A stretch of DNA of 64,000 nucleotides from Methanolobus sp. Lineage in GTDB: Archaea > Halobacteriota > Methanosarcinia > Methanosarcinales > Methanosarcinaceae. The notes beneath the pieces were generated by a model. That model was given only the letters and a program-made list of their open reading frames with translations. It had not been told where the DNA came from and did no database searches. The stretch is taken from NCBI RefSeq assembly GCF_016278365.1, contig NZ_JADQBZ010000007.1, positions 62,001-126,000 of the forward strand. Reading direction: 5' to 3'. Shown here piece after piece: positions 1-64,000 of the stretch. Numbering within the stretch: position 1 is the stretch's first letter; each line of letters starts with the position of its first letter. The position numbers and the translations under genes were made by a program.

Positions 1-2
1 TC

Positions 3-539
3 AGTTCGGACTGGCTGTATCCGCCTTACCACTCCAGGGAGATCGTAGCCGCGCTGAGCGCCAACGACAAGGAAGCCATTTACAGGGAGATCGAATCCAA
101 CTACGGGCATGATGCATTTCTCCTGGAGACCGGGCAGTTGAATTACCTTCTGACCAATTTCCTGTCTCACGTGACGGTTGCAGATATCATGAAAAAGGAT
201 ATTGTCTCTATCAGGGAAGGGATAAGCATTGAAGAGACCGCCCGGGTGATGTGCAGGGAAGAAATAACCCACCTGCCAGTGACTTCCCAGAATGGCGAAC
301 TTGCCGGGATAGTCACCTCATGGGATATATCCAAAGCCGTTGCCTTGAAATATACTTCCCCCGAGCACATCATGACCAGAGAGGTCATAACCGCAAGTCC
401 TGAAGAGACAATCGAGAGCGCAGCAAAGAAGATGCAAAAGATGAATATCTCTGCTTTGCCGGTGGTTGACGGAAACAGGAAGATACTGGGCATAATAGGC
501 AGTGATGAGATCAACAGACTCATCGGCGGCTACATCTGA
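3..539 (+). CDS. metX: Homoserine O-acetyltransferase fused to a CBS-domain pair (5' truncated)
   Basis: The frame is open from the window edge, so the N-terminal alpha/beta-hydrolase part lies outside. The first visible residues, SSDWLYPPYHS and then NYGHDAFLLE, match the region of MetX that carries the catalytic Asp and His. MetX transfers an acetyl group to homoserine in the methionine/homocysteine route. After about residue 50 of the visible part two CBS motifs follow (VADIMKKDIVSI and PEHIMTREVITAS), a pair that normally binds adenosine ligands. MetX with a C-terminal CBS pair is a methanogen form of the enzyme; nucleotide or SAM control is an inference from the domain. The TTG at 138 is internal and not the real start. 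Family assignment is confident; acetyl versus succinyl specificity cannot be judged from this part. Confidence 0.85.
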   Translation, partial: SSDWLYPPYHSREIVAALSANDKEAIYREIESNYGHDAFLLETGQLNYLLTNFLSHVTVADIMKKDIVSIREGISIEETARVMCREEITHLPVTSQNGELAGIVTSWDISKAVALKYTSPEHIMTREVITASPEETIESAAKKMQKMNISALPVVDGNRKILGIIGSDEINRLIGGYI

Positions 540-572
540 ATCTACTTTTTTCTTTCATTTTTGTAGGGGAAA

Positions 573-648
573 CAGTACTTCTGGTTCTTGAACTCTGACG
601 CAGTACTTGGAACTATTTATATAGGCTGCTGATTTAATACAGTACTGT
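573..648 (+). promoter_or_regulatory. Promoter with three CAGTACT boxes upstream of the HTH gene
   Basis: CAGTACT occurs three times, at 573-579, 601-607 and 640-646. The last lies in the perfect palindrome ACAGTACTGT (639-648). A TATA-like stretch, TATTTATATA, lies at 614-623 between the second and third copies, about 45 bases before the ATG at 668. Sites flanking a TATA box suggest an operator that could block TBP or polymerase. Autoregulation by the HTH protein is an inference. Confidence 0.45.
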
Positions 649-667
649 TACAAAACAGAGGTATTAT

Positions 668-1039
668 ATGATCGACTTTGCCTGTAAGGAGTTTAAGATA
701 GAAGCTGTCATCAAATGCGGTTTGAACCTGACAAAAGCTGACCTTGAGGTTCTGAGACACTTTCTCCAGTTCGGTCAGGATTGGCTCAACACCGAGCATA
801 TTGCAGAGGATCTGGGACTTAACCTTTCAACGGTCCAGAGAAGTGTAAAGAAACTATATGAACGTAACATCCTCATCCGCTCCCAGAACAATATGGATGG
901 CGGAGGATACTTCTTTGTCTACAAGATTCGTAGCAAAAAGGAGATAAGGGAACTCATAATGCAGGTTGTCAACAGCTGGGTGAACAGGGTCGATACTGAA
1001 CTGCAGGCCTGGGCTGAAGAAAAGCACGAAAAGAAGTGA
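668..1039 (+). CDS. Winged-HTH transcriptional regulator (TrmB/MarR-like)
   Basis: A 123-residue protein with a winged helix-turn-helix at about residues 20-80: helices around LTKADLEVLRHFL and LNTEHIAEDLGLNLSTVQRSVKKLYERNILIR, then a short wing (GGGYFFVYKI). The C-terminal 40 residues form a helix of the kind used for dimerisation (ELIMQVVNSWVNRVDTELQAW). No ligand domain is present. It lies 78 bases ahead of a polyferredoxin on the same strand and is probably linked to it in expression. The upstream CAGTACT palindromes are candidate binding sites. Fold assignment is good; the ligand and regulon are unknown. Confidence 0.75.
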   Translation: MIDFACKEFKIEAVIKCGLNLTKADLEVLRHFLQFGQDWLNTEHIAEDLGLNLSTVQRSVKKLYERNILIRSQNNMDGGGYFFVYKIRSKKEIRELIMQVVNSWVNRVDTELQAWAEEKHEKK

Positions 1040-1117
1040 TCATGTAGTACAGGTACACAGAATAAAATTATCATACTCAAAACATCCTATTCAAAATCTT
1101 AAATCAAGAGTGTAATC

Positions 1118-1732
1118 ATGCTTAAAATAACTCCATACCTGGGCATTTTTGTCCTTATAGTATCCATCGCAGGACTCTGGTTCCCATTGCTTGGCTATTT
1201 CCTGTTGCTGGTCTTTGCCACACTTATGATCACCAGTATCTTCAGGGGAAGGTGGTTTTGCGGGAATCTCTGCCCCAGAGGAAGTTTCAATGACTTCTGG
1301 GTAAGTAGGATATCCAGAAGCCGGAAAATACCAAAATCCCTCCGGAGCTTCTGGGTGAGGGTTCCAATCCTTGCGCTTATGATGGGATTCATGGGCTACA
1401 GGCTCATATCAACACAGGGGATCATAAACCAAATCGGAATGGTCTTTGTGGTCATGTGTCTGATAACCACTACAATAGCACTCATTGTAGGTGTCAGTTT
1501 CAGTCCGCGTACATGGTGCACCTTCTGTCCCATGGGAACCATGCAGAACATCATCGGCGGTCACAAGTACAGATTGCATGTAGATAACTCAAAATGTATT
1601 GACTGCAACAAATGTGATAAGAAGTGCCCCATGCAACTTGAAGTGCATAACAACGAGCACAAACCGGATTGCATAAAGTGTGGCAGATGTGTTGCAGCCT
1701 GTCCTACAAAGGCGCTAGCATTCAAAAACTGA
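1118..1732 (+). CDS. NapH/NosR-like membrane polyferredoxin (4Fe-4S)
   Basis: A 204-residue protein with four or so membrane segments (about residues 5-20, 23-42, 83-100, 108-128). Two conserved membrane-edge motifs, CGNLCPRGSFNDFW and CTFCPMGTMQNI, are typical of the NapH/MauN/CcoG group. The C-terminus holds two [4Fe-4S] ferredoxin motifs: CIDCNKCDKKCP and CIKCGRCVAACP. Such proteins pass electrons between membrane and soluble carriers; the partner is not visible. It follows the HTH gene with a 78-base gap and may be controlled by it. A perfect hairpin lies 64 bases after the stop. Confidence 0.8.
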   Translation: MLKITPYLGIFVLIVSIAGLWFPLLGYFLLLVFATLMITSIFRGRWFCGNLCPRGSFNDFWVSRISRSRKIPKSLRSFWVRVPILALMMGFMGYRLISTQGIINQIGMVFVVMCLITTTIALIVGVSFSPRTWCTFCPMGTMQNIIGGHKYRLHVDNSKCIDCNKCDKKCPMQLEVHNNEHKPDCIKCGRCVAACPTKALAFKN

Positions 1733-1795
1733 ATATTCGGTGCAGGTAAATTTGTCTGTGATGTAAATTGCGGAAAATATGAAGGATATTCAATC

Positions 1796-1815
1796 CCCCT
1801 TCCTTTAGGAAGGGG
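1796..1815. terminator. Hairpin after polyferredoxin gene
   Basis: A perfect 8-bp stem (CCCCTTCC / GGAAGGGG) with a TTTA loop, in the convergent gap between the polyferredoxin and the lipoprotein gene. It is followed by AT-rich sequence rather than a clean T-run, so it may act as an RNA 3'-end stabiliser instead of a strict intrinsic terminator. Confidence 0.45.
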
Positions 1816-1895
1816 CAATTAACTTTAAAATTAAATTTAGAACTAATTTTTATAATTGAAATTCTATTTATCTATCAGGCTATAATCCTGTTTAT

Positions 1896-2381
1896 TCAGA
1901 ACCTTGCTTCTATCATGAAAGTCTCTTCCAGTTCCATACTTTCATCGGTTTCAACAACTGACACGACTTTCTTAATCCTGTATTGCCCCTCTTCTATTTC
2001 ATTCACAAAGACTTCTTCAGGAGTGAACCCCTGAGTGAATACTTCCCCGGGTGTCAGGATGATCATATCCATTGTCACGACCATGTCCATCTCTACAGGT
2101 TCCCAGGCTGCACTGCTAGCATTGTAGAATTCAATATCGAAAGTACGGCCGAACATGAGATTAGTGTTACCTGTGTTCCTTATATCGAATTCGATAAGAT
2201 CGGACATGCTAAATGTGTCCTGGGAAATTTCCATAACTGCACCAGGTATCAACTCGCCATTATCCGCATCCGCATTCCCTGGCTCATTGTCCAAGCATCC
2301 TGCCAGGAATATAAAAGATGCAACTAATACGATTGACACTAAAGGAATCCATTTTATTTTTTTGTTCTTTTCTTGTATCAT
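1896..2381 (-). CDS. Putative lipoprotein with an Ig-like/BsuPI-like domain
   Basis: The N-terminus (KKIKWIPLVSIVLVASFIFLAGCLDN) is a lipoprotein signal with lipobox LAGC. After a short acidic linker comes a beta-rich domain with the pattern of Ig-like or BsuPI-like domains: EISQDTFSMSDLIEFDIRNTGNTN, then FDIEFYN, a tryptophan (AAWEPVEM) and LTPGEVFTQGF. Two in-frame ATGs lie further upstream (2396, 2420) with no better ribosome site; 2381 gives the most compact lipoprotein signal, but the start is uncertain. It probably sits on the outside of the membrane. No function can be assigned. Confidence 0.6.
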   Translation of the reverse strand: MIQEKNKKIKWIPLVSIVLVASFIFLAGCLDNEPGNADADNGELIPGAVMEISQDTFSMSDLIEFDIRNTGNTNLMFGRTFDIEFYNASSAAWEPVEMDMVVTMDMIILTPGEVFTQGFTPEEVFVNEIEEGQYRIKKVVSVVETDESMELEETFMIEARF

Positions 2382-2575
2382 TTTCTTTTTGCCCATAGTT
2401 ACCGTGCTCTTAAACGCCATGACAAGTGATAAATGATTCTATAGTTACGGATTCGGTTGCAGCTATCGTCTTTTTTGGAAGAAGAAGTAGTATATTGCGG
2501 CCATTCTTTTCATGATACGTTAGCAAAGAATTTAACCTCATGTACCATAGTATTTTCAGGGTAATAGGGGTTCAT

Positions 2576-3676
2576 ATGAAAAGCAGATCTGCGGTTTTCA
2601 TGGCAGCATTGCTGCTGATTCTCATATTAAGTGGGACAGCATCCGCCCTGACAGCAAGGAACGGTGGAACTGTTGTAATAGATGATGTGATAGAGGATGA
2701 TGTCTATATAGCCGGAGGTAATGTCCTGATAAGCGGGACAGTTGTCGGTGACGTCGTGATAGCCGGGGGAAGAGTAGAGGTCAGCGGCAATATCACAGAA
2801 GATCTCACTGTTGCAGCCGGTGAGGTTGTTATAACCGGGAGTGTCGGCGACGATATAAGAGTCGCAGCAGGCAACCTGACCTTCAACGGGGATGTGGAAA
2901 GCGACCTTGCCCTATTCACCGGCGATACGGTCATTGGCAGGGAAGCACTTGTGGGCGGAGTGCTTGCGTTCTCAGCTGGCCAGATGGAAATGCTTGGGAA
3001 TGTCACATGGGACCTAGCAGGTTCATCTGGCACCATGGTATTTGGAGGTCATGTTGGCGGGGATGCTGAAATTCAGTCTGGGAACCTTGCAGTGCTGCCG
3101 GATGCAAGAATAGAAGGCGATCTTCGATACACTGCTCCCGAAAGGATTGAAATTCCCGACGGAACGGTCGGAGGAGAGGTCTATTACAACATGATGGCCG
3201 ACAGGAGCGGGGAAGTTGGAATTATTGTGGTCCTCTGGTGGATATTCAGTTATCTTGCTCTTGTTGTTATCGGTCTTGTGGCCCTGGCAGTCTGGCCTGA
3301 CAGGATGCAGCGCCTGGCACGAAGAACATCAGAAAATCCGGGAAAAGCTTTCCTGGCAGGGTTAATGATAGTGATAGCAGCTTTCGCCATCTCTCTGTTA
3401 CTAATGCTCACGATCATAGGGATACCTTTTGGATTGATAATACTGATATTGACCATCATCCTGCTTTATGTAGTGAGGATAATTACAGGGCTCTGGCTTG
3501 GAAAGTGGATGTTCGCTAAAATGGGAAAAATGCAGAGACCGTGGGTGGAACTTGTATTCGGGCTCTTCGTACTGCTGCTGGTAAGTGCCATTCCGGTAAT
3601 AGGGTGGCTTGTTAACCTGGTCGCTACCTTGATACCGGTCGGGAATCTGGCTGAGGAAATAAGAAGGCGTTTGTGA
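2576..3676 (+). CDS. Bactofilin-like beta-helix protein with C-terminal membrane helices
   Basis: A signal peptide (RSAVFMAALLLILILSGTASA) precedes about 170 residues of short repeats built on G-x-V/I-x-G-D-V (GDVVIAGGRVEVSGNI, GDDIRVAAGNLTFNGDV), the right-handed beta-helix pattern of bactofilins. From about residue 210 several membrane helices follow (GIIVVLWWIFSYLALVV; FLAGLMIVIAAFAISLLL; GLIILILTIILL; LVFGLFVLLLVSAIPVIG). The upstream ATG at 2540 would place charged and polar residues before the signal, so 2576 is preferred. The beta-helix should face outside. Bactofilins polymerise as scaffolds; here the role is unknown. Confidence 0.65.
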   Translation: MKSRSAVFMAALLLILILSGTASALTARNGGTVVIDDVIEDDVYIAGGNVLISGTVVGDVVIAGGRVEVSGNITEDLTVAAGEVVITGSVGDDIRVAAGNLTFNGDVESDLALFTGDTVIGREALVGGVLAFSAGQMEMLGNVTWDLAGSSGTMVFGGHVGGDAEIQSGNLAVLPDARIEGDLRYTAPERIEIPDGTVGGEVYYNMMADRSGEVGIIVVLWWIFSYLALVVIGLVALAVWPDRMQRLARRTSENPGKAFLAGLMIVIAAFAISLLLMLTIIGIPFGLIILILTIILLYVVRIITGLWLGKWMFAKMGKMQRPWVELVFGLFVLLLVSAIPVIGWLVNLVATLIPVGNLAEEIRRRL

Positions 3677-3680
3677 GATA

Positions 3681-3697
3681 TCTTCAATTTTTGAAGA
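3681..3697. terminator. Short hairpin after bactofilin-like gene
   Basis: TCTTCAA-TTT-TTGAAGA is a perfect 7-bp stem starting five bases after the stop codon. It is AT-rich and lacks a clear T-run on the plus strand, so it is only a weak terminator candidate. Confidence 0.3.
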
Positions 3698-3810
3698 AAT
3701 GAGCAAAGATGCTCGCATAAAAGTCAAAGTATAAATATGAAAGAGTATATCAATGCTTTTAACAAGCAGAGTTTTTAATATTCCCTTTTTTAAGGGAGGT
3801 TCATTTCGAG

Positions 3811-4245
3811 ATGCAAAAGATATGCACAGACATCATTATTGATGCGCCTGCCGAGAAGGTGTGGGGCATTCTGACTGATTTTGAGAGTTTTGATAATTGG
3901 AACCCTTTTATACGGGTCAAAAAAGGAAAGCTTGAAACCGGCGCACAGCTAGAGGTTCTCCTTCAGCTGCCAGGGCACAAAGCAATAACCATGAAGCCAA
4001 CTATGGTAAAGGTTGAACCAGTCCGCGAATTTCGCTGGTCTGGCAGCATGTGGGTGAAAGGTTTATTTGATGGCGAACACGCTTTCAGGATAGAGGAGCT
4101 TGATGAGAGCAGATCACGCCTTATACAGTGTGAACGATTCAAGGGAGTGCTTGTACCTCTTATTCTTCATATGATAGGGGATGAGATAAAGCAGGGATTT
4201 GAAAGCATGAACCGTGCACTGAAGAAGGAAAATGAAAAGACCTGA
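3811..4245 (+). CDS. SRPBCC/START-like domain protein
   Basis: A 144-residue single-domain protein with the START/polyketide-cyclase pattern: IIIDAPAEKVWGILTDFESFDNWNPF at the start, REFRWSGSMWVKGLFDGEHAFRIEEL in the middle and a long C-terminal helix (KQGFESMNRALKKE). This fold makes a hydrophobic cavity for small lipophilic ligands. An excellent Shine-Dalgarno sequence (AAGGGAGG) lies about 10 bases before the ATG. It is convergent with the citrate synthase gene, only three bases apart. The ligand is unknown. Confidence 0.75.
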   Translation: MQKICTDIIIDAPAEKVWGILTDFESFDNWNPFIRVKKGKLETGAQLEVLLQLPGHKAITMKPTMVKVEPVREFRWSGSMWVKGLFDGEHAFRIEELDESRSRLIQCERFKGVLVPLILHMIGDEIKQGFESMNRALKKENEKT

Positions 4246-4248
4246 ACT

Positions 4249-5346
4249 TTAAATATAGTTTGCTCTTGGCCTTATCACCCTGTTATTGGCATATTGCTCA
4301 AAGTAATGGGACACCCATCCCGATACTCTTCCTGTTGCAAACACGGATGTTGCAAGTTCTGGCGGGATATCAAGGTACTTATACACTACCGCAGAGTAGA
4401 AATCCACATTCGGAAAGATAGGTTTTCCTTTGGTTGCCATGAACTCGCGATACATAGTATGCTCCAGTGTCTCAGCCACATCATACCAATGACTATCTCC
4501 CTGTTCATCTGCGAGCCTTCTTGCAATATCCTTGAACAGTTTTGCCCTGGGATCACAGGTTTTATACACCCTGTGACCAAATCCCATCACTTTTTGTCTG
4601 TGTGATAACTTATCAAGCACATACTTTTCAGCATTTTCCGGGTGGGACACTTCATCAAGCATGTTCATTACACCTTTACGGGCACCGCCATGAAGAGGTC
4701 CTTTAAGTGTACACAGGCCTGTTATCACTGCGGAATAGATATCTGCCATCGTTGAAGCTGTAATTCTCAGGGAGAAAGTAGATGGGTTCAGTTCATGTTC
4801 CGCACTCAGGATAAAATCCTTTTCAATAGCATCAGCTTCGAGTTCAGTAGGCACTTTTCCTTTTAGCATGTATAGGAAATTGGCACCATGGGAAAGATTC
4901 TCATCCGGAGCTATCGGAAGCTGTCCGGTCTTGTACCGGTGTACTGATGCAACAAGGGTCGGGAACTTTGCCACCAGTCTGATGGACTTGCTCATGTTTG
5001 CTTCCATTGAGCTGTCATCTTTTTCCGTATCCATATGAGCAGAGCAGCAGACAGCCGTCCTCAATGAGTCCAGGGCTTCTGAACCATAGTTACAGACGTT
5101 TAATACATTCAGTATATCACTATTGATGTATCGCTCACTCCTGAGCTTTTTGGAATAGCTGTCAAGCTCCCGCTGGTCAGGAACCTTTCCGTGTATCAGA
5201 AGGTATGATACTGCATCATAAGACATCTGTCCCAGTTGTTCAACTTCGATCCCCCTGTATTTCAAAATTCCCTGTCTACCATCGATAGAACATATGCTGG
5301 TATCCAGAGCTAAAACATCTTCAAGTCCTTTTTTCGTATCTTGCAT
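4249..5346 (-). CDS. gltA: Citrate synthase (Si-type)
   Basis: A 365-residue protein, the length of short archaeal/Gram-positive citrate synthases. Visible family motifs are LSHGANFLYML, GPLHGGARKGVM (active-site His), GFGHRVYKTCDPRAK (His and Arg for oxaloacetate) and FPNVDFYSAVVY (active-site Asp). It condenses acetyl-CoA and oxaloacetate to citrate. It lies 174 bases downstream of the aconitase gene on the same strand and is probably functionally paired with it. The Shine-Dalgarno is GGGGG, eight or so bases before the ATG. 2-Methylcitrate synthase activity is an alternative that cannot be excluded by eye. Confidence 0.88.
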   Translation of the reverse strand: MQDTKKGLEDVLALDTSICSIDGRQGILKYRGIEVEQLGQMSYDAVSYLLIHGKVPDQRELDSYSKKLRSERYINSDILNVLNVCNYGSEALDSLRTAVCCSAHMDTEKDDSSMEANMSKSIRLVAKFPTLVASVHRYKTGQLPIAPDENLSHGANFLYMLKGKVPTELEADAIEKDFILSAEHELNPSTFSLRITASTMADIYSAVITGLCTLKGPLHGGARKGVMNMLDEVSHPENAEKYVLDKLSHRQKVMGFGHRVYKTCDPRAKLFKDIARRLADEQGDSHWYDVAETLEHTMYREFMATKGKPIFPNVDFYSAVVYKYLDIPPELATSVFATGRVSGWVSHYFEQYANNRVIRPRANYI

Positions 5347-5520
5347 ATAAGTGCCCCCTACGCAGGAAATCTACGTTTTGGTAGAAAGATGTCCATAATG
5401 GATTGGACATACAGTTATAGAGTCACTAAAAGTCCGTCTCAAATTGACCGGACATTATTCAATGAATGAGTAAAACACATTAAGTATGTGTGATTAAATG
5501 TGATTAATAGGTAAAGAGGA

Positions 5521-8286
5521 TTATTCCCCTTTAATCCTATCCCTCAGGAACTTATGCAATATTCCACCGTTCCTGTAATATTCTATCTCAATAGCAGAGT
5601 TCAGCATTACGATTACATTGAACTGTTTCTGACCTTCGCTACCTATGGCTGTGACGCAGAGCTCGCCAAATGGTTTCAACCTGTCGATTCCCTGGATATC
5701 AAAGGTTTCCCTGCCTGTCAGTCCCAGGCTTTCAGCAGTCTCTCCGTCCCTGAACCTGAGTGGCAGCACACCCATACCAACAAGGTTGCTGCGGTGTATC
5801 CTTTCAAACGACTCTGCAATGACTGCTTTTACACCCAGCAGCTGTGTGCCTTTTGCGGCCCAGTCCCGGGAACTGCCGGTTCCATACTCCTTTCCGGCAA
5901 GGATGATAAGCGGAGTGTGGGATTCTACATATTTCATTGCTGCCGGATAAATATACATCTCCTCACCTGTGGGGTGATAGAGAGTCCAGGAACCTTCTTT
6001 TGCAGGAGTGAGCTTGTTCTTCAGGCGCACATTCCCAAATGTCCCCCTCATCATGACTTCATGATTTCCACGTCTGGATCCGTAAGAGTTGAAGTTCTTT
6101 TCATCGACTCCCCTGGAGAGAAGGTACTGGCCTGCCGGATAGTTGGTACGTATGGAGCCTGCAGGAGAAATATGATCAGTAGTGATGCTGTCACCTACCA
6201 TTACAAGGACGTGCGCATTCTTTATGTCAGCTAGCGGGGCTGCTACAGGCGGGAAGTCCTTGAAGAATGGCGGCTCCTGTATGTAAGTAGAGTCCTTGTC
6301 CCAATCATATAGCAGTCCGGAAGGAGCATTGAGCTCTCTCCAGAGCGATGTTCCCTTGAAAACATTGGAATATTCCTTTTCGAACATCTCCGGAGTGATA
6401 AAGTCCTTTGTATAATTGTCTATTATTTCTTTCCCGGGCCAGATGTCCTTCAGGTATACAGGCTGCCCGTTAGGATCACATGCGATAGGCTCTGTAGTAA
6501 GATCGATATCTACAGTTCCTGCCAGCGCATAGGCAACTACGAGCATAGGCGATGCAAGGTAGTTGGCTTTGACCTGGGCATTGATCCTGCCTTCGAAATT
6601 CCTGTTACCGCTAAGCACTGCTGCAACGGTGAGGTCCTTTTTCTCGATCTCCTTTGAAACGGCCTCATTGAGAGGACCGCTGTTACCGATACAAGTGAGG
6701 CATCCATAGCCTACAACGTGGAAGCCAAGCGCCTCCATATATGGCATGAGGCCTGCCTTTGTGAGATAATCAGTAATGACACGTGATCCCGGCGCCAGGC
6801 TGGTCTTCACGAATGGCTTGACCTTAAGCCCGCGTTCCACTGCATTCTTTGCGAGAAGTCCTGCCTCCATCATAAGCGAAGGATTGGAGGTGTTGGTACA
6901 GGATGTTATAGAGGCGATGACCACTGAGCCATGTGAGACGTTCATATCATCCGCACACTTGACTTTAGCGATGCCGGTGTGGTGTGGTGCTGCAGCAATG
7001 CTATAGCCGCCTTCCCCCAGCCAGCGGCTGTAATCTTCCCCATTTGGAGTCTTGCTGTTCTTTGCTTCAAAGGCTTCCTTCATGGTCTGATGGAATGCAG
7101 TTGACATATCCTGTATGGCAATGTGGTCCTGGGGTCTCTTAGGCCCTGCAAGGCAGGGTGAGACAGTGCTCATGTCAAGTTCAAGGGTGGAGCTGAAAGC
7201 CGGCTCAGGAGAGTCCTCTGTCATGAAAAGGCCCTGCTCCTTGCAGTATTCCCTGACAAGATTGATGTGCTCCCCGGTTCTGCCTGTCTGGAGCATGTAA
7301 TCGAGTGTCCTCTCATCCACAGGACAGAAACCCATGGTCGCACCGTATTCAGGAGCCATGTTGGCAAGTATTGCCCTGTCAGCCAGGTCAAGTGTCCTGT
7401 ATCCGGGGCCGAAGAATTCTACGAATTTGCCCACAACACCATGTTTCCTGAGCATCTGCACAACAGTCAGTACCAAGTCTGTGGAATTGACACCTTCCAT
7501 GAGCTCTCCGGTAAGCCTGAACCCGACGACCTCGGGCACAGGCATGTAGTAAGGCTGTCCGAGCATGACTGCTTCGGCCTCAATACCGCCTACTCCCCAG
7601 CCCAGCACACCAAGTCCGTTTATCATGGTGGTGTGGGAGTCAGTGCCCACAAGGGTGTCAGGATAGGCGATCACTTCGGAGCCTTTCTCCACAACATGCA
7701 CCAGAGGAGCCAGGTACTCAAGATTGACCTGGTGGATGATACCGCTTGCCGGAGGGACAACTCTCATGTTGTCAAAAGCTTTCTGCGCCCAGTGAAGCAC
7801 TTCGTAGCGCTCCTTGTTCCTGTGGAATTCGTACTTCTCGTTGCAGTGAAGCGCATAGGAGGTGCCGTAGTAGTCCACCTGGATGGAGTGGTCGATAACA
7901 AGATCAGCGGGTATAACAGGATTGATCTTCTTCGGATCTCCCCCAAGTCTCTGCATGGCCGACCTTATGGCAGCAATATCAACAACTGCGGGCACACCTG
8001 TAAAGTCCTGGAGTATCACTCTTGAGGGAACAAAAGGAATATCGGATTCCGGAGCAGAGTCAGGGCTCCATTTTGCAAGGTTTTTGACGTCATCTCCGGT
8101 AATGACCTCTCCGTCAATGTTCCTCAGGACCGCTTCAAGCAGGACCCTGATAGAGTATGGCAAGCCTGAAAGGTTAACAACACCAAGTTCTTCCAGTTTT
8201 TTCAGGCGGTAGAGAGTTATTTTTTTACCGCCAAGGTCAAGAGTCTGTTTAGCCCCGAAGGGGTCATTAGCAAGAATACCTTCCAT
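5521..8286 (-). CDS. acnA: Aconitate hydratase, AcnA/IRP1 type
   Basis: A 921-residue full-length aconitase of the AcnA class. The Fe-S cluster cysteines are seen in SITSCTNTSNP and GYGCLTCIGNSGPL. Other signatures are GTDSHTTMINGLGVLGWGVGG near residue 215 and the C-terminal swivel domain with SRDWAAKGTQLLGVKAVIAESFERIHRSNLVGMGVLPL. It interconverts citrate and isocitrate. The ATG at 8286 is chosen because AGGTGA lies five bases before it; the in-frame GTG at 8295 falls inside that ribosome site. A TATA-like stretch is present 30-40 bases further upstream. No isocitrate dehydrogenase gene is in the window. Confidence 0.92.
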   Translation of the reverse strand: MEGILANDPFGAKQTLDLGGKKITLYRLKKLEELGVVNLSGLPYSIRVLLEAVLRNIDGEVITGDDVKNLAKWSPDSAPESDIPFVPSRVILQDFTGVPAVVDIAAIRSAMQRLGGDPKKINPVIPADLVIDHSIQVDYYGTSYALHCNEKYEFHRNKERYEVLHWAQKAFDNMRVVPPASGIIHQVNLEYLAPLVHVVEKGSEVIAYPDTLVGTDSHTTMINGLGVLGWGVGGIEAEAVMLGQPYYMPVPEVVGFRLTGELMEGVNSTDLVLTVVQMLRKHGVVGKFVEFFGPGYRTLDLADRAILANMAPEYGATMGFCPVDERTLDYMLQTGRTGEHINLVREYCKEQGLFMTEDSPEPAFSSTLELDMSTVSPCLAGPKRPQDHIAIQDMSTAFHQTMKEAFEAKNSKTPNGEDYSRWLGEGGYSIAAAPHHTGIAKVKCADDMNVSHGSVVIASITSCTNTSNPSLMMEAGLLAKNAVERGLKVKPFVKTSLAPGSRVITDYLTKAGLMPYMEALGFHVVGYGCLTCIGNSGPLNEAVSKEIEKKDLTVAAVLSGNRNFEGRINAQVKANYLASPMLVVAYALAGTVDIDLTTEPIACDPNGQPVYLKDIWPGKEIIDNYTKDFITPEMFEKEYSNVFKGTSLWRELNAPSGLLYDWDKDSTYIQEPPFFKDFPPVAAPLADIKNAHVLVMVGDSITTDHISPAGSIRTNYPAGQYLLSRGVDEKNFNSYGSRRGNHEVMMRGTFGNVRLKNKLTPAKEGSWTLYHPTGEEMYIYPAAMKYVESHTPLIILAGKEYGTGSSRDWAAKGTQLLGVKAVIAESFERIHRSNLVGMGVLPLRFRDGETAESLGLTGRETFDIQGIDRLKPFGELCVTAIGSEGQKQFNVIVMLNSAIEIEYYRNGGILHKFLRDRIKGE

Positions 8287-8479
8287 GAATGTCACCTATG
8301 GTAATTAACACGAATAATATAAATGGTTATTTAAACGGATCTTGTTTCCGTTATCTGTAATGCTGCAACAGCAATCTTCAAAGCCGGATAATGTCTTCAC
8401 GGCCCTATCTTCCGCAGATTTATGATTGAACGCCCATAAAATCTACAGGAATATATAACTTTGCCTGCATACAGCCCTT

Positions 8480-8647
8480 ATGAACGCCGGAGCCGACAAG
8501 GCCAGGTCTCTGGAGCTTTTGGTAAGTAATACCAAGATGGTCCTGATCAGCACCCACGATCCCTTTCTGGCACTGTCGGGGGATCAATGTCTGGTCATTA
8601 AAAGGGTGAGGTTCTCTAAACAGAAACCATTAGAAAAGAATATTTGA
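8480..8647 (+). pseudogene. Fragment of an ABC-type ATPase (C-terminal H-loop region)
   Basis: A 55-codon open stretch encodes GADKARSLELLVSNTKMVLISTHDPFLALSGDQCLVIKR. This looks like the end of an ABC ATPase nucleotide-binding domain: the part after Walker B with the switch histidine in STHDP. Walker A, the signature motif and Walker B are all missing and there is no ribosome site before the ATG. It is best read as a leftover of a lost gene, next to a second decayed gene. Assignment rests on the STHDPFLAL motif and is moderate. Confidence 0.45.
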
Positions 8648-8659
8648 TATAGAAGGAGG

Positions 8660-8685
8660 GAGGTTTCGCATTTTAGCGAAACCTC
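8660..8685. terminator. Perfect 10-bp hairpin
   Basis: GAGGTTTCGC and GCGAAACCTC form a perfect 10-bp inverted repeat around the 6-base loop ATTTTA. It lies just after the ATPase fragment and beyond the stop side of the corrinoid pseudogene. There is no long T-run on either side. It could be a leftover terminator of the decayed gene. Confidence 0.4.
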
Positions 8686-8707
8686 TGGATGGAGAGTTTA
8701 TTGGAAG

Positions 8708-9015
8708 TCACACTTCAGCTACAATGTTGCCAAAACAGCACATCCCATTTTTTGAACCTGCCGGTAGCGATGTGAACGCAGAGATCCCTGACTCAACGAT
8801 CCGGGATGCTGCAAACATTTGGGGCAACTGGCACCTGCCCTCTTCAAAAAGGTCACCAAAGAATCTCATGCCTTCGATGAAGCCATGCTCTATAAGCTGC
8901 ACGAGTCCACACCTGCTTTGATGGCCTCGAGTGCTATTTCTTCAACCGCGCTCTCACTTAGATATATGGCCGCATTTTTTGTCCTGTCAATGATCTTTTC
9001 CTTTACATGATCCAC
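8708..9015 (-). pseudogene. Corrinoid (B12-binding) methyltransfer protein, frameshifted and truncated
   Basis: Reading from GTG 9015 (ribosome site AAAGGTGA just upstream) gives VDHVKEKIIDRTKNAA and ALEAIKAGVD, then a stop at once. In the next frame the same protein continues as VQLIEHGFIEGMRFFGDLFEEG and QMFAASRIVESG. Together they match the helical cap domain of MtbC/MttC/MtmC-like corrinoid proteins (pattern ALEAGxDPxELIxxGFxxGMxxVGDLFExG). A one-base deletion near 8897 explains the break. The protein ends just as the Rossmann B12 domain would start, without the DxHxxG cobalt-ligand motif. It is a dead remnant. Confidence 0.7.
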
Positions 9016-9076
9016 ATTATTCACCTTTGTTCAGCTTTCTTTGTTCAACATTCTTCAATCGTTTATAGTAGGATTA

Positions 9077-9508
9077 TCACAAGTATGCTATTATACCAAA
9101 ATCCAGCGTCAGGGAAAGGAATATAGCTATCAGCGAGAACACAATTATCACGAGGTAGTTCAGGCGTTCCTTTGATAGCGAGATGCTCCTTACGATATAC
9201 TCGAGCCCTTCGTAATCGGTTTCGTTTAAGGGCCTTCTTTCTTCCACCTTCCGGAGCAGTTCCAGATCATTCAGGACACCTACACGCCGAGTTGCAATAT
9301 GATACCTGTGAGCGAAGAATGCAAAGTAGCCAATGACACCCAGATAAAAGAAAGCTTTTGACAGGAGCCCGTTGTAGTGGTCCGCGATAATTACCATCCT
9401 GACCAGGATAGCTGATATAATGCCCAGCCAGAAATAGAACTGGACGGTTCTGAGGCTGTGAGCTCTTGGAATATAGATGTTTATTGCATTCGATACTGAA
9501 TCTGTCAT
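9077..9508 (-). CDS. Small four-helix membrane protein, unknown
   Basis: A 143-residue protein with hydrophobic stretches at about residues 20-42 (VQFYFWLGIISAILVRMVII), 50-68 (KAFFYLGVIGYFAFFAH) and two at the end (LNYLVIIVFSLIAIFLSLTLDFGIIAYL). Between them is a charged cytoplasmic-looking segment (VLNDLELLRKVEERRPLNETDYEGLEYIVRSI). ATG 9508 is chosen over 9559 because AGAAGGAT lies just upstream. It is not obviously in an operon. I do not recognise a family. Confidence 0.65.
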   Translation of the reverse strand: MTDSVSNAINIYIPRAHSLRTVQFYFWLGIISAILVRMVIIADHYNGLLSKAFFYLGVIGYFAFFAHRYHIATRRVGVLNDLELLRKVEERRPLNETDYEGLEYIVRSISLSKERLNYLVIIVFSLIAIFLSLTLDFGIIAYL

Positions 9509-9968
9509 AATTATCCTTCTGCCTGTATCCCTGCGATTTTTTGTTCTTTTGGTATTCAATTGCCCTTATCTGATGATTCAATTGAATTACTAATTTAAAG
9601 TAACCAGAATCCTACTACCTATTTTATAATATATAAATATACCTCAATTAGCGCTTTGTTCGAAAAGGAGGATTTTATCGGACAACGAAATGAATTTTCG
9701 GACAAAAATACGAATATTCAAATAAGGTCTCTGTAGAAATCCTCATTTGAATTACATAGACAAAATTGGTAAAAAGGCAGTTTGGCACATGGTTGTAAAA
9801 TTGCTTGTGTGTTTTACCAAGGATTGTAATTAACTTATGGTGCATATAATTTTACGTATAATAATAATTGTATATTATAAGTGGTATTTATATAGCAGTC
9901 CTTCTAAATCCTATAAGGGCATGTATATTCAGGCGGAATTGTTTCATCTATATCCGGGGTCTGCCAGA
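9509..9968. other. Intergenic stretch between membrane protein and histidine kinase
   Basis: No gene is seen here. It is AT-rich and contains TATA-like boxes near 9630 and 9890. Two direct repeats TCGGACAA start at 9678 and 9698, 20 bases apart, each followed by an AAAT/GAAT-rich tail, which is the layout of an operator bound on one DNA face. A good ribosome site (AAAGGAGG at about 9664) is followed by ATC instead of ATG and opens a frame of only 19 codons. Confidence 0.4.
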
Positions 9969-12609
9969 TGGATCTAAAAAAAATAAGCATTAGCCATAAA
10001 ATATTGGTAGTATCTTTATTATTAACTATATTGCCCGTAACGATTGTTGGTTTTCATGCTTCGGGCAAACAGAAGCTGGTACCTGGTCTCAATTAGAAGA
10101 GTATTTGAATGACCAAATGTTTCTTGAAAAGGTTTATATAAAGTCTACATTTTCCCTTGCACAAGACAAAGTAAATAGTGACCTGGGAGTTGCAAGGGCT
10201 GTTTTTTACTCTAACGGTAATCCTGAAATTGTTGATAGACAAATGGTACTAGGAGAAGATTATGTCGTCAATAATAATTTTGAGATCGTCGATAATGTCA
10301 AGAATATGGTAGGAGGGACTGCTACTGTATTTCAGGTACTGGATGAAGAGGCTGTAAGGATCTCTACTAACGTCATCACCGATGAGGGAGAAAGAGCAGT
10401 CGGTACTACCGTGTCGCAACCAGTGTATGATACAGTTGTCAACAAAGGTGAAACGTTCTACGGAAGGGCATGGGTGGTCAATGCCTGGTATCTGACCGCA
10501 TACGAACCGATCAGAAATAGTTCTGGTGAGATCATAGGTATTCTTTACGTTGGTGTTCTTGAAGATCCATTCGTCAATACAATAAAGACACATATGAGTG
10601 AAATTGTTGTAGGTGAGACTGGATATATCTATATAATGGACTCTGAAGGAAATCTTGTTATTCACCCTAATATGGAAGGTGAGAATGTCTACGAGCATGA
10701 GTTTGCAAAAGAGATCATCAATAACAAAGAAGGTATTATTGCTTACGAGTGGGAGGGTCGTGAAAAGATTGCAGGCTACACGTACTATGAGCCAAACGAT
10801 TGGTATATAATATCAAATACTTATTATGAAGAGTTTGCAGGTCCTCTACTGGCAATCAGGAACAGTTTAATAATAGCTGTTTTAGTCTTTGTGATTCTTG
10901 GTGTTTTAGCTGCATTCCTTCTAAGCAGATCTATTTCCGGTGGAATTCAAAAAATAGTTACTGAATTTGACGATATAACCAACGCTACTCTTCAGGGTAA
11001 ACTGGACAGGAGAGCAAATGTTGATGTAGGTATTGATTTCGAGGCGATACCCAGGGGTTTCAATCAGGTACTGGATGCTGTGAAAGAGAATGAAGAAAAG
11101 CTCCAGGAATTCATAGACAATGTCCCTGTTGGGATCTTCCGTACTAATTCTGATGGAAAAGCTCTTCAGGCAAATCCTGAGATGGTACGGATCGTAGGCA
11201 GAGAGAGTAAAGAAGAATCTCTCGAATACATGCATAATGTAGGGGAACAATTATATGCTAATCCGGAACGTCGTGACGAGCTTATCAATGTACTTGCAAA
11301 AGAAGGTCATGTTGAGGATTTTGAATTTGAGGCTTTACGTGCAGATGGCAAACATGCCTGGTTAATGATCAATGCAAGAACAAATGTAAAATCAAAATCA
11401 GATGATAATCACTTTTTAATAGATGGTTTTGTTCTTGATATTACAGAACGTAAAAAAGCAGAAGAATCACTGAAAAGAACCGAATCGAAATATAGGCAGG
11501 CACACAATATACTGCAAAAGGTCATTGAAAGCCCTAAAGATGTTGTCATATTTGCTCTTGACGAAGATTATCGGTACATTGCCTTCAATAAAAATCACCA
11601 GATGACAATGGATCATATATGGGATGCCAGAATAGAAATTGGTGTCAATATGCTTGATTACACTAAAAACCCTGCAGATGCGGAAAAGGCAAAAGTGAAT
11701 TTTGACAGAGTACTTGCAGGAGAAGCCTTCACGATTGTTGAAAAGTACGGTGATTCTTTACTCGAAAGAAAATGGTATGAGAATGTGTACAGTCCTCTTG
11801 AAGGTGATAAAGGAAGTGTTATCGGACTTACTCTGTTCATGACTGACATCACTGAACGTAAACAAGCTGAAATGGCACTTCTTCAAGCCAAGGCCTTGGC
11901 TGAAGAATCTAATAAGATAAAATCAGAGTTCATTGCGAACATGAGCCATGAACTTCGTACACCGCTCAATTCAATCCTTGGTTTTTCCCAGATACTGAAT
12001 GAAAAAGTGGTTGGAGATCTGAATGAAAAACAAATACGTTATATCTCTAATATACTGAATAGTGGCACTCATCTGTTAGACTTAATCAATGATATTCTTG
12101 ATATTTCAAAAATAGAATCTGGCAATATGGAATATGCACCTGAGATAATTGATATCAAAGAAGTAATGAATGAAATAATAGTATTAACGGAACCTCTGGT
12201 AAAAGAGAAGAATATTGGTTTTGAAGTCAGCAGTGCATTTGAAAGGCTGGAAATAAATGCAGACAAGATGAAGATCAAACAAATAATATTTAATCTTCTT
12301 AGCAACGCAATCAAATTTACACCGAAAAACGGCAAAGTATGGTTTGATTCTAAAATAATGACTGGAACTGTTCAGATCTCTATATCAGATAATGGTATTG
12401 GCATTCCACTAGAAGAGCAAAAAGCTATATTTGAGCCATTTAAGCAAGTTAATTCATCTGCAAACCGCACTCACGGAGGAACTGGATTAGGACTTGCAAT
12501 TGTTAAGTACTATGTAGAGATGCATTCAGGAGAGATACATGTTGAAAGTGAAGTTGGTAAGGGAAGTACGTTCACATTTATAATACCAATTGGTTTGAGA
12601 AACAATTGA
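9969..12609 (+). CDS. Cache-PAS-PAS sensor histidine kinase, N-terminus frameshifted
   Basis: The N-terminus starts at ATG 9969 (MDLKKISISHKILVVSLLLTI, first membrane helix) but reaches a stop at 10091. From about 10060 the protein continues in another frame as FGQTEAGTWSQLEEYLNDQM, so one base appears to be missing. An extracellular Cache sensor domain follows (GRAWVVNAWYLTAYEPI; GYIYIMDSEGNLVIHP), then a second membrane helix near 10870-10930, two PAS domains and a kinase core: H-box EFIANMSHELRTPLNSI, N-box NLLSNAIKFTP, G-boxes DNGIGIP and GGTGLGLAI. No response regulator is adjacent. Without the N-terminus (TTG 10105 start) the sensor would lose its first membrane anchor. A sequencing error is possible. 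Confidence 0.8.
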
Positions 12610-12802
12610 TTATTGATCATAGAAATAACTTTGATTTAAACCCCGCCTCAGATAGGCACTCCTATTCCCCACTACAAAAACCAGTATCAACTGACACAGT
12701 AAATAATTGCAATTCAGAGGAAGCATAATCTGAACTATCATGTTGCAATGACGAAAAGGAACTTTTTAAGTACTTAAAATCAGAAGAAGTATTTGAACAT
12801 GG

Positions 12803-12876
12803 TGGGCCCGAGGAGATTCGAACTCCTGACCCCCGCCGTGTAAAGGCGATGTCATAACCGGCTAGACCACGAGCCC
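12803..12876 (-). tRNA. tRNA-Val (UAC)
   Basis: On the minus strand the acceptor arm GGGCTCG pairs with CGGGCCC, the T-arm contains GTTCGAATC and the anticodon stem-loop TCGCC-TTTACAC-GGCGG gives anticodon TAC (valine). The discriminator is A and the CCA end is encoded (12800-12802). No intron is visible in the anticodon loop. Confidence 0.95.
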
Positions 12877-13085
12877 AATGTGTGCAAATTCAATGCCCGC
12901 AACAGGAAACTTACGAGCAACTCCTTAATGTAACTAGTTGTATATATTACTTTTTGGTCAACTGACTGTGACTTTGATTCAGGGGGATCCTGTGACTGCA
13001 TCCATTCCATTGACGGCAATGGCAGAAAGAGGGATGAAATAGACGGAAACAGGCTCAGTAACCGGACTTCTTATAGGTCATCTAA

Positions 13086-13688
13086 TTAGTAACTATTTTG
13101 CGGGAAACACATATCTACCGTATCACGGACTTCCCGGAGCCATGCCTCTCTTTGCTCCTGAGTGCTCCCGGCTATCGTCCTGAACATCCTGCGGCTGTAG
13201 TTCCTCACGCCGCAGAAATCAAAGATGCAGTTTCTCCATATCTTCTCGAGCGGGTCCCCGAAGACAGTGTTCTCCCTTTCCCCGGGAGTGTTGGAGGTAT
13301 TGAACACGATAGCTGCTTTTGCCTTTAAAAGACCTATCGGAAGGCCGGAGCCATCATTATTTTCATCGAACCTATATGCCACCTTTTCCCGGAGTACCCG
13401 GTCCACCCAGCCCTTAAGGATAGCCGGGGGCTGTCCCCACCAGTTCGGATGGATGATGATTATGCCATCGGCGTCCCTGATCTCTGAGCAGTGGGTCCGC
13501 ACGAGTACATCCTCCGATCGGTCTGTGATAAGTTCCTCATCCCGGATAACAGGATCAAAATCCTCCATGTAGAGATCATGGAAACGGACATCATGCCCGT
13601 TCTCATTTAGAGTATCAACTGCCTCAGATGCAATAGCGTGATTGAGGCTTTTATCATAAGGATGACCCAGTATAACAGAAATTTTCAT
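13086..13688 (-). CDS. NAD(P)H oxidoreductase, flavodoxin_2/KefF-YwrO type
   Basis: A 200-residue flavodoxin-fold protein: ISVILGHPYDKSLNHAIASEAVDTL binds the FMN phosphate, IIIIHPNWWGQPPAILKGWVDRVLREKVAYRF is the hallmark of the NAD(P)H:quinone oxidoreductase family and FNTSNTPGERENTVFGDPLEKIWRN follows. It should reduce quinones or similar acceptors with two electrons in the cytoplasm. ATG 13688 is chosen over the in-frame start at 13712 because the fold begins immediately and a GGGTGGT ribosome site is near. The Dabb-protein gene lies upstream on the same strand, suggesting a two-gene transcript. Substrate unknown. Confidence 0.85.
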   Translation of the reverse strand: MKISVILGHPYDKSLNHAIASEAVDTLNENGHDVRFHDLYMEDFDPVIRDEELITDRSEDVLVRTHCSEIRDADGIIIIHPNWWGQPPAILKGWVDRVLREKVAYRFDENNDGSGLPIGLLKAKAAIVFNTSNTPGERENTVFGDPLEKIWRNCIFDFCGVRNYSRRMFRTIAGSTQEQREAWLREVRDTVDMCFPQNSY

Positions 13689-13759
13689 GACAGGACCACC
13701 CTGCAAAAACACAAACAGCCCGGGCGCTTACATATGAATGTCATGTGTGAACTGTCCTC

Positions 13760-14062
13760 TTATACCAGATAATCTACAACAACCCGCTCTTCCCGGATCT
13801 TTGCCACAAATTCAGCAACTTTCAAATGCTCCGGGTCACCCTGATAAACGGACAGTGCCGCTTCGTCTCTGAACTCTGAGTAGAGCACGATATCGAATGC
13901 GGCATCCGAGGGTTTCATATTGTGCCCGACTTCCAGCAACAGGATCTCAGGTATCTTTCCCGGCAGGGACTCAAGCATCTCTTTCATTACGGCTGCATTC
14001 TCATCTTTGCTTTTTCCTTCCGCATAGTCTTTCAGTTTCCACATAACGATATGTTTTAGCAT
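13760..14062 (-). CDS. Dabb-family (stress-responsive A/B barrel) protein
   Basis: A 100-residue protein starting MLKHIVMWKLKDYAEGKS, with LLEVGHNMKPSDAAFDIVLYSEFRDEAALSVYQGDPEHLKVAEFV, the standard Dabb pattern. Such proteins form dimeric ferredoxin-like alpha/beta barrels; some are cyclases or detoxifying enzymes, many have no known activity. A ribosome site (AAAAGGAAG) precedes the ATG. It lies 71 bases upstream of the flavodoxin-like reductase on the same strand. Confidence 0.85.
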   Translation of the reverse strand: MLKHIVMWKLKDYAEGKSKDENAAVMKEMLESLPGKIPEILLLEVGHNMKPSDAAFDIVLYSEFRDEAALSVYQGDPEHLKVAEFVAKIREERVVVDYLV

Positions 14063-14217
14063 GGTATCTTCCTTTTCCGGGACACTTCTTTAGTACTCTG
14101 GGTTTGTTTTGGCATCCCGGCATTCATCTTTGAACTGTAAGTGTAGTATATATTAAAAAAGATATGCACCCACACCGATGAACGAAACTCCGAGAGGATA
14201 AGAGAGAAAAATAACTA

Positions 14218-14285
14218 GAGGAGACAATCAGGCGAGGGAGGCAAATAAGCAGGGGAGATAAATAGATAGAGGAGACAAATCACAG
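14218..14285 (+). repeat. Degenerate purine-rich tandem repeat, period 16-18
   Basis: Four imperfect units occur in a row: GAGGAGACAATCAGGC (14218), GAGGGAGGCAAATAAGCA (14234), GGGGAGATAAATAGATA (14252) and GAGGAGACAAATCACAG (14269). Each begins with a GGAG-type core followed by A-rich sequence. The exact 12-mer TAGAGGAGACAA occurs at 14216 and 14267. The block lies before the MgtE genes. Role unknown. Confidence 0.5.
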
Positions 14286-14531
14286 ATATGATAGCTCGGT
14301 GGATAGCCTCGCAATCTTTGATACATGGCCCCTTGTACTGCAACAACTGTCAAGCATTAGCTCCATTGGGAAAATTGTCACCATGTCTGCACCTTCCCTG
14401 AAGGTCCCTATCACGGATTCCAATTCCATGCCCCTGGTGATTATATTGTTTGCAAGTTCGCTGTTAGCGAGTTTGAACGATTCGAACGCATCCCTGAAGC
14501 TACCCGGAATATGCGTGAAGCAGGCTATGCG
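14280..14531 (-). pseudogene. PhoU-like C-terminal remnant
   Basis: A frame open between stops, with no start codon at its head, encodes GSFRDAFESFKLANSELANNIITRGMELESVI and, at the end, RGHVSKIARLSTELSYL. This has the look of a PhoU helical bundle (typical pattern AFxAFKxxDxELAxxVIxxDDExD ... RIxDHxxNIAEEIxYL), but the DDE-type acidic metal positions are gone. It may be what is left of an older regulator beside the present PhoU-TrkA_C gene. Assignment is by pattern only. Confidence 0.35.
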
Positions 14532-14596
14532 CTATTATTAGGTTAAAAATATTAATCGACGTATCTATATATAAGAGCGAAACGTATTAGGCATCT

Positions 14597-15217
14597 ATGC
14601 CTTCCCATGCAGGTCATGAGGAAAATGATGATAATGAATTTGTCGAAGAGTATCTTGGCGATTTTGCAAGTGTCAGGTCAATAGTACGCGAAGCTCTGCC
14701 CTTTCAGCTCATAGCGACATTCGGGGGAGTTACCTCAGGCATTATCCTTTCAGGAATGACCGATGAACTGCAGATGATACCCGGACTTATAGTGATAGCT
14801 CCGGCAGTGCTTGGAATGAGAGGAAATATCTCATCCACCCTGGGATCCAGGCTTGGCAGTGCCATCCATATGGGCCTTATCACTAAAATAGAACGGAATC
14901 CCGAACTCATCAACAGCGTATCAGGTTCTCTGCTCCTCAGTGCCATAATGTCCTTCATACTTGGCATAATGGGACACTATATAACCATCGCATTCGGGTT
15001 GCAGAGCGCCGGTATACTGACATTGACTCTTATTGCAGTAATTGCCGGTGTTTCTTCAGGTATTATCCTGTCCTTTGTGGCGGTTCTTCTTGCCCTTGGA
15101 ATGTTCAGGTTCGGATTCGATCCTGATAACGTTGTTACGCCTGCTATTGCCACTATAGGGGATATCGTTTCCATGCTGATGATATTCATAGCCGCAAGGA
15201 TGGTGCTTGCACTGTGA
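14597..15217 (+). CDS. MgtE/SLC41-type divalent cation permease half-protein A
   Basis: A 206-residue protein with five membrane helices and the SLC41/MgtE membrane-domain pattern: LIATFGGVTSGIIL, MIPGLIVIAPAVLGMRGNISSTLGSRLGSAIHMGLI and VVTPAIATIGDIVSMLMIF, the last two lining the cation pore in MgtE. The cytosolic MgtE_N and CBS sensor domains of bacterial MgtE are absent. It overlaps the next gene by four bases (GTGA), so the two are translationally coupled and probably form a heterodimer. Mg2+ or another divalent ion is the likely substrate. Confidence 0.8.
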   Translation: MPSHAGHEENDDNEFVEEYLGDFASVRSIVREALPFQLIATFGGVTSGIILSGMTDELQMIPGLIVIAPAVLGMRGNISSTLGSRLGSAIHMGLITKIERNPELINSVSGSLLLSAIMSFILGIMGHYITIAFGLQSAGILTLTLIAVIAGVSSGIILSFVAVLLALGMFRFGFDPDNVVTPAIATIGDIVSMLMIFIAARMVLAL

Positions 15218-15771
15218 CATACTATACTGTGAGAGGGATAGTAGGAAGGAGCTTTCCAATAATCCTCTTCACTTCGATCATAGGCATACTCACCGGACAG
15301 CTGCTCAACCTGCGGATAGAGAACCTTATAGCAATGCCAATAATACTGCTTCTCATACCTGCACTTATTAAAATAGGCGGTGATACCGGCAGCATGCTGG
15401 GAGCACGCCTTTCATCTGCCCTGCACATGGGTCTTGGAGGCAGCCTGCGCCATAGTCCGGTCGTACGTAATAGCGTGATTGCAGCTTTTATAGTGGGCGA
15501 GTGCGCTTTTACCTTCCTGGCAGTAGTAGTATGGATGACAGGGGCGATACTCGGGATAGGATTGGATCTTGGAACCCTGATGATGTTATGCCTCATAGCA
15601 GGCACCTTTGAACTCATCATCGTGTTCTCATCGACTGTCACGGTAGCCTTTGTATCACATCGCCTCGGCGCCGACCCTGACGACACCGTCATCCCCCTTA
15701 TAGCGACGCTTGGAGACCTGATAGGTGTTGTCGGCATATTTATGACAATGAATCTGTTAGGATTCATCTAG
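15214..15771 (+). CDS. MgtE/SLC41-type divalent cation permease half-protein B
   Basis: A 185-residue partner of the preceding protein, starting at the GTG of the GTGA overlap. The same membrane-domain motifs recur: IALMPIILLLIPALIKIGGDTG-like (IAMPIILLLIPALIK, GGDTGSMLGARLSSALHMGLGG) and DDTVIPLIATLGDLIGVVGIF. The conserved Asp of the pore helix (ATLGDLIG) is present in both halves. Together they give about ten helices, equal to one MgtE dimer core. A PhoU-TrkA_C protein follows after 60 bases on the same strand. Confidence 0.8.
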   Translation: MTYYTVRGIVGRSFPIILFTSIIGILTGQLLNLRIENLIAMPIILLLIPALIKIGGDTGSMLGARLSSALHMGLGGSLRHSPVVRNSVIAAFIVGECAFTFLAVVVWMTGAILGIGLDLGTLMMLCLIAGTFELIIVFSSTVTVAFVSHRLGADPDDTVIPLIATLGDLIGVVGIFMTMNLLGFI

Positions 15772-15831
15772 CAAAGATTTAAAAACACTAAAAGTACATG
15801 AGAAATAGTAATAACAGCCGGTAGAAAAATT

Positions 15832-17043
15832 ATGAGCCCTAAGGTAATAAAGTATATCCCACGCAATCTCAAGGATCTCCTTATAGAGATGAAGAACACA
15901 TCCGAACTGATGGTGGATCTTGCTTATTCTGCAATGGTGTATGACGATGAGGATATCGCGGAAGAGGTCCTCAACCTTGAAGAGAAACTGGACACACTCG
16001 ACTATCACATGAAGATCGCTGCCATGTTAAGTGCAAGGCGGGTGGAGGAGGCAGAGGAGATGTCAGGTGTGCTCCAGGTTGCACGTGCATCCGGAAATAT
16101 CTCCAATGCTGCAGGCGACATTGCAAAGATAGTCCTGCTGGAAATGGGAATACCCATGGAACTGAAACTGGCACTCCGGGAAGCAGAGGAGACTATTGCA
16201 AGAGCGACTGTCAGCGAGGACTCACCCATTGCAGGCAGGACCCTTGAGGACATCGAGCTCGACACAGAAACAGGCATGTGGATAATTGCCATCCGTCGCC
16301 AGGACGAGTGGATATACGATCCCAATCACGCCACCAGAATACGTGAAGATGATGTGCTATTTGCACGCGGGCATGATGAAGGCGTTCCTATATTCATGGA
16401 ACAGGCCACCAACCAGAAATATTTACCAAGGGAAGTGCAGCATGAACGATTCCTTATAGACCTGGAAAGGGCAGTGGATATAATCGTCGAGATGAAGAAC
16501 ATGAGCGAACTCTCGGTAGGTCTCGCCTACTCTGCACTTTTGTTTGATAACAAGGACATTGCACGTGAAGTCAAGGCACTTGAAGGAGAGCTCGATGCCA
16601 TGAAGAATGAGCTCCAGCATTGGGTACTGGAAACAGCTAAACATGTTCCTGACGTTAATCAGCTCAGAGGGCTCCTGCATCTGGCCCATGCAACTGAATC
16701 AATATCTGACGCCGCATATATGATAGCAGATACTGTCCTGAGAGATATTGAACTGCATCCGGTCGTTACCCTTGCCATCAGGCAATCGGATGAGGTCATC
16801 ACAAAGCTTGTTGTCCAGAGCTGTTCACCCATAGTAGGAAAGACATTTGGCCAGCTCAAGGTCGAGACAGAAACAGGGATGTATGTAATGGCCATTAAAA
16901 GAGGAGATAAATGGGTGTACCGTCCCAATAAACGAACAGTCATCGAGGCAGGCGACCTTCTTATAACACGAGGCTCACGTACAGGAGAGGATGCACTATT
17001 TGAAATATGTGCCTGTCCTTTTGAAAATGAGAAAATGTCCTGA
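15832..17043 (+). CDS. Tandem PhoU-TrkA_C (RCK_C) regulatory protein
   Basis: A 403-residue soluble protein made of two copies of one unit, about residues 1-200 and 205-400. Each unit has a PhoU-like helical part (LLIEMKNTSELMVDLAYSAMVYDDEDIAEEV; DIIVEMKNMSELSVGLAYSALLFDNKDIAREV) and a TrkA_C part (SPIAGRTLEDIELDTETGMWIIAIRR; SPIVGKTFGQLKVETETGMYVMAIKR). TrkA_C domains bind small ligands and gate ion transporters. The position behind the two MgtE halves suggests it is their cytosolic gate or sensor, replacing the missing CBS domains. This role is inferred. Confidence 0.8.
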   Translation: MSPKVIKYIPRNLKDLLIEMKNTSELMVDLAYSAMVYDDEDIAEEVLNLEEKLDTLDYHMKIAAMLSARRVEEAEEMSGVLQVARASGNISNAAGDIAKIVLLEMGIPMELKLALREAEETIARATVSEDSPIAGRTLEDIELDTETGMWIIAIRRQDEWIYDPNHATRIREDDVLFARGHDEGVPIFMEQATNQKYLPREVQHERFLIDLERAVDIIVEMKNMSELSVGLAYSALLFDNKDIAREVKALEGELDAMKNELQHWVLETAKHVPDVNQLRGLLHLAHATESISDAAYMIADTVLRDIELHPVVTLAIRQSDEVITKLVVQSCSPIVGKTFGQLKVETETGMYVMAIKRGDKWVYRPNKRTVIEAGDLLITRGSRTGEDALFEICACPFENEKMS

Positions 17044-17057
17044 TCTTCGGATCAGGA
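17038..17057. terminator. UUCG hairpin between convergent genes
   Basis: TCCTGATC-TTCG-GATCAGGA is a perfect 8-bp stem capped by a UUCG tetraloop on the plus strand. It overlaps the stop codon of the PhoU-TrkA_C gene and lies eight bases beyond the rpiA stop, so it can serve both convergent transcripts. Confidence 0.55.
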
Positions 17058-17065
17058 CCATCCTC

Positions 17066-17761
17066 TTAAGATCTTATTACTTCTACAGAACCGTCTTTTT
17101 TACCGATGTAGACTTCATCCACATTGGTGAATATCCCGTGCTCAACAACACCGGTGAGCTGTGAAAGTATCGCTGACATCTGCTTTGGGTCACTGATAGT
17201 GCCAAAACTTGCGTCAATGACGAAGTTCCCGTTGTCTGTTACAACAGGACCATCCTTTCTTGCAGCCATACGAAGCTCAGGCTTGCCACCCAGCTCCTTT
17301 ATCTGTTTTGCTACCAGTTCCCTCGCATAGGGCAGAACTTCAATTGGTACGTAGTGTCCCAGTTTTTCACTTATCTTGGACTCATCGGCAACTATAACAA
17401 AGCGTTTTGCAGACCGTGAGACGACCTTCTCACGAGTATGAGCAGCTCCACCACCCTTTATAGTGAAAAGGGATGCATCCACCTGGTCAGCACCATCGAT
17501 AGCAATATCCAGCACAGGATGCTCGGCAAGAGTTGTAAGAGTGATGCCTGCCTCTATCGCAAGCATTTCAGATTGATAGGATGTTACCACCGCAATGATA
17601 TTCAGTCCCTCACCCACCCTTCTTCCAAGTTCTGCTATTGTGTAAGCTGTGGTGGAGCCTGTACCAAGGCCCACGACCATCCCGTCGCTCACAAGGTCGG
17701 CGGCTGCAATTCCTGCAGCCTTCTTTCCGGGGTTTTCCCCGCCAGTGTTCCTTTCCTTCAT
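17066..17761 (-). CDS. rpiA: Ribose-5-phosphate isomerase A
   Basis: A 231-residue RpiA. Motifs are [16 protein letters not shown] (phosphate loop), [12 protein letters not shown] (catalytic Asp region), [15 protein letters not shown] and [15 protein letters not shown]. It interconverts ribose 5-phosphate and ribulose 5-phosphate for nucleotide and pentose supply. ATG 17761 is preferred because GGAGTGAT lies seven bases upstream and the family fold begins directly; the longer frame to 17839 would overlap the end of aspS. It sits 16 bases downstream of aspS and is surely co-transcribed with it. Confidence 0.92.
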
Positions 17762-17777
17762 GGATATCACTCCGGCA

Positions 17778-19109
17778 TCACGGGGACAATCTTCGCCTGT
17801 CTCTGGGGAAGAGCACAACATCACGGATGTTCTCAACACCCAGCATTGTCATGACCAGCCGGTCACATCCGATACCCCATCCACCATGTGGAGGCATACC
17901 ATACCTGAAAGCCCTCAGGTAGAAGTCAAAACCTTCCGGATTAAGTCCCTGGGATTCTATACGCTCCCTGAGTTGCTGCGGGTCATGGATACGTTGTGCG
18001 CCGGATGATAGCTCCATTGTCCTGTGCATCATATCGAAGGATTTGGAAATCTCAGGCTTGTCCTCGTAAGGCTTTGCGTAGAAAGGTTTTACCTCGGTGG
18101 GCCAGTCTATGATGAAATAATGTGACTGGCCAGTTTCTGTGAATACATGGTTACCAATTGTGTGTTCGGACAGAGTGCTGAGGTCGTCACCCCATTTCAG
18201 GGACTCTTCGCCATAAGAGTTAACGATAGTGAGAGCCTCATCATAGGTTATCTTCATGAAGGGGGTCTGCGGAACATTCAGTTCGACACCTAGAGCTTCC
18301 AGTTGTTTTGAGCAGTTGCTGACAACCTGTTCATAAACATAAGCGACCATGTTCTCCAGTATCTCCATTACGTCAAAATGATCGCAAAAGCTTGCTTCAA
18401 TATCAATGGATGTTGCTTCGTTGAGGTGCCTGCGGGTATCATGCTCCTCTGCCCTGAAGATGGGGCCTATCTCGAACACCCTGTCCAGTCCGCCGGACAT
18501 CAGCATCTGCTTGAAGAGCTGCGGGCTCTGGTTCAGGAAGGCTTCCCTGTCAAAGTAAGTGATCGGGAAGAGTGATGTTCCGCCCTCTGTTGCCGTTGCC
18601 ACTACCTTGGGAGTAGAGGTTTCCAAAAAACCGTCTGCTGAGAGGAAATCTCTGACAGCCTTTAGTACTTCATGCCTGATAGTGAAAACAGCTGTGGTCC
18701 TTTCTCTTCTCAGGTCCATGAACCTTGAGTCCAGACGGGTATCCAGGTCAGCATCAACCTTTCCCGTAGTGTCCATTGGAAGAGGGGAGTCCGCTTCGTT
18801 GAGCAGGGTTATCTTTTCAGGGATGATCTCGTAGCCATTAGGTGCCTTTGCTTCCGGCTTGACGGTACCCGTCACAGAAACAATGGACTCTCGCATAAGA
18901 CCCCTTGCCGTATCCAGCAGTTCCGGATCGGTCTTTTTCTTTACAAGTGTGATCTGGCCCCGTCCTTCACGGTCCCTTAACACAACGAAACAAATACCTC
19001 CGAGGTCGCGAACCTCGTGAACCCAGCCAGCGATGGAGACTTTCTTATCAGCCATTTCCGCCGGATCGATCTTAGATGTGTAATGTGTTCTGAGATCTTT
19101 TAATAACAT
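17778..19109 (-). CDS. aspS: Aspartyl-tRNA synthetase (archaeal type)
   Basis: A 443-residue class II synthetase of archaeal length. An OB-fold anticodon-binding domain is at the N-terminus ([26 protein letters not shown]). Class II motif 2 is in [29 protein letters not shown], and motif 3 is in [26 protein letters not shown]. The bacterial GAD insertion is absent. It charges tRNA-Asp; whether it also misacylates tRNA-Asn cannot be settled here. rpiA follows after 16 bases. Confidence 0.95.
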
Positions 19110-19269
19110 ACCTTCACCTGATCTGAAATATAAATACCTATAAGCAATTCATTATGAGCGATCTGCCCTTGTGAATATAAGCTGAATCAAATACTCTGGC
19201 ACCAATAGTTATTACTTTGCTATAAACCTAATTATTAACGGTCCTACCCGTGTCAGGCTTTCGCTAGAA

Positions 19270-20532
19270 TTAACAAGATTCCACGATACTTCTTCCGGAT
19301 ATCTCGCCTGCAGTGTTCTTTTTCATAATATCGGCAATCACATCAGGGTCATCGGACTGTCCCAGGGCCCACATCAGCTTAACAAGCGCAACTTCCGAAA
19401 GCATATCCTCACCTTCTATGGCGCCAGCCCTGAGCATGTCCCTTCCTGTATCATATACCCTGTCACACACCCTGCCATGAAGACATTGGGATGTGATAAC
19501 TACAGGCATGCCGGAACCTACAGCTCTCTCTATCTGCAGGATCCACTCAGTTGAAACATGTCCAAGGCCTGTTCCTTCAATGACTATACCATGGTAACCC
19601 GTATCCACATAATAGGAGAGTATATCGGGGCTTGCACCGGGAGTGAACTTAACAAGCGCGCATTTGGGATCAATGGCCTCTTTAAGTTTCAGTCCCTGTG
19701 CTCCTCTTTTTACATGATCACCTGATATTGTCAGTTGCATGGCCTTGTAGTCTACATAGCCTATAGGCTCTCCATTGATGGATCTGAAGGCATCCCTTCT
19801 GGACGTGTGCATCTTCCGGACTTTCGTACCGCGGTGAATAGCACAACTGCTATCTGATTCTTCACTATGCATCACAACAGTGACTTCAGCGATATCACTA
19901 ACGGCAACAAGTGCAGCACATATCGCATTCATTGCATTGTCACTGCTTGGCCTGTCTGCACTGCGCTGTGAGCCTACAAAAACTATCGGTACAGGCGTCT
20001 CGATCATAAAAGCGATTGCTGCAGCTGTATACATCATCGTGTCAGTACCATGGGCCACAATTACTCCGTCGGCGCCTTTTTCAATCTCCCTTGCAATTTC
20101 CCGTGCGAGTTCCTGCCAGTATTCCGCCCTCATGTTCTCGGACAGGATATTGTATATGGCCTTGCCGCTGAAGTCGGCTATTGTCCTGAGTTCCGGCATG
20201 GCCCTGAGTATATCGTCTGCAGAGAAACTGGCTGTTACAGCACCAGTCCTGTAGTCGATCTTACTTGCAATGGTGCCGCCCGTGGACAGGATGGAAACCT
20301 TTGGTAAAGCCGGACCTGCCACCGGAGGTTTTCCGACAGTTACCGGAGAGGGAGCTTCCTTCAGCACCTTTTTTTCCAGAAGGGTGATTTCTGCATTTTC
20401 TGGATCTATGCCTGCATTATAACCGCTCTTCATTTTAAGGACGATATGCTGAGTTGTACCTGGCATGACTATGCCCTCATACTCCACTCCGTCCTTTTTG
20501 ACCTTTATCCTGTCGCCTTCTTCGAATTCCAT
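19270..20532 (-). CDS. gatD: Glutamyl-tRNA(Gln) amidotransferase subunit D
   Basis: A 420-residue GatD. The N-terminal domain ([25 protein letters not shown]) is specific to GatD; the rest is an L-asparaginase-like amidase with [21 protein letters not shown] and [20 protein letters not shown] holding the two catalytic Thr residues. With GatE (not in the window) it converts Glu-tRNA(Gln) to Gln-tRNA(Gln), the archaeal route. ATG 20532 is preferred since CAGGGAT lies just upstream and the upstream extension to 20586 would overlap argH. It follows argH by 35 bases. Confidence 0.95.
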
Positions 20533-20567
20533 GATTATCCCTGACGCAAAGTTATAAGATATTATCT

Positions 20568-22046
20568 TCAGTTGCCTTCCATGCACTTTTCGACTGTGTC
20601 GAACAGTTCTTTCAGGGAGTTTTCGATGCTGCCATTCAGTACATTGATCCTGTAACGTACTTCCTCAAGCTCCCCAATATGCATGCTTATAGCTCTCCCC
20701 GTCTCATCGGGAGAGGGACCTCCTATGATCCTGCGTCTCCTTATATTAGATACAGGGTCAAGGGCATCCTTTACCATCTCTTCGGTCAGGCCACGCTCAC
20801 TTAACCCGGCACCTAGAATGTCGCTTGATACGGCATCTATCTCTTTTAGAGTTGGGATGCCTGTACCACGTGCAAGCACACCCACTATCTGGTGCGCGGT
20901 CCTGAATGGAATACCGGTCGCCCGGACCATCGTATCAGCAAGCTCGGTAGCAGTTGTGAATCCGGCTGTTGATTGTGTGGCCATGGCGTCGGTGTTCACT
21001 TTCATTGAGCCGATAATGCCTGTCATTATCCTTACAGCACTTCTTGTGGCTTCCACTGAGCGCCACATATTCGGTGTAGCTTCCTGCAGGTCACGATTAT
21101 AGCTTAAAGGAAGAGCCTTGCAGATGGTCAGTAGTGCCATGAGCGAGCCTATGACCGTTCCAACCTTACCGCGGATGAGCTCGGCAGTGTCCGGGTTCTT
21201 TTTCTGGGGCATTATTGATGAAGTAGAAGAATAACTATCGTGCAGCTCAACGAACCCAAACTCAGGGGTTGACCATATAACGAGTTCTTCAGCCATCCTG
21301 CTTAGGTTTACCATTATGTTTGCAAACGCAGATGCCGTTTCGATTAGGAAATCACGGCTGCTTACGGCATCCATGGAGTTTTCCAGAAGGCTCCCAAACC
21401 CCAGAAGCGAAGCTGTTCTCTCACGGTTAAGGTCAAAGCCTGTGGAAGCAAAGGCAGCCGCACCTAGAGGACTTTTATTGACCCGTGTAAAAGCGTCTGT
21501 CACACGATCACTGTCCCTTGCTAACGCACCCTCATGGGCAAGCAGGTGATGGGCAAATGTTGTTGGCTGAGCATGCTGCAGGTGAGTAAAACCCGGCATC
21601 AGTGTCTCTGTGTGCACCGATGCCCTGTTAAGAAGAGCGGAGCGGAGCCCTGCAAGCTCCTCCATGATCGAGAGCAATTCATCCCTGAGCCTTATACGGA
21701 TGCATGTTGCAACCTCATCGTTGCGGGAGCGTCCAGAATGCATCCTGCCTCCGGTTTCCTCGCCTACAAGGTCGATGAGCCTGGATTCAAGTGAGATATG
21801 GATGTCCTCATAAGAGTGATCCAGCTTCTCAATCCCATCTTCCTTCACAGCCAGGAGGCCCTTAAGGATCTTACTGCAGTCATCTGCTTTGATTATACCC
21901 TGCTCTTTCAACATGACCGTATGAGCCAGGTCAACCAGTATATCTGCTTCGAATATCCATTTATCAGCAGACATAGAAGAAGTAAAATTCAAAATATCTT
22001 CATCAGGACTGGAGGACAGACGTCCCCTGCGTAAAATATTGCTCAT
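20568..22046 (-). CDS. argH: Argininosuccinate lyase
   Basis: A 492-residue member of the fumarase/ASL family. The family signature [12 protein letters not shown]-like loop is seen as [22 protein letters not shown]. Other landmarks are [23 protein letters not shown] and [21 protein letters not shown]. It splits argininosuccinate into arginine and fumarate. The ATG is preceded by GAGGAT. gatD follows closely on the same strand; the pairing looks like transcriptional convenience, not a shared pathway. Confidence 0.95.
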
Positions 22047-22271
22047 GTAAATCCTCAGTTAGCCTAAATATAATATTAGAAGTGACCTTAATTTTGTAGC
22101 GTGGTATGGCTTGAATACATAAATAAGAATCGGTTTTACCATTCCAGCCTTCCCGGATGTTTTTTACCCGGGGATGATTTGAACTCATCAAGGAGGTTCT
22201 TGTCTATGTATATAGTTATATAAAGGAGCATAACCTTATGAAGCCTTCAAAAGCGAAAATGAGTGGATCAA

Positions 22272-22805
22272 ATGATAAAATTAAAAGGGCATGAGATTGG
22301 TTTAATAGTTGTTAAGGATGCTAGTAACAGAAGGGCTGTTCAATTTAGGAATAATATTATTACTACTTTGAGAAAGATCGGTGTTAACGAAAATGATATT
22401 GATATTCCTCTTGAGCGTATGGCGATAAAAAAATCCAAAGCTTCTGCAACCTGGTGGATATCGAATCATCGAATGCATTACAGCCATAATATGCAAAATA
22501 AATATGTAGAAAACCTGTATGTTCTATCCAAGGTAATTGAGATCGAAGCAAATAGGGTCATTTCGGAGGAAATCACGTTGTCAGATTTTATTTCTGAGTT
22601 TAAAGAAGATTCAGATGTTTATGACAGACGAAAAGAGGCGCGAGAGTTTTTTGACTGCGACCATGACGAGACTGATTTTGGGATCATTGATAAAAAATAC
22701 AAGCTGATGTCAAAAGAACTGCACCCGGATATGCCAACGGGGGACACTGAGAAATTCAAGCAGCTAAATATTGCACATAAGATTCTGAAGAGAGAATTAA
22801 CGTAA
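22272..22805 (+). CDS. J-domain protein with an unknown N-terminal domain
   Basis: A 177-residue protein. The C-terminal 55 residues form a J-domain: KKYKLMSKELHPDMPTGDTEKFKQLNIAHKILK, with the diagnostic HPD tripeptide that stimulates Hsp70/DnaK ATPase. The first 110 residues (GHEIGLIVVKDASNRRAVQFRNN; SKASATWWISNHRMHYSHNMQNK) are not recognised. An in-frame GTG lies at 22263. A different-frame ATG at 22238 has the better ribosome site (AAAGGAG) and opens 18 codons that overlap this start (22238-22294), so either a leader peptide or a one-base frameshift is possible. Not linked to dnaK or dnaJ here. Confidence 0.7.
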   Translation: MIKLKGHEIGLIVVKDASNRRAVQFRNNIITTLRKIGVNENDIDIPLERMAIKKSKASATWWISNHRMHYSHNMQNKYVENLYVLSKVIEIEANRVISEEITLSDFISEFKEDSDVYDRRKEAREFFDCDHDETDFGIIDKKYKLMSKELHPDMPTGDTEKFKQLNIAHKILKRELT

Positions 22806-23104
22806 GATCAATTTATATACTTCAGTTTATCGTTTCTTAGTTGCCAATATCATCTTGTTTAGTAAATGTTTCCCGATGATGTGCCATCTATAATGCAAGA
22901 GTGGAAACCAGATCGATATTGCTGATTCAGTCTTTTTTCCGGTAAAGCCATTCAGGGAAACTCTGCCCGGAGATTTGGAAATATATGATTTCAATAAAAG
23001 GAAGAATTACCTTTGGATTTGTATATGAGATAATATTATATATTTCCCACACATATACGAGTATAAGTTTTACGTGAAAGTCCATCCAATTAATTGAGGT
23101 CAAC

Positions 23105-23578
23105 ATGGCAAATGATATACATCAATATCAGGAAAGCAGTTCGAACGATATGCTTCAGCTTGTCGTCTTTAGTCTGGGAACAGAGGAATTCAGTGTGGAT
23201 ATCATGAAAGTGCAGGAAATAATTCGGCTGCCTGAGATCACCCGTATTCCCAAGTCTCCTGACTACATAAAAGGCGTCATTAACCTGCGTGGGAAGATAA
23301 TTGTGGTAATGGACCTTGATAAACGGTTCGGGCTCCCTTCAAAAGAGATCACTGAGGAATCCAGGATAATAGTTGCTGATGTTGAAGGCACTATTGTTGG
23401 AATGGTCGTCGACTCTGTAAGCGAGGTAATCCGGCTGCTTGCGTCAAGCGTGGACCCCACCCCTGAAGTAATAAGCCGAAGTATCAATGCCGAATATCTC
23501 AAAGGAGTGGGTAAACTAGATGACAGGCTGTTAATCCTGCTCAACCTGGAAAATATAATCAGCGAAACTGCAGGCTAA
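23105..23578 (+). CDS. cheW: CheW-like chemotaxis coupling protein
   Basis: A 157-residue single CheW domain: LQLVVFSLGTEEFSVDIMKVQEIIRLPEITRIPKSPDYIKGVINLRGKIIVVMDL and GMVVDSVSEVIRL are standard. CheW links receptors to the kinase CheA. A GAGGT ribosome site precedes the ATG, and a TATA-like run lies near 23030-23045. No cheA, receptor or cheY is in the window, so this is an isolated copy. It may serve a chemosensory system elsewhere. Confidence 0.88.
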   Translation: MANDIHQYQESSSNDMLQLVVFSLGTEEFSVDIMKVQEIIRLPEITRIPKSPDYIKGVINLRGKIIVVMDLDKRFGLPSKEITEESRIIVADVEGTIVGMVVDSVSEVIRLLASSVDPTPEVISRSINAEYLKGVGKLDDRLLILLNLENIISETAG

Positions 23579-23762
23579 GAATTAGCCCTGCAGAAAGTTT
23601 CCATTTTAGAATCCCGATGATCAGAACCTAACAATGATACACTAGTATCAACTGATTACCGTACTGAGAGTTCGTATACATTGGATATGTCATACCTGCT
23701 TCTCAGAAACTGCACCTGGCATTTTTATAACTACAGTATACTTGCTTTTAAAAGGTGATATA

Positions 23763-24629
23763 ATGAGAATTTCGAGATTAATGATCATAGCATTCCTGAT
23801 AATCATAAGTGTGATGATACCAGGTTGTCTGAATGCAGAAGACCCGAACACTGAAGACCCGGACAATATTGCCGCTGAGAGTTATTTCCAGGGGTCAGGA
23901 GATATCATGACAGACCTTGCATATAACAGCGATACTCTTTACCAGGTATCTACCATCAATGCTCTTCTTGAAGGATTCTATGATGGTGATACCAGTCTGG
24001 AAGCCCTTAAAAGCAGAGGAGATTTCGGGATCGGGACCTTTACGGCTCTTGACGGGGAAATGATAGTTCTGGATGGAGAGGTATACCAGGTTAAAGACGA
24101 CGGGGTTGCATACCTGACCAATGATTCCATGACAACTCCTTTTGCTGCTGTCACTTTCTTCGAAGCCGATGAGACAGGGGTCATCAGCGAACCTATGGAC
24201 AAAGAGCAGGTAGAAAGATACCTTGAAGAACTGATGCCCAACAGAAACATTATGTATGCTGTAAAGATAACAGGAACATTCGAATATATGAAAACGCGCA
24301 GCGTTCCCAGGCAGACACAACCATACCCCCGGTTAACAGAAGTTACAAAGAACCAGCCTACTTTCGAGCTTACCAATGTAGAAGGAACAATTGTCGGTTT
24401 CTGGCTGCCCTCCTACATGAACGGCGTCAATGTACCTGAATATCATCTGCATTTCATAACAGACAGCAAAGATGCCGGAGGTCATATCCTCGAGTATAAT
24501 ATTATCAATGGTACTGTGGAGATCGACAATACATATGATTTCTACCTTAGTTTGCCACAAAGTTCCGATCTGATGGACATTGACCTGTCAAAAGATAACA
24601 ATTCTGAACTTGAAATGGCTGAAAAATGA
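23763..24629 (+). CDS. Exported alpha-acetolactate decarboxylase (lipoprotein)
   Basis: A lipoprotein signal (RLMIIAFLIIISVMIPGCLN) is followed by an acidic linker and a full acetolactate decarboxylase domain: LYQVSTINALLEGFYDGDTSLEALKSRGDFGIGTFTALDGEMIVLDG near the start and PEYHLHFITDSKDAGGHILEYNI near the end. The HxH...H triad of the latter is the zinc site of the AlsD/BudA family. The enzyme turns acetolactate into acetoin. The ATG at 23763 is set by AAGGTGAT six bases upstream. The predicted outside location is notable, since its substrate is made in the cytoplasm. Confidence 0.85.
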   Translation: MRISRLMIIAFLIIISVMIPGCLNAEDPNTEDPDNIAAESYFQGSGDIMTDLAYNSDTLYQVSTINALLEGFYDGDTSLEALKSRGDFGIGTFTALDGEMIVLDGEVYQVKDDGVAYLTNDSMTTPFAAVTFFEADETGVISEPMDKEQVERYLEELMPNRNIMYAVKITGTFEYMKTRSVPRQTQPYPRLTEVTKNQPTFELTNVEGTIVGFWLPSYMNGVNVPEYHLHFITDSKDAGGHILEYNIINGTVEIDNTYDFYLSLPQSSDLMDIDLSKDNNSELEMAEK

Positions 24630-24639
24630 AATAGACTAA

Positions 24640-26616
24640 TTAATCAGCGGCCGGGAGAGTAACGTGCACTTTTGTCCCGGCCCCCTCGTCACTTTCAAGC
24701 CAGATCTTACCGCCATGGTCCTCAACGATCACTTTGGTTATATATAAGCCAAGGCCATTGCCCCCGTAACTCCTTGTAGAGGAACTGTCAATCTGGTAGA
24801 ATTTCTGGAAAAGCTTTGGCATATCATCTTTTGAGATTCCGATGCCAGTATCTTTGAGCACGACATGGACGTCACCATTTTCACGGTATGCTGACAAGCT
24901 TATCTTTCCCTGCTTATGAGTGAACTTTATAGCATTGTCCATAATGTTGGCAAAGGCCCTTGGAAGATAATCCGAATCCCCGTAAGTGAAGAGTTTGCTC
25001 GAAGAGAAATCATCCTCTATAAAGATATTTTTCTCCTTAGCCTGTTCCGATAACTCACCTACCGCAGACAACAGGGAATCTGACAGGAGGATCTTCTCGA
25101 ACTTATACCGTACCCTGCCTCCCTGAGAAGAACTGGCAAACAGGAGAGAGTCGATCAGGTTATGAAGGCGCTTTGACTTGCTGACAACTTTCTCCATAGC
25201 ACGTAATTGCTCCGGGTTCAAAGGACCGAATGTGCCCTCCTGGAGCAGCTCACTGAACCCTCTGATGGTTGTAAGGGGCGTGTTGAGCTCATGCCTGAGA
25301 TTGGAGAGGAACTCATCCTTGAGCTTATCAAGGGACTTGAGATCCTCATAGGCTTTTTCAAGCTCTTCTGTTGACATTTTCAGGGCTTTTTCAGTCCTTT
25401 TACGCTCAGTAATATCACGAATGTGTTCTACTGCCATGATAATGTTGTTATTCTTATCGAAAACCGGAAATGCACGATATTCCCGGACTTTCCCGTCGAG
25501 CTCACTAGTTTGCTCAACCTCGGCAACATTACCAGATGAGAACACCTCTTTTACATAACATGGATCACACGGGGCATCCCGGTGCATAAAGCAGTTATAG
25601 CAATGCGGATGCTCCTCATTTTCCGGAGTGCATTCTATATTCTCGTTTTTCCAGTTACTTGTAACTACCCGCAGGTCACGATCGACTACAACAATAAGAT
25701 CCTGGAGAGCATTGAAAGTGCTGGTAAGTAATTCCTTCTGTTGCTGCAGTGCATCTTCAGACTGCTTATTTTTAGTGATATCGGCGATCAGGCAAACCCC
25801 GCTGTCAATTGCATTGCCAAGAAGCCGGTGTGGAACGTAATAGGATCTCAGGTACAGCTGGTCACCTGCTATCTGCGCAGGATATTCACTCTCATAATAA
25901 GGAAAGATATCCTTATCAGATCTCAGGAGCACCTTCTCAAGCCGCTCATCGTTCACAAAATCAGTTATCGCAGCTCCAATAACCTCATCCCGGGGGACCC
26001 GGAATATCTTTAAAAAACTTCTGTTACAGTGAGTAATAATACCTTTGTGATCAATGAATATACCAAGAGGAGATGACTCAAATATTACCCTGTGTCTTTT
26101 CTCAGATTCAAGTAAAGCTTCTTCCAGGACCTTTCTCTCGACAACCTTGCCAAGACGGGCGATGATAGCATCCATCAATCTTTTCTCTTCATTGAGGAAC
26201 GGCCCGATATCAAGAACAGGTCGCTCTTCAAGATAGACCACAAGCAAACTTCCTTTTACTATTCCATGGACTACTATATCCGTTGAGATCTTCCAGGGGG
26301 TTTCTTTGAAGTTATCTGTCTGGAAGGTGTCGTTATCCATAGTAATACGAGCTGCAGCAATCTCAGAGAACTGGCAGGCTGATGGCATACGCTGTGCAAT
26401 TCCCTTGAGTAAGGACTGCAGGGGAATGTGCAGATCAAAAAGAGAGGAGATATTGTATATGCACTCCAGTTCTTTTTCCCTTTTTCTTAGTGAAGCCAGT
26501 TCTTCAGAATATATGGAAAACACCTGTATCAATTTTATATGCTTTATATTTATATTATCTTTATTAATAGATTTCGTTAATCCACAAGAATTGTGGCCCA
26601 ATCTACCCATGACCAT
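24640..26616 (-). CDS. GAF-PAS-PAS sensor histidine kinase (soluble)
   Basis: A 658-residue kinase without membrane segments. Order: N-terminal helix and GAF-like domain (about 55-165), PAS1 (about 170-285), PAS2 (about 295-415), coiled coil, HisKA with DEFLSNLRHELNTPLTTIRGF, and HATPase with NIMDNAIKFTH, DTGIGIS and GGNGLGLYI. PAS2 carries a cysteine cluster, CTPENEEHPHCYNCFMHRDAPCDPC, which could bind metal or a cofactor. No response regulator is next to it. It is convergent with the acetolactate decarboxylase gene, 10 bases apart. The exact start is uncertain because several upstream Met codons exist. Confidence 0.88.
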   Translation of the reverse strand: MVMGRLGHNSCGLTKSINKDNINIKHIKLIQVFSIYSEELASLRKREKELECIYNISSLFDLHIPLQSLLKGIAQRMPSACQFSEIAAARITMDNDTFQTDNFKETPWKISTDIVVHGIVKGSLLVVYLEERPVLDIGPFLNEEKRLMDAIIARLGKVVERKVLEEALLESEKRHRVIFESSPLGIFIDHKGIITHCNRSFLKIFRVPRDEVIGAAITDFVNDERLEKVLLRSDKDIFPYYESEYPAQIAGDQLYLRSYYVPHRLLGNAIDSGVCLIADITKNKQSEDALQQQKELLTSTFNALQDLIVVVDRDLRVVTSNWKNENIECTPENEEHPHCYNCFMHRDAPCDPCYVKEVFSSGNVAEVEQTSELDGKVREYRAFPVFDKNNNIIMAVEHIRDITERKRTEKALKMSTEELEKAYEDLKSLDKLKDEFLSNLRHELNTPLTTIRGFSELLQEGTFGPLNPEQLRAMEKVVSKSKRLHNLIDSLLFASSSQGGRVRYKFEKILLSDSLLSAVGELSEQAKEKNIFIEDDFSSSKLFTYGDSDYLPRAFANIMDNAIKFTHKQGKISLSAYRENGDVHVVLKDTGIGISKDDMPKLFQKFYQIDSSSTRSYGGNGLGLYITKVIVEDHGGKIWLESDEGAGTKVHVTLPAAD

Positions 26617-26692
26617 GTTTTTAAATATGTAGCCAGTAATAGGGAAGGTGTTAATTGCGTTATTTCTTAAAAATCAAATACAAGGTGAGTAA

Positions 26693-27850
26693 ATGTATTC
26701 TGACAGGATCAACAGACTGCCCCCCTACTTGTTTGCAACCATCGATGAAGCAAAGGCAAAGATCATAGCAAAAGGTGTGGATGTGATCGATCTTGGAGTG
26801 GGTGACCCTGACCAGCCAACCCCCGCACACATTGTGGAATCCATGTGCGAAGCTGTTCGCGACCCTTCCACACACCAGTATCCATCCTATACCGGAATGA
26901 TCGAATTCAGGAAAGCCGCCGCCGACTGGTGTAAACAGAGCAGGGGACTTGATATCGACCCGGCTACTGAAACGCTTACACTCATAGGCTCAAAGGAAGG
27001 GGTGGCGCATGTCCCCCTGGCCTTCATCAATCCAGGGGATGTCGTACTCTGTCCGGATCCTGGTTACCCTGTGTATAAGATAGGCACACAGTTCGCTGGA
27101 GGGAAAGAACATATTATGCCACTCCTTGATGAAAATGACTTCCTGCCGGACCTTGAAGCGATACCCAAAGATGCTCGCAGCAAGGCAAAACTGATGTTCA
27201 TCAATTACCCGAACAACCCTACATCTGCAACTGCTGACCAAAAGTTCTTCGAGGAGGTCGTACAGTTTGCCCGCGAGCACAACATTGTGGTTGTCCATGA
27301 CAACGCTTACTCCGAGATGGTCTATGACGGTTACCAGTCCCCTAGCTTCCTGAGCGTTGACGGTGCGATGGATGTCGGCATCGAGCTCTATTCAATGTCA
27401 AAGACCTACAACATGACCGGATGGCGCCTTGGGTTTGCCGTCGGCAACAAAGACCTTATAGCTGGTTTCGGGAAGGTTAAATCAAATATCGATTCAGGAG
27501 CATTCGATGCTATCCAGAGGGCAGGTATTACAGCACTGTCAAGTTCCCAGCAATGCGTTGCTGACATGAACAATATCTATACCGAAAGAAGGGATGTACT
27601 GCTCAAAGGGCTCAGTGAAATAGGCATTGATGTGAAACCACCAAAGGCAACTTTCTACGTGTGGGCACCTGTGCCTGAAGGATACGATTCCATGGGATTC
27701 TCCAAACTGCTTCTTGAAAAAGCAGGCATTGTAGCAACCCCGGGGGCCGGTTTTGGCCAGTATGGTGAAGGATATATACGCTTTGCACTTACCCAGACCG
27801 TGCCAAGGATGAATGAAGCAGTGGACAGGATGTCAAAGCTGAAACTCTGA
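26693..27850 (+). CDS. dapL: LL-diaminopimelate aminotransferase
   Basis: A 385-residue fold-type I aminotransferase. [20 protein letters not shown] and [14 protein letters not shown] at the N-terminus and [18 protein letters not shown] with the PLP lysine are typical of Dap[26 protein letters not shown] is also visible. It makes LL-diaminopimelate directly from tetrahydrodipicolinate for lysine synthesis, the route used by methanogens. AAGGTGAG precedes the ATG. It stands alone. Another aminotransferase specificity in the same class is the main alternative. Confidence 0.88.
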
Positions 27851-28045
27851 TCTCGGCTTTTGACCTCTTTTTCCCAGTTACTATCCCAGTTACTACATAT
27901 GTAACTGTGATTAGTTCCTTTTTCAGTTTCCGTTCTGAACATGTAGATGTATGCTGGTTTTGTATGCTTCATTTTTATTATATGAACATTATTTTTAAAA
28001 TGACATACATGTTAATGATATAAATGAGCATTTAATCCATTGATT

Positions 28046-28441
28046 ATGCTCCCGGAAAATATTAGTCCCAATCACTTGAATAGATCAGAGATAGGCAAAT
28101 TCCTCTACGATATAAGATACATCATCCTGCTGTACATCATCGGTGATTTCCTGACAACCTTTCATGCAATAGAGAATGGGTTCGGATTTGAACAGAACGG
28201 ACTCCTTGCAAGCCTTATGACAGAATTCGGGATGTGGTCACTTGTAATTGTGAAGATTGCAATACTTGGAGTCGTATTCTGGGCCTACCGTACGATCAAT
28301 TCATCCACCGGGCCAGTTTCCCCACTCCTGTGGACATTCTCAAAGACAGGCATCAGCCTTCTTGGCCTGTTGCTGGTGATCAACAACATGATGGTCATCT
28401 GGGCCAGGGTGAGCTTGTTTGAATATGTAGGGATGCTTTAA
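28046..28441 (+). CDS. Small membrane protein, DUF5658-like
   Basis: A 131-residue protein with a short N-terminal amphipathic part and three to four helices (YIILLYIIGDFLTTFHAIENG; SLVIVKIAILGVVFWAYRTI; LLGLLLVINNMMVIWA). The GDFLTT...E.NG pattern in the first helix resembles the DUF5658 group. It is convergent with the first AbrB-PhoU gene. A similar small membrane protein (42868-43302) lies beside the second AbrB-PhoU gene. No function known. Confidence 0.6.
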   Translation: MLPENISPNHLNRSEIGKFLYDIRYIILLYIIGDFLTTFHAIENGFGFEQNGLLASLMTEFGMWSLVIVKIAILGVVFWAYRTINSSTGPVSPLLWTFSKTGISLLGLLLVINNMMVIWARVSLFEYVGML

Positions 28442-28451
28442 AGGGGGCCTT

Positions 28452-29471
28452 TTATAGAGGCATATCCTTCAGTTCCTTTGAGCCCATATTGATAGAGATC
28501 TCAGCAATATCAGCACTGTATTCCGCGATGCGTTGAAGGCTCTCAAGGACATTCCTCTTGTGCTCCCCTGTACTGCTGTCCTGGCCGCATTCCCTTCTGC
28601 AGATAAGGGCAGCCATATTGGATAGCTTCTTTGAGTTCTTTATTATTGTGTTTGCAAACTGAGGGTCCTTTCCTGACATTGCCTCTACTGAATCCCTGAA
28701 CAAAGCCTGTGCCACCCTGCCAATCCTGAAGATCTCATCGTTGCGGTCCACAGGACAATCCATCTCCAATACATTGGTGGCAATCCTCTGAACATGATCA
28801 CCTATGTGCTCCATGCTTTTTGTAACGATCCGATAACCCAGACAGTCCTTTGACCGGACAATGCCTATCTTCTGTGCCATGAAGGGATCATCAAGGGCTG
28901 CTCTTAACTGCCTTACAGTCAGCAGGTAGAACCTGTCCACATCATCATCCCTCCGGATGACATCATTTGCCAGCTCAAGGTCATGTTCCTCCAAGGAAAT
29001 CAACGCATCCTCAAGCATAGAAGAGATTATCCGGTCCATGCTACTCATGGACTTGAGGATAGTGATCTCCTGGTAATTCAGAAGGCTCTGCAGTACAAGT
29101 TCGGTCCCCGTTTCCTCAACTATCTCAATGCCTATCAGGCGCTTGCGAGCAGCATCTCTCATGAACTTCCTTTCAGATGCCGTAAAACCGTTTGGGGAAA
29201 CTATTTTCATTATGTCATAGCCCATAAGATAATTTGACACAAGCATCCTGAAATCATCTTCCTGATCACCGGAGAGATATATTTCTATGACAGAGCGACA
29301 TATCTTTTCCTCAGCAGGCATCTCCGCAGTGACAGTAAGCGAACGGTCAGACCTTACAGAAAGGGAAACGGTGTCCCCCGGAGATAGTCCACTCTGCCGA
29401 ACCCACAAGATAGGGAGCGACACAATATAGGTAGACCCACCTGTCAGCTGAATCTTTCTTTTTTCGGACAT
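28452..29471 (-). CDS. AbrB-PhoU type regulator (copy 1)
   Basis: A 339-residue protein. Residues 1-45 form an AbrB/SpoVT swapped-hairpin DNA-binding domain (KRKIQLTGGSTYIVSLPILWVRQSGLSPGDTVSLSV). The rest is a PhoU-like helical bundle with LANDVIRRDDDVDRFYLLTVRQLRAAL and RIVTKSMEHIGDHVQRIATNVLEM, where the acidic residues form PhoU metal sites. Archaeal proteins of this layout are thought to control phosphate uptake. The same layout occurs at 43256-44218. Here no pst gene is adjacent; the pst genes lie 7 kb away. Confidence 0.85.
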   Translation of the reverse strand: MSEKRKIQLTGGSTYIVSLPILWVRQSGLSPGDTVSLSVRSDRSLTVTAEMPAEEKICRSVIEIYLSGDQEDDFRMLVSNYLMGYDIMKIVSPNGFTASERKFMRDAARKRLIGIEIVEETGTELVLQSLLNYQEITILKSMSSMDRIISSMLEDALISLEEHDLELANDVIRRDDDVDRFYLLTVRQLRAALDDPFMAQKIGIVRSKDCLGYRIVTKSMEHIGDHVQRIATNVLEMDCPVDRNDEIFRIGRVAQALFRDSVEAMSGKDPQFANTIIKNSKKLSNMAALICRRECGQDSSTGEHKRNVLESLQRIAEYSADIAEISINMGSKELKDMPL

Positions 29472-29495
29472 TTATTGCAACCTCTTTTATAATAG

Positions 29496-30614
29496 TTATG
29501 AAAGGACTGTAAGGTTGCCCGAGACCTGGCTGAGCTTTGCAGTCATCCCCCTGTCGTCGGTGACCATAAGGTCGATGGTCACATTCTGGTGATTATAAGG
29601 ATCTATCATCGGCCTGACAACCATACCTGAGAGGTTATAGTCATAGAGAACCTCATTTCCATTATCGTTCCACAAGGCCCATTTGTAGCTGGTGATGAAC
29701 CCATCGTTGTCCCTGGAGTCAGAAGCATCCAGTATCATGTAACTGCGAGGAGACTGGGTGCCGTTCGTATCCATTATATACTCCACCCTGAACTGGACAT
29801 TAGCCACCGGCATGGGAGGAGTGAACAGCCCCTTGAAGATATTAATGTAAGAAGTTATCAGCTCTATCTGCAAAGGCTCTTTTTCCAGGGGTGGCACCCC
29901 AAAGTAGGATCTGAAATCAACAGTATAGGATATATCATAATTTGTTGTATTTGAAAGGCTGCCTCCCGAATCATTCCCGAAGAAGGTGATGGTCTGGGTT
30001 TCGTTAAAGATGGTGAAGTTGGCCCCTTGATGGCATACAGTGGAATTATTTATGTCAACCACTTTATAAGTGAAAAACTCCCCGGAATAAGCTTTCCAGG
30101 GATGCATTTTCAGGCGATAGGTATAATTCTCACTGTTGTTGGTCCAGCCTGTGGTGGCGGGTATGGCCTCTGAGCCTGTTACCACGATATCGGAAAAGTT
30201 GAGGTGAATGGTCTTGGCCTTGGTGGCGGGTATCATGACCCTGTTCTTTGCATGATAGACTGCCGGATAATCGCGGTAAACATCATGATTTCCGGAAGCA
30301 TCGTAGGCCTTGAAGTTCAGGAAGTAAGCGTCATTGAGCTTGATGGAAGAAATGTAGGAGTTAGCGGTATTGAGGTTGAGCACGGTCATGTCTATGGACT
30401 GCCACGCAGTTCCGTTGCCTGAAGGCTTGATGGAGACGATCCTGAGCTCTTCGCTCTTCACAGCTGCCTGGTGGCTTTCGCGGTCCATTGCATCCTTTTG
30501 CATGGTGGATACCATGAAAGCTACGCCGGAAGCAGCGATAATAGTGATCAGTATCAATAGTAGCGTTGCAAATATCACTGAGACTCCGCGGGTATCCCGC
30601 AGGAAAGTGTTCAT
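29496..30614 (-). CDS. Type IV pilin-like protein with large exported domain
   Basis: The N-terminus MNTFLRDTRGVSVIFATLLLILITIIAASGV is an archaeal class III (prepilin) signal: basic residues, then G at the cleavage point and a hydrophobic helix. The remaining 340 residues are beta-rich and Asn/Thr-rich, ending in a PKD-like segment (SYMILDASDSRDNDGFITSYKWALWNDNG). ATG 30614 is chosen because it gives the compact prepilin signal; 30629 is an alternative. It is divergent from a KaiC-like gene and upstream (in the map) of the two TadC-like proteins and the ATPase, and is likely a substrate of that pilus machine. Confidence 0.75.
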   Translation of the reverse strand: MNTFLRDTRGVSVIFATLLLILITIIAASGVAFMVSTMQKDAMDRESHQAAVKSEELRIVSIKPSGNGTAWQSIDMTVLNLNTANSYISSIKLNDAYFLNFKAYDASGNHDVYRDYPAVYHAKNRVMIPATKAKTIHLNFSDIVVTGSEAIPATTGWTNNSENYTYRLKMHPWKAYSGEFFTYKVVDINNSTVCHQGANFTIFNETQTITFFGNDSGGSLSNTTNYDISYTVDFRSYFGVPPLEKEPLQIELITSYINIFKGLFTPPMPVANVQFRVEYIMDTNGTQSPRSYMILDASDSRDNDGFITSYKWALWNDNGNEVLYDYNLSGMVVRPMIDPYNHQNVTIDLMVTDDRGMTAKLSQVSGNLTVLS

Positions 30615-30754
30615 ATCCTTACCAGCCATCAAAGAGAAAAAGCAGATACCAAATGATATACTTTATTAACATAATATATATAGTACCCTATAGTTTATTT
30701 ATTTTTTTAGTTTGTTCCAAAACCATTTAAACAATGATTACTTTAAGGGAATCA

Positions 30755-31426
30755 ATGGTATTGACGAACTTCGGATTATCGGATGTGCCCCAGCATGTAG
30801 TGTTGCTGGTCGAGGAGGATATTGGGGATGCAAAGACCATCTTCTTCCGGAATATAACTTCCGAAGCTCTGAAAACCGGAAAGACTGTTTATTATATATC
30901 AACCAAAAGCTCGGAAAAAGATGTAAGAGAGCAGCTATCATTTCTTGGTCTGGGGACGGGCCTGGAAAACCTGACGGTCATGGGTAACTTCACAGACCCT
31001 TTTGTGTTGCTTGACCTGTGCTATAACAGACGCAAGTTATGCACTCTTTTCGGAAAGGATAACATGCCTTTATGCACTATGACAGATACTGACATCTGCA
31101 TAATCGACAGTTTCTCATCACTGTTCATCCATGAGGAACTGCAAAGTATGACACAAGCCCTTAATTCCCTTATTACCATCAGCAGGGACACAAATACTAC
31201 CTTCGTACTGGCATCTGACATGGGGATTCTCCCGGAACGCGCCGAAAAGGTGGTTAGGTCCATGGTGGACGGCATAATCCAGTTCAGAATAGAGTATTTC
31301 TCCGACAAGATCAGCAGGTATATCAACATCCCAAAGATGAAAGCGACCATCCCGCCAAAAAAGATGATGGCATACAACATAACAGGCCAGGGTATTATGG
31401 TCGATACCAGGGAAAGAGTTGGCTGA
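30755..31426 (+). CDS. KaiC/ArlH-like RecA-superfamily protein with degenerate P-loop
   Basis: A 223-residue protein with the RecA/KaiC core order: HVVLLVEEDIGDAKTIFFRNITSEALKTGKTVYYISTK at the start and DICIIDSFSSLFIHEE as Walker B. The Walker A loop (GxxxxGKT in ArlH/KaiC) has become EEDIGDAKT: the first Gly and the Gly before Lys are lost, though KT remains. ATP binding is therefore doubtful. ATG 30755 is preferred over 30734 since AAGGGA lies five bases upstream. It is divergent from the pilin-like gene and may be the ArlH-like accessory of this pilus module. Confidence 0.7.
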   Translation: MVLTNFGLSDVPQHVVLLVEEDIGDAKTIFFRNITSEALKTGKTVYYISTKSSEKDVREQLSFLGLGTGLENLTVMGNFTDPFVLLDLCYNRRKLCTLFGKDNMPLCTMTDTDICIIDSFSSLFIHEELQSMTQALNSLITISRDTNTTFVLASDMGILPERAEKVVRSMVDGIIQFRIEYFSDKISRYINIPKMKATIPPKKMMAYNITGQGIMVDTRERVG

Positions 31427-31534
31427 CCTATAATAAATTCAAAAATGAAAAAAGGGTACTAAACGGTTGTTGATAAGATATTATGGTTGTTTTTGGAGTG
31501 ATGTTAACCGGATGAACGATTGAACATAAGAGAT

Positions 31535-31702
31535 TTAATCTTCCATACTGCCTTCAATCTTGGAACCATCATAGTTGCAGCGGGTATTGATCACTCCGCG
31601 GAGAATAGGCATATAGTCAGCATCTTCATCATTGTTCATAACTACGGCAGAGCTAATGTATCCAAAATCACTTCTTTTAGTCCAGGTCTTAAATTTCATC
31701 AT
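31535..31702 (-). CDS. Small 55-residue protein, unknown
   Basis: On the minus strand AGAGGGATAAC precedes ATGATG and opens 55 codons: it begins MMKFKTWTKRSDFGYISSAVV, continues with an acidic NNDEDADY and MPILRGVINTRCNYDG, and ends GSMED. The good ribosome site and balanced composition favour a real gene. It lies between the KaiC-like gene and the pilus membrane proteins. I recognise no family. Confidence 0.5.
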   Translation of the reverse strand: MMKFKTWTKRSDFGYISSAVVMNNDEDADYMPILRGVINTRCNYDGSKIEGSMED

Positions 31703-32018
31703 GTTATCCCTCTTTGTGATTATTCTATAGTATTGCAGAAATAATATATAGAGATTACACCAGTCTTTTTAGTAGGCCTATTAATAGATATATACCTATA
31801 TAGAAATTAAAATAGATTTTTAATGGGCATAACTTTGAAGATCTAATCCAGGACGGAATCAGGTGCCTGATGCTGGCAATTGATATCCGGAGAGGACACG
31901 TCCTACGACATGTTCAACTGAAGCACCTACCGGATATCGAAGATCTCTGCGATGTGGGCGATCGAAAACGATCCCAGTAACAAAACGCAAAGCCCAAGTG
32001 AATGAGATTTTCACTCCC
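31703..32018. other. Intergenic stretch with inverted repeat and open frames on both strands
   Basis: The first half is AT-rich and TATA-like. From about 31850 the sequence becomes GC-rich: GATATCCGG (near 31880) and CCGGATATC (near 31932) are an inverted repeat, with GGACACGTCC between them. Both strands are open across this part without a start codon: plus strand ends ...KHLPDIEDLCDVGDRKRSQ, minus strand reads ...RRDLRYPVGASVEHVVGRVLSGYQLP. It may be a remnant gene or a structured RNA; I cannot decide. Confidence 0.35.
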
Positions 32019-33371
32019 CTAGAACTCATCATTCACTATTATCGTGGCAATACCACTTGATTCACCTACTGTCGCTGTTACTGTATATGTACCTTTATCT
32101 GATCCGGGAACAGGCGTTACAGCCACGGTTCCGTCCTCTTGTGTCATTGAACTGGTTATCACACCCTGAGGTGCTATCGTCATCTTAACAAAGGTACCAG
32201 GCACAGGATTGCCATCCGTGTCAGTGACATTGAATACTATAGGCTCCTGTAAAGGAAGACCGCCAATGACCTCCTGGGCGTCACCGGACATAGCGGTTAT
32301 TGTATAGGTGCCGGCTATGCCGGCCGGGAGCAATAAGGTTACAACTGCCACATAGCTCAGGGCGATCAGGAGCGCAGAGTGCTTGAAGCCGTGCTTGATC
32401 TCACCTTCGGTGATCTGGCCGATGATGAGCCCTCCGAAAAAGGCGTTGAGGACGATCATATGGAAGAAGCCGCGCCCGAAATTGATATCTGAAAGGCCGG
32501 CGCCTCCCAGCATTTCCAGGCCGACCCCCTGGATCATAGGGAGCAGGGAAGTGGAAAGGATATAGGTCAGCATTATGATTATACCCTGGGCAAGGTAGAA
32601 TATGATAATGTACTGCTTCAGGTTGGCCTCTTTCTCTCTTTCGATGCCTATGACAGCCCTCATGTCTTCCGATGTACGGAAAAGCAGGTCTGCTACATTG
32701 CCGCCTGTATAGGCTGCCATGACCACGATATCAATATATTTGTTAACCAGCCTGCTCCCTATGGAAGCTGACATCCTGTGCATGGAATCTTCAAAAGAGT
32801 GGCCCAGGACCATTGATGATGCGGCGTCCTTGGCGCTTTTGCTTATGGCTCCCATATTGGTTCTTGAGAGTGTGACCACACCTTTTACGGGATCTATACC
32901 TCCCCTCATGAGCTCTGACAGCTTGTACAGGAACTCACCGAACGCTACCTCCCTTTTCTTCAGGTTCTTTTTCTGGATGAAAGTATCGATGGAGAAAGGG
33001 ATGATAGCCACCAGTGTCGCAAACACGATTATGTGGTCCAGATCGTCCTTTGACTTATCTTTTTCCTCTTTGGCCGGCTCTGTTTCCACGGCTATCGGGA
33101 GCTCTCCTCTCTCTGCAGCTTCAGATGCTTCCATTTCCGCAACAAGGGCCTCATAGGCAGCCTGCTTTGCAGCGGCTTCACTGTTCACTGCGGCACTGCT
33201 TTGCCCTTCAGGAGGAAAGAGTGTGTGTCCGGCCAGTATGGCGACGAGTACTATCATCAGTGCTGCAAATACGGGGACCCCGAGGGTCAGATACTCCCGT
33301 TTGATGTTGTAGCGTATGCTCGCGATCTGTGCATAACGTTTCAACACCTGGAGATATACGTCTGTCTTCAT
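32019..33371 (-). CDS. TadC/ArlJ-type pilus membrane protein with C-terminal Ig-like domain
   Basis: A 450-residue protein. After an N-terminal helix and a long charged Ala/Glu-rich insert (about residues 75-115, ending EPAKEEKDKSKDD) comes a T2SSF-type domain: FLYKLSELMRGGIDPVKGVVTLSRTNMG, GGNVADLLFRTSEDMRAVIGIEREKEANLKQYIIIFYLAQGIIIMLTYI, then further helices. The last 80 residues form an Ig-like (Big_1-like) domain (FNVTDTDGNPVPGTFVKMTIAPQG; GTYTVTATVGESSGIATI), which should face outside. It overlaps the upstream gene by four bases (ATGA). Such proteins anchor the pilus in the membrane. Confidence 0.8.
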   Translation of the reverse strand: MKTDVYLQVLKRYAQIASIRYNIKREYLTLGVPVFAALMIVLVAILAGHTLFPPEGQSSAAVNSEAAAKQAAYEALVAEMEASEAAERGELPIAVETEPAKEEKDKSKDDLDHIIVFATLVAIIPFSIDTFIQKKNLKKREVAFGEFLYKLSELMRGGIDPVKGVVTLSRTNMGAISKSAKDAASSMVLGHSFEDSMHRMSASIGSRLVNKYIDIVVMAAYTGGNVADLLFRTSEDMRAVIGIEREKEANLKQYIIIFYLAQGIIIMLTYILSTSLLPMIQGVGLEMLGGAGLSDINFGRGFFHMIVLNAFFGGLIIGQITEGEIKHGFKHSALLIALSYVAVVTLLLPAGIAGTYTITAMSGDAQEVIGGLPLQEPIVFNVTDTDGNPVPGTFVKMTIAPQGVITSSMTQEDGTVAVTPVPGSDKGTYTVTATVGESSGIATIIVNDEF

Positions 33372-34285
33372 AGGATGCTCCTTGAGTATTTCATCCAGAG
33401 CAGTATCAGAAATACGATGTTGATGAATGGCAGTGCGAAATATACGAAGAGGTTGAACATCTGCCTGGGAGTCAGGGGTCCCAGGTCGATACCCAGCGCG
33501 CTTCCGACCACGATCATAAGGACCACAAGCACCACGCTCATTACAACGCCGCTCAGGTAGCCTTCCCCGTAGACTGCAAGTGAGTCCACGAACTCTCTTT
33601 GTAGCTTGCCACGCAGGTCCATGAGTTCCTTGGATTTCATCTCAAGATAGGTACGAAGCCCTCCCCCCGCCTGCATGGCATTGGCGAGGTCCATGCATAT
33701 CGTCCTGAAGGATTCGGAAGAAGTGTTGCGTACAAGGTGGTTCATGGCAGTGACACCATCCTCGCCCAGAACATCCACACGATACATGACCTTACCAAAT
33801 TCGGTAGATATCTCACCGTAGTCCTCTATGGCTACAGTCCTCACAACATCCATGGGCGAGGAGCCGGCACTTGCAAGGATGGACATGTAGCTCAATGCAA
33901 AGGGAAGCTCGTGTTCTATATTCATGTTCTTGCCGGATATCTTGTTGTACAGCACAAAAGGAAAACCGCTTATGGTAAGGCCGAATGTAAGGAATGTCAG
34001 CATCCCGATGTAAACGAGAGGCGTTGAAGAATTGCGAAAGAGAATCACTGAAAAAGTAAAGACAATAGCTGTTGCAATCAGGGCCGTGACTATGGAGAGG
34101 GATATGAACATGCCGGGTGTCATGATCATGTCGGCCTGGTAGAGGGATCTGGAAATATCCTCCCGTGGCTTCCTGTCAAAGTATTTACCCAGGAAGTAGC
34201 AGAACATCTTGTACTTCTCCAGGTATTCGTTGGTCTCACCGTCATTGAATGCCCGGCGGATACCATCAGTGCTGCCCGTTCCCAT
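33368..34285 (-). CDS. TadB/ArlJ-type pilus membrane protein
   Basis: A 305-residue T2SSF-type protein: LPFALSYMSILASAGSSPMDVVRTVAIEDYGEISTEFGKVMYRVDVLGEDGVTAMNHLV and the following SESFRTICMDLANAMQAGGGLRTYLEMKSKELMDLRGKLQREFVDSL are family hallmarks. Membrane helices are near residues 60-80, 85-105, 245-265 and 280-300. Its ATG directly follows the stop of the ATPase gene (TAAATG) and its end overlaps the next gene by four bases, so ATPase and both membrane proteins are one translational unit. Confidence 0.82.
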   Translation of the reverse strand: MGTGSTDGIRRAFNDGETNEYLEKYKMFCYFLGKYFDRKPREDISRSLYQADMIMTPGMFISLSIVTALIATAIVFTFSVILFRNSSTPLVYIGMLTFLTFGLTISGFPFVLYNKISGKNMNIEHELPFALSYMSILASAGSSPMDVVRTVAIEDYGEISTEFGKVMYRVDVLGEDGVTAMNHLVRNTSSESFRTICMDLANAMQAGGGLRTYLEMKSKELMDLRGKLQREFVDSLAVYGEGYLSGVVMSVVLVVLMIVVGSALGIDLGPLTPRQMFNLFVYFALPFINIVFLILLWMKYSRSIL

Positions 34286-36493
34286 TTACTGCATCGTCTC
34301 CATAAGCTCATCCTTGTGGCGCGCATATTTCCTGATAGCCCTGGCAACATCCTTATAATCGCATATGCCCTGAGCAGCAAGGCTTTCAATGTACCTTGCC
34401 CGCTCGTCCATCTCCCGGACAAGTTCCTCTACCTTTATGCCGAATTCCTCTTCGATATCCTCAAAGAGAGAGCTGCTGCCGCTGAACTCATAGCGGTCCC
34501 CGACCGGGTCCCATTTGAAGACAGGGTTGGTGATAAGGTCCTTGCGCTCAGGGTCCAGTTCCACTATTTCAACTATCCTGAGGGCGCGCCTGATGAAGTG
34601 CTCACCGACCTTGACCATGGCGTTGAATATGACCATGTCAACACTGGCAAAGAGGTTCCTGGGCACGTTCATGGGTTCGGATTCAACTCTTGAGAGCAGT
34701 TCGTGGATGGAGCCGGCGTGGATGGTGCCCATACAGGGGTGGCCTACAGAGATGGCCTGGAACAAAGTGCCGGCCTCAGCGCCACGAACCTCACCTACCA
34801 CTATGTACTCGGGCCTCTGCCTCAGTGCGGCCTTGAGAAGGTCGAAGAGCTCGATGTCACCTGCAGATTTGCCGCTGCTGCTGTCCCCACCAAAACCCGC
34901 CCTTGTGATGGACTGGGTCCAGTTGGGGTGCATGAGGTTCATCTCGGCGGTGTCCTCGATGGATACTATCTTGTATTCGGGAGGAATGAAAGAACCCAGG
35001 GCGTTGAGGGTCGTTGTCTTGCCGGAGGCCGTACCACCTGCTGCAAGTACGGAGCGCTTGTATTCGATGACGATCCAGAAATATGCCAGCACCTGTGCAT
35101 CATAGGTGCCGTAGTTCATGAGGTCGATGCAGGACACAGGATTGGACTTGAAGCGCCTGATGGTGAATGTGGAGCCTCTCTTAGTGACCTCCTTGCCGAG
35201 GGTGAGATTAGCACGGCTGCCATCGATCAGGGTGGCGTCCCTGATGGGCTGGAGCACTGAGATGTGCCTGCCTGCGGCCTGGGCCATCCTCATGACGAAG
35301 TTGTTAAGCTCAAGCTCCTCGAAGGAGACATTCGTCTTAAGAGAGCCATATATGCGGTGATTGACGTATAGATTGGAATAAGGACCGTTGCAGGTGACAT
35401 CCTCGATATAGGGGTCATTCATGAGCAGGTCGATCCTGTCAAATCCCATGTATTTTTTGTGAAGATAATAGAAGAACTTCTCTTTCTGTGCTTCTGTCAG
35501 TTTAAAGCGATATATTTCCGTGATGAAGAAGAAACGGTCCCTGAGAGCGTCCTTGCGGTTCTCCTCCTCCACCAGCAGTATCTCGGAGTGAGCCATCTTG
35601 TCAAAGGCGTTCTGGACAATCGCCATGGTCTGCTCCTCAGTCTCACTGAGAGGAGGCTCTATGCATTCGTAGGAAAGCTCCTCCCCGTCAAACCATACAT
35701 GCACGTACTGGAACCTGGGAGTTACTTCGTATATGAGATCCAGATCCCTGTGAGGCACGCCATAGATCGGTTTGCTGACCACGCCCGGCTCAAAGACCAG
35801 CTCATCAATGACTTCGGGCTTAGGATTGATGATCTTTTCGATCCTCTGCAGCAGAACCTGGACAAAGTCATCCTCGCTTTCGGAAAGCCCATCATTACCC
35901 TCAGGCAAATGCAGAGGGTCATCAGGCTGGCTTTTCTTTCTCCTGAGACCAAGGCCCGATTTTTTCCCCCCGGCAGGCTTTTTCGCCTTTTTCACTTTCT
36001 TCCGGGAGCCCCGCATCCCAAACAAGCCCCTTTTCCCTGAAACTTCCTCCGGCACATCACTTATTGAGCCCAGAGCATCTGCTCCGTCAAGCATCGATAC
36101 AGCAACAGAGCCTTCCTCATATTCCTCATATTCCCCATATTCACCGCATTCCTGCCTGACAGCTGCCTCTCCCCCATCCTCCGGAGAGCCCTCCCTGCTG
36201 CCGGGAACATCCTTCTTCTTCCTGAAGCTCAATCCAAAGCGCTTTTTCCCGGCAGGCTTACCTGACCTGACCGAAGGCTCATGGACCTCACTCTTCTTTT
36301 GCCTTCCCCTAAACCCGAAAATACCCTTTTTCCCTTTTTTGTTCTCACCACTATAACCGGAAACTTCCTGAACAGGCACATCCTCCCCGGCAACACTTTC
36401 AGAATAAGTTACTTCAGGTTCCCGGAAAGAGAGCTCCGCCTCTTCGGACGGGATCTCATAATCAGAATAGGTTTCCGTGTTTGTACCAGCCAT
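34286..36493 (-). CDS. Type II/IV secretion-system ATPase (ArlI/CpaF-like) with repetitive basic N-terminus
   Basis: A 735-residue ATPase. The last 500 residues are a standard secretion ATPase: YHLHKKYMGF-type N-domain (FFYYLHKKYMGFDRIDLLMND), Walker A AAGGTASGKTTTLNAL, Asp box SIEDTAEMNLMHPNW, Walker B LRQRPEYIVVGEVRG and His box VGHPCMGTIHAGS. The first 220 residues are unusual: acidic stretches alternate with four basic motifs (KKGIFGFRGRQKK, KKRFGLSFRKKK, KRGLFGMRGSRKK, KKSGLGLRRKK). These could bind membrane lipid or nucleic acid. It powers assembly of the pilus-like fibre. Confidence 0.85.
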   Translation of the reverse strand: MAGTNTETYSDYEIPSEEAELSFREPEVTYSESVAGEDVPVQEVSGYSGENKKGKKGIFGFRGRQKKSEVHEPSVRSGKPAGKKRFGLSFRKKKDVPGSREGSPEDGGEAAVRQECGEYGEYEEYEEGSVAVSMLDGADALGSISDVPEEVSGKRGLFGMRGSRKKVKKAKKPAGGKKSGLGLRRKKSQPDDPLHLPEGNDGLSESEDDFVQVLLQRIEKIINPKPEVIDELVFEPGVVSKPIYGVPHRDLDLIYEVTPRFQYVHVWFDGEELSYECIEPPLSETEEQTMAIVQNAFDKMAHSEILLVEEENRKDALRDRFFFITEIYRFKLTEAQKEKFFYYLHKKYMGFDRIDLLMNDPYIEDVTCNGPYSNLYVNHRIYGSLKTNVSFEELELNNFVMRMAQAAGRHISVLQPIRDATLIDGSRANLTLGKEVTKRGSTFTIRRFKSNPVSCIDLMNYGTYDAQVLAYFWIVIEYKRSVLAAGGTASGKTTTLNALGSFIPPEYKIVSIEDTAEMNLMHPNWTQSITRAGFGGDSSSGKSAGDIELFDLLKAALRQRPEYIVVGEVRGAEAGTLFQAISVGHPCMGTIHAGSIHELLSRVESEPMNVPRNLFASVDMVIFNAMVKVGEHFIRRALRIVEIVELDPERKDLITNPVFKWDPVGDRYEFSGSSSLFEDIEEEFGIKVEELVREMDERARYIESLAAQGICDYKDVARAIRKYARHKDELMETMQ

Positions 36494-36632
36494 CTAATGC
36501 TAGTAAAAGAATGTGCTGATATATACTTAATCTAAGTGAAGTATATAGATGAAAGTAAAGTATAGAGAAAGGAAAAGAGCAGCAGCTTTGAATAAGTCAT
36601 GCGGGAGTAAAAAGAAAAGAAGGACAGGTGGG

Positions 36633-37526
36633 TCAGCCTATCCTGCGCTTCCACAGAATCAGTCTTGTCGTTGCATTAATGATCATCACAATAATTATCA
36701 AGACAAATGCTGCTGCAAATCCCTCTGAAACGGAAACCAAGTGGGGAAACTCGAAGGAATGATAGACGGTTATAGGCAAAGCTGCCACAAGGTCCTGAAA
36801 AGGATATATCTTTATTCCAAAGATCATTTTCTCGCCCGCACCGACCCCGAATTCGGGAAAGAACTGCGTATAGCCTGCAGTCAGTATAACGACAGCAGAT
36901 TCTTCGGCAGCACGTCCTACGCCTAGCACTATGCCGGTAATTATGCCGGACAGTGCATAAGGTATTGTTATACGCTTGATAGTATCCCATTTAGTTGCAC
37001 CAAGAGCGTAACTGCCCTCCTCCATATCTCTGGGAACAGTATCTATTGCCTCTTCTGCAGCCCGCTCTATAGCGGGAAGTATCAGTATTGCAAGTGCAAT
37101 TGAACCTGAGAGCAAGGAAAAACCACCTGTAACAGTCCTCATGTAATAGACAAGTACGAGCAGTCCAAAAATACCCAGAACTATCGAGGGGGTACCGGAT
37201 AGTACGTCAATGAAAAAACGGAAGCCTCTTACAATAAAGCCGTCTGTTGCATATCTTTTCAGGTACACTGCCGTACCGACTGCAACAGGAGCCGCAAGAA
37301 TCGTAGAGAAAATGGAAAGAAGAATAGTACCTGCAATCGCATTCCCTATAGCTCCTCCGAAACTGGGAGCCATGGACTCTGGTGTCAGCAGGAAATACAG
37401 GCTAAGGCTTGGCATTGCTTTCACAGCAATGGTTCCCAGTATGAAGAATAATATCAGGACTGTGGAGATGGCGCATAGATACGAGATTCCGATGAACATG
37501 TTGCCTTTTATGAATCGTGTTCTCAT
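36633..37526 (-). CDS. pstA: Phosphate ABC transporter permease PstA
   Basis: A 297-residue permease with six membrane helices and the ABC permease EAA loop EGSYALGATKWDTIKRITIPYALSGIITGIVLGVGRAAEES. SGTPSIVLGIFGLLVLVYYM is typical of Pst permeases. It overlaps pstC by four bases (ATGA) and has a strong ribosome site (AGGAGG) inside the end of pstC. With PstC it forms the phosphate channel. The ATPase gene pstB, usually next, is not found downstream; the next gene is the pilus ATPase. Confidence 0.9.
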   Translation of the reverse strand: MRTRFIKGNMFIGISYLCAISTVLILFFILGTIAVKAMPSLSLYFLLTPESMAPSFGGAIGNAIAGTILLSIFSTILAAPVAVGTAVYLKRYATDGFIVRGFRFFIDVLSGTPSIVLGIFGLLVLVYYMRTVTGGFSLLSGSIALAILILPAIERAAEEAIDTVPRDMEEGSYALGATKWDTIKRITIPYALSGIITGIVLGVGRAAEESAVVILTAGYTQFFPEFGVGAGEKMIFGIKIYPFQDLVAALPITVYHSFEFPHLVSVSEGFAAAFVLIIIVMIINATTRLILWKRRIG

Positions 37527-38425
37527 ACACGGCCTCCTATTTTCCTTGCCGCTGCAACAAACACTATCTCCATAGCAAACAGAACGGCTGCAATAGCAAA
37601 CAGGGCACTCTTTGGCTCTTCAAAAGCTACATAGTAGCCGATATCGTTCAATATTTTGGAGGTCATTGCATACCCATAACCAAAAAAAGAGTTGGGTATG
37701 GTAATCACGTTGCCGAAAAGCATCACTATTGCCATGGTCTCACCCATTGCGCGCATCATTCCCAGGATAACTGCAGCCATTATACCCTTAGATGCGGCTG
37801 GCAAGACCACCTGACTTATGGTTTCCCATCGTGTTGCACCTAAAGCAAAAGAAGCTTCTCTGTACTCTTTTTTAACTGCACGTATTGAGTCCTCGGAAAT
37901 GGGGATTATAGTAGGCAATATCATTATTGCAAGCACCGTCGATGCCAGTGCCAGGCCTGCCCCGTCTGTGGACCCCGCACGGAAAAAGGGGATTAAACCA
38001 AAAGTTGATGATATAAAAGGCGCTATGTGGTCCCGGAAAATACTTCCAAGCACATAGAGCCCGAAAACCCCGTAGACAACAGAGGGGATACCTACGAGGA
38101 GTTCAATAAGAGGACGCATGACAGAAGTTACTTGCTTTGGGGCAATCTCAGACATGAAGATGGCAGTAAATATACCTAAAGGTACGGCAAGTATAAGAGT
38201 GACAGCAGTAAGGATCATGGTCCCAGCAATGAATATACGAATTCCATAAACGTTTTCCGAATAATCCCATACAGAACCTGTCAGAAAATTGATAAGTCCC
38301 TGGCTTACAAAAGTAGGATAGGCAACATAGAAAATGTAACTTACAAAGAATATAGTAACCACGGCTGTTAGCACAGCACATGAAGCAAAAAAAACCTGTG
38401 GTATGGATTGGACAATCCTGCTCAT
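37523..38425 (-). CDS. pstC: Phosphate ABC transporter permease PstC
   Basis: A 300-residue permease: VGIPSVVYGVFGLYVLGSIF and the EAA loop EASFALGATRWETISQVVLPAASKGIMAAVILGMMRAMGETMAIVMLFGN are diagnostic. Six helices are visible. It is translationally coupled to pstA by an ATGA overlap. A strong intrinsic terminator lies in the 85-base gap from pstS, so pstCA probably depends on read-through from pstS. Confidence 0.92.
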   Translation of the reverse strand: MSRIVQSIPQVFFASCAVLTAVVTIFFVSYIFYVAYPTFVSQGLINFLTGSVWDYSENVYGIRIFIAGTMILTAVTLILAVPLGIFTAIFMSEIAPKQVTSVMRPLIELLVGIPSVVYGVFGLYVLGSIFRDHIAPFISSTFGLIPFFRAGSTDGAGLALASTVLAIMILPTIIPISEDSIRAVKKEYREASFALGATRWETISQVVLPAASKGIMAAVILGMMRAMGETMAIVMLFGNVITIPNSFFGYGYAMTSKILNDIGYYVAFEEPKSALFAIAAVLFAMEIVFVAAARKIGGRV

Positions 38426-38443
38426 TAGTATCTGTTTCCCATT

Positions 38444-38480
38444 TTAAAAAAAAGATGATTTGTGCGGTTGCACAAATCAT
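38444..38480 (-). terminator. Intrinsic terminator between pstS and pstC
   Basis: ATGATTTGTGC (38455-38465) and GCACAAATCAT (38470-38480) form a perfect 11-bp stem with a GGTT loop. On the minus strand it is followed at once by CTTTTTTTT (A-run at 38446-38453). It would stop most transcripts after pstS and let a fraction continue into pstCA, giving excess binding protein. Confidence 0.75.
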
Positions 38481-38510
38481 TGTGTCTAAAGATCTGTTCC
38501 TAACTTATAC

Positions 38511-39506
38511 TTAGAGGATGTCATACATTGAGAAGTAACCGACCTGTGTGAAGTATCCCTTCTGTGCAGGCTGGGTTGCAAAGTCTATGAATGACTTCTC
38601 AATTGTTGAGGGAGCACCGTTTGTCAGGTAGAGCAGTGGTCTGGTCAGACCGGATGGGAAGGTGCTGGTCTCGCCCTTGAGGGTTGCCTTGATACCGGAC
38701 TTTACATCCTTCTTTACAGTGGTGGTCATGGTGTCAACCGGAAGGATGACTACACCGGTGGATGATTCTGCAAAACCGAAGTCCACGAATCCGATTGAGT
38801 TGGTTGTTGATTCAACTGCAGCGAGCACACCGGCGTTACCGGACTTGCCTACTGCCTTTGTACCATCCATCCAGGTCTTTGAGCTTCCGTGTATGAAGTA
38901 GGAGAAGGTTTCCTCAGTACCGCTTGTTTCTGATCTCTGGAAGAGGGTTGCACCGGAACCAGTGGTGTTAAATCCAGCAGTTGTCAGGTTTGCATCTGAG
39001 ACTTTTCCATTTGCATCTGCGGACTCGAAAAGGGTCTTAATCTGAGCCTTGGAAGGTACTGTACCGGTCGCGTTGCCGATGCCATTTCCAATAAGAACTA
39101 CAGCACTGGCACCAATCTGGTGTTTCTGGAGTTCAGGGTATGCAGTTATAGTGTCAACATCCTCAGAGGAAGCACCGATGTCTACAATACCGAGCTTAGC
39201 AGAGGTGATACCTGCACCAGAGCCGCCAGCCTGGACTGTGACCTTGATACCGGAGTTCTGTTTCATGAAGTCTTTTGCGAGAAGTTCAGAGACTGGCTGA
39301 ACGGTTGAGCTTCCAGCTATAAGGAGCTGGGTTGATGCACCAGCGGCTGCGCCTTCAGCGCTTGCACTGCTGGAAACGTCGCTTGAGAATGATCCTAAGA
39401 TTGTACCGACTGCTGCTGCACCGGCGATTGCAACTACCACGAGAACGAGGGTTGCAACGATGGGTGAAACACCAGCTTCGTTGTTAAAGAGTTTCTTTAT
39501 GTTCAT
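38511..39506 (-). CDS. pstS: Phosphate-binding protein PstS with archaeal pilin-type N-terminus
   Basis: A 331-residue protein. The N-terminus, NNEAGVSPIVATLVLVVVAIAGAAAVG, is that of archaeal pilins (basic residues, G-V-S-P-I, hydrophobic helix), not a lipoprotein signal. A PstS-type domain follows: LLIAGSSTVQPVSELLAKDFMKQN, GSGAGITSAKLGIVDIGASSEDV, FQRSETSGTEETFSYFIHG and TRPLLYLTNG. It captures phosphate outside the cell for PstCA. AAAAGGTG precedes the ATG. The pilin head implies processing by a prepilin peptidase and either membrane retention or assembly with pilins; the pilus module lies next door. Confidence 0.88.
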   Translation of the reverse strand: MNIKKLFNNEAGVSPIVATLVLVVVAIAGAAAVGTILGSFSSDVSSSASAEGAAAGASTQLLIAGSSTVQPVSELLAKDFMKQNSGIKVTVQAGGSGAGITSAKLGIVDIGASSEDVDTITAYPELQKHQIGASAVVLIGNGIGNATGTVPSKAQIKTLFESADANGKVSDANLTTAGFNTTGSGATLFQRSETSGTEETFSYFIHGSSKTWMDGTKAVGKSGNAGVLAAVESTTNSIGFVDFGFAESSTGVVILPVDTMTTTVKKDVKSGIKATLKGETSTFPSGLTRPLLYLTNGAPSTIEKSFIDFATQPAQKGYFTQVGYFSMYDIL

Positions 39507-39579
39507 ATCTTTACACCTTTTTGCTACTTATTTTGTCATTTCTGAGCGGGGTTTAATCGCTCTGAGTGCTAAACTGTGT

Positions 39580-39662
39580 TTAGGATATATAATACTTTTA
39601 CAAATAATGTATATAGAGGCTGCTGCAATATAGATTTAGCATATCTCTATATATTGATGTGT
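39580..39662 (-). promoter_or_regulatory. Promoter/operator region of pstS
   Basis: The minus strand carries a TATA-like box (TATTATATATCC, about 39582-39594). Further upstream GTATATAGAGG (from 39609) and CCTCTATA-like CTCTATATA (39645-39653) form an imperfect inverted repeat around CAATATAGAT (39626-39635). The same 10-mer occurs upstream of the second AbrB-PhoU gene (44263-44272) in the same orientation to its gene. A shared phosphate operator is an inference from this match. Confidence 0.4.
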
Positions 39663-39756
39663 AAATGCGATGGAGAATCGGTGTTATACAAAATCTATGG
39701 GAGATATATTGTTTATACAGGTCAGATTTATCCGTGTGGTATGAGTAATTAGGAGT

Positions 39757-40218
39757 ATGGCTTACAATAACAGAAAGATCAAGGTTCTATTCATTTGCGT
39801 GCATAACAGCGCAAGAAGCCAGATGGCCGAAGAATACCTCAGGAGGATTGGAGGGGACAGGTTCGAGGTGGAGAGTGCAGGACTCAAGCCATCCAGCATC
39901 AATCCCATGGTGATCGATGTCATGAAAGAGGATGGTTTCGACCTCCGGAGAAAGAAAACCCAGGCAGCATGGGACCTGTTCAGGCAGGGGAGACTCTACA
40001 GTTTCGTCATCACGGTCTGTGACAGGAAAAACGAGGCTGAATGCCCCATATTCCCCAGGCCGTTTGTGCAGATGAACTGGCCCTTCCCGGACCCAGAAAT
40101 ATTTACCGGCACAGATGAAGAGAAAATGCAGCAGATGCGGGATCTGAGGGATTCTATCAAAAAGAGGATCGAGCAGTTTGTCGAGGAAACAACCGGGGTT
40201 TCCGATGGCGGGGAATAG
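39757..40218 (+). CDS. arsC: Arsenate reductase, thioredoxin-coupled ArsC type
   Basis: A 153-residue low-molecular-weight phosphatase fold: the P-loop CVHNSARS (Cys14) is followed by [17 protein letters not shown] with Cys88 and Cys96, the redox triad of thioredoxin-dependent ArsC. Plain tyrosine phosphatases lack the last two Cys. It reduces arsenate to arsenite. No arsenite pump or ArsR lies next to it, but it neighbours the phosphate importer, the normal entry route for arsenate. Divergent from pstS. Confidence 0.88.
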
Positions 40219-40270
40219 GCTAGCTATTCCTCATTTCTTCATTATTAAGGCTGTCTTTATTAATTATTTT

Positions 40271-40374
40271 TCAGACACAGATTAACACGGGATTTACACG
40301 GATCTGGCCCTTTGCAGGCTTAAATTTCCAGCTTTACCATGAATCGGTGTTAATCTTTGTAGATCCGTGTCTGA
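40271..40374. repeat. Imperfect inverted-repeat element, about 104 bp
   Basis: Perfect 8-bp ends TCAGACAC (40271-40278) and GTGTCTGA (40367-40374) bound the element. Each arm also contains GATTAACACGG-like and GGATCT modules, in different order: GATTAACAC at 40280 and its complement GTGTTAATC at 40347, GGATCT at 40300 and AGATCC at 40361. The sequence resembles a dispersed non-coding repeat or a small MITE-like element. No coding frame. Confidence 0.5.
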
Positions 40375-40470
40375 AAGAAGATTCGGAGAAATAGCATCCA
40401 AATTGTAATGAAAAATGATCCCAAAATCGAAAAACAACTTTAAAGGAAACATCGTTCCCAGCGCAGATCC

Positions 40471-40499
40471 TAAAAAATACACGCGCCCGAAAGGGCACG
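40471..40499 (-). terminator. Terminator of the 40539-42563 surface-protein gene
   Basis: On the minus strand a hairpin with stem GCCC/GGGC (40485-40488 with 40493-40496, loop TTTC; two more pairs after a mismatch) is followed by GTATTTTTTA. It lies about 40 bases beyond the stop of the surface-protein gene and fits an intrinsic terminator. Confidence 0.5.
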
Positions 40500-40538
40500 C
40501 AAAAAACGGAGGATAATTTGCAAAAGCTGACAGCGCGG

Positions 40539-42563
40539 TCAGCGGGATATCAGGACGTAAACAGCCATGAAAACTCCCAGGGCAATGAGAATAACGATCG
40601 CGTACAGGTAATTCTCCACAGCATCTATTGCTACGCCTTCGATCGTCCCGAAAGCTGCTGAGACTCCCTCGATGGTACCTCCAAGCAAACGGTGGAGGAG
40701 CTCCTGCACCTTCAGCACTGTCGCTGAAAATGGATCCGGAAGCCAGTCCATCATGGAAGAGTTGACTGTCTCCTGCTGCACCTCAGTGGAATAACCACTT
40801 TCCAGTGCATACACATCTTCAGTCGAATACAGAGGCTCATAGGATGTGTCATCATCTACTGCAACCGGACTTTCCGGGGTTTCACCGGTCACAACCACCC
40901 AGCCGCCATTCAATGGGTCCCAGCGCTGCTTTACCTCCACTCCTGCAATAAAGAAGGAAGACTGCACTTCTCCCCGGTAGCCATCGATAGCCTTGAAAGC
41001 TGCCCTGGCAGCAGGCAGATCGGGAGCATTGGCCGGTTCGATGTTGTAACCCAGCCCCAGCGATGTCCCGGGGGGTAGAAGCACACCGGAAACCGTCAGT
41101 ATCTGGGAGCCGTTCACCTGCGATAAGCCTATGTCCCACTCACTCAGAGGCAAATCACTTCCGGCCAGGCTTTCCTCTGCACTGCCGGCTACATAATTAG
41201 CACTTTCCGGTATCACATCGCTCAGGTTAACCCAGGCGGCACGGTCGCCGCTGTTCCTGATCTGGAGGTTCACCCTGTAACCGCTATCCGACGGGGACAG
41301 CTTCTTTTCCGTTATCACATGCGCCCCATGTACCGTAATGCTGCCGGTCCCGGAACTCCAGGTGAATTCCTTCCCGAAGAAATCAGACTTAGCCGTCACC
41401 GGACCGAACGAATATCGACCCTGTCTCAGGGGTACCAGTTTCCGGGCAATGTAGTACTGGCCGTCCGGAGTAACATAACTGTAATCCCCGTGCTCGAAGG
41501 TCTCCACAGTTATAAGCTCTTCAGGGATGTCTGCAAACGTAACGTCAACATTATCCACCGGATAAAGACCGAGATTGTAGATGTTGGTCCTGATGAAGGA
41601 ATAATCCCACGCGTCCCATATCTCATAATAGATATTGCGGCTTCCTTCAGTACTGTTCCCGTTCTGGCGGACCGACCATGTGGTCATGTTGATCTCATCG
41701 CCGACAACCTCCATGATGACCTTAAGCTCAGGGTCCGTGCAGCGGAAAACAGTGGCTGCGCTTGTATCATAGTACCCTTTCTTGATATCGGTGCCGCCGG
41801 CAGTGGCATTTATGTAATAGTTCAGTTCATAGGGAGAGGTCCTGCCATCCCATTGCGGCGCTATCACCGTGAAGTTGATGCTCTGCTGCTTCCCTTTCTC
41901 AAGACAGTCCAGGTTCCTGACAATGATGTTGTCCCGATACTCAAAATCGCCATTCCCTTTAAGTTTGAACTCTCCAAGGTTCACCTTAAGGACAGCATTC
42001 TCCACCCAGGCATCCCCTGTGTTCTTTACCGTAACCTCGATTTTCTTTTCCTGACCGGGTGCATATTGTTCCTTGGAAACATCGACGCCTTTGACCTTCT
42101 CGGAACCCGCCGCAAAACTTATCTCAAGTTCAGGCCGTCCTCTGGAGTATACCTGCAACTGTGCAGAAGGAGTATTGTAGCTGTCAACACTGATGCCTGT
42201 CAGCTCCACCTTTATCTCATTGTCCCAGTGGAACCACTTGTCACTGTCCTGTAACTCCAGGAACAGGAACTCCTTGCGGACAGCACCCTGCTTTTCAGCC
42301 GAGATCAGGGCAGACTTTGTCTTCAGGTCAAAATCATCCGCCCTGAAGGTGTATTTCACCCCTCCTACCTCCATTTGCCCTGTCCTGCCCCATTGCAGGC
42401 TAAGAGAGCCTTCACTTACCCATTCGGTACATGTATCAAGCTCATCGCAGGGACAGAAAGTATCTGCAGACACCGCAGGCACCGGCAATAATAAAAATAA
42501 TAACAAAAAGGCAAGACCTGCAACGCAGCGTAAACTAAAATCGACACAAAACGTTTTTTTCAT
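40539..42563 (-). CDS. Secreted/surface protein with CARDB-like and repeated beta domains
   Basis: A 674-residue protein with a signal peptide (LRCVAGLAFLLLFLLLPVPAVSA) and a C-terminal anchor helix (NYLYAIVILIALGVFMAVYVLI). The first mature residues hold a Cys cluster (TFCPCDELDTCTEW). At about 170-260 a CARDB-like domain is seen (YAPGQEKKIEVTVKNTGDAWVENAVLKVNL), and at 425-520 a DUF11-like domain (GYRVNLQIRNSGDRAAWVNLSDVIPESANYV; LLPPGTSLGLGYNIE). Several NxT/S sites suggest glycosylation. It faces the outside; function unknown. A small membrane protein gene lies upstream. Confidence 0.7.
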   Translation of the reverse strand: MKKTFCVDFSLRCVAGLAFLLLFLLLPVPAVSADTFCPCDELDTCTEWVSEGSLSLQWGRTGQMEVGGVKYTFRADDFDLKTKSALISAEKQGAVRKEFLFLELQDSDKWFHWDNEIKVELTGISVDSYNTPSAQLQVYSRGRPELEISFAAGSEKVKGVDVSKEQYAPGQEKKIEVTVKNTGDAWVENAVLKVNLGEFKLKGNGDFEYRDNIIVRNLDCLEKGKQQSINFTVIAPQWDGRTSPYELNYYINATAGGTDIKKGYYDTSAATVFRCTDPELKVIMEVVGDEINMTTWSVRQNGNSTEGSRNIYYEIWDAWDYSFIRTNIYNLGLYPVDNVDVTFADIPEELITVETFEHGDYSYVTPDGQYYIARKLVPLRQGRYSFGPVTAKSDFFGKEFTWSSGTGSITVHGAHVITEKKLSPSDSGYRVNLQIRNSGDRAAWVNLSDVIPESANYVAGSAEESLAGSDLPLSEWDIGLSQVNGSQILTVSGVLLPPGTSLGLGYNIEPANAPDLPAARAAFKAIDGYRGEVQSSFFIAGVEVKQRWDPLNGGWVVVTGETPESPVAVDDDTSYEPLYSTEDVYALESGYSTEVQQETVNSSMMDWLPDPFSATVLKVQELLHRLLGGTIEGVSAAFGTIEGVAIDAVENYLYAIVILIALGVFMAVYVLISR

Positions 42564-42587
42564 TTAACTCCACTCCCACTCCACATA

Positions 42588-42767
42588 TCATGATCTTTTT
42601 GAAACGCGCCTGAAAACAACATACATTAAAAGGGCATAAGCCAGCAAAGCAGCAAAAACAAAAGGAACAGCCATATTGAAGAAAGAAGATGCAGTATACC
42701 AGCAGGTAGAATAGAATGTGTAAAGGGACAGTATTGACGCTGCCAGCAGACTCAGCAATCTTTTCAT
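42588..42767 (-). CDS. Small two-helix membrane protein (59 residues)
   Basis: Starting at ATG 42767 (MKRLLSLLAASILSLYTF...) the protein has two hydrophobic helices (about residues 3-20 and 30-50, FFNMAVPFVFAALLAYALLMYVVF) and a basic end (RRVSKRS). It lies 24 bases upstream of the surface-protein gene on the same strand and is likely co-transcribed. The longer frame to 42890 has an atypical N-terminus and overlaps the upstream gene. Function unknown. Confidence 0.5.
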   Translation of the reverse strand: MKRLLSLLAASILSLYTFYSTCWYTASSFFNMAVPFVFAALLAYALLMYVVFRRVSKRS

Positions 42768-42867
42768 GATTCTTAGTAGGATTGTGCTCTTATATCCCTT
42801 GCACAAACGAAATAAATAGCAAAAAAGGATTTTATTAGGCACATGCCAGATATATATGCCTATATAG

Positions 42868-43302
42868 TTATCCCCGCCTGAAAACCTCATACCCGAAAAC
42901 AGAGAGAGCTATGATTATGGAGGTCATTGACAGCATGAACACCATATTTGAAAACGCTTCTTTCAGCACTATCCAGGACATGCCGCCCAGGACATGCGTA
43001 ATGCTCATCAGCAGGATAATGAGAACACCTATCGGGTATATCTCCTCTCCCTTGAGAAGTTTCAGGACAGTATAACCCATAGCATAGTAGAAAACCACAG
43101 TAAATGCCAGATATGGCAGTACTATATCGTTCCTGACAGCAAAGACCAGCGTTGGGCTGAACTCATAAGCAAGGATGTTCTCGATACTGCCTGCGAAATA
43201 GAAAGTAAGTGCGTAATCAATGACAACTGAAAGTGAAAGGAAGAGGGGGATCATCCTATAATTGTGATAGATCGATCGAATATTCTGCGATATTTGATGC
43301 AT
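42868..43302 (-). CDS. Small membrane protein next to AbrB-PhoU copy 2
   Basis: A 144-residue protein with four helices (FLSLSVVIDYALTFYFAGS; LPYLAFTVVFYYAMGYTVLKLL; IGVLIILLMSITHVLGGMSW; FMLSMTSIIIALSVFGYEV). The layout, with about 17 polar residues and then an Asp-containing first helix (VIDYALTF; compare IIGDFLTTF), resembles the protein at 28046-28441. The start is uncertain: 43302 overlaps the AbrB-PhoU gene by 47 bases, whereas ATG 43254 follows its stop directly. Either way the two are translationally coupled. Function unknown. Confidence 0.6.
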   Translation of the reverse strand: MHQISQNIRSIYHNYRMIPLFLSLSVVIDYALTFYFAGSIENILAYEFSPTLVFAVRNDIVLPYLAFTVVFYYAMGYTVLKLLKGEEIYPIGVLIILLMSITHVLGGMSWIVLKEAFSNMVFMLSMTSIIIALSVFGYEVFRRG

Positions 43303-44218
43303 AGTCCCTTATCCTGCCAAAACTGTCAATGATTATATTTATTGATGCATTATCTGCCGATTGGGTAACAATAACAAGTTTCCCATTGATTTCCTCTCCT
43401 TTTTCAATCAATTGGTTAGCAAGCAAATTATCAGATCTGCGTAAAGACTCAAGAGAATCCATAAACAGATTCTGCAGATCCATGCATATCTCTTTCAACT
43501 GGCTCAATACATCCGGCGTCATCTCAGTATGCTCGTAATGCAGGGCTATTTTAGATATATGGTCCCCTGTTCGCTCGATATCGTTACCTGCCAGACGGTA
43601 ATAAAAAGCCTCTATAAGACTGAGACTATCATTCTTTGAGAATTTCCTCAGGCTCAGCCTGCTCACAAACTGCTTTGATACCAGAATGAACAGACGGTCT
43701 ATATCATCATCCCTCTTAATTATATCTTTACAGACAGAACGTTCATTGTTCTCAAATGCATCGTACAGCTCCTCAAACATGAGATAAATTATCGATGACA
43801 TGCGCTTGATGCCTTTCTCGATCGTGAACTCGTCGATGTCCAGGTAGTTCTGAATCACAAGCAACCTGTCGCTGCTTTCGGCAAGTTCAAGGCCAACTAG
43901 ACGATTACATAAATTCTTGATCTCGTTCCCGAACTCCCCTGATAAATGCTCTCCCTGTATCTCTATAGACTTATAGTCGCCTACTATGTAGAGCCCGATG
44001 ATATCTCTCTTCAGGTGTTCCAGGTTCCTGTTACCTTTGATTTTCCGGACATCTCTGCCTTTTTCCACACGAGGGGGTCTTATTATAAGCGAGCCGTCGT
44101 CGTTGTAGATAATCGATAACGGAGATCCCGACTTCAGTTTTTCTTTAGAGGCCCATTTTTTGGGAAGCGTGACGATATATGTTGATTTTCCTGTGATCTG
44201 TACTTTTCTTGTATCCAT
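43256..44218 (-). CDS. AbrB-PhoU type regulator (copy 2)
   Basis: A 320-residue protein with the same order as the protein at 28452: AbrB domain (RKVQITGKSTYIVTLPKKWASKEKLKSGSPLSIIY) and PhoU-like bundle (RSVCKDIIKRDDDIDRLFILVSKQFVSRLSL; YYRLAGNDIERTGDHISKIALHYEH; RIRDYASNIAEYSIDL). It probably senses phosphate status and acts on DNA. Upstream it has the CAATATAGAT motif also found ahead of pstS, which supports a shared regulon. A small membrane protein overlaps its end. Confidence 0.85.
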   Translation of the reverse strand: MDTRKVQITGKSTYIVTLPKKWASKEKLKSGSPLSIIYNDDGSLIIRPPRVEKGRDVRKIKGNRNLEHLKRDIIGLYIVGDYKSIEIQGEHLSGEFGNEIKNLCNRLVGLELAESSDRLLVIQNYLDIDEFTIEKGIKRMSSIIYLMFEELYDAFENNERSVCKDIIKRDDDIDRLFILVSKQFVSRLSLRKFSKNDSLSLIEAFYYRLAGNDIERTGDHISKIALHYEHTEMTPDVLSQLKEICMDLQNLFMDSLESLRRSDNLLANQLIEKGEEINGKLVIVTQSADNASINIIIDSFGRIRDYASNIAEYSIDLSQL

Positions 44219-44262
44219 TTCGAACCACTGACTACTCCTGTCACATTATGAACAGTCAGCAA

Positions 44263-44330
44263 CAATATAGATGTATCCTACATAAATATATAGATGCTAC
44301 ATAGCATATATATATACATGCAAACTGCCG
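44263..44330 (-). promoter_or_regulatory. AT-rich promoter/operator of AbrB-PhoU copy 2
   Basis: This stretch upstream of the 44218 start contains CAATATAGAT (44263-44272), a near copy ATATATAGATG (about 44287) and ATGCTACATAGCATAT, an inverted repeat (ATGCTA/TAGCAT). TATA-like runs overlap these. It fits an autoregulated promoter. The first motif is shared with the pstS upstream region. Confidence 0.4.
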
Positions 44331-44384
44331 TTCCGTTGAAAAAGAAAAAAGAAGATAAGATAAGGTAAAAGCCAGAATATGGTA

Positions 44385-45482
44385 TTATTTCATTAAGGAT
44401 TCCGGACCTATCCACCCGGACCTTATCATATGGTCCGCGATCACAAGCGCCATCATGGCTTCGGCCACCGGCACCATTCTCGGCGGTATCGTAGGGTCAT
44501 GGCGTCCATGTATCTCTATATCCACTTCGCTCATCTGCGCCATATTGACACTTCTCTGGGACTTTGAAATTGATGGTGTCGGCTTTACAGCGATACGGCA
44601 TATTACAGGCAGCCCTGTTGAAAGACCTCCTATGATCCCACCCGCATTATTTGTATCGGGGATAATGCTTGCGTCATCGATAACAAAGGCATCATTCATC
44701 TGACTGCCTTTCATGCGGGTACACTCAAAACCCAAACCTATTTCCACGCCCTTGACAGCACCTATGCTCATAAGCGCAGCAGCGATATCTGCATCAAGCT
44801 TACTGAAGACCGGTTCTCCAATGCCTGCAGGCACCCCGGTCACGATAATTTCCACAATGCCGCCGATGCTGTCACCTTCATTCCTTGCGAGCCTTACCTG
44901 CTCAAGCATTTTTTCAGCCGCTTGCGGGTCTGCACACCGGACAGGTGTCTTTTCGACATTTTCACGGATCCCGGTAAAGGTAACACTGCCGGCTTTCACG
45001 CCTCCAAGCTCGATAACATGGGCAAGGACCTCGACACCGTGGAGGGATAACAACTTTTTAGCAATTGCACCTGCAGCCACCCTGCCGATGGTTTCCCTGC
45101 CGGAAGATCTTCCACCGCCCCTGTGGTCCCTGATGCCGTACTTTTCCTGGTAGAAGAGATCTGCGTGTCCGGGACGTGGGATATCCCTGATATAATCATA
45201 AGCATTTGGATTTGCATTCCTGTTCCATACCAGCATGGACACCGGACATCCTGTGGTCATACCTTCGAAAACACCTGAGAGAATCTCCACAGTATCGGTT
45301 TCCGAGCGGGGAGTTGAAACTTCGCTCTGGCCCGGTCGTCTGCGATCCAGATCCTTTTGTATGTCTTCCTCCGAGAGTTTAAGCCCTGCAGGTACTCCGT
45401 CAACGACCACACCCACAGCTGTACCATGTGACTCTCCCCAGGTAGTTATCCTGAGCGAGTGACCAAAGGTGTTTCCTGGCAT
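44385..45482 (-). CDS. aroC: Chorismate synthase
   Basis: A 365-residue enzyme of the usual length. Signatures are [31 protein letters not shown] at the start, [18 protein letters not shown] and [16 protein letters not shown]. It converts EPSP to chorismate with reduced FMN, the last step before aromatic amino acid branches. No other aro gene is next to it. Divergence of position from a pathway operon is normal in this group. Confidence 0.95.
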
Positions 45483-45507
45483 AGTGATATAGTATCCCTG
45501 AAGTTAT

Positions 45508-46389
45508 TTATGTATGACTGTTCTCGGCGGGCTCGATATGCACGAGTACTTCCTGGATGCCTTCAAATCTTTCTTTGATGCGATACTGGACTATGTGAGC
45601 CACAGTGTGTGATTTATAAGTAGGCATCCCCGGGTCGACTTCAACATGCATATCCACATAAACACTCCCCTGAGGACCACGGGTGCGTATGTTATGACAG
45701 CCCTGCACACCTTCCACCCTGCACACGACATCTGCGATCTGCGCCGGGTCAATAGACGAATGATCACAAAGTATCGAAGCGCTGCTGAATATTATCTCGA
45801 TTCCTGCCCGAAGGATAACAACTGCCACCAGAACCGAAATAATAGGATCTATGAGAGGATAGCCTGCATTGATAGCAACCAGACCCAGAAGAACTGAAAG
45901 CGAAACGTATATGTCGCTTTTTGTGTGCGCAGCATCTGCCAGCAGGACCTCACTCTGCAGTTCTTTCCCTTTTCTCTTCTCGTAGGTAGTGACCGCATAG
46001 TTCACACCCATTGTACCCAACATTATCATGAAACTTAATGTTGTAACTTCCGGGTGGGCACCATTACCGAATCGTTCAATTGCGGAGCGAACTATCTCAA
46101 AGGCCACGACTCCCAGAATGAATGCGATGAAAATAGCAGCAAGGGTCTCAAACTTCCTGTGCCCGTAAGGATGTTCAGCATCCGGCGGCTTTGAAGCTAT
46201 CTGGATACCGATGAGCCCTATAACATTGGATATGCCATCAAAAAGAGAATGATATCCGTCAGATTGCATGCTTAACACGTTGGTGTACATACCATAGATT
46301 ATCTTAGCAGCGGCAACGCCAAGGTTCAAAAAGAGTATGTACCACATTACACGCTGTATCTTTCTGAACCTTGAAGGTGTGGTATCCAT
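45508..46389 (-). CDS. Cation diffusion facilitator (CDF) transporter
   Basis: A 293-residue CDF protein from ATG 46389. Six helices are visible, with the metal-site motifs DGYHSLFDGISNVIG (HxxxD, helix 2) and DAAHTKSDIYVSLSVLLGL (HxxxD, helix 5). The C-terminal cytosolic domain holds CHNIRTRGPQGSVYVDMHVEVDP and ends with HIEP. It exports Zn2+, Fe2+, Mn2+ or Co2+; the selectivity is not readable by eye. The upstream frame to 46518 would add a stray hydrophobic segment. It is divergent from a lipoprotein gene. Confidence 0.85.
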   Translation of the reverse strand: MDTTPSRFRKIQRVMWYILFLNLGVAAAKIIYGMYTNVLSMQSDGYHSLFDGISNVIGLIGIQIASKPPDAEHPYGHRKFETLAAIFIAFILGVVAFEIVRSAIERFGNGAHPEVTTLSFMIMLGTMGVNYAVTTYEKRKGKELQSEVLLADAAHTKSDIYVSLSVLLGLVAINAGYPLIDPIISVLVAVVILRAGIEIIFSSASILCDHSSIDPAQIADVVCRVEGVQGCHNIRTRGPQGSVYVDMHVEVDPGMPTYKSHTVAHIVQYRIKERFEGIQEVLVHIEPAENSHT

Positions 46390-46571
46390 GCTAATTGATA
46401 GCATTACGAAGGATATAAAATGTCTCATTTTTATAACTAACAAAAGAAGGTGCCACAACAATGTTTTTATAAACCAAGTGTTTAATATATAAATAATAAT
46501 ATCATAAATAACTATCAATTAGCCAACGTTATCAGCCAAAGTTACTACTCTAAGAAATCTCCGGTGATATA

Positions 46572-47288
46572 TTGAAAAAATTCCACACTTCGTGTATTCT
46601 GGTAACTCTTATGATCATGTCATCGCTATCTATAACTGGATGTATAGATACTCCCGACGCGCTTCCGGCATTTGTGGATGAGAATGCGCTGGACAGTTAT
46701 GGATGGTCGCAGATCGAAGCTGTTGAGTACAGGACCTTTGAACAAAAGATATCCAACTCAACCAGTGTCAGTATTAACAGCACGGTTGTTAAGTATCGCA
46801 ACGACAGGCTTGCAGAAGACATTGAAAAGCAGATAAGTGATTTCAAGAACGATCATAATCTGCCTGTCAACATCGAAGTGCCATCTATCACTTCCGAGAT
46901 CCATACCAGTCGCATCACTTTCCCGGCAGGTGTGAAACTACCCAATGACATAATAAACAGAATAGTGGAAAGCAGTGTGAAAGACCTGAGCTCGGATAAC
47001 AATATCGAGGATCTCAAGGCTACCAGCACAAGGCAGATTACATTACAAAGCGGACTTAAGGTCCCGGTCTACATACACTCCGGAGCCACGGGCTCCGGAA
47101 GCGGGGGCTTGAGTGTAATTGCAGTTGTTGCGGCATATGAGGATGAAGATTCCAGCACCATTATCACAGGGATAATCCCCAACGGCAGCATGTCCGTAAA
47201 CATGGGACCTGTCAGCGGTAACCTCTTCACTATCGACGGTGAACGCGAGCTGGAAGAAGTACTCAGGCTAATCAGTAATATCCAGTAG
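46572..47288 (+). CDS. Lipoprotein, DUF6517-like
   Basis: A 238-residue protein from a TTG start, supported by GGTGAT five bases upstream. The lipoprotein signal is CILVTLMIMSSLSITGCID. The mature part has mixed beta and helix with VKYRNDRLAEDIEKQISDFKND and a Gly-Ser-rich turn (SGATGSGSGGLSVIAVVAAYED). The pattern resembles a lipoprotein family common in haloarchaea (DUF6517). It should sit on the cell surface. Function unknown. Confidence 0.65.
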   Translation: MKKFHTSCILVTLMIMSSLSITGCIDTPDALPAFVDENALDSYGWSQIEAVEYRTFEQKISNSTSVSINSTVVKYRNDRLAEDIEKQISDFKNDHNLPVNIEVPSITSEIHTSRITFPAGVKLPNDIINRIVESSVKDLSSDNNIEDLKATSTRQITLQSGLKVPVYIHSGATGSGSGGLSVIAVVAAYEDEDSSTIITGIIPNGSMSVNMGPVSGNLFTIDGERELEEVLRLISNIQ

Positions 47289-47376
47289 ATTTACGAAAAA
47301 TCTGCAGAAATTAGAGGTGCTATCCGCCCTACATCCTAAATCTTTTTTTGTGCTACCTTAAGCAGACAGTGCTATT

Positions 47377-48036
47377 TCACTCTGGATTATAATGAATGGC
47401 CATGCTCATTAAAGATAGTCCCAGTAACAGAGTGAATATAATATATAACCCAAACAGATTTGATTCTGCAAGAAATCCCGCGCTGAGACTGTCCATGGAG
47501 AAGGTAATGATGGCGATAGATGCCAGTATTGCAAAAGTTGAAGGCATGAGCATCTTGTTCTTATTTGCTTGCGGGACAGAAAGGCAGAAAAACACAGAAC
47601 CAAGAGAATAGAATATCATAATGGAAGCCCTTGTGTAGGCTGAGCCAAAAATGCCCCAGCTGTCAAATGAGAGCATGAAGGACCTGCTGTAAAGCATGCT
47701 AGTGAACATACTATCCCTGAGAAGGGTCATCGGAATCAGGCTTGTCAGAAGAGGGATTCCCCAGTACCATCTTCCCGAGACCGCTCTTATGCTGTCAAGA
47801 AAAAAGAGGAGCCCGAAAGCAGGAAGGAACAGTGAAAATATATACAGTAGAGGTATATAAACCGAGAAAGTCAGCAATTCGGAAAATAAGAAAGTAATTA
47901 GCACGGACAGAAATGTGGATGTGATTAGCAAGAGAGATAACTTTGCTTTGTTAATGGACATTCGCTTCATGAACTTAGCATATTCCTTGAATTTATTGTA
48001 TAAGTATCTTCCTAACTTATCATATAGCGGATGCAT
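47377..48036 (-). CDS. Polytopic membrane protein, unknown
   Basis: A 219-residue protein with a basic N-terminal segment (YDKLGRYLYNKFKEYAKFMKRM) and six to seven hydrophobic helices (LLLITSTFLSVLITFLFSEL; YIPLLYIFSLFLPAFGLLFFL; and others). The first part suggests a pairing with a T2SSF-like protein, but the rest does not show that family's motifs clearly. It is divergent from cooC. I do not recognise it. The start is uncertain; an internal ATG lies at 47970. Confidence 0.6.
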   Translation of the reverse strand: MHPLYDKLGRYLYNKFKEYAKFMKRMSINKAKLSLLLITSTFLSVLITFLFSELLTFSVYIPLLYIFSLFLPAFGLLFFLDSIRAVSGRWYWGIPLLTSLIPMTLLRDSMFTSMLYSRSFMLSFDSWGIFGSAYTRASIMIFYSLGSVFFCLSVPQANKNKMLMPSTFAILASIAIITFSMDSLSAGFLAESNLFGLYIIFTLLLGLSLMSMAIHYNPE

Positions 48037-48122
48037 TTTAGAGATTTCATCAAAAAAAAGTATAAAATGGCGACTTTTACAAACCGGAACATATAATTCT
48101 TATAAGTCCCGAGTTGAAGAAT

Positions 48123-48893
48123 ATGGTTAAGATCGCAGTTACAGGAAAAGGAGGTGTCGGAAAGACGACACTATCCGGTACCTTGGCAAGGATGCTTGCA
48201 AGGGATGGATATGAGGTGCTTGCTATTGATGCAGATGCCGATATGAACCTCGCGTCTGCTATCGGTGTAAAAAATACTCCCAAGCCCCTGACAGATTACC
48301 AGGAGCTCATAGAGGAAAGGGCCGGAGAGAAGGGGGGCATGTTCAAGTTCAATCCCAAGGTGGACGATATCGTGGATATGTTCGGCGTTGTGGGGCCTGA
48401 CAATGTGAAGATGCTGGTGATGGGGACCATCGAAAGAGGCGGCAGTGGCTGCATGTGTCCTGCTTCGTCCTTCCTGCGTGCTTTCCTGCGCCATGTGGCC
48501 TTGAAGGAGAGTAGTGCCGTCATTCTGGATATGGAAGCAGGCATCGAGCATCTGGGCCGGGGCACCACCCGTGGAATAGACCTGATGATCGTGGTGGTTG
48601 AGCCTGGCATGCGGTCCATAGAAACGGCCCAGAGGATCAAGGAACTGTCAGAGGGTATAGATATCAGGCATCTTGCGGCTGTGATCAATAAAGGCAATTC
48701 CGCCAATATCAGGCCGCATCTTGAGAAGCTCGGCATTCCGGTCCTGGGAGAGATACCTTACGATACCGGACTTGCGGAAGCTGACCTCATGGGTCTGGCA
48801 CCCATCGATGTTGGCGGTGAATGGGTGGATGCTGTCAGAAGCATAAAAGAGAACATGCTGAGCATGATAGCGACATTTGAAAAGGAAGCATGA
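48123..48893 (+). CDS. cooC: CooC-type nickel-insertion ATPase (CODH maturation)
   Basis: A 256-residue SIMIBI-class ATPase: deviant Walker A KGGVGKTT at residues 8-15, switch I-like IDADADMNLASAIG and the CxC motif GCMCPASSFLRAFLRHV (Cys110, Cys112), which in CooC1 dimers binds nickel. VILDMEAGIEHLGRGTTRGIDLMIVVVEPG is the Walker B region. It delivers Ni to carbon monoxide dehydrogenase or a related nickel enzyme. ATG 48123 is preferred to TTG 48114. It overlaps the cupin gene by four bases (ATGA). Confidence 0.88.
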   Translation: MVKIAVTGKGGVGKTTLSGTLARMLARDGYEVLAIDADADMNLASAIGVKNTPKPLTDYQELIEERAGEKGGMFKFNPKVDDIVDMFGVVGPDNVKMLVMGTIERGGSGCMCPASSFLRAFLRHVALKESSAVILDMEAGIEHLGRGTTRGIDLMIVVVEPGMRSIETAQRIKELSEGIDIRHLAAVINKGNSANIRPHLEKLGIPVLGEIPYDTGLAEADLMGLAPIDVGGEWVDAVRSIKENMLSMIATFEKEA

Positions 48894-49285
48894 TTTTAAA
48901 TCCAAAACCGGGACCTTCTATGTCGCTAAAAACATCATATCACCAGACAGAACCCTACATAACAAAAGACGGATCATCTATCAGGGAGCTGATGCATCCC
49001 CTTGTGCACGGGAACCTGACACAGAGCCTTGCAGAGGCAATTGTGATGCCAGGCTGTGAAACACTGCGCCACAGGCATACCGGTTCTGAGGAAATATATC
49101 ACATCACCGGAGGCTCAGGATACATGACAGTCGGAGAAGATGGCTTTCAGGTGAAAGAAGGCGACAGTATATGCATCCTCCCGGGAGAATACCATAGTAT
49201 AAGAAACACCGAAAAGGTGCCCCTGAAGATACTGTGCTGCTGCTCACCTCCGTATTCTCATGAAGATACCGAGCTACTGGAGTGA
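48890..49285 (+). CDS. Cupin-domain protein
   Basis: A 131-residue protein with one cupin barrel. Motif 1 is GCETLRHRHTGSEEIYHITGGSGYM (two His, one Glu, one His as metal ligands) and motif 2 is GDSICILPGEYHSIRNT. Small single cupins bind metal or sugar ligands. The ATGA overlap with cooC means translational coupling; a role in metal or nickel supply is an inference from this. An internal ATG (48920) is an alternative start. Confidence 0.8.
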   Translation: MILNPKPGPSMSLKTSYHQTEPYITKDGSSIRELMHPLVHGNLTQSLAEAIVMPGCETLRHRHTGSEEIYHITGGSGYMTVGEDGFQVKEGDSICILPGEYHSIRNTEKVPLKILCCCSPPYSHEDTELLE

Positions 49286-49372
49286 ATCGAGCTGCCTCTA
49301 TAGTCATAGAAAGCAAGAAGCAAAGATAGAACAGGTTAATGTAGGAAATCTTTTATGAAGCCGAGGAGGTAA

Positions 49373-49426
49373 ATGTTCTCATATAATGGTGTGAAAATTA
49401 CCCATGAAGGAAATGTAAATCGCTAA
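49373..49426 (+). other. SD-led mini-ORF (17 codons)
   Basis: GAGGAGGTAA lies directly before ATG 49373 and opens MFSYNGVKITHEGNVNR. The ribosome site is among the strongest in the window, but the product is tiny. It could be a small protein, a leader peptide for the structured region downstream, or chance. Confidence 0.35.
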
Positions 49427-49469
49427 TGGGAACGCTTTTTATAGGATAAGGACACTTTTTGACCTAAGC

Positions 49470-49590
49470 CTAAGGAGGTAGTATGAGGCGCCTGGAAACC
49501 ACCACGCTTTAAGGCGCCTCTCTCCTAACGAATCCGAAATATTCCCCAATATTTCTTCCCGGATATTGCGAGTGACCTTACTCGCAATGT
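49470..49590 (+). ncRNA. Candidate structured RNA with three perfect hairpins and a mini-ORF
   Basis: Hairpin 1: GAGGCGCC (49485-49492) with GGCGCCTC (49513-49520); the flanks TAAGGAGG and CTCTCCTAA can extend the stem. Hairpin 2: GAAATATT (49536-49543), CCCC loop, AATATTTC (49548-49555), flanked by ATCC/GGAT. Hairpin 3: ATTGCGAGT (49565-49573) with ACTCGCAAT (49580-49588). A TATA-like CTTTTTATA lies near 49435. AAGGAGG plus ATG 49483 opens nine codons (MRRLETTTL) that fill the loop of hairpin 1, so its ribosome site could be hidden by pairing. No gene in the same direction follows for 1 kb. RNA identity is not recognised. Confidence 0.5.
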
Positions 49591-49733
49591 CTAATAGGCA
49601 CTTTCTTTATATAACCCAATCCGTTCTTAATTATACGAACGAGCTTACAATTTTCCATCAGGCTTTATTTTAATGCTATTATAATTTCAGCCCGACTATT
49701 CATTTCAGCCCGGCTTTTCTGCTCACTTTCCGT

Positions 49734-50270
49734 CTATCCTTTTCTCTTAAAGCAAATGGCCGATAGTATTCCGACAATAGCAAGAACAGCACCAAATCCA
49801 GGGGATTGTTGCTCTGATTCTGATTCACCGGATGGCTCCTCATTCGTTTCCTGCTCCTGACCTTCATTTACAGGAGCAGATATGTCTTCTGTATCCTCAT
49901 CACCTATCGGATTAGTTTCATTGACTTCTGTCGATGGGATCTCCGATTCAGTTTGTGGATAATCAGCAGGGTCCCCGGGGAAGGTCAGGGCATTGATCTC
50001 TTCTACATTGGTGAATCCATCCCCGTCAGAATCGAGCGCTTCAATTGATGCAAAGTCCCTTTCACTTGCCTCATATGCCATCCCATAAGGATTCCGGGAG
50101 CCCCCACCGTTTGGATTAATATGACAGGTAGCGCATGCATCAAGCCTTGTACCTTCCGTGTCATACTGCTGGTTGAAAGCATCCAGATATGCGGGCCTCG
50201 CTGCGACAATAGGTGAGCCTAACAACATTATAATTACTACCAAAACCACTGCAATTAAATTCTTGTTCAT
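49734..50270 (-). CDS. Exported CXXCH protein with EF-hand and PGF-CTERM anchor
   Basis: A 178-residue protein: signal peptide (IAVVLVVIIMLLGSPIVAA), then DACATCHINPNGGG (Cys46, Cys49, His50), the c-type haem-binding motif, then a Ca-binding EF-hand/dockerin-like loop (LDSDGDGFTNVEEINAL), an acidic Glu/Ser-rich linker, and the C-terminal sorting signal SPGFGAVLAIVGILSAICFKRKG, i.e. PGF-CTERM for archaeosortase A. It should be lipid-anchored outside, possibly carrying one haem. ATG 50270 is preferred to 50285. A redox role is inferred. Confidence 0.75.
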   Translation of the reverse strand: MNKNLIAVVLVVIIMLLGSPIVAARPAYLDAFNQQYDTEGTRLDACATCHINPNGGGSRNPYGMAYEASERDFASIEALDSDGDGFTNVEEINALTFPGDPADYPQTESEIPSTEVNETNPIGDEDTEDISAPVNEGQEQETNEEPSGESESEQQSPGFGAVLAIVGILSAICFKRKG

Positions 50271-50620
50271 ATCTTCATCCCACATTCCTAAGTAAATAAT
50301 AAGTTCATTATTACGTAGTTATAAATGTTCTTATCATCCTGATCGAATAAGAGAAGATAGGTAGTAAGGATTTCATCAGGCCAGAGAGTTATTGTTTAAG
50401 GTGAAGCTTTCAGCAGCAAAGAAAGTAACTGATGAGTCCAACAAGTGGATGAATAAGAAAGTTCCTTATAAAAAGCAGTCTGTTGGTTGCAAATTATAAA
50501 ATATACTTCAATTAGACATTATATATAGTAAAAACTCCATTTAATTCAATATAAATAGCAATACCACTATATTCTATGATTGAGTGTGAGAAGAAAGAAC
50601 TATTTTTATGAGGTGTTCAA
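50271..50620. other. Intergenic stretch before the Msr-like regulator
   Basis: AT-rich, with TATA-like runs near 50500-50530 that suit a promoter for the regulator. A GTG-led frame of 32 basic codons (50401-50499, VKLSAAKKVTDESNKWMNKKV...) ends just before it, without a clear ribosome site; it may be a fragment. Nothing else is seen. Confidence 0.3.
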
Positions 50621-51406
50621 TTGAAGCAACTTCTTCTTGATGTGATGTTTGCCTCTGAGAAGAGAAAAGAGGTTTTATTGCTGTTAAATGAAGGACCTCA
50701 GGAGATGGAATATCTTCTTAAGTCTCTTAATACTACTAGACAAGCATTACTTCCTCAGGCAAAAATACTTGAGAACCACTACCTTATTTCCCATCAAAAA
50801 GATGTCTACGAGCTGACATCTATCGGAAAGCTGCTAGTTGAGGAATTCATTCCACTGCTAGGCACAATTGAATTTTTTAGTGTTGATATTGAATACCTGG
50901 GAACTCAAAAACTCGAGTTCATACCTCCGCACCTTTTAAAAAGGGTAAAGGAAATTGGAAGCAGTGAGGTTATGACTCCTGAGATAGCAGAAATGTATGA
51001 CCTCAATGAGAAATTTCATGAGGCTTCAAAAAAATCCAAATCCGTATTTATAGTGACATCCTTCATCTACCCCAATTTCTGTGAATTAACCTATGAGCTC
51101 ATAAGGAATGATATAGAAGTTCACTTTATCATTTCCCCTGAATTAATGGATCGACTAAAGGGACATAAATATGTTAATATTAACCGACTTCTAGAAAATG
51201 ACCTGATTCATATTTATGTGTATTCGAAAGATTTGAATTTCCTTTTTATGGGTTGCAATGACTACTACCTCATTGTAAACCCTCTGTCGCATGATGGGAC
51301 AACCGATCGGAAATATATTATGTCCAATAAAAAAGAGGCTCTTGCATGGGGACGTGATTTCTTTGAATATTATCTGAAAGATTCTGCACCACTTACACAA
51401 CTTTAA
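50621..51406 (+). CDS. Msr/FilR1-type HTH transcriptional regulator
   Basis: A 261-residue protein from a TTG start supported by GAGGTG. Residues 1-80 form a winged HTH (FASEKRKEVLLLLNEGPQEMEYLLKSLNTTRQALLPQAKILENHYLI). The rest matches the FilR1 middle domain of methanogen regulators (KSKSVFIVTSFIYPNFCELTYELIRNDIEVHFIISPELMDRL; LNFLFMGCNDYYLIVNPLS). Members control methyltransferase genes in Methanosarcina. No methyltransferase is adjacent here, so the target lies elsewhere. Cys near the middle could sense metals or redox, but that is speculation. Confidence 0.82.
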   Translation: MKQLLLDVMFASEKRKEVLLLLNEGPQEMEYLLKSLNTTRQALLPQAKILENHYLISHQKDVYELTSIGKLLVEEFIPLLGTIEFFSVDIEYLGTQKLEFIPPHLLKRVKEIGSSEVMTPEIAEMYDLNEKFHEASKKSKSVFIVTSFIYPNFCELTYELIRNDIEVHFIISPELMDRLKGHKYVNINRLLENDLIHIYVYSKDLNFLFMGCNDYYLIVNPLSHDGTTDRKYIMSNKKEALAWGRDFFEYYLKDSAPLTQL

Positions 51407-51630
51407 TTAGGTTCATTTTCTCTTATTCTTTGATTATTTCCTTTAATGGACAATATAACATAGTTTCAAGAATTCGGTTTTTGAGCTTACCTATATCCCC
51501 GCATAAATATGCGATGGAAGTAATTCGAATCCAATCCCTCAAATTATTCCCCTATATTATCAGCAAAGAGGAGCTCACCATCTCACATCCTTATCCTCAT
51601 GATGATACCGGACCCGTAAACTCCCGGCAT

Positions 51631-52974
51631 TTAAAAAAAGTAAAGTATCACAGGTAGCAATATCACCCCCATGGCATGGCTCTTGCGAATTTTCAGGAAG
51701 GGGGAGAGCATACCGACAGATGTGGCGATGGCAAATACCACCAGGCCGAAGAGACCGGTGAAGAGCAGGACCAGCAGGGTTAGCACTGCGATCACGCAAT
51801 AGCACAGGATGGGATAGTCTATGGACAAAAGCCACAGGTGGACCCGGTCTCCGAGGTAGATGGTGGAAAAGTAGGACAGTATCGCCTTCAGGGCGATGGC
51901 ACACAGGAAAAGGATAATTGTGGATGCATCCAGGCTCACCCCTTCAAGTAGGCCGTTGATCACCACCATGGCTCCGTTCCTTGTCTTACCGATAACGGCA
52001 AGTGCTATCAAACCAAAGATGGCATTGCATGTGTTCACACCTGAAACGGAGACAATGAACTCTTTTGCAGAGCTGAGCATTTCCTCATCCGAGTATCGGG
52101 TATATTGGTTCTCCTCCTTTGAGAAATCCTGCTTGATGAACAAACGTGCAAAGACCGTGGCGATAGAAGAGGATATTCCTGGCAGCCATGCTACAAGCGA
52201 GCCTGAGACACCGCCAACGAAGATGCCCCTGAATATGCGTTTCCTGTCCAGCTCAAGCCGGGAACGCAACTGAGCAGGGATCACAGGAGCCGACATCAGG
52301 CTGATGATGAGCTGCGATGAACCGAAAAGGCCGCTGAGCAGGGGGAGCAGTATGGAAGGCTCCCCAAAGGATATGACCGGGTTCATCAGATACTCCATCC
52401 TGAAAGCGAAAACTCCGAGCATCCCGCTCATGAAGAATATCACCAGAGCGTAGAACCTGCTCTTCCAGTGGGAAAGCGAACCCTGTCCTTTGACAAACTC
52501 GCCCCTCTCGGTCATTATCATCAGGAATACCACAAAGATGAGTATCCACGCAAGATAAGCCTGTATGAGCGGGTATGCTGTCAGGATAATCATGGACAGC
52601 GGGAGAGCTATGAACAGCGCAAGAGCAACAGAACCTGCGCTGCCAAGTGCGGAAAGGCGGACAGCCTCTGCACCGCGGCCTTCCAGCAGGAGAGCATGCC
52701 CGGGGAGGACTGCCAGTGCAGTGTCATCGTTAGGTGCTCCAAGGAAAATTGCCGGGATTATGTCGTGGAAGGTATGTGACAGGGAGTTTGAGAGGATGAT
52801 AACGGCCACATAGAACACCGGCACTCCGTTATCCGATAATAAGGGAGACATTGCAAGCAGTATCAGCGCGAAATTATTGGTATGTATCCCGGGAATCAGC
52901 CCTGATATCACTCCCAGGAGATATCCGGCAACAATGGAAAGTATGAACAGTACCAGAGATATATCAGCGAGCAT
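51631..52974 (-). CDS. TctA-like transporter, orphan (DUF112 family)
   Basis: A 447-residue membrane protein with about ten to twelve helices. The N-terminus GYLLGVISGLIPGIHTNNFALIL carries the PGxH pattern of archaeal TctA homologues, and ILSNSLSHTFHDIIPAIFLGAPNDDTALAVLPGHALLLEGRGAEAVRLSALGS is the conserved loop of TctA permeases. No TctB or periplasmic TctC gene is adjacent. AGAGGTTAGC precedes the ATG. The substrate, probably an organic anion, is unknown. Confidence 0.8.
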   Translation of the reverse strand: MLADISLVLFILSIVAGYLLGVISGLIPGIHTNNFALILLAMSPLLSDNGVPVFYVAVIILSNSLSHTFHDIIPAIFLGAPNDDTALAVLPGHALLLEGRGAEAVRLSALGSAGSVALALFIALPLSMIILTAYPLIQAYLAWILIFVVFLMIMTERGEFVKGQGSLSHWKSRFYALVIFFMSGMLGVFAFRMEYLMNPVISFGEPSILLPLLSGLFGSSQLIISLMSAPVIPAQLRSRLELDRKRIFRGIFVGGVSGSLVAWLPGISSSIATVFARLFIKQDFSKEENQYTRYSDEEMLSSAKEFIVSVSGVNTCNAIFGLIALAVIGKTRNGAMVVINGLLEGVSLDASTIILFLCAIALKAILSYFSTIYLGDRVHLWLLSIDYPILCYCVIAVLTLLVLLFTGLFGLVVFAIATSVGMLSPFLKIRKSHAMGVILLPVILYFF

Positions 52975-53116
52975 GCTAACCTCTTAATGGCAGACCTACA
53001 GATCGTGCACTTAAATTTTTCATTGGGTAGCAGAATATTGAAGCCTTATTTAATTTTTTTGATTTTGTTCTGTGTACAAGACAGGTATTTATACTAGCGT
53101 TCCATTGCAAAAGCTG

Positions 53117-54037
53117 ATGGAAACCACGACACTCAGATGCGATAAATGCAACAGGGATGCGATCATATTCCAGAAATATTCCGGCATGCACTTATGCAGG
53201 AAACATTTCATCGAGGATGTTGAACGCAAAATAAAGCTGACCATCAGGAAACATTACAGTATCAAGAGAAACGAGACCATTGCAGTGGGTCTGAGCGGTG
53301 GAAAGGACAGCAGTACAACGCTTTACATCCTGCACAAGATATTCGGAGGAAGGCCGGATATACATCTGGTTGGCATTTGCATTGATGAGGGAATAGAAGG
53401 TTACCGTCCCAATACCATCGAGTCTGCAAAAGAATTGACATCACAACTTGGAATTGAACTTATTGTACGCTCCTTTAAGGAAGAATATGGCACTACAATG
53501 GACCTGATAGCGCCTCAGAAAAGAGAAAAAGGAACATGCAGCTATTGTGGGGTCCTCCGCAAATCCCTGCTCAACAAGACCGCACTTGAGCTTGGTGCCA
53601 CACGACTTGCAATAGGCCATAACCTTGACGATGAAGCGCAAACTATCCTTTTGAACCACATCAAAGGCGATGTTTCAAGAATGGTACGGCTGGCTCCGCC
53701 CAAGGAACTTGAAGGACTCGTACTGCGTATGAAACCTCTGCGGCAGATACCGGAAAAAGAAGTTGCCCTGTATGCTTACCTGCATGACCTGCCTCTTGGT
53801 TTTGGCGGGTGCCCGTATGCACATGAGGCTATGAGAGGAGAGATCAGGGTGCTGCTTAACGACCTTGAGGTAAACCATCCCGGAACAAAGTATGCACTTC
53901 TGAGTGGATTTGACAAGATGTCAGGTATTCTGGGAAGGGAGTTTCCCCAGGAAGGGCTCTCAAAATGCCGCATCTGCAGCCAGGCCTGCACCGAAGATGT
54001 ATGTCAGGCCTGCAAGCTATTGGGCAGGAATCAGTGA
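53117..54037 (+). CDS. tRNA 2-thiolation protein NcsA/TtuA-like (PP-loop)
   Basis: A 306-residue ATP pyrophosphatase of the TtuA/Ncs6 group. Features in order: zinc-finger CDKC...CRKH at the N-terminus, PP-loop VGLSGGKDSSTTLYIL, the catalytic CSYCGVLRK, LAIGHNLDDEAQTILLNHIKGD, a GCPYAHEA motif and a C-terminal zinc ribbon (CRICSQACTEDVCQACK). It thiolates the wobble uridine (s2U34) or U54 of tRNA; which one cannot be told here. ATG 53117 is preferred to the upstream in-frame GTG 53072. It overlaps the convergent membrane gene by seven bases. Confidence 0.88.
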   Translation: METTTLRCDKCNRDAIIFQKYSGMHLCRKHFIEDVERKIKLTIRKHYSIKRNETIAVGLSGGKDSSTTLYILHKIFGGRPDIHLVGICIDEGIEGYRPNTIESAKELTSQLGIELIVRSFKEEYGTTMDLIAPQKREKGTCSYCGVLRKSLLNKTALELGATRLAIGHNLDDEAQTILLNHIKGDVSRMVRLAPPKELEGLVLRMKPLRQIPEKEVALYAYLHDLPLGFGGCPYAHEAMRGEIRVLLNDLEVNHPGTKYALLSGFDKMSGILGREFPQEGLSKCRICSQACTEDVCQACKLLGRNQ

Positions 54038-54939
54038 TCGAGGATATAATCATCCAGAGAATATAGTTTTTTACCGTTCCTGTTAAGGTACAGACGAGTC
54101 CACCAGATAGTCGTGAGCGGTTGTACCATTAGCAGGGTAAGCATAATATTAGTCAATGACCACACCTGTGCCACTACATCAATGTATCCTGCTATCTCAC
54201 CGAAAAGCTGCATAACTACAGCAATAACCATCAAGAGCAGCCACAGTGATAATGCGCCGGACTTGTTGGACATAAAAACCGCCACTCCTTTTTCGATTGC
54301 ACTTACCGGATCCAGGTTTTCAATCACCAGGGCATACTGGACAAATATCAGTACAATGCTTATCGCCAGAAGATAGAAACCCCATATCAGAAGCCCGAAA
54401 AGCAGCACGGAAGTACCTGCAATAGCCTGCTGCGGATCGTTGAGGAGAGTTCCAAGGTCCCCTATGGAAAGGATGCCAGGTATCGTAAAAACAATTCCTG
54501 CCAGGGAGAGCAGCAATATGAGAATCTTTGCAAGGAACAGGCTCACAACATTCCTCATTCCGTATGCTGACATATCCCTTAAACTAGTGTCACCCCTTTG
54601 TGAAGCTTCTTTTGACATGCCTATGGCGCCTGCCATAAAGAAAGACTGCAGGAACATATAGATAAGGATAAAAACAATCCCGAATGCCACAATGGACCAG
54701 ACACTTCCGGAAAGCAGGGAGCTTGTTACAGCCAGAAACTCCTCGGGGCTTAGCTGCTCAAGGTCCAGATTGTTGGCCGAAACTCCCGGGAGTATGAACA
54801 ACATCACAAAGACCACAGTAAATATAAAGAACAGAACAAAAGTCATCAGGACCTCCATGATAAAAGGTACGCAGATAGCAAGGTTTCGCTTCCATGTGCT
54901 AAAACCTTTGTGTACTATAGTGGTAATATCCTCGGTCAT
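54031..54939 (-). CDS. Polytopic membrane protein, DUF7847/GdpP-type membrane domain-like
   Basis: A 302-residue protein with six long hydrophobic helices (IMEVLMTFVLFFIFTVVFVMLFILPG; IVAFGIVFILIYMFLQSFFMAGA; FLAKILILLLSLAGIVFTIPGI; VLLFGLLIWGFYLLAISIVLIFVQYALV; and others). The motif ALVIENLDPVSAIEKGVAVFMSN resembles the family of archaeal membrane proteins with a DPVxAIxxG pattern. AGGAG precedes the ATG. No function known. Its 3' end overlaps the tRNA thiolase gene. Confidence 0.65.
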   Translation of the reverse strand: MTEDITTIVHKGFSTWKRNLAICVPFIMEVLMTFVLFFIFTVVFVMLFILPGVSANNLDLEQLSPEEFLAVTSSLLSGSVWSIVAFGIVFILIYMFLQSFFMAGAIGMSKEASQRGDTSLRDMSAYGMRNVVSLFLAKILILLLSLAGIVFTIPGILSIGDLGTLLNDPQQAIAGTSVLLFGLLIWGFYLLAISIVLIFVQYALVIENLDPVSAIEKGVAVFMSNKSGALSLWLLLMVIAVVMQLFGEIAGYIDVVAQVWSLTNIMLTLLMVQPLTTIWWTRLYLNRNGKKLYSLDDYILDH

Positions 54940-55122
54940 GGTTTTTCTCCTGAGTTACAGCCAATAGGAGATAGACATTTATATAGATATTTGATTTCAT
55001 AGTAAATACCAAGTGATTAAGCCTTCCGAATATATTACTAACTATTTATATAATTAGCAAGCCATTGTATATTTATATTTACGGGGACAGTAAAGCCTAA
55101 ATACAATGGTGCCATTATGGGG

Positions 55123-55199
55123 TTTGCGCGGGTGCTTTTTTCATACACTAAACCCCACTCCCCAAATACATTAAACCCCCACTCCCTAACCCGCGCAAA
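55123..55199. repeat. Large inverted repeat with C-rich direct repeats
   Basis: TTTGCGCGGGT (55123-55133) and ACCCGCGCAAA (55189-55199) are a perfect 11-bp inverted repeat enclosing 55 bases. The interior holds two C-rich direct repeats, TAAACCCCACTCCC (55149) and TAAACCCCCACTCCC (55172), which can also pair with GGGGTTT (55119-55125). AATGGTGCCATT (55104-55115) adds a palindrome upstream. It lies in the 440-base gap before the protease gene; otherwise that gap is AT-rich and empty. No coding frame. Confidence 0.5.
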
Positions 55200-55379
55200 T
55201 TCTTATTCCTACATAACTTACATCCCGAGTTAATCGAGTATAGTTCAACAGGAATTAATCTTGTATTTCTGATAGTTCTTATCCCTTAACAGCTTACTCA
55301 TTTATGTGTCTATTATTTCCGGGACTTTTTTACAATTAATTATTATATAATTAGGCACAATCCTAGTACGTAGGATGGA

Positions 55380-56000
55380 ATGAATGTGAAAACGATGCCG
55401 AAACTGGAGTCTCTTCTAATTGTATTGATATTTTTGTCTATTGTTGCAACAACTCCTTGTAATGCGATGGTTTCCCAGGAAGAAGTTGAAAGTGAAAATA
55501 CCCCTATGTATAACAATTGCATTAATGCGTCTGCAGAACCTTGTTTCTTTACAGCACCTGTAAATCCTGCATTCATAAAATATCAGGAAGAGTTAAAACA
55601 GAACCAGGAGAAAACAGGCATCGATAATGAACAATTCAATGATGCTGCCTTGAATGTTTTTCTTCCGGTTTATAGTACTGAGAACTATTTCTACCCGGGT
55701 AGTGGATTGTTGTTTTCAGGAGATATGGAAACGCCCGAAAACCTATTGCATCCTCCCGGACTCCGGCCTTCGCCTGTAGTCCTTTCATACCTTTCCCCTG
55801 TTAATATGGAACAATTGCTGGCTGACGAGGCGTACAGCGACATGCCATCCGTAATGTCAAACACCATAACTTCCGGGGCCTATCCATCCCGCTACGACCT
55901 GAGAGGAGAGGGGTATTACAGGCATAAGAAACCAGGCATTTGCAGGCACGTGCTGGGCACATTCTTCATTAGCCTCTCTGGAATCTTACCTTATGCATAG
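55380..56000 (+). pseudogene. N-terminal part of frameshifted papain-like protease/surface protein
   Basis: The frame starts with a signal peptide (ESLLIVLIFLSIVATTPCNA) and runs to TSGAYPSRYDLRGEGYY, the typical entry to a C1A (papain) domain. It then ends with a nonsense tail. In another frame from about 55917 the sequence reads ITGIRNQAFAGTCWAHSSLASLESYLMHSRSENW, which supplies the catalytic Cys (GTCWAH) and joins directly to the next frame. About two bases appear to be lost near 55915 (TATTACA where TATATTACA would read through). The part before the protease is about 170 residues of linker. Confidence 0.7.
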
Positions 56001-59000
56001 CAGATCAGAGAACTGGGACTTTTCTGAGAATCATGTCAAAAATATGCTGGTCTCCTCCTACCAGAACGGTTTCGACCGTACTTTTCACTCTGATGGAGGA
56101 TTGGATCTGATGACGGTTGCATATCTTACCAGATGGGATGGGCCTGTAACTGAGCCCGATGACCCCTATGATGACCTGTCACCGATCTCTTCTTTAGATG
56201 TTACCGTAGCAAAACACGTCCAGGAGGTTATGATGCTTCCGGGACTGAATCACTCGGACAATCTTTTCAAATGGGCGATAATGAACTATGGTGCTATAGA
56301 CGTAGCCATTCATGATGATAATTCTCTTTACTTTAACAAAGAGAACAACAGTTATTATTGTTACAATGAAAATGCAGAATTAACACACGCTGTATCTATG
56401 GCAGGCTGGGACGATAATTTCGACAGGAACAAATTCACTCCCGCAGCTCCTGGAAACGGTGCTTACATTATCAAGAACTCCTGGGGTGACAACTGGGGAG
56501 ATGACGGTTACTATTACATCTCTTACTATGATACCGTAATTGGAAAGGATGTGTATGCACATGATACGGGAAAGGCGTATACAACAAACTTCGTTATCAT
56601 AGCAGACAATGTCAGCAACTATGACCGCATCTACCAATATGATCCTCTTGGATGGTGTGCAAGCATAGGCGATAATAACAATACAGCCATTGGAGCCAAC
56701 ATTTTCATGGCAGTGTCAAATGAAAGACTAGAAGCTGTGAGTTTCTACACGGTGGATTCTAACTCTTTATACAACATTTCCATCTATCTGGACCCTGAAG
56801 GCGGCCCGGTCAGCACTTCAGGTCCTGTGTCTGTAAAGAATGGAAGCATTCCCATAGCAGGATATCATACTATAGAACTTGATGACCATGTTTCACTTCT
56901 TCCGGGACAGAACTTCTCGGTTGTTATCACCTTTACAACACCTGCGTATACTTATCCTCTTGCAGTTGAGAAATCCGTGCATGATTATAGCAGCAACGCG
57001 CATGCAGAAGCAGGACAAAGCTACGCAAGTTCCAATGGGAACAGTTGGATAGATATTTCCGCACATGGAATGAATGTATGCATCAAAGCTTTCACATCAG
57101 AAGAGAAAGAACCGGAAGCAGGATTTGTGGCAAGTCGAAGATATGTCCATGTGAATGAAACTATTGATTACCACGATGCCAGTCTCTTTTCTCCGCAGTC
57201 ATGGAACTGGGATTTCGGAGACGGTTCCACAGCAGAAGTGCAGAATCCTTCGCATTCCTATACAAATCCCGGAATTTATAATGTCACACTCACTACATCG
57301 AATGAATTTGGCAGTAATGTCACACAACGAACTTCCTTCATACGTGTGCTTAATTCCACTATCACTGTCAGCAACTGTGGAACTGCAGACTTCATGCATA
57401 TACAGGATGCCATTTGGGCGGCATCAGAAGGCGATACTATAATTGTTGAGCCGGGAACATATACTGAGATGGTCAGACTCAGGAAAGACAATATAACTCT
57501 CAGGTCATCCACCGGCAATCCTGAGGATGTAAGGGTTACATCTTCACATCTCGATCTTACTAACCAGCTTAATATTGCAGTCTCTATGATGGCAGATAAT
57601 ATCACTCTCCAGGGTATCAGTTTTTCAGGCCGTTTCTATGGGATGCTCACAATGCTTTCAAATGATTGTAATGTAATTGACTGTTCTTTCTCCGGTAATG
57701 GATATGGCATAAAATTTTCAGAATCCGATAATAACCGGATGTACAATTCCACTATTAAAGACAATTTTATTGGATTGGATATATGGAATTCGGCTAGCAA
57801 TTACCTGGTAAATAATTCGATCTCAGGTAATAGTCTCTATAGTTGTATCTTCGATTCACAACCAAATTTTATAGATACCAGCAATACCGTCTCCGGTAAA
57901 CCAATTTATTATCTTGTGGGAATATCTGACCTGACGATTGATTCTGACTCGAATGCAGGCCTGGTTCATCTTATTGATTGTTCGAACATCACAATAAAGG
58001 ATTTCGAGAGCACAAGCGAGAGATATGGTATCTACCTGTATAATACTACCAACAGCATGATAGAAAATTGCAGTTCCACTGGAGATTACTATGGAATATA
58101 TCTAACCGATTCTGCAAACAACATAATAAAAAATTGCACTGTGAGTAACACTATATCGCATGGCATCTCACTTTCCGGATGCAGTGACAATCTGATATAT
58201 AATAATTATTTCAACAACACTCATAATATCCAGATTTCAGGCGGGCTCTCCAATAAATGGAACATTACAATGACTCCCGGCACCAATATGATCAATGGAA
58301 GTTACCTCGGAGGTAATTTCTGGGCAAAACCGGGCGGAAACGGATGGAGTCAGGTAAACCCCTCTACAGGCAATGGTTTTTGCCAACAGTATACCGTAAC
58401 CGATGATGGGAGCAATATCGATATTCTTCCGCTGACCATTAACGGAGAGCTTTCAACTGATGATGGGAATAGTGACCTGACTAACGGTAACGGACAAAAT
58501 CAAGATAAGGGCATGATTATATACAGGACCAGTCGTGATGGGCTTCCCGGAAATGCCATTTCAACTGATTCGAACATGCAGTTTGTCAGCAGGGATGCAG
58601 AAATCCGGTATGTTTTCACAAAGGAAGGAAATCCCATCACCCATATCCGGTTTGAGGCACAGATAAACAAAGGATACGTTGTGGCAGATGTCAGCAGGCT
58701 GAAAGGAATACCGGAAGATGCTCATGGAGAACCTTCAGGCCTTATCTATGAGAATCTGGAGGTCACTCTGGGTGATGAGAGGCTTCCCCTCTCGAATTTC
58801 ATAGCGGAGGCATTCATAGGATTCGAGGTTCCCAGGGAATGGATAGAGTCAAACAATATTGATGAGGATAGTATCCGCCTGGAGCATTACTCTAATGGAA
58901 AATGGAACAGGCTTCCAACTGTGAAAGTAAGCGAGGATAGTGAAAAGTTGTTCTTTGAAGCAAGAACCACAAGTTTCTCACCCTTTGCAATCAGCGGTGA

Positions 59001-59217
59001 CAAGATCCAGGCACAGGATTACGAAGCACTTGGGAAAACTTCAGCATATGAAAGTGGTTACCAAATACAAAACGGAAACACAAAAGCAGATAGAAACGAC
59101 GATTCCGGAAAGAGCATCAATATGATACTGTTATTGTTATCAACACCCATAGTGACTATTGCATCTATGATTGTTTACTATAGACACAAAAATTCTAAGA
59201 TGAGGATGAGGAAATGA
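55993..59217 (+). CDS. Papain-like (C1A) protease-PKD-beta-helix-PGF-pre-PGF surface protein, main part
   Basis: A 1074-codon frame that continues the preceding fragment; its first Met is internal. Order: rest of a C1A protease with active-site His (ELTHAVSMAGWDDNF) and Asn (YIIKNSWGDNWGDDGYYY) up to about residue 190; a beta domain; PKD domain (about 374-450, WNWDFGDGSTAEVQNPSHSYTNPGIYNVTL); NosD-like right-handed beta-helix (about 456-780, repeats such as NCSSTGDYYGIYLTDSANNIIKNC); a PGF-pre-PGF domain (RLEHYSNGKWNRLPTV; TTSFSPFAI) and a membrane helix (MILLLLSTPIVTIASMIVYY) at the C-terminus. It would sit on the cell surface. The Cys lies only in the joined frame, so without readthrough the enzyme is inactive. 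Confidence 0.8.
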   Translation: MHSRSENWDFSENHVKNMLVSSYQNGFDRTFHSDGGLDLMTVAYLTRWDGPVTEPDDPYDDLSPISSLDVTVAKHVQEVMMLPGLNHSDNLFKWAIMNYGAIDVAIHDDNSLYFNKENNSYYCYNENAELTHAVSMAGWDDNFDRNKFTPAAPGNGAYIIKNSWGDNWGDDGYYYISYYDTVIGKDVYAHDTGKAYTTNFVIIADNVSNYDRIYQYDPLGWCASIGDNNNTAIGANIFMAVSNERLEAVSFYTVDSNSLYNISIYLDPEGGPVSTSGPVSVKNGSIPIAGYHTIELDDHVSLLPGQNFSVVITFTTPAYTYPLAVEKSVHDYSSNAHAEAGQSYASSNGNSWIDISAHGMNVCIKAFTSEEKEPEAGFVASRRYVHVNETIDYHDASLFSPQSWNWDFGDGSTAEVQNPSHSYTNPGIYNVTLTTSNEFGSNVTQRTSFIRVLNSTITVSNCGTADFMHIQDAIWAASEGDTIIVEPGTYTEMVRLRKDNITLRSSTGNPEDVRVTSSHLDLTNQLNIAVSMMADNITLQGISFSGRFYGMLTMLSNDCNVIDCSFSGNGYGIKFSESDNNRMYNSTIKDNFIGLDIWNSASNYLVNNSISGNSLYSCIFDSQPNFIDTSNTVSGKPIYYLVGISDLTIDSDSNAGLVHLIDCSNITIKDFESTSERYGIYLYNTTNSMIENCSSTGDYYGIYLTDSANNIIKNCTVSNTISHGISLSGCSDNLIYNNYFNNTHNIQISGGLSNKWNITMTPGTNMINGSYLGGNFWAKPGGNGWSQVNPSTGNGFCQQYTVTDDGSNIDILPLTINGELSTDDGNSDLTNGNGQNQDKGMIIYRTSRDGLPGNAISTDSNMQFVSRDAEIRYVFTKEGNPITHIRFEAQINKGYVVADVSRLKGIPEDAHGEPSGLIYENLEVTLGDERLPLSNFIAEAFIGFEVPREWIESNNIDEDSIRLEHYSNGKWNRLPTVKVSEDSEKLFFEARTTSFSPFAISGDKIQAQDYEALGKTSAYESGYQIQNGNTKADRNDDSGKSINMILLLLSTPIVTIASMIVYYRHKNSKMRMRK

Positions 59218-59339
59218 CCTTATGATAAGTGTTCCCTGTGACTTATGGTCCCGATTGAGATAGACTTTTTTTGCTTTTTCTTTAAAGTCTATTTTGTTTA
59301 TTTATAGAATCGATTTCTTTTAAATAAATTTAGATCAGA

Positions 59340-59375
59340 AACAAAAAAGAAAGGATCTCCGGCTTAATAGCCGGA
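59340..59375 (-). terminator. Intrinsic terminator of the pyrophosphatase gene
   Basis: TCCGGCT-TAAT-AGCCGGA (59358-59375) is a perfect 7-bp GC-rich hairpin 13 bases beyond the stop of the pyrophosphatase gene. On the minus strand it is followed by CCTTTCTTTTTTGTTT, a clear T-run. Confidence 0.75.
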
Positions 59376-59387
59376 AACATACCTGTT

Positions 59388-61409
59388 TTAGAAAATACCT
59401 GCTCCGATGAAAAGGGAGGAGAACAGGATTGCGACCATGTTCACTACCTTGATCAGGGCATTGAGCGCTGGTCCGGATGTATCCTTGAACGGGTCTCCTA
59501 CTGTGTCACCAACGATAGCAGCTTTGTGAGCGTCAGAGCCCTTACCACCGTACAAGCCATCTTCAATGAGCTTCTTGGCGTTGTCCCATGCACCGCCTCC
59601 GTTGTCCATTGTAAGGGCAAGCATAAGGCCACATACGATGATACCGATAAGAAGGCCACCGAGTGCTGCAGGACCAAGCAGAAGTCCTACTGCCAATGGT
59701 ACGAGTATCGCCAGCATGCCTGGAATTGCCATTTCACGAATAGCGGCTGCAGTGACAATATCAACACACTTGCCGTATTCCGGTTTTGCGGTCCCTTCCA
59801 TAATACCGGGGATCTCCCTGAACTGGCGGCGCACTTCATTGACGATCTTGAAGGCCGCTTTGCCAACAGCCTGCATTGTGACAGCCGTGAATATGAACGG
59901 AAGCAATCCGCCTATGAACAGTCCTACGAGAACGACAGGCTGATCAAGGCTCAGGTTGACAGGATCCATTCCCTGATTCACCTTGTGTACGTAGTCTGCG
60001 AACAGTGCAAGCGCACCAAGTGCTGCAGAGCCTATGGCATATCCCTTTGTAACGGCCTTTGTGGTATTACCTACAGAGTCAAGGGAGTCCGTGACCTTGC
60101 GGACATTGGAAGGCAGGCCTGCCATCTCAGCAATACCGCCTGCATTGTCAGTAATAGGACCATATGAGTCAAGCGCTACGATCATACCTGTTGTGGAAAG
60201 CATCGCTGCTGCTGCTATTGCAACACCGTAGATACCAACCGCAGGATCTGTCGCTCCGCCTACGACGTAGAAAGAGGCGAGGATACCAATGACAATGGTA
60301 ATTACGGGGAACACTGTGCTCTCAAATCCCATTGCAAGACCGGAAATGACGTTTGTACCGGCACCTGTTTCAGAAGCTTTTGCAATCGTCTTTACCGGAC
60401 GGAAGGATTTAGATGTGTAGTATTCCGTGAATACCACCATGAGCACCATTATAGCGATACCTACAAGGGCTGCATAGTAGAATCTCATGTCGTCCATCAG
60501 GGATGTTGTAACAAAGTAGAATGCTATCAGGGACAGAATTGCTGAACCTGCAACACCTTTGTACAGTGCATTCATGATATTGCCACTGCTTCCTACTTTC
60601 ACGAAGAATACGGATATGATGGAAGCAAAGATCGCAACTGCACCGAGTATAAGCGGATAGAGGATTGCGTTTGGATATGAGGAAATGATCAGTGAACCAA
60701 GAAGCATGGAAGCAAGCACAGTGACCACATATGTTTCAAAGAGGTCAGCACCCATGCCTGCGCAGTCACCGACGTTGTCACCGACGTTGTCAGCTATTAC
60801 AGCTGCATTACGCGGGTCGTCCTCTGGGATACCGGCCTCGATCTTTCCTACAAGGTCTGCACCGACATCCGCAGCCTTTGTGAAGATACCTCCACCAACC
60901 CTTGCAAAGAGACTGATCAGACTTGCACCGAAACCGAAACCAATTACAAGATCAACATCGCCGTACAGAATGTAAAAGCTGCTGGTACCGAGCAATGCAA
61001 GGCCTACTACTGCAAGACCAGTGACCGCTCCACCGCGGAATGCAACAGACATTGCTTTCTGCAGGCCTTTTGATGCAGCGTGTGCTGTCCTGACATTAGC
61101 CCTGACAGAAACGTTCATTCCGATATATCCGGCTACTGCTGAACTTATTGCACCGACTAGGAAACCAATAGCTACTTTTGTCCCATCTGGAAGAAGGACA
61201 AAAATAAGTGCTGCAAGAATTACAGCCACTACTGCGATAGTCTTGTACTGGCGGTTCAGATATGCCCCCGCACCCTCCTGGATGGCGCTTGCTATTTCCT
61301 GCATCTTTTCTGAGCCAGGTTCTTCTTTAAGAACGCTGCGTGCAAAGATCCCAGCAAACAACAAACTAATAACACCAGCAAGAGGGGCAAGATAGATTAT
61401 AGATTCCAT
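59388..61409 (-). CDS. hppA: Membrane H+-translocating pyrophosphatase (K+-independent type)
   Basis: A 673-residue protein with about 16 helices. The substrate site motifs are [20 protein letters not shown] and [19 protein letters not shown] near residue 190-225, and [20 protein letters not shown] at the end. It couples PPi hydrolysis to ion pumping. The motif [23 protein letters not shown] has Lys where K+-dependent enzymes have Ala (GNTTAA), which marks the K+-independent H+-pumping class. ATG 61409 is preferred because GAGGAG lies eight bases upstream. A terminator follows. Confidence 0.93.
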
Positions 61410-61617
61410 TTTTAGAACTCCTCTCAATATACTTATATTATGTACTGTAAATTTATTTCTTCTTTATTTATAAGTGCTAACCGGAACAACAAACCACTGC
61501 TGGATGGCTTGTTATATAATTTTTTAATAATGCCGGTTATAATAGAGATATATAATATATAAAGTTAGACAGAATTATGACATCTCCAATATGAACTTAT
61601 CGATTGGAAAGATCTAG

Positions 61618-62073
61618 TTATAACCCTCCGCCTATCTGCATAAGCTCAAACCCTATGCTCCCCGGAACTTCCACCCGGAACACAAAGACATTATATTTCA
61701 ATTTCCGTGCAGCAGCCATTGCATTCTTCTCTTCCGGACCAAGGATGCCGTCAGCACTTGCAATGCAGAAAGATTTTCTTTCGTCCTTCACAAGGAAATC
61801 GAAGTATTGCCCATAATCACGCAGGAATCCCATCAACTCTTCCAGTTCATCCCATTTCTCACACATGTGTATGTGTTTATTAGCTGAATTGCTCACATAC
61901 CAATCGCGACTCATGTAAGGATATTTATCATATTGCTCCTTGAGCTCATCGTAGGCTTTGGATATAGCTGATGCGTCGTTTTTGACATCCACCCATTTCC
62001 AGCCCTGCTGTGAGAAATACCGCGCAGCCACGATCACAACTATCTTATCCATATCCTGTTTTTCCAGTTTCAT
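61618..62073 (-). CDS. Hypothetical protein, 151 residues
   Basis: A soluble alpha/beta protein, start supported by AGGTG five bases upstream. It begins KLEKQDMDKIVVIVAARYFSQQGWKWVDVKNDASAISKAYDELKEQY and ends FRVEVPGSIGFELMQIGGG. Patterns such as FDFLVKDERKSFCIASADGI and AAARKLKYNVFVFRVEV look like strands around a domain used to store or sense something, but no family is recognised. It lies eight bases after the DHPS-like gene and is co-transcribed with it; a link to pterin biology is only suggested by that. Confidence 0.65.
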   Translation of the reverse strand: MKLEKQDMDKIVVIVAARYFSQQGWKWVDVKNDASAISKAYDELKEQYDKYPYMSRDWYVSNSANKHIHMCEKWDELEELMGFLRDYGQYFDFLVKDERKSFCIASADGILGPEEKNAMAAARKLKYNVFVFRVEVPGSIGFELMQIGGGL

Positions 62074-62081
62074 AGTAACAC

Positions 62082-63560
62082 CTAAAACTCATCATCCTGT
62101 GAATAACTTCTATTAAATTTGAGGGCGATCTCCGCTTGTTTGAGCTCTCTTCCAAGATACCCCGCATGTTCAAGCCTTGATACAAGGCCCATGTCAATAA
62201 GTGTATCCATCACCTCACCGGCGCTCTTCCCGGCAACTGAGACCTTCTCATGCTCGGCAAGGATCAAACCACCCTTACAATCTTCATGAGGGATGATACC
62301 AATCCTGATACTGCCTGCAGGATCGAGCTTCCACATCCTGTGCGATTTGGCCCTGACGAAGACCTCAGGCAGAACGGCATCATTGCGCCTTCTTTTTTCC
62401 TTTATTTCCATCAGGTCGATACCAAGATCCTTGGGGGAACTGGCCCTCTCACGCGCCAGCAACATCATAAGAGAAGCCTTACTGAGCTCACTGACAGAAC
62501 CCTGTGCCTTATTACTGAACTCAGGCGTGAAGAGTATGCTTGCACCCACGTCAGCCCCTATGCCGCAAAGTGTTGCATTGGAGCCTGCCGAGTCTGCATC
62601 AAGGAGTTCCGTCACGTTGCCAACCCCGAAAAAAACAGGGATATCAGGGAAACGCCTGTGGAATTCACTGTACCTGACAATAGAATCTGTGAAGCCGTGT
62701 CCTATTGGATCAAGCACGGGATCAGCTATTATTTCCTCAATGCCTTCTGAGCGTGCTGCATTGATATTCCTTAGAAGACTTTCCAGTCCCTCATCAGGAT
62801 CCGGGATAACTACCGCTGGCACACCGGCTTTGGCAACAAGGGAACCAACAACTCCAATATTGCTGCTGTCCAGACTGAGTATCAGATCTATACCCATCCC
62901 AAGTGCCTGTGTGAAAAGATCAGGATCAAGCGTATCTATGCTGACAGGGACCTCTGTGACCGATCTGGCAACATTAATGGCGCGCTCAACATCACCGGGT
63001 GTCGCGTGGAGAGAGGCTCCAAGGTCAATGATATCAGCGCCTTTTGCGACAAATGACCTTATTCTTCTTGCAAGGGCGTTGCTCTCCATTCCGGTGGCAT
63101 CGACCACCTCTGCCATGACCTTCATGCGACTGTTCCCGCCCAGCTTCAGGCTACCCAGCATTAGAGATGGTTCTGATCCGTCTTCAAGCTCCCGGGCTTT
63201 TTTCAGGGCCATTTCCCGCCTGACATCGATAAGCAACTCACATGCAGGAACCTTATCTGAGAACTCTATTTTGTCGGCAAAGGGAAGCACATAATTCAGG
63301 TCATAGGCATGTTTGGGACCAAGACGGATCCTGCACCCGAGCTGGGCTGCTGCCTTTGAGAAATCTCCTGAACAGAGGCCAGGTATAAATATAATATCGT
63401 AATCGAACCGGGAAATATCCTTTTGAATAGCAGCCAGCAGCTTACCCGGAGTAATAAAAGCCGCTATCTTTGTATCAGCAATAGTAATATCCGCATTGTT
63501 ACCTACCGACTTCCTTACAGCCATCTCTGACAGATGACCAGTGGCAACCAGTATTTTCAT
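62082..63560 (-). CDS. Dihydropteroate synthase-like protein of methanopterin synthesis
   Basis: A 492-residue protein. An N-terminal domain of about 150 residues (KILVATGHLSEMAVRKSVG; DYDIIFIPGLCSGDFSKAAAQLG) is typical of the archaeal DHPS-related family. A pterin-binding TIM barrel follows (RIRSFVAKGADIIDLGASLHATPGDVERAI; VPVSIDTLDPDLFTQALGMGIDLILSLD; DPVLDPIGHGFTDSIVRY). The C-terminal 100 residues include LIDMGLVSRLEHAGYLGRELKQAEIAL. In methanogens this family acts in tetrahydromethanopterin (tetrahydrosarcinapterin) assembly. A small gene follows eight bases later. Confidence 0.85.
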   Translation of the reverse strand: MKILVATGHLSEMAVRKSVGNNADITIADTKIAAFITPGKLLAAIQKDISRFDYDIIFIPGLCSGDFSKAAAQLGCRIRLGPKHAYDLNYVLPFADKIEFSDKVPACELLIDVRREMALKKARELEDGSEPSLMLGSLKLGGNSRMKVMAEVVDATGMESNALARRIRSFVAKGADIIDLGASLHATPGDVERAINVARSVTEVPVSIDTLDPDLFTQALGMGIDLILSLDSSNIGVVGSLVAKAGVPAVVIPDPDEGLESLLRNINAARSEGIEEIIADPVLDPIGHGFTDSIVRYSEFHRRFPDIPVFFGVGNVTELLDADSAGSNATLCGIGADVGASILFTPEFSNKAQGSVSELSKASLMMLLARERASSPKDLGIDLMEIKEKRRRNDAVLPEVFVRAKSHRMWKLDPAGSIRIGIIPHEDCKGGLILAEHEKVSVAGKSAGEVMDTLIDMGLVSRLEHAGYLGRELKQAEIALKFNRSYSQDDEF

Positions 63561-63652
63561 GGCTCAAAATGGTAATGCTACCTGATAAGAATTTCTTTTC
63601 AAAAAAAGTTGCATGGCCGTACCGGTATGATACGGCTGCAAATACTCGATCA

Positions 63653-64000
63653 TTAATGGATGATATCGATTATCGATCCACCGGCATTCCTGGAACTGAC
63701 AGGCTCAATGACCGTACGTCTGGCCTTATTTATAGGAGTTGTTGCATGTCTGTAGGACCTGGGGGTTTCCGGAACCATGCTGGCTGCTCTTGATTCATAC
63801 TGCGGACCAAGTACCTGTGCGGACTGGACACCTGTCATGATAGCCATCACACGCACCTTGCCTTCATACTCATTGCTGATACGTGCACCCCATATGACGT
63901 TTGCACTGGGTGACAGCTCATAGGTGAGTGAGGCAGCGATCTCTTCAGCTTCTTTGAGGCTGAGGTCAGGACCACCTGTTATATGCACAAGGCTTCCCGT
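63653..64000 (-). CDS. ftsZ: FtsZ, C-terminal part (truncated by window edge)
   Basis: The frame is open to the window edge. It reads [65 protein letters not shown], the C-terminal tubulin-like domain of FtsZ, and ends in a variable linker with a short terminal peptide (GGSIIDIIH). The GTPase domain lies beyond the edge. FtsZ forms the division ring. The end sequence differs from CetZ, so canonical FtsZ is the better reading. Confidence 0.9.

Follow-up and report, generated by a model that had tools for sequence, protein, structure and literature searches.

The window (the whole 64,000-nucleotide stretch of Methanolobus DNA that we analyzed) carries a gene for a phosphate-binding protein, PstS, together with genes for the permeases PstC and PstA, a PilB-type assembly ATPase, two TadC-like platform proteins and a set of accessory proteins (Table 1). 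The first-pass annotation placed the pstS reading frame (331 residues) correctly and had read its N-terminus as a pilin-type segment in place of a lipobox, a reading that the sequence bears out and that extends to 16 further genomes of the genus. The protein has no lipobox; it begins MNIKKLFNNEAGVSPIVATLVLVVVAIAGAAAVGTILGSF, after which come a linker of about 20 residues and a PBP_like_2 domain (PF12849; E 4e-18 with the Pfam profile), and its layout can be given as a pilin-type leader and hydrophobic helix (residues 1-45), a linker (46-58), and a binding domain (59-331). The second PstS of the same genome (locus L048) is of the lipobox type (LLLLVAIFTGIGCVDN). The window PstS falls short of the curated NCBIfam model for PstS (TIGR02136; 95.9 bits against a cut-off of 206.6), and despite this both its Pfam match and its fold matches are clear: phosphate-binding proteins stand at the top of the match lists in a fold search of the PDB (Z about 25). 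In an AlphaFold2 model built from 26 related sequences the binding domain is confident (mostly pLDDT > 90), the helix at residues 15-37 has low confidence, and the linker is disordered. The positions that we take to be the phosphate contacts of Escherichia coli PstS (T10, F11, S38, D56, R135, and S139-G140-T141), matched by eye to the E. coli numbering, are kept in nearly all PstS proteins of this kind of module, apart from F11, where valine is found.

Table 1. Features of the phosphate-binding and pilus-type gene cluster (positions in the window)
Feature	Position	Strand	Evidence
AbrB-PhoU protein PhoU_b	28452..29471	-	PF01895 + PF04014
Class III pilin-like protein, PKD-like domain, start ATG 30617	29496..30617	-	TIGR02537 20.0 bits, at cut-off
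FlaH/KaiC-like protein, degenerate P-loop	30734..31426	+	PF06745; ArlH model below cut-off
TadC-like platform protein 2, C-terminal Ig-like stretch	32019..33371	-	PF00482, residues 147-272
TadC-like platform protein 1	33368..34285	-	PF00482
PilB-type assembly ATPase, PstS-linked clade	34286..36493	-	PF00437; Walker A GGTASGKT; tree
PstA permease	36633..37526	-	TIGR00974 255.5 bits, above cut-off; EAA-type loop intact
PstC permease	37523..38425	-	TIGR02138 302.8 bits, above cut-off; EAA loop intact
PstS, phosphate-binding protein, class III (prepilin-type) N-terminus	38511..39506	-	PF12849; fold matches; conserved N-terminus
PstS residues 13-45, near-invariant hydrophobic helix (H-domain)	39372..39470	-	Identity and synonymous change
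CARDB/DUF11-type secreted protein, C-terminal membrane helix	40539..42563	-	Genus distribution exactly that of PstS carriers
Small membrane protein, module member in most orders	42868..43302	-	Comparison across orders
AbrB-PhoU protein PhoU_a	43256..44218	-	PF01895 + PF04014; synteny

A TadC/TadC/ATPase module had been placed directly downstream of pstA, and Pfam matches, coordinates and strand all agree with this: PilB starts about 140 bp beyond the pstA stop, it and both TadC proteins lie on the pstA strand with PF00437 and PF00482 matches above cut-off, and the ATPase has its Walker motifs. The module is larger than first described, because it also includes the FlaH/KaiC-like protein, the pilin-like protein with its PKD-like domain, the two AbrB-PhoU proteins and the small membrane protein, with the CARDB-type surface protein as a further member in Methanosarcinales. 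The second TadC-like protein has a Big_1-like match at residues 379-440 (below cut-off), which is unusual for a platform protein. The P-loop of the FlaH/KaiC-like protein is degenerate (EED.GD.K[ST]) and is kept in this form across several orders, so that the protein may not hydrolyze ATP in the normal way. The model of the pilin-like protein has one long N-terminal helix and beta domains; in a fold search with this model most matches were Ig-like chains, and the archaellin matches were weak (E about 5e-3). A pilin fold is weakly suggested by this search, and the protein may be a base, tip or main subunit.

Several other genes in or near such modules were recorded. Divergent from pstS, here and in the two closest relatives, is a low-molecular-weight phosphatase/arsenate-reductase-type gene (39757-40218), perhaps linked to arsenate that enters through phosphate uptake. 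In several Methanolobus genomes the module is adjoined by a histidine kinase gene and a PstS-like protein with an ordinary membrane anchor (L036:1277-2194, L037:13425-14363, L040:1410-2339, L042:17783-18700, and L044:15305-16228). Orphan class III PstS paralogues (L037:6684-7808, L038:5133-6308, L043:13556-14644, L050:9284-10420, and L051:4750-5868; 39-43% identity) adjoin an AbrB-PhoU gene and have changes in the phosphate site (D at the S38 position, P or S at that of T141); they possibly bind a different ligand or act as sensors. Elsewhere in the window, 49734-50285 encodes a small protein that looks secreted, carries a single CATCH haem-type motif and has a hydrophobic anchor at its C-terminus, and a search of the window against RNA families found a tRNA alone.

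The window has no pstB between pstA and pilB, and none lies beside pstA in any PilB-linked relative that we read; in nearly all of these the pstA-pilB interval is empty of other genes. A pstB hidden within the cluster was ruled out. The sole PstB above cut-off in the window genome (G000:C15:169387-170124) belongs to an ordinary PstSCAB cluster with a lipobox PstS. Nearly all carriers in the genus likewise have a single PstB above cut-off, the exceptions being G018, for which none is shown, and G008, which has two further copies beside other PstS-like genes.

Conservation of the pst-pilus arrangement among relatives had been proposed as a check, with its absence counting against the idea; the neighborhood proved to be conserved in 16 further Methanolobus genomes and in several other orders. 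Of the 26 other genomes of the genus, 16 carry an orthologue of this PstS, N-terminus included, and each of the 16 also has the PilB, pilin and CARDB genes. PilB at 80% identity or more is confined to those 16 genomes and two others, in which the contig ends just past PstC (G017) or inside PilB (G011), so that both look like assembly breaks. The distribution of the pilin-like gene is exactly that of PilB, the CARDB-type gene occurs in exactly the 16 PstS carriers, and eight of the 26 genomes have neither the module PstS nor the module PilB. In one of these eight (G015), PhoU_a and the small membrane protein persist with unrelated genes as neighbors, suggesting that the core of the module was lost there. 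The genomes of the genus are related and do not represent independent events, and we therefore put no probability on this co-distribution.

Beyond the genus, an alignment scan found 32 loci, including examples from ANME-1, ANME-2, Methanomethylovorans, Methanoculleus, Methanofollis, Methanolinea, Methanoregula, Methanocellales, Nitrososphaerales and Thermoplasmata. The same arrangement is seen again in ANME-1, Methanomethylovorans, Methanocellales and several Methanomicrobiales, with more divergent versions in Nitrososphaerales and Thermoplasmata. PilB is present at 18 of the 20 PstCA-type loci with at least 4 kb of downstream sequence (absent at L071 and L084). Methanomicrobiales have the same gene set in another order (TadC-TadC-FlaH-like-small protein-PstS-PstC-PstA-PilB). 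The pilB frame of several lineages, ANME-1 and Methanomethylovorans among them, can start 8 bp ahead of the pstA stop and has GGAGG upstream. Set against 20 other PilB proteins of the order, the PstS-linked PilBs form one clade (SH-aLRT 100, in a tree made by a quick method and containing some long branches).

The association was also recovered in the reverse direction. When 247 genomes of the phylum were searched with a profile of the PilB clade, 14 hits reached 751 bits or more and the next one had 637; a pilin-type binding protein lies nearby in 14/14 of these clade members, and no class III binding protein lies near the four hits at 618-637 bits. For the six hits outside the genus, which were chosen by PilB score alone (one of them, G260, being an ANME-1 contig already seen), a class III binding protein is nearby in 6/6; that of G166 is a divergent relative of 407 residues (hhalign probability 99.3).

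Some of these distant loci have peculiarities of their own. The G166 module (L129:1205-2428 and 10346-13985), in which the PilB clade accompanies this divergent protein, adjoins an ABC transporter whose SBP_bac_11 binding protein has a PGF-CTERM anchor. In Nitrososphaerales, L085:10001-12265 encodes a 754-residue class III binding protein with a tandem pair of binding domains, adjoining PilB, TadC and PhoU genes. The modules at L071:12984-14543 and L084:11025-12314 look broken, the start of a PilB-like reading frame running into a Peripla_BP_2 protein and the start of PstC into the pilin-like protein; these may represent either real deletion or chimeric assembly.

The N-terminal helix of PstS is conserved out of proportion to the rest of the protein: over 17 orthologues, residues 13-45 have a mean identity of 97%, compared with 49% in the binding domain. 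Change at fourfold sites of unchanged codons is 0.40 in the helix and 0.45 in the binding domain, and this similarity of synonymous change both rules out recent exchange as the cause and indicates that selection on the protein maintains the helix. The reverse pattern (32% in the N-terminal helix, 80% in the mature domain) is found in an ordinary PstS-like protein with a membrane anchor from five of the same genomes. Judged from these alignments, selection on the PstS helix is far stronger than that on the binding domain, and the helix probably packs against something specific. A search of the window genome for a second protein with this helix gave weak matches alone (E 0.05 and 0.3) and identified no partner pilin. 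Cleavage is predicted just ahead of the helix, as NEA/GVSP or NEAG/VSP (the slash marks the cut). By the rule for prepilin cleavage, which calls for G, A or S at -1 and a charged residue at -2 (PMC4371748), the Methanolobus site NEAGVSP qualifies as EA/GVSP and fails as EAG/VSP; PstS proteins of ANME-1, the ANME-2 type and Nitrososphaerales have canonical RA/VSP sites, and in some relatives the -2 residue is N, S or I. The window genome encodes one prepilin peptidase (PF01478, contig C18), by which PstS is likely to be processed.

We lean toward reading the module as a phosphate counterpart of the Sulfolobus bindosome that has its own assembly machine and produces its binding protein in prepilin form. 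PstS would be exported with its class III signal and cut by the prepilin peptidase ahead of the helix; PilB, the two TadC proteins, the FlaH-like protein and the pilin-like protein would then gather or polymerize the helices into a bindosome-like surface structure, in which flexible linkers would hold the phosphate-binding domains out at the S-layer or beyond it. The phosphate caught there would pass to PstC-PstA, with the genome's single, distant PstB supplying the power, and the AbrB-PhoU proteins would couple the module to phosphate status. In favor of this reading are the class III N-termini predicted for all module PstS proteins, canonical in ANME and Nitrososphaerales; the identity of the helix relative to its domain, reversed in the anchored PstS; the common distribution of PilB, pilin, CARDB and PstS genes in the genus; retention of the module in other orders despite differing gene order; pstA and pilB genes that overlap or lie very near each other in several lineages; the single PstS-linked PilB clade and its reverse search; and the retained phosphate-site residues and lone prepilin peptidase. 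There is also a precedent for a type IV pilus machine that assembles binding proteins (PMC2910488). Against it are the -2 position, which is charged in Methanolobus only with the earlier of the two cuts and is N, S or I in other cases; the presence in the module of a pilin-like protein that may itself be the machine's true substrate; the L071 and L084 PstS genes without PilB, and the orphan paralogues away from PilB; and the missing PstB, which leaves transport by the module uncertain.

The bolder form of this proposal, about which we are more tentative and would put its chances somewhat below even, is an ABC transporter with a pilin binding protein that an operon-encoded type IV pilus machine polymerizes into a phosphate-scavenging filament or lattice. 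Such a system would be widespread and undescribed, spanning methanogens, ANME archaea and more distant lineages, with the G166 and Nitrososphaerales double-domain proteins as variants.

The pilin-like protein, class III itself and sharing the distribution of PilB, also makes room for a rival account, in which the PstS helix is a membrane anchor only, the pilin-like protein is what PilB and TadC build into an ordinary adhesion pilus, and the two gene sets are co-located through induction at low phosphate, as the flanking PhoU-type genes would allow. We consider this unlikely, though worth keeping in view: a mere anchor does not need such near-invariance, which the ordinary PstS anchors of the same genomes lack, and binding-protein genes are linked to one PilB clade over several orders. 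The absence of PstB is compatible with a shared ATPase and equally with a sensing role, and the second of these leads to another account: PstS-PstC-PstA without PstB would be a phosphate receptor that, with the AbrB-PhoU proteins, detects phosphate and governs the assembly of the pilus or the expression of genes. That no module has a pstB while a full PstSCAB set stands elsewhere in the genome, that two AbrB-PhoU genes flank the module, and that the E. coli Pst transporter signals via PhoU (PMC5775613) all count for such a receptor; yet the ATPase-contacting loops of both PstC and PstA are intact, and a pure receptor leaves the invariant pilin helix unexplained, and we regard it as quite improbable. 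Accident, or hitch-hiking of unrelated genes, deserves hardly any credence, since shared ancestry alone could account for the pattern inside the genus but the link outlasts gene-order rearrangement in other orders and is recovered from the PilB side in every case, the forward and reverse linkage tests together ruling out a chance neighborhood.

The nearest known system is the Bas system of Saccharolobus (Sulfolobus) solfataricus, in which a PilB/TadC-type machine is needed for the function of binding proteins with class III signals, and whose genes form their own operon, described as present only in that species (PMC2910488). The module shares with it a predicted class III signal on a substrate-binding protein and a PilB/TadC-type machine, and differs in its ligand (phosphate rather than sugar), in having binding protein, permeases and machine in one operon, in its TadC split in two, and in its FlaH-like protein. 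It cannot be filed under Bas: the module PilB scores 196.9 bits with the BasE model (NF053672; cut-off 1000), lower than the 428 it reaches with that of ArlI, and BasF (NF053673) gives 28.3 bits against a cut-off of 1300, the module having two separate TadC proteins; its machine is not a Bas orthologue. Of the first-pass idea, the side that comparison can address, a lasting link between PstS and PilB, is strongly supported by conservation across orders, the PilB clade, the reverse link and selection on the helix; that this machine organizes binding proteins at the surface is a proposal.

Within the literature searched, several points are new: phosphate as the ligand, the grouping into a single operon, a dedicated clade of PilB, the lack of a PstB and the occurrence in several orders. 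Our search found no phosphate bindosome and no class III PstS, although the 33 class III binding proteins that FlaFind listed in 22 genomes (PMC2910488; Szabo et al. 2007) might include one, and the main text of a 2016 census of archaeal type IV pili does not mention phosphate or ABC transporters. Compared with PstSCAB, the module has the PstS fold, the phosphate-site residues, and PstC and PstA above their equivalog cut-offs; it differs in the pilin-type N-terminus of PstS in place of a lipobox and in having pilus genes instead of a pstB. With archaeal type IV pili and archaella it shares a PilB ATPase (nearest model ArlI/FlaI), TadC, a FlaH-like protein and a class III pilin-like protein, but its ATPase is below the cut-off of the archaellum model (428 of 550 bits) and its conserved class III partner is a binding protein. 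The closest parallel to the PstS helix is found in the PilA pilins of Haloferax, in which the H-domain is conserved, the exposed domain is variable, and replacement of the H-domain abolishes pili (PMC4371748); as in the module PstS, the H-domain is conserved far above the remainder, but these pilins have no substrate-binding domain. Descriptions of the bindosome come from one Sulfolobus species, and a phosphate version whose parts all lie in one operon, found in several orders, would make the idea testable with one ligand, one machine and one binding protein, and would pose a clear question about transporters that have to rely on an ATPase from elsewhere. Many methane-cycling archaea carry the operon, which suggests a surface structure built to catch a scarce nutrient and a way in which methanogens and methane-oxidizing archaea might compete for phosphate outside the S-layer.
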